Shown here one piece after another: positions 1 through 33,242 of a stretch of 33,242 nucleotides of DNA; positions within the stretch are counted from its first letter, which is position 1; every line of letters starts with the position of its first letter. This DNA is from a virus. Below the pieces are notes generated by a model. That model saw only the letters and a program-made list of their open reading frames with translations, ran no database searches and was not told where the DNA came from. A program made the translations under genes and the position numbers. The DNA lies in IMG/VR virus record IMGVR_UViG_3300044636_000354, positions 1 to 33,242 of that record. One strand, given 5' to 3'.

Positions 1-1
1 C

Positions 2-76
2 AAGAGTGGAAATAGCGGATCAGAAGTATTTGACTTAACACAAAGCAACGAAATTAATTTAACGTATTACGCATAA
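2..76 (+). CDS. 3' end of an upstream gene, probably the tail tube protein (partial)
   Basis: An open frame enters from the left edge and stops with TAA at 74-76, leaving only about 24 residues that end NEINLTYYA. This is too short to identify by sequence. Its position directly before the tail assembly chaperone pair is where lambda-like phages keep the major tail (tube) protein, so that assignment is inference from gene order. The gene is cut by the window edge, not broken. Confidence 0.5.
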   Translation, partial: KSGNSGSEVFDLTQSNEINLTYYA

Positions 77-87
77 GTTTATTAACC

Positions 88-110
88 GAGACCGGTGTTT
101 AACCGGTCTC
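88..110 (+). other. GC-rich hairpin between the upstream gene and gpG
   Basis: A perfect 9-bp inverted repeat, GAGACCGGT (88-96) and ACCGGTCTC (102-110), has a five-base loop. No T-run follows, so it is not a standard intrinsic terminator. It ends 17 bases before the preferred gpG start at 128, where I see no Shine-Dalgarno sequence. It could limit translation of gpG, stabilise a processed mRNA end or be a weak terminator; the sequence does not decide. Confidence 0.55.
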
Positions 111-127
111 ATCAACCAAGTGTAACA

Positions 128-559
128 ATGGCAGACCTTAGTTTAAAATCACTATTAGTTCCCTCAAAAAGTATTGAGGTAGAGTTTCCTGGCATGCCAG
201 GGTTTAAAATTGACTTAGCTTTTTTAAGTCGTGAAACAATTGTAAATATTCGTAAACGCGCTACAAAAACTACATTTAAAAATCGTCAACCACACGAAGA
301 ATTAAATGATGAATTATTTTTACAGTTATATGTAGAAAATGCAGTAAAAGGTTGGACCGGATTAAAAATCAAATACTTAGAGCAACTGGCACCAGTAGAT
401 GTTAACCACCTAGATCCAGAAGATCAATTAAATTACTCGGCAGAAAACGCCTTGTATCTAATGAAGAATTCAAGCGATTTTGATAGTTTTATTAGTGAAC
501 AGGTTAGTGACCTGGGAAACTTTTCCAAGATCAGCTCCAAGGAGTTGAAAACCAACTAA
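128..559 (+). CDS. Tail assembly chaperone (lambda gpG-like), zero-frame product
   Basis: A 143-residue protein beginning MADLSLKSLLVPSKSIEV, with a central FPGMPGFKIDLAFLSRE stretch and an acidic, Asn-rich C-terminus. This resembles gpG-type chaperones, which bind the tape measure and are absent from the finished tail. The frame is open to a GTG at 95, but that codon lies inside the 88-110 hairpin. The ATG at 128 gives the family-like MADLSLK start, so I chose it; neither start has a clear ribosome site. The key support is position: it lies just before the tape measure and contains an in-frame slippery site (514-520) leading to the -1 frame. Family assignment is from recalled similarity and architecture, not a search. 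Confidence 0.82.
   Translation: MADLSLKSLLVPSKSIEVEFPGMPGFKIDLAFLSRETIVNIRKRATKTTFKNRQPHEELNDELFLQLYVENAVKGWTGLKIKYLEQLAPVDVNHLDPEDQLNYSAENALYLMKNSSDFDSFISEQVSDLGNFSKISSKELKTN
188..201 (+). repeat. Perfect 14-bp palindrome inside gpG
   Basis: CCTGGCATGCCAGG is its own reverse complement (7-bp arms). It lies about 60 bases after the gpG start and encodes PGMPG. It is one of several GC-rich inverted repeats found early in consecutive tail genes of this AT-rich region. Confidence 0.6.
514..548 (+). promoter_or_regulatory. Programmed -1 ribosomal frameshift signal (slippery site plus hairpin)
   Basis: GGGAAAC at 514-520 is read in the gpG frame as G-GGA-AAC, the X-XXY-YYZ form needed for tandem -1 slippage. 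Ten bases downstream a hairpin, TCAGCTCC (531-538) with GGAGTTGA (541-548), offers seven usable base pairs including one G-U around a CAAG loop. After the slip the -1 frame starts at 520 and is open to 903. Lambda gpG/gpGT uses the related heptamer GGGAAAG. Slip site, phase, hairpin and open downstream frame agree; efficiency cannot be judged. Confidence 0.88.
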
Positions 560-903
560 ATAACTACTTTCAAAATCAGCAACTTGGCATGACTAGAGAA
601 AGCTACCTAGAGATGTGTGACATGATGGGTAGCGAACCTGTTGAAAGCGAAATACCTATAGAATATGAAGATTTTCCCCTAGACGTACAACAAGCACTAA
701 GTGTTTATCGTATGTTAAAAGATGAGTGGGAAGGTTTTAATGGATTATATTTAGGTAAAAGCTTTATAGGTCTAACCGAAATATTAGATTATATGGAAGT
801 TGACTTAGCCGATAGAAAGTTAACCGTTCAATTAATAAAATTAATTGACAGTGTTAGAGCAGAATTAATTAACAAACGAGAACAAAAGCCCGCTAGTACA
901 TAA
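520..903 (+). CDS. Frameshift extension (gpT part) of the gpGT tail assembly chaperone
   Basis: Reading from 520 in the -1 frame gives 127 codons before TAA at 901-903. Joined to residues 1-131 of gpG this makes a 258-residue gpGT fusion. An internal ATG at 589 has no ribosome-binding site, so independent initiation is unlikely. The segment contains YEDFPLDVQQALSVYRML and LYLGKSFIGLTEILDYMEVD, is helical and acidic, and looks like the T domain of long-tailed phages. In lambda gpGT the T part recruits tail tube subunits to the gpG-coated tape measure, and the same role is inferred. The last codons overlap the terminator stem. Confidence 0.85.
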   Translation, partial: LFQDQLQGVENQLNNYFQNQQLGMTRESYLEMCDMMGSEPVESEIPIEYEDFPLDVQQALSVYRMLKDEWEGFNGLYLGKSFIGLTEILDYMEVDLADRKLTVQLIKLIDSVRAELINKREQKPAST

Positions 904-920
904 AAACAGCGGGCTTTTTT
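885..920 (+). terminator. Intrinsic terminator after gpGT
   Basis: AAAGCCCGCT (885-894) pairs perfectly with AGCGGGCTTT (908-917) over a 13-base loop, and the T-run continues to 920. The left arm is within the last gpGT codons, so gene and terminator are interlocked. The GC-rich core followed by six T residues is a textbook Rho-independent terminator. A strong promoter begins 19 bases later. Confidence 0.9.
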
Positions 921-939
921 GTTGTAAAAAATTTTGCGG

Positions 940-968
940 TTGACATTTTAAAACCCTTGTGTTATACT
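940..968 (+). promoter_or_regulatory. Sigma70-type promoter upstream of the tape measure gene
   Basis: TTGACA at 940-945 and TATACT at 963-968 are separated by exactly 17 bases. A TG one base before the -10 gives an extended -10. The spacer ends CCCTTGTG, which also occurs at the same spacer position in the promoter at 20775. It lies between the terminator and the tape measure gene. Transcription would begin near 975, giving a leader of about 50 bases. Confidence 0.85.
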
Positions 969-980
969 TGGTGTAATCTC

Positions 981-1018
981 GCATAAAATATTATGCAACT
1001 ATAAAAATTCACCTGGAG
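981..1018 (+). promoter_or_regulatory. Leader hairpin and ribosome-binding site of the tape measure gene
   Basis: GCATAA (981-986) and TTATGC (991-996) form a small AT-rich hairpin near the 5' end of the predicted transcript. GGAG at 1015-1018 is five bases before the ATG at 1024 and fixes that start. The hairpin does not cover the ribosome site, so it may simply protect the 5' end. Confidence 0.5.
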
Positions 1019-1023
1019 CTACT

Positions 1024-4000
1024 ATGGCAGGTAATACGATAAATATAGATCTTAATGTACAAGATCAAAATAAATCTATGCAAAGTCGTACTAACGATGC
1101 AAAAAAATTAAATGAGCAACTAGAGCGCGCAAATAATTTATTGCGTGGTACAAAAACTGGTAGTGCTGCTATGCGTCGTGCTGGATTCGATCCTATGACT
1201 GGAGCCGAAGTAGGTGAATATAATCGTGCTCGTGGAGCAGCAGGCGGTGGCGGAGCTAGTGCTAGAGATTTTGCAGATCAAGCTCGTGGATTAGGTGGAT
1301 TAGTTAGACTATACGCTACTTATGCAGCAAATATATTTGCTGTTGCAGCTGCTTTTAATGCACTTCGTGAAGCAATGCAAACAGAAGTAATGATTCGCAG
1401 CTTAGATCAACTAGGTGCAGCTAGTGGTATAGCCATGGGCGGCCTAGCAAAACAATTTGCTGAAGCTAGTGGAGGAGCCATTAGTTTACGCGAATCTATG
1501 GAAGCTACTGCTAAAGCAATAAGTAGTGGTATGACACGCGATCAGTTTATGCAATTAGGTGAAGTAGCTAAAGGAGCAGCACAAGCACTTGGCTTAAATA
1601 TGAGTGATGCCGTTAGCAGACTTACACGTGGTATTACAAAACTAGAGCCGGAATTACTAGACGAATTAGGTTTATTTACTAAAGTAGGTAAAGCTGCAGA
1701 AGATTATGCGCGTAGAGTAGGTAAAACCGAAGCACAACTAACAGACTTTGAACGTCGTCAAGCATTTGCTAATGCTGTGCTTAAAGAAGGTAGAGATAAG
1801 TTTGGAGAAATTGCTCAAGAAGGCAATCCTTATGATAAATTATTGTCCCAATTAAAAAATGTAGCACAAGATATATTAACAGTTGTAAATAATCTTATAG
1901 CGCCTATAGCCAAATTATTAGCCGACAATACTGGTTTAATTGCAGCCGCTATTGGTTTAGCAGCTATTAAAATTACTAAAACAGCACTACCAGCACTAGG
2001 ACAGTGGCGAGAAGGTCTTAAAGCAGCTGCTGAAGATGCGGCGGAAAAAGCCACATTAATTAACAGAAGTTTTCAAGAAGCATTTATAAAGCGACAAGAA
2101 AGCGCACTAGGTATCCCCGCCCTAGAACAAAACCTGCAAAAGGCCAAGCAACAACTTAAAGCTGCACAACAGGAACTACTGGGTGCTACTGGCGGCATGG
2201 ATAAACGTGTTGCTGGCAGTAAGTGGTTTGGTAAAGCAACTAGTGAAGATGTTGGCAATGAAAAAAGTATAGCTAAACTGCAAGAAACTAGTGCAAAATT
2301 TGCACAAAGTGAATCAGCTGACAAGCAAAAAATTGCGGTAGCTATGGATAAAGTAGCTGCTGCACAGAAATTAGTATTAGAACGCAGCCAAGCCTTGGCT
2401 AGTGTAGACGATACTTTACAAGAGGGACTACAAAAACGTGCACGAGTATTGTCAGAACTATGGCAGCGTGAAGAAATAAGAGACCAAGCTCGCAGCAAGG
2501 CCGCTAGACTTCGTATATTAAGTGAAGTTACTGGTGATGTAGAAGGCAAAGGTTTTGTTGGCGGTATTAAAGAACTATACGGCAAAGCACAAGCAGATAA
2601 AGATCTAGGCAGAATAGGTAAATTTGTAACTGTAACTCAAGGTGGGATGATAGCCGCCGCCAGTGCTGTTGGCATACTTGGTGCAAGTTTAGGCAGAGCA
2701 CTTTTAATAGCAGAAGTTATTACAGCTGCATTTTTAGTACTAGATACATTATTTAGTAAAAATAAAAAAGCTGTACAAGATTTTGATAGCGCAATACAAT
2801 CCCTAGAAGAATCAACTAAAACTGCTACTATGGTAGCAGAAAAATACAAAAATGCACTAACTGTTGATAGTATTAATGCATTTGCTAATAGCGTAGAAAA
2901 CATATCAGATAGTCTAGACAGAGTAAATAAAGCATTTGCTAAATCTGACCAGCTAAGCAGTTGGATAGATAAAACAAAAGATTTTTTAGCTGTGTTTTGG
3001 GGTGGCCAAAGATCTAAAAAATTAAGTGAAAATTTAGTAGATAGTGTAACTAGTGCGATTCAGGCAATGCCAATAGGCGAAATGCGTGACTCATTGCAGG
3101 AGCAGCTAGGAAAAGTATTAGATACTACAGATTTATCAGAGGAAGGACTAACAGAAAAGCTAAAAAGTTTAACTACTAGTTTACGCGATAAAGAGTTATT
3201 AGAGCTTAGTCGTGGCGTACAAACTATTATTCAAAATAGTAAAAAAGCACTAAAAGATGCGCAAGCAGTTACACAAGATGTACGTGAAACTGCTAAATCA
3301 ACTGAAACAGCTTTTCAAAATTTAGCTAATGCTACCAGAGATAATAGTCCGCTAACAGTATTTTTAGGTAATACCATTAAACAAGCAGCAGCACTTAAAA
3401 AAGCTTTAGATGATACTGTTGGTGCTCGCGGAGCCATGGACGAATTAACTAAAAAAGGCGGGTTAGAATTCTTAGATCCAGGAACGGCATTAACATTAGC
3501 TCCATTGGTTGAAGAGTATAAAAACTTAACAACGCAATCTGATAACTATAATAAAACTTTAGCAACTAGCGAAACAAGACTAAAACAGCTACAAAAAGAA
3601 TTAGCAAGTGGGCCATTATTTGCTGGTGATGAGCAACAAAAAAGATCCGAGCTAGCACAACTACCACAAATTATAGAGGACGCAAAGTCTAAACTAGGCG
3701 GACTAAATAGTAGAATGGAAGAAATATCTGGTACTGCACGCAGATTAATTCAGGATAGTGTAAGCAAACAAATAGATGCTAGTTTAGCTAATTTTAAATT
3801 ACGACTACAGCAGTTATCTGTTCAACAACAACAAGCTATAGTTGGTACATATAAAGAGCAAACGGTAGAAATAGCAAAACGTCAAACTGATTTAGCTATA
3901 AAAGCTATAGATATTCAAAGTAAGCTATCAGATAGTAATATAAAACTTGTGTTAGGCATAGAGTTATTAAGACTGCAAGTTCAACGAGATGCCGATCTTA

Positions 4001-5724
4001 GAGAACTACAGTTTTATAAAGATGCACAAGATCGAGGTAATCAATTAGAATCAGCTGTAGAGGAAAGACAAACAGAGCTGCAAAAACGTATTTCTAGAAC
4101 TGGTGAAGTAGAAAAGGCGGTTGCGAAACTTGATGTTACTAAATTAAGTGAATTAGCTAAGCAAGATCCAACATTAATGGCTATAGTTCAACAGCTACAG
4201 GGAGCACAACTTGCTAGAACTGGTTTTGCTAATCAAAAGCAGCAAGAATTATTAAAAGGCGCCATTACTCAGGTTGATTTAAGTACTAGAGATATTGTAG
4301 AAAGCTTACAACGTCAAGCTGAAAGTATAAATAGACAACTTAATGAAATAACAGATCAAGGTCCTGGTGGTCAAGGAGCTAGATTTGAACTAACGCAAAG
4401 ATTACGTGATTTAAATCAAGAAATTGAAAGAGAACGATTTAAAGGTGGATTAAAAGCCGCAGGATTAACTCTTGCAGAAGATATAAAAGGAAAAACTGGA
4501 GATCAGCTAGCAGAAGCTCAAAAAAGTTATGATTCATTAGTTAAAAGGCTAACCAATACATATAATGAAAATTTAGCAAAAATAGAATCTGATAGTAGAA
4601 AGGCTCTATTTGAACTAGCTGCTAAAGGTGAAGAAGCTCTACAACAATTAAATCTTACTGAAGTTAATAGATTCCTGGACCAGGTAATTGCAACGGAAGA
4701 AAGAACACAACAACTTGACAAAGCCGGTTTAACACTACTAGAACAAAAACTAAACTTTGAAAGAGAAAATTTTGAGTTTAAAAATAATTCTGGTCAACTA
4801 TCTACAGAAGAATATAGATTAGGTAATTTACGCTTACAACAAATAGGAAATGAATTAGCTTTACAAAAAGCTATATTAGAGGCTACTAGTACTAGAAATA
4901 CCGCTACATTACAACTATTAAGAGATATGGCTGCCGCACCTGGTGCAGATAGTGAGTTTGGCCCAGTGCCTCAAGCGGGACAACCTAGCTTTATAAGCCG
5001 TGGAGCTGCTATTGGTCAAGGATACCAGGATGCTACTACTGCAGCTATTAACTTATCAAATCAGCAATCAACAATCCTAGGATTAAATGTTACATTAACA
5101 GATAGTGCGACAAAATTAGGTGATACGTGGAGTCAGCAATTTAGTAAGATGACGGATGCAATGCTGTCATTTATACAAACTGGTAAGTTTAGTTTCAAAG
5201 ATTTTATGAATAGTATGTTATTAGACTTTACCAGAACTATTTTGCAAATGCAAATGCAAAAATTTGCTACTAGCTTATTTGGTGGAAGTACGGCAGTAGG
5301 AGCAAGTTTAGCTTCATTTTTTGGCTTTAGTGCTATGGGCAATGCTTTTAATAATCAAGGTATTATGAAATATGCCAAAGGAGGAATTTTTACTAATTCA
5401 ATAGTAAATAGTCCTACAGTATTTAAAGCTGCAAAAGGTATAGGTGTAATGGGTGAAGCAGGACCAGAAGCAATTATGCCATTAAAACGCGATAGTAATG
5501 GTAATCTTGGTGTACGTAGTAATCAAGGAAATGTGGATATAGTAGTTAATAATTACAGTCCAGAAAAAGCAACAGCAAAAGAAACAACTGACGCTAGAGG
5601 TAATAGACGAATAGAAGTTACTGTTGGTGACATGGTTGCTGGAGAGTTAAGCCGTACAAACAGTAGTTTACAAAGAACTTTTACTAATACGTATGGCATA
5701 AGTTCAATGGTAGGAAGGAGATAG
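1024..5724 (+). CDS. Tail tape measure protein (lambda gpH-like)
   Basis: A 1566-residue protein that sets tail length and lies inside the tail tube. Hydrophobic segments are at about 91-113, 304-325 and 540-577, with long Gln/Lys/Glu-rich, probably coiled-coil helices between and after them. Near 1365-1421, LGDTWSQQFSKMTDAML and FKDFMNSMLLDFTRTIL match the lambda tape measure C-terminal domain. These are followed by MKYAKGGIFTN (about 1448) and GEAGPEAIMPLKR (about 1477-1489), a hallmark of gpH-type C-termini. Lambda gpH is 853 residues, so a tail much longer than lambda's is expected. It has its own promoter and a GGAG ribosome site. A 7-bp imperfect hairpin lies about 100 bases inside the gene (1126-1147). 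Confidence 0.95.
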   Translation: MAGNTINIDLNVQDQNKSMQSRTNDAKKLNEQLERANNLLRGTKTGSAAMRRAGFDPMTGAEVGEYNRARGAAGGGGASARDFADQARGLGGLVRLYATYAANIFAVAAAFNALREAMQTEVMIRSLDQLGAASGIAMGGLAKQFAEASGGAISLRESMEATAKAISSGMTRDQFMQLGEVAKGAAQALGLNMSDAVSRLTRGITKLEPELLDELGLFTKVGKAAEDYARRVGKTEAQLTDFERRQAFANAVLKEGRDKFGEIAQEGNPYDKLLSQLKNVAQDILTVVNNLIAPIAKLLADNTGLIAAAIGLAAIKITKTALPALGQWREGLKAAAEDAAEKATLINRSFQEAFIKRQESALGIPALEQNLQKAKQQLKAAQQELLGATGGMDKRVAGSKWFGKATSEDVGNEKSIAKLQETSAKFAQSESADKQKIAVAMDKVAAAQKLVLERSQALASVDDTLQEGLQKRARVLSELWQREEIRDQARSKAARLRILSEVTGDVEGKGFVGGIKELYGKAQADKDLGRIGKFVTVTQGGMIAAASAVGILGASLGRALLIAEVITAAFLVLDTLFSKNKKAVQDFDSAIQSLEESTKTATMVAEKYKNALTVDSINAFANSVENISDSLDRVNKAFAKSDQLSSWIDKTKDFLAVFWGGQRSKKLSENLVDSVTSAIQAMPIGEMRDSLQEQLGKVLDTTDLSEEGLTEKLKSLTTSLRDKELLELSRGVQTIIQNSKKALKDAQAVTQDVRETAKSTETAFQNLANATRDNSPLTVFLGNTIKQAAALKKALDDTVGARGAMDELTKKGGLEFLDPGTALTLAPLVEEYKNLTTQSDNYNKTLATSETRLKQLQKELASGPLFAGDEQQKRSELAQLPQIIEDAKSKLGGLNSRMEEISGTARRLIQDSVSKQIDASLANFKLRLQQLSVQQQQAIVGTYKEQTVEIAKRQTDLAIKAIDIQSKLSDSNIKLVLGIELLRLQVQRDADLRELQFYKDAQDRGNQLESAVEERQTELQKRISRTGEVEKAVAKLDVTKLSELAKQDPTLMAIVQQLQGAQLARTGFANQKQQELLKGAITQVDLSTRDIVESLQRQAESINRQLNEITDQGPGGQGARFELTQRLRDLNQEIERERFKGGLKAAGLTLAEDIKGKTGDQLAEAQKSYDSLVKRLTNTYNENLAKIESDSRKALFELAAKGEEALQQLNLTEVNRFLDQVIATEERTQQLDKAGLTLLEQKLNFERENFEFKNNSGQLSTEEYRLGNLRLQQIGNELALQKAILEATSTRNTATLQLLRDMAAAPGADSEFGPVPQAGQPSFISRGAAIGQGYQDATTAAINLSNQQSTILGLNVTLTDSATKLGDTWSQQFSKMTDAMLSFIQTGKFSFKDFMNSMLLDFTRTILQMQMQKFATSLFGGSTAVGASLASFFGFSAMGNAFNNQGIMKYAKGGIFTNSIVNSPTVFKAAKGIGVMGEAGPEAIMPLKRDSNGNLGVRSNQGNVDIVVNNYSPEKATAKETTDARGNRRIEVTVGDMVAGELSRTNSSLQRTFTNTYGISSMVGRR

Positions 5725-5725
5725 T

Positions 5726-6088
5726 ATGGCTAACATAACCTGGCCAGTAGGATTACCTCAATCACCTCAAAAAGATTTTACAGAAAATATTGGTATAAAT
5801 ATACTAAGATCACCAATGGATGCAGGGCCGGCTAAACAGCGACTACGTAGTCGCCGGCCCACTACTATGGCACTTAGTTTTATAATGACAACAGCACAAA
5901 CTCAAACACTGGAAACTTTTGTAAATGATACACTATTAGGTGTAAAGCGATTTAATTTTACTCATCCTAGACTTGGAACTACAGTTGAATGTAGACTAGT
6001 TCCACAAGGTGATGGACAATTTTTCTCACTACAGTATCGCGCGCCTGGATACTGGCAAACTAACCTACAATTTGAAATATTACCATGA
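5726..6088 (+). CDS. Minor tail protein, lambda gpM-like
   Basis: 120 residues beginning MANITWPVGLPQSPQKDF, with DAGPAKQRLRSRRPTTM at about 32-48 and LGTTVECRLVPQGDG later. This resembles the Phage_min_tail (gpM) family, which joins the tail tip to the tube. AAGGAG at 5715-5720, five bases before the ATG, is an excellent ribosome site inside the end of the tape measure gene. The stop overlaps the next start in ATGA (6085-6088), implying coupled translation. A GC-rich inverted repeat lies at 5825-5860. Family assignment is by remembered sequence pattern plus gene order. Confidence 0.85.
   Translation: MANITWPVGLPQSPQKDFTENIGINILRSPMDAGPAKQRLRSRRPTTMALSFIMTTAQTQTLETFVNDTLLGVKRFNFTHPRLGTTVECRLVPQGDGQFFSLQYRAPGYWQTNLQFEILP
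5825..5860 (+). repeat. GC-rich compound inverted repeat inside the gpM-like gene
   Basis: GGGCCGGC (5825-5832) matches GCCGGCCC (5853-5860) as an 8-bp inverted repeat. Between them and overlapping the right arm is GCGACTACGTAGTCGC (5839-5854), a perfect 16-bp palindrome. The arms compete, so the RNA could switch between two hairpins. It encodes the Arg-rich GPAKQRLRSRRP segment, and its GC content stands out sharply from neighbouring DNA. Confidence 0.65.
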
Positions 6089-6663
6089 GTAGACTAAACA
6101 GCTTATCAGCATCAGCCATTAAAGCTATGTTTTCCTCAGAAACAGAGGATCAATTAATTACATTATTAACAATTAAAGATCCTGATGGTGGAACAGACGA
6201 TGTTAGATTAGCTGATAGTTTTACTGGTAGATTAACTGGTGTTACTAGCGGATGGTCTACACAACAGTTAGAAACACTAGAAGGTTATACAGATGACGCA
6301 GAGGTTATGTATGGTGTTACCTACGCCGGGAAAGATTATTGGTTTATACCAATGCAAATCAATTTACCAAGCGAAGAAGAAACTGGTGTAGGAAACTTAA
6401 GTATAACAATTAATTATGTAACCCCTGAAGCAATTACACTAATAAGAAAATATTTAACTAAACCAACACAAGTAACCATAAGTTTAGTATTATCTAGTAA
6501 TTTAGTTGGGCCAGTTCCAGAAGCAGAATTTTCAAAGTTTTATATTGTAGGGGCTACTTATAGCGCAGAAAGTATACAACTACAACTAGAAATGATTAAT
6601 TTTACCAGAGAACCATTTCCTAGCTTTACATTTTCACCATTATATTTTCCGGGATTATTTTAA
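6085..6663 (+). CDS. Minor tail protein in the gpL position (DUF1833-like)
   Basis: 192 residues. The N-terminus LSASAIKAMFSSETEDQL, the middle YWFIPMQINLPSEEE, SITINYVTPEAITLIRKY and the C-terminal EPFPSFTFSPLYFPGLF match the pattern of DUF1833 phage proteins, which sit where lambda has gpL and end in PGLF. A tail-tip structural role is inferred from position. The iron-sulphur cysteines of lambda gpL are absent: I see no cysteine in the protein. It overlaps the gpM-like gene by four bases and the next gene by one (TAATG), so all three are probably translationally coupled. A 5-bp hairpin lies at 6133-6149. Confidence 0.75.
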   Translation: MSRLNSLSASAIKAMFSSETEDQLITLLTIKDPDGGTDDVRLADSFTGRLTGVTSGWSTQQLETLEGYTDDAEVMYGVTYAGKDYWFIPMQINLPSEEETGVGNLSITINYVTPEAITLIRKYLTKPTQVTISLVLSSNLVGPVPEAEFSKFYIVGATYSAESIQLQLEMINFTREPFPSFTFSPLYFPGLF

Positions 6664-9600
6664 TGGATTATAATAAATATATTGGATTACCTTACCAAGA
6701 GAACGGTAGAAACGAACAAGGTATTGATTGTTGGGGACTGGCAGGATTATTCTATAAAAATGAACTAAACATAGAATTACCTAGCTATACAGAACTATAT
6801 GATGGCAGCTATGACCCTAAGGCCGTAGCTGCCATTAACTATTATAAAGACACTTGGACTAAAGTATCCAGCCCTCAAACAGGCGACTTGTGCTTATTTA
6901 AAATCATGGGTGAACTTAGTCATGTAGGCGTTTACATTGATAGCGGAAAGTTTTTACATAGTCGCGATGGTAAAGATAGTGTAATTGAATCTATAAATAG
7001 TCCTATGTGGTTTAATAGACTAGAGGGATTCTACAGATATACTGAAACAAGCCCCTTAACTGTTATAGGTAGTCCACATCCACTACAGTGGAATCAAGCT
7101 GTAGAATTGGCTCAGTCAGGAACAAACTGTCAAGCATTTGCAAATTATATTAGTACTAAATATAATTTAAGTGCAGGATTTAGTAAACAATTAATACTTA
7201 CTATTGATGGAGTTCCTGTTCCACGGGATCGATGGGAAACAACATACTTTGAAAAAGATCAGGTAGTAAATTATAAAATAGTAGCACAAGGCAGACAAGG
7301 GCTGCGTACTGTAGCTAGTATTGCTATAATTATTGCTGCGACCGCTTTAGGGGGCCCGTTAGGAGCAGCAATAGAATTTGCAGGAGCTGATGTTGCAGCA
7401 TTAGGCGAGTTAGGTATTAATACTACTATAGCATCTGCAGGATTTAAAATAGCCGGAACACTAGCAATACAATTTGCTGGTATGGCACTTGTAAATGCAG
7501 CGTTTCCTATTAGACCACCAAAAGATCCAGGACAAGCTATACCTACTAATATGTTTAGTGGTACACAAAATCAAGCTAATCCATTTGGTGCAATACCAGT
7601 TGTGCTTGGAAAAACTCGTGTTACTGGATTACTTGGAGCTACACCATACTTAGAAACATTAACTGCTACTAGCCTACTACACTTAATCATTATTTGGGGT
7701 TTTGGCCCACTATGGGTAGATGAAGCAGGTATTTGCGTAGGTGCTACAAAATTAAGTAGCTTACATCAAGATACTACTAAACGCGACAGAAAGGTACAAT
7801 TAACCTTAAGCGGCTCAGACTTAGAAACCGACTCTGAAAGAGAAGCCTTTAACAATTATTATCCTAGCGATGTACAACAACTGCCAACAAGCCCAGTAGA
7901 ATTAATCAATAACAGTACAACAGGTAACCCTTGGACTACTGTTACGTTTACGCAAGCCGCAACTAACATTAAAGTTGCTATTAATTTTCCAGAAGGCTTG
8001 CGCATGATAAATACCGAAAGCGGTAATAGTTATGCTCACAAAGTTCGTTTTGCAATAGCTTGCTATCCTAGCAGTTATGGAGACCCTGGTAATACAGTAG
8101 ATATTCCAGCTAATCAGAATGAATTACGTTATAGTATTACTACTAATAAAATATTTGGATTACAAGCTCCTGGTAGTTTAAGTATACCTCTTGGTGATAA
8201 TGGTCCTAAAAGCTGGAGTTTATATAGAAAATATATATTTGCCATACAAGCTAACGGCAGTGTTGAAATGTTTGCAGGCAGCGTATCTGACAATAATGGT
8301 AGTATTATAGACCAAGATCTAATAAATGCACTAGAAAGCACAGGATACGCTAGTTTATTAGGCTTGCAGAATACTTATCAGTATACTCCTACGATACCAA
8401 GTGGTTTTATAAAATTACATGAAGTTGTATTAGGTCCAAATAACTACTATACAACTAATAGTTTCTTAAGTGGTTACAGCAGTTATGTAATAACTGGATT
8501 AACATTAACTAGTACTGCAGATACCATATCTGGAGAATTAACTGGTGGTAGAACAGTTACCATAGTTAGTGGCAGTATTAAAACAAATACTATCAATACC
8601 CCAACAACAGAAATAGATACATTAGTCTTTAGCGCATATACAGACTTGCCTAATGCAGTAGCAGTTACACAGAGTACTTGGGCTAATGAATTTTTACGTA
8701 CTAATGCAGTTTGGAGTAGTACAAACGCACAAACTCATGAATACGATGATCAAGCTACCGGCGTAGTATTTCCATATGATGGATACTATACTATTGATCT
8801 TGCTGCGGATAATTGGGCAGAAGCCTATGTTAATGGTATTCAGGTAGCCTCAACATCTAACAGTTTTAAAAATGATGAGCAAGGCGGAGTGCCAGCAGGA
8901 TCAGTACGACAGCAAGTATATATAACAGCAGGTACGTATACTGTTAGAGTAGTTGGAAAAAATAGAACTGGAGACGGAACTAATCCAGCCTTAACAAACA
9001 GCAACAGAGGTGTTGCCTGTAGAATTAGATTTGTTTGGGATGGTGTAGATAATATTAATCCTAATCAAGGCTGGGAAATTGTTGAGCTAGAGAAGAACGA
9101 AAAAGATGGTTTCAATTTTATCTATGAGTTTCCAGACAGGCCTAGAAATACCTATACAGTAAGAGTAAAGCGATTAACAGCCGATAATACTAGCTCAGGT
9201 AAAACACAGTTTGCGCATAAAGCATACTTATATGCAATAACTGCTACAGATACTAGTGTGGCTCCACTAAAGCCACTGCCTGTGCGTGGCACAGAAAAGC
9301 GTAATTTAGCTAGAACAGCTATAGTTGTACAAAGTACAAATAAAGTTAATGGTACACTAGAAGGTGTAAATGCTCTAGTACAAACAAAAGCAAAAGTTTG
9401 GACTGGTACTAAATGGGAACTTGAACAACCTACAAGTAATCCAGCAAGTTTGTTTGCTTACGTATTGCAACATACTGCTAATGCATATCCAGTTAGTGAC
9501 AGTGAAATAGATTGGGATACTTTAAAAAACTGGTATATTTTTTGTGATTTAATAACTACTACAAAACCTAAATTTGAGTACAACAATGTATTAAATAGTA

Positions 9601-11396
9601 CACAAAGTTTAATGGAAGTGCTAAAAGATATAGCCGCAGCAGGTATGGCTAGCCCTACTTTTATTAACGGAAAGTGGAGCGTAGTAATTGATAAGCCTAG
9701 AGACTATATAGTTCAGCATTTTACCCCACATAATAGTTGGGGATTTAGTAGTACAAAATCGCTTGTATTTATTCCAGATGCATTTAGGGTTAGCTTTCCT
9801 AATGAACTTAAGGCTTATCAACCAGATGAGTTAATAGTTTACAATTATGGATATGCTGAAACAGCAGGCTTTATAGTAAATGCTAATAGTTTTGTAACTG
9901 GAAATACTTATAAAATAACTTTTTTAGGCACAACTAACTGGAATGCTATTGGATATAGTGGTGCTCCTATGGTTGGCGGAACTTTTGTAAAGAATAGCAC
10001 AGCAGCAACAGGAACTGGTAGAGCATTTAGTACACAATCCCATACAATAGGAACTTTTAGAGCCGTATCAACCGCAGAAAAATTTGAACAAATAACTTTA
10101 CCAGGCGTAACTAATCCAGATCAAGTGCGATATTTTGCTAGATGGCACCTAGCTCAGTTAAAGCTACGTCCTGAAGTATATACTATTAATGTAGATTTTG
10201 AATACCTAGTATGTACTCGTGGTGATCTTGTAAAAGTAACACACGATGTACCACTATGGGGTGCAGGCTCAGCAAGGATTAAAAGTATTGTTGGTACTAC
10301 TATAACTCTTACAGAACCAGTTTTATTAAATAACACAAAATCTTATAGTATATTAATTAGAACAAACGCAAAAGATGGGCAAAATAATAGCATAGTTAGT
10401 ATTAGTAGAACTATACAAAGTGTAGCAACCAGCAACTATTATAACACTATAACTGTTACTGATGGTAATTTGGTTGGGGCAGAAGTAGATAACTTAATAA
10501 TGATTGGCGAAACAGGAAAAGTTACTCAAGATCTTGTAGTATTATCAATACAGCCTAGCGGTAATACTAGCGCCACACTAACTTTAACAGACTATAGCCC
10601 AGAAATATATACAAAAGACCTAGATGATGAAAGCATTAGTTTTAATGCTAACATTAGTTTAGAAAATATAGATATTGTTAAAACAACTATTACTCAAGCT
10701 CCAAAAATTATTGAAGTAGCTACAAGTAGTGGTTTAAGTGAACAAGTATCTACAGGGACATTTATAAATACTACTGTAGTTACTTTTAATAATCCAAGTA
10801 ATTTAACACAAACTGCTACAGTTATAGAAGTAGAAGTAGCCGCAGCAGACAATATATTTGATCCAGATAGACCGAAGAATCCTTATTATACTGATAAACA
10901 GTCTAGCAGTTTAGCACTGCAAGGACTAACCACAGATGCCCTATACAAATTACGTGCTAGATATACAAATAACGAGCACAGTGTATTTGGACCATGGTCT
11001 AGTGAGTACGGATTTCAAGTAGTTGGTAAGAGCAATAATCCTTTTGCGCCTAATGATGTTATGATAACATTACAAGGAACAAATATTATTGTTAAGCCTA
11101 TCTTAAATACTGGAAACAGTGAGCCTAGCGATCATAAAACCTATGAATTTAGACTCTACAGAAGTACTGGTACCGGAGATTTTTGGACAGCTACTTGGGA
11201 TAGTGCTAATATGTTAAAAGCTCAAAGCAGAACCCAAGCCGTATTTAACTTGCTAGATTTACCAAGTACTAGTGGCAATAGACGTATTAGTCAAACTGGA
11301 ATAAATTATAGAGTAGCTTGCAGAGCCCTTAATAACACAAATAGTTATAGTTCAACTAGTGTTTTAGGTAGTATATTAATTAAGACGATTCAGTAA
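6663..11396 (+). CDS. Tail tip fusion: NlpC/P60 peptidase + gpI-like + gpJ-like host-specificity protein
   Basis: A 1577-residue protein combining what lambda encodes as separate K, I and J. Residues 1-125 are an NlpC/P60 domain with GIDCWGL (catalytic Cys23), SHVGVYI (His87) and His99 as probable third residue, so it may cleave peptidoglycan during DNA entry. Residues about 126-215 resemble the gpI ubiquitin-like region, followed by Gly/Ala-rich hydrophobic stretches (218-280). From about 283 on it is gpJ-like: FGAIPVVLGKTRVTG, SLMEVLKDIAAAGMASPTF (about 983), FRVSFPNELKAYQPDELIVY (about 1036) and RGDLVKVTHDVPLWG. About 690-795 looks like an inserted PA14-type sugar-binding sandwich; 1070-1125 is a small inserted repeat-type domain; the C-terminus has two FN3-like domains. 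The lambda gpK metalloprotease half is missing. It overlaps the preceding stop by one base. Confidence 0.88.
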   Translation: MDYNKYIGLPYQENGRNEQGIDCWGLAGLFYKNELNIELPSYTELYDGSYDPKAVAAINYYKDTWTKVSSPQTGDLCLFKIMGELSHVGVYIDSGKFLHSRDGKDSVIESINSPMWFNRLEGFYRYTETSPLTVIGSPHPLQWNQAVELAQSGTNCQAFANYISTKYNLSAGFSKQLILTIDGVPVPRDRWETTYFEKDQVVNYKIVAQGRQGLRTVASIAIIIAATALGGPLGAAIEFAGADVAALGELGINTTIASAGFKIAGTLAIQFAGMALVNAAFPIRPPKDPGQAIPTNMFSGTQNQANPFGAIPVVLGKTRVTGLLGATPYLETLTATSLLHLIIIWGFGPLWVDEAGICVGATKLSSLHQDTTKRDRKVQLTLSGSDLETDSEREAFNNYYPSDVQQLPTSPVELINNSTTGNPWTTVTFTQAATNIKVAINFPEGLRMINTESGNSYAHKVRFAIACYPSSYGDPGNTVDIPANQNELRYSITTNKIFGLQAPGSLSIPLGDNGPKSWSLYRKYIFAIQANGSVEMFAGSVSDNNGSIIDQDLINALESTGYASLLGLQNTYQYTPTIPSGFIKLHEVVLGPNNYYTTNSFLSGYSSYVITGLTLTSTADTISGELTGGRTVTIVSGSIKTNTINTPTTEIDTLVFSAYTDLPNAVAVTQSTWANEFLRTNAVWSSTNAQTHEYDDQATGVVFPYDGYYTIDLAADNWAEAYVNGIQVASTSNSFKNDEQGGVPAGSVRQQVYITAGTYTVRVVGKNRTGDGTNPALTNSNRGVACRIRFVWDGVDNINPNQGWEIVELEKNEKDGFNFIYEFPDRPRNTYTVRVKRLTADNTSSGKTQFAHKAYLYAITATDTSVAPLKPLPVRGTEKRNLARTAIVVQSTNKVNGTLEGVNALVQTKAKVWTGTKWELEQPTSNPASLFAYVLQHTANAYPVSDSEIDWDTLKNWYIFCDLITTTKPKFEYNNVLNSTQSLMEVLKDIAAAGMASPTFINGKWSVVIDKPRDYIVQHFTPHNSWGFSSTKSLVFIPDAFRVSFPNELKAYQPDELIVYNYGYAETAGFIVNANSFVTGNTYKITFLGTTNWNAIGYSGAPMVGGTFVKNSTAATGTGRAFSTQSHTIGTFRAVSTAEKFEQITLPGVTNPDQVRYFARWHLAQLKLRPEVYTINVDFEYLVCTRGDLVKVTHDVPLWGAGSARIKSIVGTTITLTEPVLLNNTKSYSILIRTNAKDGQNNSIVSISRTIQSVATSNYYNTITVTDGNLVGAEVDNLIMIGETGKVTQDLVVLSIQPSGNTSATLTLTDYSPEIYTKDLDDESISFNANISLENIDIVKTTITQAPKIIEVATSSGLSEQVSTGTFINTTVVTFNNPSNLTQTATVIEVEVAAADNIFDPDRPKNPYYTDKQSSSLALQGLTTDALYKLRARYTNNEHSVFGPWSSEYGFQVVGKSNNPFAPNDVMITLQGTNIIVKPILNTGNSEPSDHKTYEFRLYRSTGTGDFWTATWDSANMLKAQSRTQAVFNLLDLPSTSGNRRISQTGINYRVACRALNNTNSYSSTSVLGSILIKTIQ
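6802..6835 (+). repeat. 10-bp perfect inverted repeat early in the K-I-J gene
   Basis: ATGGCAGCTA (6802-6811) and TAGCTGCCAT (6826-6835) are exact reverse complements across a 14-base loop, about 140 bases after the start. It lies within the NlpC/P60 coding region. It is one of the strongest intragenic hairpins in the window. Confidence 0.6.
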
Positions 11397-11405
11397 GGAA
11401 GGTAT

Positions 11406-14400
11406 ATGTCACTAACAGTAAATAGCGGCCCAAAAGCCTTATACCTTTATTTTACACAGCCTTTTAACGCTGTTGACATTGATGATAATTCCACTACCGG
11501 CACACTGCAGGTAGTGGATAACTCTATTCGTGATGACTTGCAAGGTTTAAAGGTATGGATAAGTGAAACTAGTGGCTTTACTCCTGCAGCTGGCAATTTA
11601 GTATTTGATGCTGGTTTTCAAAGCATAGTACCACTAACCGATCTTAAAAATAATACTACATATTATATTAAATATGCGTTTGTTAGTAAAATAGATCCCG
11701 AAGTATATACTACGTCAGCACAAATTACTGCCGCAACATTAGATACTGCACTACCTATTAGTGGGTTTTTAAATCGCGATCCTATTCAAATACCTACAGA
11801 TAGTGATGGTAATAATGCTGTATTTACTAATGCTACAGGAACCTTTGTTGTTTATAATTTGAGTACAAATGTTACTGGAACAGCCACTGTAACCTATAGT
11901 GTTGTTAGCGGTAGTTCAGTAGGCGGAGTATCCGCTACTATAGCCAGTACAGGTGTGTATACAATTACAGGTATTACTGATTTAGTAGGTACTATTACCC
12001 TACGTGCAGTTTATACAAATCCGCAAAATAGCAGTGAAACGTATTCTATAGATCTAGTATTAAATGTTAGTAAGCAGCGTCCAGGTAGTACCGCACCTAT
12101 TGTATTATTAACTAGTACAGGACAAGCATTTGTAAAAGCAAAAAATAACGGTACAATTAGTCCTAGTACTATTACTTTTGATGCTACAATAGCTAATATA
12201 GCTGGTGCAACTTATAAATGGTATGCAGATGGTGTATTAATTAATGGTGCAACTAGTTCAACATATACACTCAATAGTTTTAACAATACAAATTCAAAAC
12301 TAATAAAGGTACGAGTACAAAGCACTGTAGTCGCTAGTATTGATGTATTTGATCAAATGAGTGTATACTATCTTGAAGAAGGTAGTGATGCGCTAAATGC
12401 TGCGCTTGTAAATGAGAATCAAACCGTTACGTTAAACGCAGCCGGCACTGTACTCAGCGGATTACCTGTTTCTAGTCAAATGGTAGTAGCTAGAGGTAGT
12501 ACAATATTAACTAGCGGAGTTACTTATAGTTTGGTTACTAGCAATAATTTAACTAATCCGACTATAGATAGCTCTACTGGTGTAATCTCAATACCAACAA
12601 TTACCAACCTTGCTCTTGATACCGCTAGTGCAACCTTTAAAGCTACTGTTGGTACTGCCGAGCTAACTAAAACTCTTAGTATCAGTATTGTACAAGATGG
12701 TAGAGCCGCAGTTATTAATATAGGCACTGTTACTACTAGTAATCCTGGCTCAGCTGCTACTGTTACAAATAATGTAACAGATGGTGGAGCCACAAATACT
12801 ATAGACATAAGTATACCTAGAGGTAATACAGGTGCCCCTGCAAAAGGTATAGATATACTTGGAGCTACTTCAGTTAGTTTTAAACGTAGCTCAGCAGGAG
12901 TATATACTCCAGCTAATTCTGGAACCTTAACAGCTAGTCCTCAAAATTTAGTTAGCCCTACATATAATTGGACAGTTAGTGGAGGAAGTTTTAGCAGTAG
13001 CAGCGCAGTTACTAGTAGTAGTGCTACTAGTGTAACAGTATATCCTACAGATACAAGTAGCGTTACCGTAACACTGCAAGCCACAGCTGAAAGTATAGTC
13101 TACAATAAAACATTATACTATAGCATAGTAGCTGATGGCGTAGGTGCTAATGGGAAAAGAACAGCTACTGGTGTTGTTTATAAAACTGCTTATACAACTG
13201 ATGATATAGTTCCAGCAGCTCCTACAGCTACCAACTTTACTTTTAGTACAGCAGTATTTACTGGAGGAACTATTGGTGATGGTACTTGGAGTAAGGCTGC
13301 ACCAACATTTGTGGCTAATAATACCTACAGGTATTGGGTAGCATCATTTACAGCCGTAGAAGGTGATACTGATACAACTACTGGAACTGGTGGTAGTCTT
13401 ACTTTTGGTACACCTACAAAAGCAGTTGGATTTAGCGGACTAGTTACGTTTAGTAGCGGTACGCAAGTAACAGATGGTACTAATACTATTGCTGGGTTTA
13501 ATAATCAAACACAGATTGATGGCGGGCAGATAACCACAGGAAGCATTTTAGCAGCAAGAATAGACACTAGAAATTTAACCATTAAAGATAGTAATGGTAA
13601 TATACTATTTGGATCGGGAACAGCACTTGACTGGAGTAATATAAGTACTAGTTATCCTAGTACAATAGATAACAGCAGCGTTACGGCTACTAGTCTAGGG
13701 GCAGTTAAAACTGATTTAAGCAATGCTCCAGCAGAAATATTAAACAGTAATATTACCGCTACTAGTCTAGGTGCAGTCAAAGTTGATCTAAGTAATGCTC
13801 CAGCAGGAATATTAAATAGTAATATTACTGCCGTTACTATAGGCGCAGTTAAAACTGATTTAACTAATGCTCCAGCAGGAATATTAAATAATAATTTATA
13901 TATTAGTAAAACAGGTGCAGTTTATTCACTACAAGGTGGTGGTACAAGCACTTCTATTGATGCAGTAGGTTTAGCAGCAGTAAAAACTGATCTAACTAAT
14001 GCCCCATCAGACATATTAAATAGTAATGTGACAGCAACTAGTATTGGTGCAGTTAAAACTGATTTAAGTAATGCACCTGTAGGAATACTTAATGGACAAA
14101 TTAGTATAACGGAGACCAATGGCGTAGTAACATTAAGTAATGCTGGTACTGGATCTTTTACTACTATTACTTCTAATAATAAAATTAGTTCTACTAATGT
14201 AGCTACTTTTATGCAAGAAGCGGCAATAGGAGAGGCATATATTGGAAGTATTAGCGCCGGAAAAATAACTACAGGAACATTAGATGCAGCTAGAATTGGA
14301 GCAGGTAGTATAGATGCTGGAAAATTAGTTATTGGTAGTACTGGTAGCGGAAGTTATATGAGATTGTTTAATAATAAAATAGAAGTGTATGACGGTAATG

Positions 14401-14429
14401 TTTTACGGGTTAAAATAGGATTATTATAA
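11406..14429 (+). CDS. Central tail fibre, probably a detached gpJ C-terminal region
   Basis: 1007 residues rich in Thr, Ser and Asn. The first about 115 residues look FN3-like (GLKVWISETSGFTPAAGNLV), then come several Ig-like beta domains. IPRGNTGAPAKG near 470 is the collagen-like signature of many phage fibres. About 580-650 holds a TWSKAAPTF/YRYWVASF domain, and about 703-745 has GGQITTGSILAARIDTRN. Five 24-residue repeats occupy about 756-895, and the C-terminus has YIGSISAGKITTGTLDAARI. Such GKI/AARI repeats are common in the distal part of gpJ-type proteins. Together with the FN3 end of the preceding gene, this suggests a gpJ divided between two genes. AAGGAAGG nine bases or less before the ATG is the ribosome site; the stop overlaps the next ATG by one base. 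Confidence 0.82.
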   Translation: MSLTVNSGPKALYLYFTQPFNAVDIDDNSTTGTLQVVDNSIRDDLQGLKVWISETSGFTPAAGNLVFDAGFQSIVPLTDLKNNTTYYIKYAFVSKIDPEVYTTSAQITAATLDTALPISGFLNRDPIQIPTDSDGNNAVFTNATGTFVVYNLSTNVTGTATVTYSVVSGSSVGGVSATIASTGVYTITGITDLVGTITLRAVYTNPQNSSETYSIDLVLNVSKQRPGSTAPIVLLTSTGQAFVKAKNNGTISPSTITFDATIANIAGATYKWYADGVLINGATSSTYTLNSFNNTNSKLIKVRVQSTVVASIDVFDQMSVYYLEEGSDALNAALVNENQTVTLNAAGTVLSGLPVSSQMVVARGSTILTSGVTYSLVTSNNLTNPTIDSSTGVISIPTITNLALDTASATFKATVGTAELTKTLSISIVQDGRAAVINIGTVTTSNPGSAATVTNNVTDGGATNTIDISIPRGNTGAPAKGIDILGATSVSFKRSSAGVYTPANSGTLTASPQNLVSPTYNWTVSGGSFSSSSAVTSSSATSVTVYPTDTSSVTVTLQATAESIVYNKTLYYSIVADGVGANGKRTATGVVYKTAYTTDDIVPAAPTATNFTFSTAVFTGGTIGDGTWSKAAPTFVANNTYRYWVASFTAVEGDTDTTTGTGGSLTFGTPTKAVGFSGLVTFSSGTQVTDGTNTIAGFNNQTQIDGGQITTGSILAARIDTRNLTIKDSNGNILFGSGTALDWSNISTSYPSTIDNSSVTATSLGAVKTDLSNAPAEILNSNITATSLGAVKVDLSNAPAGILNSNITAVTIGAVKTDLTNAPAGILNNNLYISKTGAVYSLQGGGTSTSIDAVGLAAVKTDLTNAPSDILNSNVTATSIGAVKTDLSNAPVGILNGQISITETNGVVTLSNAGTGSFTTITSNNKISSTNVATFMQEAAIGEAYIGSISAGKITTGTLDAARIGAGSIDAGKLVIGSTGSGSYMRLFNNKIEVYDGNVLRVKIGLL
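11490..11518 (+). repeat. 9-bp inverted repeat early in the central fibre gene
   Basis: TCCACTACC (11490-11498) and GGTAGTGGA (11510-11518) form a perfect stem over an 11-base loop, about 85 bases after the start codon. Confidence 0.5.
13671..14090 (+). repeat. Array of 72-bp coding repeats (24-residue units)
   Basis: Copies at 13671-13742, 13743-13814 and 13815-13886 are head to tail. After an unrelated insert come a fourth partial copy (about 13950-14018) and a fifth (14019-14090). The unit reads NSNITATSLGAVKTDLSNAP plus a short GIL end. Copies differ mainly at synonymous sites and a few residues, as expected for older tandem duplication. Probably a repeated shaft unit of a trimeric fibre; this is inference. 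Confidence 0.85.
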
Positions 14430-14764
14430 TGGCTACAACATATGGCCTACAATTATTTGATACTGCAGGATTACTAGAACTGGATTCCAGTTCTAGTATA
14501 AATGCCGGAGTATTTGTTAGAAGTATAACAATACCTTCAACTGGTAACAGTACAATACTTTTTAATGGACAGGCACAAGGATCTTTTGGTACTCTGCCTA
14601 ATCTAGTTAACAGAACAATATTTTGGATAACGTTATTAAATGGAGACCAGGATATTAGACTATATACTAGTCCAGAATCATATCCTGGCATACAATACTC
14701 TCAGTTAAGTAGTTCAGATTTAGGAACAAGGAGAACAAGTACTATACTTGTTTTTGTAAGATAA
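14429..14764 (+). CDS. Small tail protein with a YGLxxFDxxGxxxxD domain
   Basis: 111 residues, starting MATTYGLQLFDTAGLLELDS. The YGL..F(D/N)..G....D pattern recurs at the N-terminus of the next protein (YGLQSFNANEYLLDSD) and again inside it (YGMQMFNAAGLCTFDT, about residue 147). The three are therefore copies of one domain. The remainder is beta-rich, with no membrane segment or catalytic motif. One-base overlaps (TAATG) at both ends imply translational coupling with the two large fibres, so this is probably a fibre accessory or tip protein. I recognise the pattern from phage tails but cannot name the family. A 13-bp-arm palindrome lies 43 bases after the start. Confidence 0.7.
   Translation: MATTYGLQLFDTAGLLELDSSSSINAGVFVRSITIPSTGNSTILFNGQAQGSFGTLPNLVNRTIFWITLLNGDQDIRLYTSPESYPGIQYSQLSSSDLGTRRTSTILVFVR
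14472..14498 (+). repeat. 27-base palindrome with 13-bp arms inside a small tail gene
   Basis: Arms 14472-14484 (TACTAGAACTGGA) and 14486-14498 (TCCAGTTCTAGTA) are perfect reverse complements around a single T. As RNA this allows a 12-bp stem with an ATT loop. It is the longest near-perfect palindrome in coding DNA here and encodes LLELDSSSS. Confidence 0.7.
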
Positions 14765-17700
14765 TGGCATACGGATTACAAAGTTTTAACGCTAACGAAT
14801 ATTTATTAGATAGCGACTACCCTAAACCGTGGTTTCATGCAAAAGCTACACTATATGGGCCTACAACAACAGGCCCATATACTGTTAAGTTTAGAGAAGG
14901 TGACGGTAGCGGTGGCTCTACACAGTTAGAGTTTAGAGCTTATACATTAAATTATACTGCACCTAATCACGGCGTTAATCAAAAAACTGGATTTGCACTA
15001 ATAACCATGCCAAATACTGAAATTTGGTATGCATGCGATAATTATTGGCAATCTGGAATTAATGGTGCTTTTACAATATATGCATTAGTTCCTAGTACAT
15101 ATAATAATCCAGACGGTAGTTATAAAGAAGGCAGTAGTGATATACCAGAAGTATATCTATTTTGTCACGAACATATTAATTTAACTAGTAGCAGTGGTAC
15201 TTATGGTATGCAGATGTTTAATGCTGCAGGCCTATGCACGTTTGATACAGGTCAAAAAATATTTAGACCTGTTGAAGGACAGCTATTGTATCATCCATAT
15301 CCTAGTTTACGTGCAAGTATAGCTACGGCCAATCCTATTATTGATACAGTATTTCCATATGTGCCTGGTGGTACACCTACTAGTTTTAATTTTGGTTATA
15401 CCTTTTTAAAACCAATATTTTATTTACCTAAACTGTATTCTACTATTAGTGCACCAGCAGTTGGTGGCAGAGCTAATCAGTATCAGGTGCAAGTAGGAGA
15501 TCCTTATTTTATTTTTGAGGCAATGTCATTTTATAGACGTACTAGCGCCACACAAGTTGCTATAAAGCCTTATCTTAGAAATATTATATTTGAACAGGAA
15601 TCCATAGGAACATTTCAATATTCTGTAGATGGTGCTGGCCAAGGATTTATTATTATTTCTGATGGTAATAGGTATCCTGTTACTAGCGGCGGAACTTTTC
15701 CTTCTGCTACCTATAATATTACTGCTACTCCTAGTTCACCTAGTGAAGGCACACCGTTTACTATAACTATAAGTACTACTAATGTTCCAGCCGGTACAAC
15801 ATTTAATTATATGATGACAGGTAGTACTCTACTATCTATAGATCTTAATGTACCGCTAACAGGCACAATTACTATTGGTTCAAATGGACAAGCTACAATT
15901 ACTCCTATAACAGCACTAATAGATGAATTTGATGACACAGAGCAAGTTGATTTTGTTCTTAAAGATAGTGTAACAGACGAAATAGTTAAAATATTTACTT
16001 TTACACTTACAAATACTCCAGCTCCAGCTGCTAGCTATGTATTGTCAAAGACTCCAGCTACTGGTGCTATTAGTGAAGGTAGTAGTTTTACTATTAGAGT
16101 AGATACTACATATGTTGCTGTAGGAACTCAATTAGGTTATACTGTTAGCGGATTGGATAGTTTAGATGGTAGTAATGTAGCTACTAGTGGAACATTTCCT
16201 GCCATACAAGGTACATTTCAGAGTGGTTATACAGAGAAAACTTTTTATACTACAGCAGATAATAGAACAGACGGTCAAAAAACTTTTACACTTATACTAA
16301 CCGCAACTGGTCAAACAATACAAATAGTTATTAATGACACTAGCCAGTTTCCTACACAGGGAACTATGGTTAATTTAACAACTGCTACTTCTAGCAGAGA
16401 CGAGGGACAAACAGCTACTGTTAGAGGCGATTGGGATTTCAATCAGTATACTTATGATAATAGGACCTTTAAATTACAAATAGCTAGTGGTAGTACAGCT
16501 AATAGTAGTGATGTAACAATTAGTCCAAGTGGATTTGTAACTCTTACTACCGTTTATAGTGGTGGAGAAATATTATCTATTTTTAGAAATTGGTCAGTTA
16601 GCATAACTAACGACTTAACTACTGAAGCTGGTAGCCCAGAAACATTATTGCTTGAATTAGTAGACGCTAATGGTAGTGTTTATGATACACAAAGTATTAC
16701 AATAAATGATACTAGTCAAACTCCTGCACCTACAGTATCGCTATATAGTGCGAGTCCTAGTGTTGATAGTGGTACTGGTTTAATATACTTAAATGAAACT
16801 ACTACTAAAACTTTAAGCTTAACAGTTACATTAGATTTTACCGTAGCCAATGTACCAGTTTACTGGAAAACAAATGGCAGCGCAAACTTTACTAGTGCAG
16901 ATGTAGATACTAGTTTAAGTGGAACTATTTATACTGTTGTAGGGCAAGTACAAAGAACACTACCAGATATTACAATTAAAACCGATTATACAACTGAAAT
17001 TACAGCAGAAAGTTTTAGTATAGGATTTTATAGTGATAGCAGTTACACTACACTATTATATCAAAGCCCAACAGTAAGTGTTAATGACACTAGCCAAACG
17101 CCAACATTAAATATATCCAATGTTTCAATAACGCCTAATCCAGTAGATGAGGGAAATAGTACTAGTATTGTATTTACTATACAAGATAGCGTAGTTCAAA
17201 ATATTTATTTTAAAATAGTAGGTGGAACCGGTTTTACTTCTGGTGATGTATCTAGCTATACGCCAGCAACGAACACTTTTCAAAGTGCTACCGGGGCTGG
17301 AGCACAACGTACAATTACAGTAACACTAAATGCTGATGCTACAACAGAGGGTACAGAGCAATTTTATATTTATTTCTTTACTGCAGGTACTTGGAATAGT
17401 GGCAGCCCTGTAGACTCTAATCGTTGGGGGCTAATAGGGCCTATAGATGTTAGTGATACTAGTACAACTCCTATAGTTAGAACATTTACCCGCAGCGTTA
17501 GCGAAGTAAATGAGGGTGGCAGTTTTAGTATAACATTTACAACTAACCAGGCTGGTAGCTTTAATTATAGTATTCTTGGGGTAAGTAGTGCAGATATAGG
17601 TGGTGCTAGCTTAACTGGCACGGTTAGTAATGGCACAGTATTAAACTATACAACTAGTTCTGATAGTACAACTGAAGGCGACGAAACCTTTACTATTAGA

Positions 17701-20622
17701 TTAGATTCGTATACTGATGTAAATACTAGTGTAATAATTAGAGATACTAGTTTAACACCAGCACCTAGCGCAGCATCAATATCACTAAATACTCTTGGCC
17801 AAAGTTTAAGTGGTGGTTATATAAGCAGTGGAGTCTATTGGGTAACATGGACCCTAAGCAGCCAAACTACTATAATCTTTAGTACTGAACATGAACTACC
17901 CATAGGTGCAACTGGTGTAGATACCAGTATAGCTGTATATAATAGCAGTGGAATATTGCAGCACACATCTGGAGCAGGTGATGACGATGGTATAGACAAT
18001 CGCGGCGTTAATTATAGTAGTAGATTATCGCTAACACTAGCAGCTGGAACTTACTATGGTGCTATAGGAGTTTACTCTGGATCCTATACTTTTAGTAATT
18101 ATTGGACAGTGTCAGGATTTTCTGCAACAACCCTAAACAATAATATTAGTAATATACGTGTTAGTTTATGGACTGGTACCCCTCAGCCACAATTACAAGG
18201 TGTTAGTGCGCCTAGTAGCGTTAATGAAGGTGATACCGCCACATTTAGTTTCACGCTATTAGATACCACAGACAGAACACTATACTGGAGAATTGTTGGT
18301 ACTAATACTAGTGCCGGTGATTTTACCAGCAGTACTAGTGGCAGTTGGGCTAATCAGTGGCCTAGAAGCTCACAAAATCTTAGTGTTAGTATAGCAGCAG
18401 ATTCTACAACTGAGTCTACTGCAGAAAGCTTTAAGTGGCAACTATCAACTACTAGTAATTTTAGCGATATATTTTATGATACAGCCAGTTCAGCAACTAG
18501 TACAACTATAAATGATACCAGTCAAACACCAGTACCTTCCTGGAGTTTTGGTACACCACCTGCAGAAATACATGAAGGCGTTACATATGGTATAGCCTTT
18601 TTTGCAAGTAATTGGTCTGGAAATACAGCATACTTTTACTTAGTTGGTCCTAGCAGTGGTACAAATGCTAGTGGTGAAGTTAGCTTACTAACTAGCAGCA
18701 CGTATGTTAATTCTAACTATATAGATGTGCAAGTAAACTTTACAGCAACACAAGACTATAACACAGAAGCTGACGAATTTTTTAGAATAGAAGCTAGAAA
18801 CAGTGCAGGAACAGTTTTGGCTACTAGTAGTAATATTAAAATTATTGCTAAAGGTGCACCTAATTATTACTTTGGAGCTATTCCAGATCCAATGAATGAG
18901 GGCACCACTTATAGCGTAACATTTACAGCTGAAAATATTAGAAACACTACTTTTACGTTTCAAACAATAGCTCCTACAAGCGGAACAAATGCTAGTGCTG
19001 AGGTAAGTATTAGCCCCTCAAGCTGGACTTCATCTAGTAGCAGCGATAGTAGTAGCGTTACGCTTAGTATTACACCAACAGCAGATGGAGTAATAGAATT
19101 AGACGAATATTTTAGATTTGGTGCCTATATTGGTGGGTCACTTGCCACAGGCACAGGAAATATTAGAATACCAGGAGATGGAGCAGCACCTAGTGGAACA
19201 TTTAGTGTTAGCCCTAGTACCCATACTGGTGTAGCAAATATTTATGGTGATTGGTCTATTAGCGGTAATCCTACGCCGTCTGTAAGAATTGACAGCGATC
19301 AAGGCTATCAGGCAACTAGCTTAGGTACACAAGGAAGCAGTTTATTAGAAACTAACGTAGCTCAAACTACTACTTATACACTTACAGCAACTAATGCATT
19401 TGGTACACTTACTATTAATAGTACTTCAACAGTACCAGGTGTTAGCGCTACCCTAAGTGCAAGTCCTAGTACAATTACTGCTGGTCAATCTAGTACACTA
19501 AGCTATACAACTACAAATGCTACATATGCAAACATTAATAATGGTGTAGGCGGGATTACTGTAGGAAGTGGCAGTGTTGTTGTATATCCTACTTCAACTA
19601 CAACTTATACCCTTAGTGCTTTTAATGCTCAAAATAGTGGCAGCGCTCAAGCAACGGTTACAGTAAATCCTGCTAGTGGTACCTACTTAAGTCAATACTG
19701 TAGTGGTTATACACTGTACTATCGCTATGCTAATGGCTCTGGTGGATATTATGATCAGGTTCAGGAATACAACAGCCCAACTTGTGGATATGTAGCACCT
19801 CCACCTCCTCCGCCGCCACCTCCACCTCCTCCGCCACCTCCACCTGCGCTAAGTACTAGTAATTCGTATGTAAGCCCAGCTAACCCAACTAGTCAATATT
19901 TTAGTATTATAGTAGGATTAGATCAGCCAGCAACTACAACAGTATATTTAAATGCTAGTATTACATTTAGAAATAGTGGCGGCGGTATAACTGCAGGTCC
20001 AAATAATGTGTCTAATATTGGACAAATTAATCCAGGATCTCAGACGTTTACCTATACTGCAAATGGTGCAGATGGTTGGACAAATGCAGATAGTACTGGT
20101 TGGTATAACCGTATTGATTGGACTTCTAATGAGGCACCAGGTACGGCAACAACAACTTTTTACTACTATTGGGCACCACCTCCTCCACCACCTCCACCAC
20201 CTCCTCCAGCACCACCACCGCCAGCTCCACCACCCCCTCCACCGCCTCCTCCACCACCTCCACCCCCACCTCCGCCACCTGCAAGTGGCCCAGTATATGT
20301 AAGCTATAATATTACTGGAGGCGATAACGCTACTAATAATACTGTTAATGTAAGTCTATTTTTAGTAGCTGGACAAACGTTGCAGGCAGGTACTGGACCA
20401 ACTGGTGCAAGCTGGGCTCCTGGTATAGTGTGGAATGGTACTGATAGTTATATAAGACTAGTAAACGGTTCTGGTACTACTGTTATTGTTGATGATGACG
20501 CCGCTGGTGGCTTAGCATCTTATTTTTCTTATAGTGTGTCAAGTACTGGTAATTATACACTAAAATTTGGTGCATATAATAATAGTAATGCTAGCGGTAC
20601 AGGAGCATATAGAATCACTTAA
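14764..20622 (+). CDS. Giant modular adhesin with Calx-beta-like repeats and proline tracts
   Basis: 1952 residues. Order: YGLQSFNANEYLLDSD domain (3-20), a second copy YGMQMFNAAGLCTFD (147-168), then about nine Calx-beta-like repeats (about 316-1000 and 1139-1474). The repeats typically begin with xNEGxxxxFxxT and end in NDTSQTP. A pre-peptidase C-terminal-like domain interrupts them (about 1003-1138). Then come two Ig-like domains (about 1476-1637), a two-cysteine segment with SQYCSGYTLYYRYANGSGG and SPTCGY (1639-1680), a run of 16 prolines, a beta domain (about 1695-1804), a 35-residue Pro/Ala tract, and a final pre-peptidase-like domain with VDDDAAGG (1840-1952). Probably a long receptor-binding fibre; calcium binding and the receptor are unproven. 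Starts one base inside the previous stop. No signal peptide. Confidence 0.82.
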   Translation: MAYGLQSFNANEYLLDSDYPKPWFHAKATLYGPTTTGPYTVKFREGDGSGGSTQLEFRAYTLNYTAPNHGVNQKTGFALITMPNTEIWYACDNYWQSGINGAFTIYALVPSTYNNPDGSYKEGSSDIPEVYLFCHEHINLTSSSGTYGMQMFNAAGLCTFDTGQKIFRPVEGQLLYHPYPSLRASIATANPIIDTVFPYVPGGTPTSFNFGYTFLKPIFYLPKLYSTISAPAVGGRANQYQVQVGDPYFIFEAMSFYRRTSATQVAIKPYLRNIIFEQESIGTFQYSVDGAGQGFIIISDGNRYPVTSGGTFPSATYNITATPSSPSEGTPFTITISTTNVPAGTTFNYMMTGSTLLSIDLNVPLTGTITIGSNGQATITPITALIDEFDDTEQVDFVLKDSVTDEIVKIFTFTLTNTPAPAASYVLSKTPATGAISEGSSFTIRVDTTYVAVGTQLGYTVSGLDSLDGSNVATSGTFPAIQGTFQSGYTEKTFYTTADNRTDGQKTFTLILTATGQTIQIVINDTSQFPTQGTMVNLTTATSSRDEGQTATVRGDWDFNQYTYDNRTFKLQIASGSTANSSDVTISPSGFVTLTTVYSGGEILSIFRNWSVSITNDLTTEAGSPETLLLELVDANGSVYDTQSITINDTSQTPAPTVSLYSASPSVDSGTGLIYLNETTTKTLSLTVTLDFTVANVPVYWKTNGSANFTSADVDTSLSGTIYTVVGQVQRTLPDITIKTDYTTEITAESFSIGFYSDSSYTTLLYQSPTVSVNDTSQTPTLNISNVSITPNPVDEGNSTSIVFTIQDSVVQNIYFKIVGGTGFTSGDVSSYTPATNTFQSATGAGAQRTITVTLNADATTEGTEQFYIYFFTAGTWNSGSPVDSNRWGLIGPIDVSDTSTTPIVRTFTRSVSEVNEGGSFSITFTTNQAGSFNYSILGVSSADIGGASLTGTVSNGTVLNYTTSSDSTTEGDETFTIRLDSYTDVNTSVIIRDTSLTPAPSAASISLNTLGQSLSGGYISSGVYWVTWTLSSQTTIIFSTEHELPIGATGVDTSIAVYNSSGILQHTSGAGDDDGIDNRGVNYSSRLSLTLAAGTYYGAIGVYSGSYTFSNYWTVSGFSATTLNNNISNIRVSLWTGTPQPQLQGVSAPSSVNEGDTATFSFTLLDTTDRTLYWRIVGTNTSAGDFTSSTSGSWANQWPRSSQNLSVSIAADSTTESTAESFKWQLSTTSNFSDIFYDTASSATSTTINDTSQTPVPSWSFGTPPAEIHEGVTYGIAFFASNWSGNTAYFYLVGPSSGTNASGEVSLLTSSTYVNSNYIDVQVNFTATQDYNTEADEFFRIEARNSAGTVLATSSNIKIIAKGAPNYYFGAIPDPMNEGTTYSVTFTAENIRNTTFTFQTIAPTSGTNASAEVSISPSSWTSSSSSDSSSVTLSITPTADGVIELDEYFRFGAYIGGSLATGTGNIRIPGDGAAPSGTFSVSPSTHTGVANIYGDWSISGNPTPSVRIDSDQGYQATSLGTQGSSLLETNVAQTTTYTLTATNAFGTLTINSTSTVPGVSATLSASPSTITAGQSSTLSYTTTNATYANINNGVGGITVGSGSVVVYPTSTTTYTLSAFNAQNSGSAQATVTVNPASGTYLSQYCSGYTLYYRYANGSGGYYDQVQEYNSPTCGYVAPPPPPPPPPPPPPPPPALSTSNSYVSPANPTSQYFSIIVGLDQPATTTVYLNASITFRNSGGGITAGPNNVSNIGQINPGSQTFTYTANGADGWTNADSTGWYNRIDWTSNEAPGTATTTFYYYWAPPPPPPPPPPPAPPPPAPPPPPPPPPPPPPPPPPPASGPVYVSYNITGGDNATNNTVNVSLFLVAGQTLQAGTGPTGASWAPGIVWNGTDSYIRLVNGSGTTVIVDDDAAGGLASYFSYSVSSTGNYTLKFGAYNNSNASGTGAYRIT
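14852..14881 (+). repeat. 11-bp inverted repeat early in the giant adhesin gene
   Basis: TATATGGGCCT (14852-14862) and AGGCCCATATA (14871-14881) are perfect reverse complements across an eight-base ACAACAAC loop, 88 bases after the start. A smaller hairpin, AAACC-GT-GGTTT, precedes it at 14824-14835. Confidence 0.65.
19798..19845 (+). repeat. Polyproline tract 1 (16 codons)
   Basis: Forty-eight bases made only of CCN proline codons, mainly CCT, CCA and CCG mixed, directly after the two-cysteine segment. The result is strongly C/T-rich on this strand. The codon mixture makes simple slippage less likely than in a pure repeat. Translation of such a run normally needs elongation factor P. Confidence 0.9.
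20176..20280 (+). repeat. Polyproline tract 2 (35 codons, two alanine interruptions)
   Basis: Proline blocks of 11, 4 and 18 codons separated by single GCA/GCT alanines, immediately before the C-terminal domain. It is probably a stiff extended linker holding that domain away from the shaft. An overlapping Leu/His-rich reading frame at 20006-20302 is a by-product of this repeat. Confidence 0.9.
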
Positions 20623-20638
20623 CTTGTTAAGTGATTTT
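20613..20638 (+). terminator. Hairpin with short T-run at the end of the giant adhesin gene
   Basis: AATCACTTAAC (20613-20623) pairs perfectly with GTTAAGTGATT (20626-20636), followed by only TT (T-run 20635-20638). The gene's TAA is inside the stem. The AT-rich stem and short T-run suggest a weak terminator or a stabilised mRNA end. Confidence 0.5.
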
Positions 20639-20732
20639 AGATCGACAAATCTACCCCGACCTGGCGACCGAGCTGACTAAACCAACTTGGAAACCACAGG
20701 TCGACTAACAAAGAACTCAAAAAGTTCCGCTC
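20639..20732 (+). other. Hairpin-rich non-coding stretch of unknown function
   Basis: No reading frame of note. Visible pairings are TAGAT (20638-20642) with ATCTA (20649-20653), CGACCTG (20657-20663) with CAGGTCG (20697-20703) enclosing a smaller CCAA/TTGG pair, and GAAC (20713-20716) with GTTC (20724-20727). It is more GC-rich than the flanking gene and ends at a strong terminator. It could be an mRNA 3' structure or a small RNA released from the adhesin transcript. I see no tRNA cloverleaf or known riboswitch. No promoter is evident just upstream. Confidence 0.4.
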
Positions 20733-20770
20733 AATGCCCTGCTCAATAACGATTGAGCAGGGCATTTTTT
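20733..20770 (+). terminator. Strong intrinsic terminator
   Basis: Perfect 15-bp arms, 20733-20747 (AATGCCCTGCTCAAT) and 20752-20766, an AACG tetraloop and a run of six T (20765-20770). This should end transcription of the tape-measure-to-giant-adhesin unit. A consensus promoter starts five bases later. Confidence 0.95.
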
Positions 20771-20774
20771 ATAG

Positions 20775-20803
20775 TTGACAAGTCTTTGCCCTTGTGATAT
20801 AAT
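20775..20803 (+). promoter_or_regulatory. Consensus sigma70 promoter for the distal adhesin block
   Basis: TTGACA (20775-20780), a 17-base spacer and TATAAT (20798-20803): both boxes are perfect consensus, with an extended -10 TG. The spacer ends CCCTTGTG just before the final base, exactly as in the promoter at 940. It would drive the genes from 20926 onward using host RNA polymerase. Confidence 0.93.
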
Positions 20804-20925
20804 ATACAAGAGTTGAGAAAGGTTTAAATATTTTTACTTGACAACAGCGGAGCCACTAAAATTAGTTGGCAGACTAGCTACAATTAAACCTGTATGTTAA
20901 CCACTGCTAACAAAGAGGAGCTGCA
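20804..20925 (+). promoter_or_regulatory. Structured 5' leader of the distal adhesin transcript
   Basis: About 115 bases lie between the predicted start of transcription and the next gene, long for this compact region. AGGTTTAA (20820-20827) pairs with TTAAACCT (20884-20891). Inside, GCC-ACTAA (20852-20859) pairs with TTAGT-T-GGC (20862-20870) with one bulged T. AGAGGAG at 20914-20920 is the ribosome site, five bases before the ATG and outside the stems. Control of translation or mRNA stability is possible; no known leader class is recognised. Confidence 0.5.
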
Positions 20926-21270
20926 ATGGATGCTGTAGAGAATAACAGCCTGATACAAACTATTAGTGTAGCAGGGATGGCCTTAATTGCCCTAGGCGTA
21001 GGTATACAAAAATTAGTAAAAGAGTGGCGTAGTACCGATGCAGAAACCAGTGTTATTAAAATGATGCACGAGGAGTTGGAACGTATGGGTACACAGAATG
21101 CCAAACTTACAGAAGAATTAACCAAGCTACAGAATGAAATTGTTGAATTAAATAATCAACTTACAAAGTTAAGTATTGATAATAATAAACTACAACAAGA
21201 GGTTAGCGCATTAACTACAGAGCTTAATAGTTTTAAAAAATTAGCAGCTCTTAGAAAGGTAAAGGTGTAA
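20926..21270 (+). CDS. Membrane-anchored coiled-coil protein, function unknown
   Basis: 114 residues. One hydrophobic helix at about 9-27 (LIQTISVAGMALIALGVGI) is followed by KLVKEWR. From about 40 to 108 there is a heptad-rich coiled coil with repeated ELxxLxxEIxELNNQLxxL spacing, and the tail is basic. The start is fixed by AGAGGAG. It is the first gene of a promoter-driven unit and is followed two bases after its stop by a baseplate-type gene. The layout resembles an inner-membrane spanin or a phage-encoded membrane tether, but no holin, endolysin or outer spanin is nearby. I do not assign a function. Confidence 0.75.
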   Translation: MDAVENNSLIQTISVAGMALIALGVGIQKLVKEWRSTDAETSVIKMMHEELERMGTQNAKLTEELTKLQNEIVELNNQLTKLSIDNNKLQQEVSALTTELNSFKKLAALRKVKV

Positions 21271-21271
21271 G

Positions 21272-21865
21272 ATGACACCGGCAAAAATTAATTATAAGAT
21301 CTATCAAGGCAGTACATTTAAAGAAGTATATCGCTGGGAGTCACAAACTAAGCAATATGCAAATATTACTGCAATTACAAAAGCAGCCCCTTGTGTAATA
21401 ACAGCGCCAGGTCATACAGTACCAGTTGGTTGGCGAGTTCGTGTGACGGGTGTAGGTGGAATGAAGGAAATCAATATGGTAGCTGAGGATAGTTACTATA
21501 TTGCTACTAGTGTTGGTACAAATACTGTAACACTTAATCAGGTAAATAGTAGTGCTTATACTGCATATACTAGCGGCGGTGTTGTAGAGTGGAACTATCC
21601 CGTAAACTTGACTGGTTATACTGCTAAAATGCAGATTAGAGAAACCGTAGACAACCCCACAGTTATCCTAGAACTTACACACTTAAATGGTGGTATTGTT
21701 ATAGATGCCACAAGTCATACAATAACACTAACTATGACTAGCGCACAAACTGCAGCATTTACATTTCCCACAGCAGTTTATAGTCTAGAACTAACAGATA
21801 CCAGCGGAAATGTTATTACATTTATACAAGGCAACCTAACCCTAGTAGCGGAGGTTACACGATGA
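21272..21865 (+). CDS. BppU-like baseplate/fibre attachment protein with an inserted domain
   Basis: 197 residues. The N-terminus IYQGSTFKEVYRWES and the second half NLTGYTAKMQIRET, ILELTHLNGGIVID, YSLELTDTSGN and LTLVAEVTR follow the pattern of phage BppU-like N-terminal domains, which anchor receptor-binding proteins to the tail tip. Residues about 33-108 are a separate module (ITAITKAAPCVITAPGH, RVRVTGVGGMKEIN, TLNQVNSSAYTAYTSGG) that occurs as an insertion in many unrelated phage structural proteins. The family call is from memory of these patterns. The stop overlaps the next start in ATGA. Confidence 0.7.
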   Translation: MTPAKINYKIYQGSTFKEVYRWESQTKQYANITAITKAAPCVITAPGHTVPVGWRVRVTGVGGMKEINMVAEDSYYIATSVGTNTVTLNQVNSSAYTAYTSGGVVEWNYPVNLTGYTAKMQIRETVDNPTVILELTHLNGGIVIDATSHTITLTMTSAQTAAFTFPTAVYSLELTDTSGNVITFIQGNLTLVAEVTR

Positions 21866-22101
21866 CAACTGAGGTAATCGTTACCGAAAAAAGTAATCAA
21901 GTAGTAATTGAAAGAAAAGAACCTCAAGTTGTAGTTGCCGGTTTAATGGGTCCCGCTGGAGCTACTACAGTACAAGGTCTAACAGATATAGACTTAACAA
22001 ACCTAACAGATGGCGGACTCTTAGTTTATAAAACTTTAGTACAGAAATGGGTAGCAACAACCACGCTTGATGCCCAAAATATGGAAGGTGGCTTCTATTA
22101 A
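21862..22101 (+). CDS. Small collagen-like tail protein
   Basis: 79 residues: a beta-strand-rich N-terminus (TEVIVTEKSNQVVIERKEPQ), then VVVAGLMGPAGA, a very short collagen-like segment, and a C-terminal LTDIDLTNLTDGGLLVYKT region typical of phage fibre junctions. It overlaps the BppU-like gene by four bases and precedes a large fibre gene. A connector between baseplate and fibre is a reasonable guess. No enzyme motif. Confidence 0.65.
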   Translation: MTTEVIVTEKSNQVVIERKEPQVVVAGLMGPAGATTVQGLTDIDLTNLTDGGLLVYKTLVQKWVATTTLDAQNMEGGFY

Positions 22102-22114
22102 TCGGAGATAATAA

Positions 22115-23677
22115 ATGGCTTCAATTATTCGTATCAAGCGTTCTAGTACTGCCCTAGCACCCTCACTAGCAAATGGTGAATTAGCTTATAGTGCAGGTAC
22201 TGGTACACAAGCAAACGGCGGTGACAGACTATACTTTGGTTTTGGAAACGAAACCGGTGGTATTGCTGCTAGCCAGTATGTAATCGGTGGTAAATACTTT
22301 ACTGACCTGTTAGATCACGTACATGGTACAGTCACAGCTAGTAGTGCTGTTATTGTTGATAGTAGTAAAAAGGTTGATGAGTGGAATGTTGACAACATTA
22401 CTATCAATGCCAATACTATTAGCAGTACAGATACTAATGGAAATATCGTACTTACACCTAATGGCACAGGATATGTTAGCGTATCTGGTACAAATGGTTT
22501 AAAGATACCTGTTGGTACAACTGCTCAGCGCAGCCCGGCAGTGCAGGGTACTGTTAGATATAACACAGATACTTCAAGCTTTGAAGGCTACAACGGTGCT
22601 CAGTGGGGCTCTCTAGGCGGCGTAAAGTCTGTAGATGGTTATACCTATATTATAGCAGAAACTACACCAGGTGCTAGCGACGGTGTCTTACACTTCTATG
22701 CAGAAAATGCTGCTAGCAATGCTGCTGTAGAAGTTGCTCAACTAGATCGTACAAAATTAAATGTACTACCAACTACAGCAAGCACAAGTACAACAACTGG
22801 TGCACTTACAGTGGGCGGTGGTGTTGGTATTGCTGGTGCAGTATTTGCTGGTGGTGTCTTAACAATTACAGATGCAACTAATGCTGGCCCTACAGTACAA
22901 ACTGGCGCCCTAGTAGTCAATAATGGTGGTGCCTATATTATGGGCAACATGCGAGTTGGTGGCACACTATATGCAACACTTAGTGGCAGTGTAATTAATA
23001 ATACTAGTATTGGTAGTACCGCAGCTAGTACAGGCGCATTTACAACACTAACAGCTAACGACAGCGTAACTTTTACTAAGAACGCTGGCAGTACAAGCTC
23101 AACCAGTGGTACACTAGTAGTTACTGGTGGTGTTGGTGTTAGCGAAAACTTATATGTTGGTAATAATCTTGTTATTACTGGCAACCTAACAGTAAACGGC
23201 ACAACTACTACAGTTAATAGCACAACAGTAACTATTGATGATCCCGTATTTACACTAGGCGGTGATACAGCACCAGCAAGTGATGACAATAAGGATCGTG
23301 GTATTGAGTTTAAGTGGCACAACGGTACTACAGCTAAACTAGGTTTCTTTGGTTTTGATGACAGTACAGGCTATTTTACATTCATTCCTGATGCCACAGA
23401 TACCGGCGAAGTTTATAGTGGCACAAAGGGTACATTAGATGTTACAAGCATTACAGGTACTGCAGCTAGCTGGACAACAGCGCGCACAGTAACTTTTGCA
23501 ACTGGTGATACTACAGGTAGTTTTAGTATTAGTGGTACTGCTAATGTTGTCGATGTCCAACTAACAACGCAAACAGCTACAACAAGCGTAAAAGGTATTG
23601 CTAGCTTTGATAGCGCAAACTTTACAGTTACAAGTGGTGCAGTAAGTATTGCTGTTGTAGACGGCGGCACATATTAA
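22115..23677 (+). CDS. Structural fibre protein of the T4-like cyanophage type
   Basis: 520 residues. The N-terminus IIRIKRSSTALAPSLANGEL and the run GGDRLYFGFG, IGGKYFTDLLDHVHGT, then TASSAVIVDSSKKVDEW and DNITINANTISSTDTNGN closely follow a fibre family I associate with marine T4-like cyanophages. The middle has repeated TTTGALTVGGGVGIAGAVF and TSGTLVVTGGVGVSENLYVG units; the end is SFDSANFTVTSGAVSI and VVDGGTY. Thr, Gly and Val richness and beta repeats fit a trimeric fibre. GGAG at 22104-22107 sets the start. No host-receptor domain is recognised. Confidence 0.8.
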   Translation: MASIIRIKRSSTALAPSLANGELAYSAGTGTQANGGDRLYFGFGNETGGIAASQYVIGGKYFTDLLDHVHGTVTASSAVIVDSSKKVDEWNVDNITINANTISSTDTNGNIVLTPNGTGYVSVSGTNGLKIPVGTTAQRSPAVQGTVRYNTDTSSFEGYNGAQWGSLGGVKSVDGYTYIIAETTPGASDGVLHFYAENAASNAAVEVAQLDRTKLNVLPTTASTSTTTGALTVGGGVGIAGAVFAGGVLTITDATNAGPTVQTGALVVNNGGAYIMGNMRVGGTLYATLSGSVINNTSIGSTAASTGAFTTLTANDSVTFTKNAGSTSSTSGTLVVTGGVGVSENLYVGNNLVITGNLTVNGTTTTVNSTTVTIDDPVFTLGGDTAPASDDNKDRGIEFKWHNGTTAKLGFFGFDDSTGYFTFIPDATDTGEVYSGTKGTLDVTSITGTAASWTTARTVTFATGDTTGSFSISGTANVVDVQLTTQTATTSVKGIASFDSANFTVTSGAVSIAVVDGGTY

Positions 23678-23745
23678 GATTTTATAATCTTTTAGATAAC
23701 TGGGCGTCCTAAGACCTGACCCGAGCCTTTCTAGGATAAAAGATA
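23676..23745 (+). other. Short intergenic region with a weak hairpin
   Basis: AAGATT (23676-23681) and AATCTT (23686-23691) flank TTAT and are followed by TT, overlapping the preceding TAA: a weak terminator-like hairpin. The rest has GACCTGACCCGAGCC, which loosely resembles GACCTGGCGACCGAGC at 20658, and TCCTA/TAGGA complementary ends. AGGA at 23733-23736 is the ribosome site for the next gene. Confidence 0.4.
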
Positions 23746-24939
23746 ATGTCAAAAATTAGATTAAAGCGTAGTGGTACTAGTGGTGCGCAACCAAATCCCA
23801 CAAGCTTAGATTATGGTGAAATTACCCTAAACTATGCTGATAGTACCATCTACTTTAGAAAACCAGATAATACACTGGGTAGTATAACTACTGGTACTGG
23901 TGGGGGTAGTGGTGGTAGCAGCGGAGCTGTAGCACTTAGATCAGCAACAACTGTTAGTGTTACTTCTCAGCAATCTACCTTTACAGTCACTGGTGGTTAT
24001 ACTGTAGGTGCTATAGATGTTTTTAGAAACGGTGTTAAACTACTACCTAGCTTAGATTTTACAGCTACAAATGAAACTAGTGTTGTACTAGGTGTACCTG
24101 CAGAAAATGGTGATGTAGTAGAAATACTGGCTTACAAAGTAGAAAGTTTAGTTTCAACAGTTGCTAGAAGTGTTACTACTGTAGTAGCAACTAGCAATCA
24201 AACAGTATTTACTGCCACAGGCGGATATACTGTAGGTTATGTAGATGTATACTATAATGGCGTAAGATTAGTAGAAACTACCGATTTTACAGCTACAAAT
24301 GGATCAACAATTACCCTACTAGATCCTGCTATAGCAGCAGACATAGTTGAAATAGTAGCGCATACTGTACATGGTTTAGCAGATGGTTATACCACTACAC
24401 AAGCAGACGCTAGATTTCAGCTAACCACAGAAAAAGGTGCAGCAAATGGCTACGCCAGCTTAGACAGCAGTGGCCTAGTACCTAGCACACAACTACCTAG
24501 TTATGTAGATGATGTGTTGGAGTATGCAAACCTAGCTGCCATGCCAGCTAGTGGTACAGCAGGAAAAATTTATGTTGCCATAGACACTGGCAAAACTTAT
24601 CGCTGGTCAGGCAGTGTGTATGTAGAAATTAGTGCAAGTCCTGGTAGTACAGACAGTGTTGCCGAAGGTTCAACAAATCTCTACTATACCACAGCCAGAG
24701 CTAACGCAGACTTTGACACAAGACTGGCCACCAAGAATACAAATAACTTAGCCGAAGGTACCAATCTCTACTACACAGACAGCCGTGCTAGAAGTGCGCT
24801 AAGTTTTCAAGCAGGTAGTGGCGCCTACGATAGTAGCACTGGTGTAGTTACCATACCTACAAATAATACACAATTAACAAACGGTGCTAATTATATAACC
24901 ATTGATTCTGCAATTGCCATGGCAATTGCTCTAGGATAA
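23746..24939 (+). CDS. Modular tail fibre with duplicated NGVKL domains
   Basis: 397 residues. The N-terminus KIRLKRSGTSGAQPNPTSLD resembles the IKRSS start of the preceding fibre. A Gly/Ser linker (TGGGSGGSSG) leads to two tandem copies of one domain: TFTVTGGYTVGAIDVFRNGV (about 78-97) and VFTATGGYTVGYVDVYYNGV (about 151-170). Next comes LPSYVDDVLEYANLAAMP...GKIYVAIDTGKTYRWSG, shared with the 28179 gene, then two copies of a EGSTNLYYTTARAN/EGTNLYYTDSRAR repeat common in phage fibres. It ends SAIAMAIALG. Probably a receptor-binding or joint fibre. Confidence 0.75.
   Translation: MSKIRLKRSGTSGAQPNPTSLDYGEITLNYADSTIYFRKPDNTLGSITTGTGGGSGGSSGAVALRSATTVSVTSQQSTFTVTGGYTVGAIDVFRNGVKLLPSLDFTATNETSVVLGVPAENGDVVEILAYKVESLVSTVARSVTTVVATSNQTVFTATGGYTVGYVDVYYNGVRLVETTDFTATNGSTITLLDPAIAADIVEIVAHTVHGLADGYTTTQADARFQLTTEKGAANGYASLDSSGLVPSTQLPSYVDDVLEYANLAAMPASGTAGKIYVAIDTGKTYRWSGSVYVEISASPGSTDSVAEGSTNLYYTTARANADFDTRLATKNTNNLAEGTNLYYTDSRARSALSFQAGSGAYDSSTGVVTIPTNNTQLTNGANYITIDSAIAMAIALG
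24910..24929 (+). repeat. Perfect 20-bp palindrome at the end of a fibre gene
   Basis: GCAATTGCCATGGCAATTGC is fully self-complementary. It encodes the C-terminal AIAMAIA, ending about ten bases before the stop and 20 before the next start. Confidence 0.75.
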
Positions 24940-24948
24940 GGAACTGCC

Positions 24949-25284
24949 ATGCCCTTTAAAAGTAAAGTCTCACAGAATATTGGCACCAGTGGCAGTCCAA
25001 GCACACTAACAGATGTAGTTAGTGCAAGCACTGCACATACTGTAATTGGCCTAAGTTTATCGAACACTACTAGTAGCAATATTACTGTTAGTTGCAAATT
25101 AGTTAAAAATGGTGGAGCTAATGCACACCTCATCAAAGATGCTACACTACTACCAGGCGGAGCAATTGTCTTAGTAGGCGGCGACCAAAAACTAGTCTTA
25201 GAAGCTGGTGACAGTGTAACAGCATGGAGTAGTTCAAGTAATACATGTGATGCTATAGTAAGCTACTTATCAAGCGCCAACTAA
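24949..25284 (+). CDS. Small beta-rich structural protein
   Basis: 111 residues, MPFKSKVSQNIGTSGSPSTL, then alternating hydrophobic strands (VIGLSLSNTTSSNITVSCKL, GGAIVLVGGDQKLVLEAGDS). The pattern is like small jelly-roll or Ig-like tail decoration proteins near phage fibres, and it resembles the 29268 product in layout, though I cannot show homology. No signal peptide. AAGGA at 24938-24942 sets the start. Function unknown. Confidence 0.65.
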   Translation: MPFKSKVSQNIGTSGSPSTLTDVVSASTAHTVIGLSLSNTTSSNITVSCKLVKNGGANAHLIKDATLLPGGAIVLVGGDQKLVLEAGDSVTAWSSSSNTCDAIVSYLSSAN

Positions 25285-25294
25285 GGAGGTTATA

Positions 25295-28069
25295 ATGGGT
25301 TATATAGGTAATGCTCCTTATCAAGGTGTTGTTGATAGTGGTAATATTGTAGACGGTAGTATACAAAGTGGCGATATTGCTAATAGTGCCATTACTAGTA
25401 GTAAATTAGCTAGTGAGGTTATTACACTAATTAGTCAAGGTGGCGGGCCTAAAATCACCAATATACAGGTAACTAGTAGTAACTATACTATACTAGATGA
25501 TACTGCTGTTGACACTGCGGGTGGATACATAAAAATTACCGGCACTGGATTTGCCACAGGCTGTCAGGTCGTGGTCAACAACATACCGGCCACCAGTACT
25601 ACCTTTGTGTCGGCTACCGAAGTAAGAGCACAGGTACCAGGCACAGCAGCAGGTACTTATATTGTATATCTAGTAAATAGTGATGGTGGAGTGGCAATTC
25701 GTGTGAATGGTGTCACATTTAGCACTGTCCCAAGTTGGACGACTACTAGTAGTTTAAATAGTAGTGTGATAGTCAATATTCAATTACAGGCTTCTGGAGC
25801 TAGTACATTTAGTTTAGCTACAGGAAGCACTTTACCTGCTGGATTAACCCTAAACAGTAGCGGTTTGTTAAGCGGTACAATTGCGGGACTAACACAAGAT
25901 ACAACTTATTCGTTTACTGTCAATGCTATAGATACTGAAAATCAAGATAGTCCTAGAACATTTTCTCTAGCTGTAACAATTACAGTATCAGATCCTTACT
26001 ATGAATTAGTAACACTACATTTACCAGGCAACGGAACCAATCTATCGAACAACAACACGTTCTTAGACTCAAGCAGCAACGCATTTACGGTCACAAGAAA
26101 CCCGCTTACAGGCCCAAATGCTCCGACACAAGGTACGTTCTCACCGTTCTCGCAGACGGGGTGGGGGAATTATTTTGATGGGAGTGGTGATTATTTAGTT
26201 GTTGCTAGTAATTCAGGAATAACGCTTTCTTCTAGTTCTTCAGCTTCAGAAAACTTTACTGTGGAGTGCTTTTTTTATCCAACGTCTGGCGGAGTATTTC
26301 AATCGTTGTTCACCAAACGAGCCGCAGGTGAAGAATGGAATATGGGCCTTTTTAATACAAATGTTTTTAAATTTGGATCTTCGGTAGCCGACTATACGTC
26401 AGGCTTGACTGTAACAATTAACAGTTGGAATCATCTTGCAGTTAGTTGGGACGGAACAACACTTAGAACTTATGTGAATGGAACCGCAGGTAATACCTAT
26501 ACAAGTTTTTCTTTAACAGGTGGTTCAAACAATCTCGCTATTGGCTCAGGAATAAGTACATCATCTACAAACACACCTTATGGATATATCGCAAGCGCAA
26601 GAATTCTTAAAGGAGCTGGCGCAGCTATTTATACAGGACCGTCAATTACTGTACCAACAGCGCCGTTTAGTGTAACAGCACTAACAACATTTCTTTCGAT
26701 GCAATACAATAGGTTTAGGGACGCATCAACAAATAATGCAACAATTACTGTTGGCGGTGGAACCCCATCCGTACAAGCCTTCTCCCCATTCAACCCCACC
26801 TCAAGCTGGAGTGCTGCGACTAATGGTGGCAGTGGGTATTTTGATGGGACGGGGGATTACCTTCAAATCAATTCCATCACGACAACCGATTGGTATACGG
26901 CGACAGGCGACTTTACCTACGAAGGTTGGGTCTATCCGCTGTCTTTTAGCGGCCCTCTGTATTCTTGTGCGATTTTTGCGTTTGCTACTGATGACCTTAT
27001 GTTGAGAGCAATGCCAACAACAGCGGCAAGTACAACAGTAAACGTATACGGTATTGATTCTGCTGGAGGGGCGGCTTTTGGAGGTTCAGGTACTGCTGCT
27101 GGATCATTAAGACTAAACGAGTGGTCGTGGGTGGTTTTTACAAGAGAAAGTGGTGTATTAAATGTTTGGATTAACGGCACAAGAGTAATAAACAATTCGG
27201 TATATACATCGACTCAGCTCAGAACGACAGGAACTACTGTCAAATTTGGTAGCGCAAATGCTGGAACAAACCCATTCTGGAATGGCTATCAATCCGGCGT
27301 TAAATGGACATCGGGGGCGGCTTTGTATAGCGGGGCAACCATATCTGTCCCTACTGCGCCACCTACGCCCACAGTAAGCTCTGGAACCTGCCGGTTATTG
27401 CTCAACTTCACCAACGCCGGAATCTACGACGCTACCAGTAAGAATGATCTGGAGACGGTGGGCAATGCTCAGATAAGTACGGCGATCTCTGCTAAGTGGG
27501 GCAGTGGCAGTATTTCGTTCAATGGTACAACCGACTATGCTTTAGGCCCAAGAAATGTGCTTATTGACTTGGGTGCGGCTGATTTTACGATTGAACTTTG
27601 GGCTTATATAACAAGCACAACATCAAAAGCGATTATCAATCTGACAAATAGAACCGCTTATCCTGGACTGCTGCTAAAAGGTAACGACACTAGTTTGCAA
27701 TTGTTAGTTGCTTCAGGAGATTCATCCTGGGCAGTTAACCTTAACGTAACAGGTTTAAGCTCAGTTTTGAACACTTGGGCTTATATTGCTGTTGTACGAA
27801 GCGGAAATGTTTTCACGATTTATCGGAATGGCACTTCTGTAGGAACAGCGACGGTATCAATGACTGTTGAATCAAGTCTTCAACCAGTTATTGGAGTTGC
27901 AATTGATTCTGGAGGGGCTGCGGATTATTTCAGTGGGTATATGCAAGACGTCCGAATCACCAAAGGCTACGCTCGCTACGTCACAGGCACTGGAGGAAAT
28001 GCCGGTCAGATGGTCTTTAACGGCACTAATGATCTTGCCTTACCAACAGCAGCGTTTCCAACCTTATAA
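25295..28069 (+). CDS. Fibre with IPT, Ig-like and three LamG-type domains
   Basis: 924 residues. The N-terminus GYIGNAPYQGVVDSGNIVDG is of the type seen in cyanophage fibres and probably anchors it. About 51-142 is an IPT/TIG domain (YIKITGTGFATGCQVVVNNI), about 148-232 a putative-Ig domain (GSTLPAGLTLNSSGLLSGTI). Three concanavalin/LamG-like modules follow, with NYFDGSGDYL (about 292), GYFDGTGDYL (about 514) and SISFNGTTDYALG (about 745) at equivalent places, about 220 residues apart. LamG folds commonly bind sugars, so this is a likely receptor-binding protein. The start has the strongest ribosome site here, AAGGAGGT (25283-25290). Base composition changes after about 26010: far fewer CTAG, more GGG and CG. 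Confidence 0.82.
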   Translation: MGYIGNAPYQGVVDSGNIVDGSIQSGDIANSAITSSKLASEVITLISQGGGPKITNIQVTSSNYTILDDTAVDTAGGYIKITGTGFATGCQVVVNNIPATSTTFVSATEVRAQVPGTAAGTYIVYLVNSDGGVAIRVNGVTFSTVPSWTTTSSLNSSVIVNIQLQASGASTFSLATGSTLPAGLTLNSSGLLSGTIAGLTQDTTYSFTVNAIDTENQDSPRTFSLAVTITVSDPYYELVTLHLPGNGTNLSNNNTFLDSSSNAFTVTRNPLTGPNAPTQGTFSPFSQTGWGNYFDGSGDYLVVASNSGITLSSSSSASENFTVECFFYPTSGGVFQSLFTKRAAGEEWNMGLFNTNVFKFGSSVADYTSGLTVTINSWNHLAVSWDGTTLRTYVNGTAGNTYTSFSLTGGSNNLAIGSGISTSSTNTPYGYIASARILKGAGAAIYTGPSITVPTAPFSVTALTTFLSMQYNRFRDASTNNATITVGGGTPSVQAFSPFNPTSSWSAATNGGSGYFDGTGDYLQINSITTTDWYTATGDFTYEGWVYPLSFSGPLYSCAIFAFATDDLMLRAMPTTAASTTVNVYGIDSAGGAAFGGSGTAAGSLRLNEWSWVVFTRESGVLNVWINGTRVINNSVYTSTQLRTTGTTVKFGSANAGTNPFWNGYQSGVKWTSGAALYSGATISVPTAPPTPTVSSGTCRLLLNFTNAGIYDATSKNDLETVGNAQISTAISAKWGSGSISFNGTTDYALGPRNVLIDLGAADFTIELWAYITSTTSKAIINLTNRTAYPGLLLKGNDTSLQLLVASGDSSWAVNLNVTGLSSVLNTWAYIAVVRSGNVFTIYRNGTSVGTATVSMTVESSLQPVIGVAIDSGGAADYFSGYMQDVRITKGYARYVTGTGGNAGQMVFNGTNDLALPTAAFPTL

Positions 28070-28077
28070 GGATAGAT

Positions 28078-28167
28078 ATGTACTGGACTAAAAACGGGTC
28101 TATCCCATCACAAGAGACAGACGGAACAGAGGGCTGGCAACAGGCTCCATTATCTAAACTGAAATAA
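28078..28167 (+). CDS. Small 29-residue protein between fibre genes
   Basis: The protein begins MYWTKNGSIPSQETDGTEGW and ends LSKLK, with TAA at 28165-28167. AAGGA at 28068-28072, overlapping the preceding stop, is five bases before the ATG. The YWTKNGS..xxETDGTEGW pattern looks like a short module attached to phage fibre proteins. It may be an independent peptide or the remnant of a longer gene. It fills nearly all of the gap between two fibres. Confidence 0.55.
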   Translation: MYWTKNGSIPSQETDGTEGWQQAPLSKLK

Positions 28168-28178
28168 CAGGATAAATT

Positions 28179-28691
28179 ATGGCATATTTAGGAAACAGTC
28201 CAGGCGTTGCTTCACAGCGTACTACAACAACTGTGGTAGCAACCAGTGGCCAAACAACATTTACACCAACTAGTGGATATTCGCTTGGCTACCTAGACGT
28301 TTTCCTAAATGGTGTTAAATTGGTTAGCGGTACAGACTACACAGCTAGCAATGGTAGTACTGTGGTATTAGTGTCAGGCGTGCAAGCTGGTGATGCTGTT
28401 GAGCTGGTAGCCTACACACCGCGCGGTTTATCAGATGGATACACAAAAACAGAAGCAGATGTTAGATACCCTGTACTAGACGGTACTGGAAAAGTAGCTA
28501 GTGCTCAACTACCTAGCTATGTAGATGATGTTGTGGAATACAACAACTATGCCAGCTTACCCGCAACGGGTGAATCAGGCAAAATATATGTAGTTACAGA
28601 CAGCAATATAGTTTATCGCTGGTCTGGTAGTACGTATATACAGGTAGGTGGTAGTGGCGGTGGCAGCGCCTATACATGGTTTACAACTTAA
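28179..28691 (+). CDS. Short tail fibre, paralogue of the 23746 product
   Basis: 170 residues. MAYLGNSPGVASQ is a cyanophage-type fibre anchor. Then comes one copy of the TTFTPTSGYSLGYLDVFLNGV domain, SDGYTKTEADVRY, LPSYVDDVVEYNNYASLPAT, GKIYVVTDSNIVYRWSG and a Gly/Ser tail. Domain for domain this matches the middle of the 397-residue fibre at 23746, so the two arose by duplication or exchange. AGGA at 28169-28172 is the ribosome site. Confidence 0.75.
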   Translation: MAYLGNSPGVASQRTTTTVVATSGQTTFTPTSGYSLGYLDVFLNGVKLVSGTDYTASNGSTVVLVSGVQAGDAVELVAYTPRGLSDGYTKTEADVRYPVLDGTGKVASAQLPSYVDDVVEYNNYASLPATGESGKIYVVTDSNIVYRWSGSTYIQVGGSGGGSAYTWFTT

Positions 28692-28700
28692 GGGGCAAAT

Positions 28701-29255
28701 ATGACAACTTTAGTGCTGAACACTAATACCCAAAATATAAAGATTAATATGGCTGCCGCTGCTGCAACTACTAACCCTGATTATGTAGTTGCTTATGCAG
28801 ATAATACTGGCACTAGTTTTACTGAGGGCACTGGCGATGGTGTACTCAATGGTACTACGGATGTAACTGTGGTAGCTGGTGCGGCCGCCACTAGACGCAT
28901 AATTAAAACAATCACAGTGTACAACCGTGATACTGCAGCCATCACGTTAAACGTAAAGTATGATGGTGGAACTCAACGCATAATCGCCAAACCAACTATA
29001 CAACCAGGCGAAACCTGGACCCTAGATGGTACATTTACCTCAACTGGTGCTGTCAAGCAAACCGTTATAAGCCCACTTACTACAAAAGGCGATATATTTG
29101 TAAATAATGGTACACAGGACGCTAGACTGCCCGTTGGTACCAATGACTACATATTAACAGCAGACAGCACACAAGCTACCGGCATGAAGTGGGCACAAAA
29201 TAACGCAGCGACCACAGGCAAGGCAACTGCTATAGCAATGATTTTTGGATTTTAA
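28701..29255 (+). CDS. Fibre-associated structural protein ending in a KATAIAM motif
   Basis: 184 residues. The first about 110 form a beta domain (RRIIKTITVYNRDTAAITLN, IIAKPTIQPGETWTL). Then PLTTKGDIFVNNGTQDARLP and ILTADSTQATGMKWA form a segment common to many phage fibres. The end, TGKATAIAMIFGF, resembles the AIAMAIALG end of the 23746 product. Such shared tails may be joining or trimer-capping signals; that is inference. AGGGG at 28691-28695 precedes the ATG. Confidence 0.7.
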   Translation: MTTLVLNTNTQNIKINMAAAAATTNPDYVVAYADNTGTSFTEGTGDGVLNGTTDVTVVAGAAATRRIIKTITVYNRDTAAITLNVKYDGGTQRIIAKPTIQPGETWTLDGTFTSTGAVKQTVISPLTTKGDIFVNNGTQDARLPVGTNDYILTADSTQATGMKWAQNNAATTGKATAIAMIFGF

Positions 29256-29267
29256 TAGGAAAACATA

Positions 29268-29648
29268 ATGGCAACTCCTAATATAGTCGGCGTTAGTGAT
29301 ATTCGTGCAAGCACTACCTACTTAAAACCTAGTGACCTAAACAGCACAGCTTGGACAGCACTGCAACCTGATCTGGGCAAAGTAAATCGTGTAAACTTTA
29401 TTAGTGCTGCAAACGTTACCAATGCAACTGCTGTGGTAAGTGTAGCCATCAACAGTGCTACTGCAGGTGGTGGCACTGCATATAGACTGGCATATCAAAT
29501 TGCTGTACCACCCAACAGTACCCTGATCATAGCAGACAAAACAACTTCACTCTATGTAACCGATACACAATCAGTTACCGTAGCAGTTGGTACTGCTAGT
29601 AGTATCGAACTTGTAGCCAGCTACGAAACAATTACTGGAACTGCTTAA
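29268..29648 (+). CDS. Small structural protein next to LamG fibre
   Basis: 126 residues, MATPNIVGVSDIRASTTYLK, then predicted beta strands (NFISAANVTNATAVVSVAIN, YQIAVPPNSTLIIADKTTSL, SIELVASYETI). No known family recognised; the strand pattern resembles small head or tail decoration proteins. AGGA just before the start supports the gene. Probably a partner of the adjacent lectin-like protein because the two genes are almost touching. Confidence 0.65.
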   Translation: MATPNIVGVSDIRASTTYLKPSDLNSTAWTALQPDLGKVNRVNFISAANVTNATAVVSVAINSATAGGGTAYRLAYQIAVPPNSTLIIADKTTSLYVTDTQSVTVAVGTASSIELVASYETITGTA

Positions 29649-29650
29649 CC

Positions 29651-32236
29651 ATGCCCATCAATCGCACCTTAGCAAACTACATAGCCAGTAATCCTAGTAC
29701 TGCTAGTACAAGTCGTGCTAGTGGTGTGTGGACACTAGACGAGCATGGTAGTGCACTGGTTGGTAATAACTGGCCTGTACCACCCAATGTTGTACAGAGA
29801 TCATTGCGGTTTAATGGTATGGATAACACATACCTTGCTAGAACCCCTTCAACAGCAGGTAATCGTAAAACTTGGGTATGGGCAGCATGGGTAAAAGTAA
29901 GTGCTACAGCGGATTTTTCATTTCTATTTGGCACTGAATATCAGACCACTTCAAGTTATGGCGCAGGAATCCGTTTCGGAAGCGCTGCTAATAATAATTT
30001 GGATTTTTACTCTGTTATTGCTGGAGGAACAATTAACGCACAGATAGTTCCTACCGCTTATTTTCGTGACTTTTCTGCGTGGCACCACATTGTTTTAGCA
30101 TATGATTCAACTCAATCTATATCAAATGACCGTGTAAAATTTTTTGTTAATGGAACAGCACTGATTTCATTAAGCACTGCGTCATACCCAGCACTTAATG
30201 CTGAGACGGAGATCAATTCAACTGAACCACACTTTATAGGGCTAGAACGTTTCAACGGGTCTTTGCAGCGTCCATTTAATGGCTACATGACCGAAGTCAA
30301 TTTCATTGACGGCTACCCAACGGGCGCAACAAACGGAACGTGGGCTTCGACAAATCTTGCCGGTCTATTTGGCGAAACTGATCCACAAACTGGTGTATGG
30401 ATACCTAAACCCTATGTGGGCACCTACGGCACAAATGGCTTTAGACTAAACTTTAGCAACAACAGCACAACAACTGCACTAGGTTATGATAGCAGTGGCA
30501 ATGGCAACAACTGGACTGCCAATAATTTTAGCGTTACTCCAGGTACAGGAAATGACAGCCTAGTAGACGTACCAAGTTTGTATGGTGTGGATACGGGTCT
30601 AGGCGGCGAGGTGAGGGGGAATTACGCGACGTGGAACCCGCTTGAAACGATTACGACATCAAAACCAACAAACGGCAATTTAGATTACGCTCCTTCTTCA
30701 ACCTCACCTCAAGTGGCTTTTTCAAGTATAGCGATTCCTTCCACTGGCAAATGGTACGCAGAGATTACAAAAGGTGATGCAAACACCAACTGGCCCGTTG
30801 GCATTCAGGGTCCAACAAGAAGCGGAATTACTTATGCAAGCCAAACCGAAGGTATTGCGTATTGGGCTGGAGGTCAGATTTATAAAGACTCGGCACTAAT
30901 TAGATCTGGTTTGGTGACGGCAACAACAAATGACGTTATTGGTATAGCGGTCGATTCAGATGCAAAAACCGTGCTGTTTTATAAAAATGGCGTTGTTATA
31001 ACAACAGCAATTAGCTATACATATTCTCAGGTTTGGTTTGCTTGCGGCAACTATGTGTCTGGTTTGCTTTTCTACGCCAACTTCGGCCAACGCCCCTTTG
31101 CATATCAAGCACCTAGTGGATACAAAGCACTGTGCACAACTAACCTTAGTGCGCCAGCTGTTGGTCAAACCAGCGATAATCAAGCAGATAACTATTTTCA
31201 AGCAGTTACTTATAGTGGGTCCGGAAGTAGCCAATCAATTCCTAATATTGGATTTCAGCCAGATCTTATTTGGATTAAAAATAGAACACTAGGAGCAAGT
31301 AACACTAGTTATTCGAATACGGTATATGATACTGTTAGAGGTATTAATACTGGTGGTAGTCCGGCTTTATTTACTGATCAAACAGTGGGTGAATCAACAG
31401 CAAGTGGATTTGGAGTAACAGCTATTGGTAATAACAATTTTACTGTAGTTGGAAACGGCTCTCTTACCAATGCAACAGGATCGAATTATGTCGCTTGGTG
31501 CTGGAACGCTGGTGGCACGACGGTTACCAACAATGCTGGTAGCATTAGCTCACAAGTAAGAGCCAATCAAATGGCCGGATTTTCAATAGTTAGTTATGCT
31601 GGAGCGCAAGCTTCAACTTTTACCGTTGGTCATGGACTAAATTCTACACCAGCTATGATTATTACTAAATCACGAAATGCTACTGGCGAGTGGGGAGTAT
31701 ACTATACTAATGAAGGTATTAATACTAATTGGATGTTATTAAATTCTACTGCGGCAAAAGGTATAAATAATGGACCTTTATCTGGTGGAGCCTATGTTAT
31801 TATACAGCCTACAAATTTTCAAATTGCCCAAACTGCATTCGCAAATTCAGCTTCTGAGATGATTGCTTACTGCTGGACAGCTATACCAGGTTATTCATCG
31901 TTTGGTAGTTATACCGCAAATGGAATTACTGATGGTCCTTTTGTATATCTTGGTTTTAGACCTAAATTTATCATGATTAAGAAAACAAGTGGAACATCTA
32001 ATTGGATATTACGTGATTCGGTTAGAGGTCCTACCAATGTACATGAAAGTGTTTTGTGGTCAAACCTAACCCTTCAAGAGGGTGGTGGATTTGCAGGCAG
32101 CAACTACTCGATTGACTTTCTCTCGAATGGATTCAAGATCCGCAATGTAGGTGACGACTCTAATGTCACAGCAGGTCAAACCTACATATACATGGCCTTT
32201 GCAGAACACCCAACCAGACTAGCCACAGCAAGATAG
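29651..32236 (+). CDS. LamG-SPRY-type adhesin
   Basis: 861 residues. A short phage-type N-terminus (PINRTLANYIASNPSTAST) leads to a LamG-like domain at about 50-245 (SLRFNGMDNTYLAR, WVWAAWVKV, WHHIVLAYDS, FNGYMTEVNFIDG). About 325-490 looks SPRY-like (GKWYAEITKGDANTNWPVGI, IGIAVDSDAKTVLFYKNG). From about 500 a long module with FQPDLIWIKNRTLGASNT, VYDTVRGI, NYVAWCWNAGG, MAGFSIVSYAG and IYMAFAEHP is one I have seen repeatedly in marine phage proteins and tentatively equate with DUF7483. Likely a surface-sugar binder. It starts two bases after the preceding stop; no convincing ribosome site is visible, so reinitiation is probable. Base composition shifts more than once within it. Confidence 0.78.
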   Translation: MPINRTLANYIASNPSTASTSRASGVWTLDEHGSALVGNNWPVPPNVVQRSLRFNGMDNTYLARTPSTAGNRKTWVWAAWVKVSATADFSFLFGTEYQTTSSYGAGIRFGSAANNNLDFYSVIAGGTINAQIVPTAYFRDFSAWHHIVLAYDSTQSISNDRVKFFVNGTALISLSTASYPALNAETEINSTEPHFIGLERFNGSLQRPFNGYMTEVNFIDGYPTGATNGTWASTNLAGLFGETDPQTGVWIPKPYVGTYGTNGFRLNFSNNSTTTALGYDSSGNGNNWTANNFSVTPGTGNDSLVDVPSLYGVDTGLGGEVRGNYATWNPLETITTSKPTNGNLDYAPSSTSPQVAFSSIAIPSTGKWYAEITKGDANTNWPVGIQGPTRSGITYASQTEGIAYWAGGQIYKDSALIRSGLVTATTNDVIGIAVDSDAKTVLFYKNGVVITTAISYTYSQVWFACGNYVSGLLFYANFGQRPFAYQAPSGYKALCTTNLSAPAVGQTSDNQADNYFQAVTYSGSGSSQSIPNIGFQPDLIWIKNRTLGASNTSYSNTVYDTVRGINTGGSPALFTDQTVGESTASGFGVTAIGNNNFTVVGNGSLTNATGSNYVAWCWNAGGTTVTNNAGSISSQVRANQMAGFSIVSYAGAQASTFTVGHGLNSTPAMIITKSRNATGEWGVYYTNEGINTNWMLLNSTAAKGINNGPLSGGAYVIIQPTNFQIAQTAFANSASEMIAYCWTAIPGYSSFGSYTANGITDGPFVYLGFRPKFIMIKKTSGTSNWILRDSVRGPTNVHESVLWSNLTLQEGGGFAGSNYSIDFLSNGFKIRNVGDDSNVTAGQTYIYMAFAEHPTRLATAR

Positions 32237-32244
32237 GAGCAACT

Positions 32245-33242
32245 ATGGGCAAATATATAGGTAGTACAGCTACTATTCAACCTACGCAGGCTAGTGCTGG
32301 TGGCGTCTACACACTAAAAGATCAGTTAGTATATAATGCACGCGAGCAGTGGCCAGTTGGTCGTGATCCCTACTTTAATTACACAACACTGTTGTTGCAG
32401 GGCGATGTACCTTACACACGCGGTCGTAATGCAATGACCACACCGCTAGCGTACAACAGTGATGCTAGTGCAAATAACTTCTTAATTACGCCTAATGGTG
32501 ATGTAGGCCCTCGTCCGTTCTCGCCTTACTTTGGGGGGAATTACAGCGTTTATTTTGATGGGAGCGGGACGTTACTTCGCACCACAGCAAGCGCCTTATC
32601 TAGTTCGGCGTTTACGGTTGAAGGATGGGTTTATCTGGCTGGCGCATCCAATCAAACCTACGCCTTCTTTGATTTTGCAAACGCAATTAACCTGTACGGG
32701 ATGATGTTGCTGCACACCTCATCCGGAAATCTTGAGTTTTCCTTGCGTTCCACCAGTTCATCAACTCCAGTTATTGGGACAATCACTAGTAGCTTTGCTG
32801 GTCTGTATAACAAGTGGGTTCATATAGCTGTTACGTATGACGGGTCCGTGTATCGGATGTTCGTTGACGGCCAGTCAGTCGGAACTCCCGTTTCCTCTGC
32901 GACGCAAGTAGTAGCGTTAAACGTTCTAACCGTCGGCGCCAGAAGCGATTCAAGCCCGACTCAGGTGTGGCTAGGTTACATATCAAACTTCCGATATGTG
33001 ACTGGCGCTGCTCTCTATACGAGCAATTTCACGCCTTCTCTGGCGCCGCTTTCAATTGCCGCTTCTGGTACTGCACGACTTCTAATTTGTCAGTCCAACC
33101 GCTTCATCGACAACAGCAGCAGCCCTTACACACTCACTGTCACTGGCTCCCCCCGCATCACCGACAACAGCCCGTTTGTATCCCCCGACTTCACGACCGG
33201 CGCGGGGTACTTTGATGGGAACGGAGACTATTTTGGCAATAT
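32245..33242 (+). CDS. LamG-domain adhesin, 3' end outside the window (partial)
   Basis: Open from an ATG with AGGAG (32235-32239) to the window edge, 332 complete codons. The N-terminus MGKYIGSTATIQPTQASAGG and LKDQLVYNAREQWPVGRDPY is a phage fibre anchor. From about residue 96 a LamG-type domain follows (YFDGSGTLLR, FTVEGWVYLAG, WVHIAVTYDGSVYRMFVDG, LGYISNFRYVTG). A second begins at the edge with GYFDGNGDYF. The DNA after about 32510 is clearly GC-richer, with CCG, GCG and GGG codons rare in the core tail genes, suggesting an imported module. Confidence 0.8.
   Translation, partial: MGKYIGSTATIQPTQASAGGVYTLKDQLVYNAREQWPVGRDPYFNYTTLLLQGDVPYTRGRNAMTTPLAYNSDASANNFLITPNGDVGPRPFSPYFGGNYSVYFDGSGTLLRTTASALSSSAFTVEGWVYLAGASNQTYAFFDFANAINLYGMMLLHTSSGNLEFSLRSTSSSTPVIGTITSSFAGLYNKWVHIAVTYDGSVYRMFVDGQSVGTPVSSATQVVALNVLTVGARSDSSPTQVWLGYISNFRYVTGAALYTSNFTPSLAPLSIAASGTARLLICQSNRFIDNSSSPYTLTVTGSPRITDNSPFVSPDFTTGAGYFDGNGDYFGN

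Follow-up and report, generated by a model that had tools for sequence, protein, structure and literature searches.

In phage lambda, gpG and gpGT are encoded by two overlapping ORFs upstream of the tape measure gene, with an in-phase G_GGA_AAN heptamer close to the end of the first of them and a C-terminal extension in the -1 frame. The same layout was found in the window (the whole 33,242-nucleotide stretch of viral DNA analyzed here, IMG/VR record IMGVR_UViG_3300044636_000354), except that the lambda heptamer is GGGAAAG and the last base of the window's heptamer is C, not G. For the archaeal virus HCTV-1, the accessible text of PMC5009743 describes a G-T frameshift at the same G_GGA_AAC in the same gene pair; this virus differs in having an archaeal host, and was likened to the window by that description, not by sequence. 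Among named homologues, those closest to the two halves were the tape measure chaperones of T5-like phages (Demerecviridae; T5.143 and T5.142 in the record notes), detected by tblastn with E values of 2e-23 and 1e-7. In these phages the second half lay in the +1 frame, not in the -1 frame of the window, with TTT CGN at the junction. We put the probability that the window gene uses a lambda gpG/gpGT-type -1 frameshift, giving a G chaperone and a G-T fusion from one gene, at about 0.93. The window cassette belongs to the gpG/gpGT class and is one more case of a textbook mechanism; the interesting part is the apparent switch of slip direction in the T5-like branch, not the cassette itself.

Reading frames, gene context and predicted structures in the window

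The features of the chaperone region were as follows.

128..559, + strand: G half, zero-frame tail assembly chaperone ORF, 143 aa (phrog_313 match; relatives align from the same Met)
500..504, + strand: Shine-Dalgarno-like CAGGT (AGGT at 501-504), candidate stimulator (Gln codon bias, duplex-energy dip)
514..520, + strand: slippery heptamer G_GGA_AAC (in phase, conserved)
520..903, + strand: T half, -1 frame after the slip, 127 aa (phrog_3914 match, pN/pS, confident model)
531..548, + strand: 7-bp stem-loop, possible stimulator in the window phage and near kin only (-9.1 kcal/mol for 525-555)
589..591, + strand: internal ATG, start of the T half if annotated as a separate gene (no Shine-Dalgarno)
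1024..5724, + strand: tail tape measure protein gene, the expected chaperone client (Tape_meas_lam_C E 2.5e-9; phrog_3779 E 7.9e-43)

The zero-frame ORF started at ATG128 and stopped at TAA559. Its 512-523 stretch was read as CTG (512-514), GGA (515-517), AAC (518-520) and TTT, so that G_GGA_AAC at 514-520 was in phase for tandem -1 slippage when read from the ATG128 frame, as the earlier note had claimed. The -1 frame carried TGA at 508-510 and was open from 511 to TAA 901-903, which bore out the claim of an open frame over 520-903; the two ORFs, 128-559 and 511-903, overlapped by 49 bases. GGGAAAC was the sole in-phase XXXYYYZ heptamer in this overlap. Elsewhere, 30 in-phase heptamers of this form were counted in the 10,501 codons of the 19 other window ORFs (0.04 expected per 13 codons), none of them GGGAAAC. 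The predicted fusion had 131 + 127 = 258 residues, the length given in the earlier note.

With this geometry, most ribosomes would stay in the zero frame as far as TAA 559, yielding the 143-residue G chaperone. A minority would slip back by one base, the P- and A-site tRNAs on GGA AAC re-pairing on GGG AAA, and would continue in the -1 frame through 520-903 to give a fused G-T product of 258 residues. If the roles are as in lambda, the tape measure protein would be coated by G and the tail tube protein brought in by T, and slip efficiency would set the ratio of G to G-T; AGGT 501-504 or a local stem may stimulate the slip. Arrangement, homology and the conservation of both the slip codons and the -1 frame 5' of ATG 589 were computed; slippage itself, its level and the roles of G and T are what we infer. 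According to the accessible text of PMC5009743, A_AAA_AAG slips far more than A_AAA_AAC in E. coli. Given this preference for AAG, the AAC heptamer is perhaps weak, unless the host of the window phage, whichever it is, differs.

Profile matches agreed with the proposed gpGT identity. Both halves matched tail assembly chaperone families, the G half phrog_313 (E 1.3e-17) and the T half phrog_3914 (E 3.4e-12). The lambda gpG family was listed for neither half in the Pfam and PHROG searches, and neither half had a Pfam match above the cut-off. Downstream of the tape measure gene, PHROG matches were obtained for a virion structural protein, a minor tail protein and a J-like protein.

The model of the G half had a pLDDT of 82.5. 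When it was compared with 997 solved chains, the best match was YqbN (3klu; Z 5.2, rmsd 4.8, 91 residues aligned), followed by the HK97 tail assembly chaperone (2ob9; Z 4.3, rmsd 6.4, 93 aligned) and a third chain at Z 2.5; structural matches at Z 4-5 are weak by the comparison tool's own note. The four best predicted viral structures (BFVD) were from phages Shivani, JSF10, VspSw_1 and PM135 (E 2.4e-13 to 1.5e-10), and three of the four carried the name tape measure chaperone; the best was a 277-residue tape measure chaperone of the T5-like phage Shivani (E 2.4e-13). The T half was modelled confidently as a helical protein (mean pLDDT 94.1), and its first helix, residues 2-22, was encoded upstream of ATG 589. 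Searches of the PDB by sequence gave best E values of 0.87 and 0.83 for the two halves, and the search by fold with the T half gave a best Foldseek E of 3.6 and a best Z of 3.0.

Several further elements were seen in the window. In the gap from the T half to the tape measure gene, a terminator-like stem at 888-920 (GCCCGCT...AGCGGGC, then T6; -19.4 kcal/mol for 880-925) was followed at 940-968 by a promoter-like TTGACA-17-TATACT, which matched the consensus at 11 of 12 positions and was preceded by TG; transcription of the tape measure gene may be separate from that of the chaperone gene. A promoter scan of the window returned 3 promoter-like sites, compared to 4.3 in shuffles, and its listing did not contain the 888-920 stem. 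In phage KEY, a terminator is annotated at the place matching this stem. A perfect 9-bp stem, GAGACCGGT/ACCGGTCTC, lay just 5' of the chaperone gene at 88-110 (-17.6 kcal/mol for 80-120) and had no T run. An ORF of 1952 residues at 14764-20622, in which repeats and long runs of proline were seen (translation read by eye), perhaps encodes a tail-associated adhesin.

Slip-site types and codon choice among relatives

Relatives were collected by seven IMG/VR scans with protein patterns, which as printed exclude the slip site, and from twelve T5-like phage records; four of the seven scans returned the best 80 of 552, 205, 473 and 190 relatives. The collection comprised 422 loci including the window, and 230 distinct loci after removal of identical junction regions; L079, in which the first half was absent, was excluded, as were L056 and L260, in which the second half or a stop was absent. 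The contig of one relative, L263, is also 33,242 bases long, but carries its chaperone around base 24,000 on the opposite strand and so represents a different virus from the window. L054 and L093 were counted within the 230, but look like damaged records. All locus counts refer to related sequences, not to independent events. In bacterial and archaeal genomes, 60 stretches fitted a pattern and none was a relative.

The second half lay in the -1 frame in 186 of the 230 distinct loci, and 183 of these 186 had an in-phase heptamer at the junction: GGGAAAC in 126, AAATTTY (AAATTTC or AAATTTT) in 55, AAAAAAC in one (L084) and GGGAAAG in one (L405). The last of these is the lambda heptamer, read as Gly then Lys AAG. 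In the AAATTTY loci the heptamer was placed one codon further downstream, and the register of the fused product was unchanged. We know of no description of the A_AAT_TTY type, or of a conserved upstream AGGT, for lambda. The AAC codon in the A site, pointed out earlier as a departure from lambda's GGGAAAG, does differ in its last base; however, it was not peculiar to the window phage, being present at 126 of 127 Gly-type sites.

No canonical heptamer was found in three of the 186 -1 loci, meaning either that the tandem site is not strictly required or that these records contain errors. Their junctions read TCA CTT TTC AAC (L055:3370-3399), TCA GCT TTT ACG (L270:1870-1908; the separate contig L274 shows the identical junction) and TCG AAT TTT TCG (L318:1870-1905). 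All three keep the T run, and a single Phe tRNA might slip there. The remaining loci among the 230 were mostly T5-like and in the +1 frame. One member of the window's own clade, L054 (3001-3649), had a G half that skipped from residue 82 to the slip region, which is an internal deletion or a misassembly.

The -1 loci were classed by protein alone, since selecting them by GGGAAAC would have been circular for codon conservation. When Gly preceded the junction Asn, the codons were GGA and AAC in 126 of 126 loci, and the codon before Gly ended in G in all 127 Gly-type loci; the residue before Gly was Leu in all 107 Gly-type loci of the first classification. In the non-Gly loci, the junction Asn was AAT in 56 of 57 (the exception was L084, with A_AAA_AAC). 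Of 56 codons directly preceding AAT, 55 ended in A, and the codon one further upstream could end in any base. Thus, the codon used for the same amino acid tracked the heptamer type, AAC after Gly and AAT otherwise. The Fisher value for this codon choice is not a probability, the sequences being related.

The 159 complete rows were thinned to 133 for a quick tree, on which the five site types required 12 changes; the tool gave a warning that long branches come together at its base. At least two changes for GGGAAAC and at least three for AAATTTY were forced by branches supported at 95 or more, showing that the heptamer was exchanged more than once in the -1 clade. On this tree, G_GGA_AAC and A_AAU_UUY are sites one codon apart that replaced each other more than once within that clade.

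Start of the second half and candidate stimulators

The earlier note had argued that the second half, if annotated separately from ATG 589, would lack a ribosome site. The duplex energy at 589 was +1.2, whereas 15 of 17 other tested window gene starts ranged from -3.3 to -13.2, and the site was rightly called missing; the other two also lacked one. However, the argument was weak because the start of the first half was poor as well: ATG128 had a duplex energy of -1.8, no better than random positions (mean -1.87), and the means over 106 relatives were -1.04 at the ATG589 codon and -0.26 at the first half's start. The case is carried instead by selection. Among 15 close relatives, compared ungapped, T-frame codons 14-22, which run from the zero-frame stop to ATG 589, had a pN/pS of 0.135 and no stops, while the other two frames of this stretch had values of 1.14 and 1.25, with stops. 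For T-frame codons 23-44, pN/pS was 0.615 compared to 1.0 and 1.2 in the other frames, in an ungapped comparison in which indels inflate the values. These ratios suggest that the second half is read from the slip site and is under -1-frame-specific selection before ATG 589. Translation of the T half as a separate protein from ATG 589, perhaps coupled to the first ORF and with GGGAAAC only incidental, is unlikely on this evidence. It would account for the ATG kept at the 589 codon in 87 of the 106 GGGAAAC loci, and the poor start of the first half makes the missing ribosome site at 589 less than decisive. However, the stretch before ATG 589 shows protein-level selection in the -1 frame only and encodes a confidently predicted helix, and 19 of the 106 loci lack the ATG (two of these have GTG) while the slip codons are fixed. 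Additional initiation at ATG 589 alongside frameshifting is possible.

Slippage of RNA polymerase in the junction runs, by which the -1 frame would be reached through an altered mRNA, is very unlikely. Runs of G3, A3 and T4 are present at 514-524. However, runs of this type are shorter than those known for polymerase slippage, and the relatives carry heptamers of differing base make-up in one reading phase, which the ribosome needs and the polymerase does not. Adjacent ORFs in different frames often are broken genes or sequencing errors; here, the same offset in 186 distinct loci, together with a dedicated codon pattern, in effect refutes this explanation and leaves it a negligible chance. The gpGT-type -1 frameshift proposed in the earlier note is supported by the protein families, the neighboring tape measure gene, the 186 loci, the slip codons and the selection on the -1 frame.

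The hairpin by which the cassette had been called complete was present at 531-548, with a four-base loop and beginning ten bases past the heptamer, but was not supported by relatives. Of 91 distinct sequences downstream of the heptamer, only 6 formed all six inner pairs, which does not support a role as a conserved stimulator. In the fold of 521-600 the stem lost to another structure (z -1.41, 18 of 200 shuffles as good). The paired fraction in relatives was 0.55, compared to 0.45 for the best slid register, with the structure taken from the window and the comparison favoring it. In 31 GGGAAAC rows, 50-base folds beginning 0-7 bases past the heptamer had mean z values of -1.34 to -1.5; windows 40-80 bases downstream gave -0.95 to -1.36 and most other places 0.4 to -0.8. 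Local structure may help slipping in some loci, without a common stem. No family was found in Rfam at the gathering threshold.

In the A_AAT_TTY loci, a second stem lying 45-90 bases downstream (mean z of -2.47 over 24 rows) was rejected, as RNAalifold gave no consensus. Its covariation score of 0.085 was matched by 21 of 500 shuffles, and one slid version reached 0.102; in the alignment of 41 rows, L282, L288, L303 and L306 were cut 42 bases early and counted as gaps. This stem appears to be a side effect of the protein motif YFQN...YFE.

The AGGT at 501-504 lies nine bases 5' of the slip site and is formed by the Gln codon 500-502 and the codon after it. This Gln was encoded by CAG in 88% of the 112 sequences with Gln, while in the five other Gln columns that contained 20 or more sequences CAG made up 0, 4, 27, 33 and 43%. 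Pairing of AGGT with the 16S 3' end had a mean duplex energy of about -3.3 in GGGAAAC loci and no lower than -1.7 at the same position in AAATTTY loci; elsewhere in the chaperone gene it fell as low as -4.6. An internal Shine-Dalgarno stimulates frameshifting in E. coli dnaX. AGGT 501-504 is a candidate stimulator that the codon bias supports better than the relatives support the hairpin.

The T5-like branch

In the tree, the T5-like rows formed one side of a branch with a support of 99. Of the 44 distinct +1 loci, 42 had zero-frame TTT CGN at the junction (36 CGT, 6 CGA); many of the 42 are near-identical coliphages, and the set held 15 different leader sequences. The T5-like loci were L085-L092, L094-L096, L337-L365 and L416-L419. 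The two +1 loci without TTT CGN were L054, the window-clade member with the internal deletion, and L093 (Aeromonas phage AhSzq-1), in which the chaperone region had broken frames and no annotated gene. At the other Phe codons of the T5-like chaperone genes, TTC was used in 113 of 259. A second-frame stop stood five bases 5' of TTT in 33 of 42 loci. From the first stop to the usual annotated start, the +1 frame had a pN/pS of 0.45 and the other two frames had values of 1.31 and 1.49, in 11 of the 42 loci picked for the absence of gaps. L352, which we take to be phage T5, had ACT TTT CGT at its junction. The T5-like second half is probably reached by a +1 frameshift at TTT CGN.

Annotation of these genes varied. 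The two halves were annotated as separate genes in 11 of 12 T5-like records, and AhSzq-1 had neither annotated. In phages KEY and AAS21, the annotated start of the second half was a TTG upstream of the junction. The GenBank record of phage Shivani joins both ORFs; the Shivani paper does not mention the join. For the Sugarland tape measure chaperone, "similar to T5", PMC6256483 states that no frameshift signal was predicted. A +1 shift in T5 was not found in open papers, whose search could not take "+1".

The accessible text of PMC5009743 describes UUU_Ynn as especially +1-prone in bacteria and gives the influenza PA-X site as UCC_UUU_CGU. Influenza A PA-X is like the T5-like relatives only, in that a zero-frame UUU_CGN is followed by a second frame at +1; it differs as an unrelated protein of a eukaryotic virus, and the likeness is one of motif.

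It is likely that the slip direction switched within one chaperone family, from or to +1 at UUU_CGN in the T5-like phages and -1 at G_GGA_AAC or A_AAU_UUY in the window's clade. Two Vibrio T5-like phages (L090 and L091) had the junction AACTTTCGA (AACTTT-CGA), and members of the window's clade had AACTTTTCGA. Comparison of the two suggests that one T more or less in the T run would convert a requirement for -1 into one for +1, or the reverse.

The family offers a natural experiment, in which the slip site was exchanged and, in the T5 branch, apparently the direction too, while the fused product was kept. If the T5 reading is true, a frameshift signal is present in a classic model phage that was reported to lack one, and most T5-like records, which annotate the second half separately, need mending.
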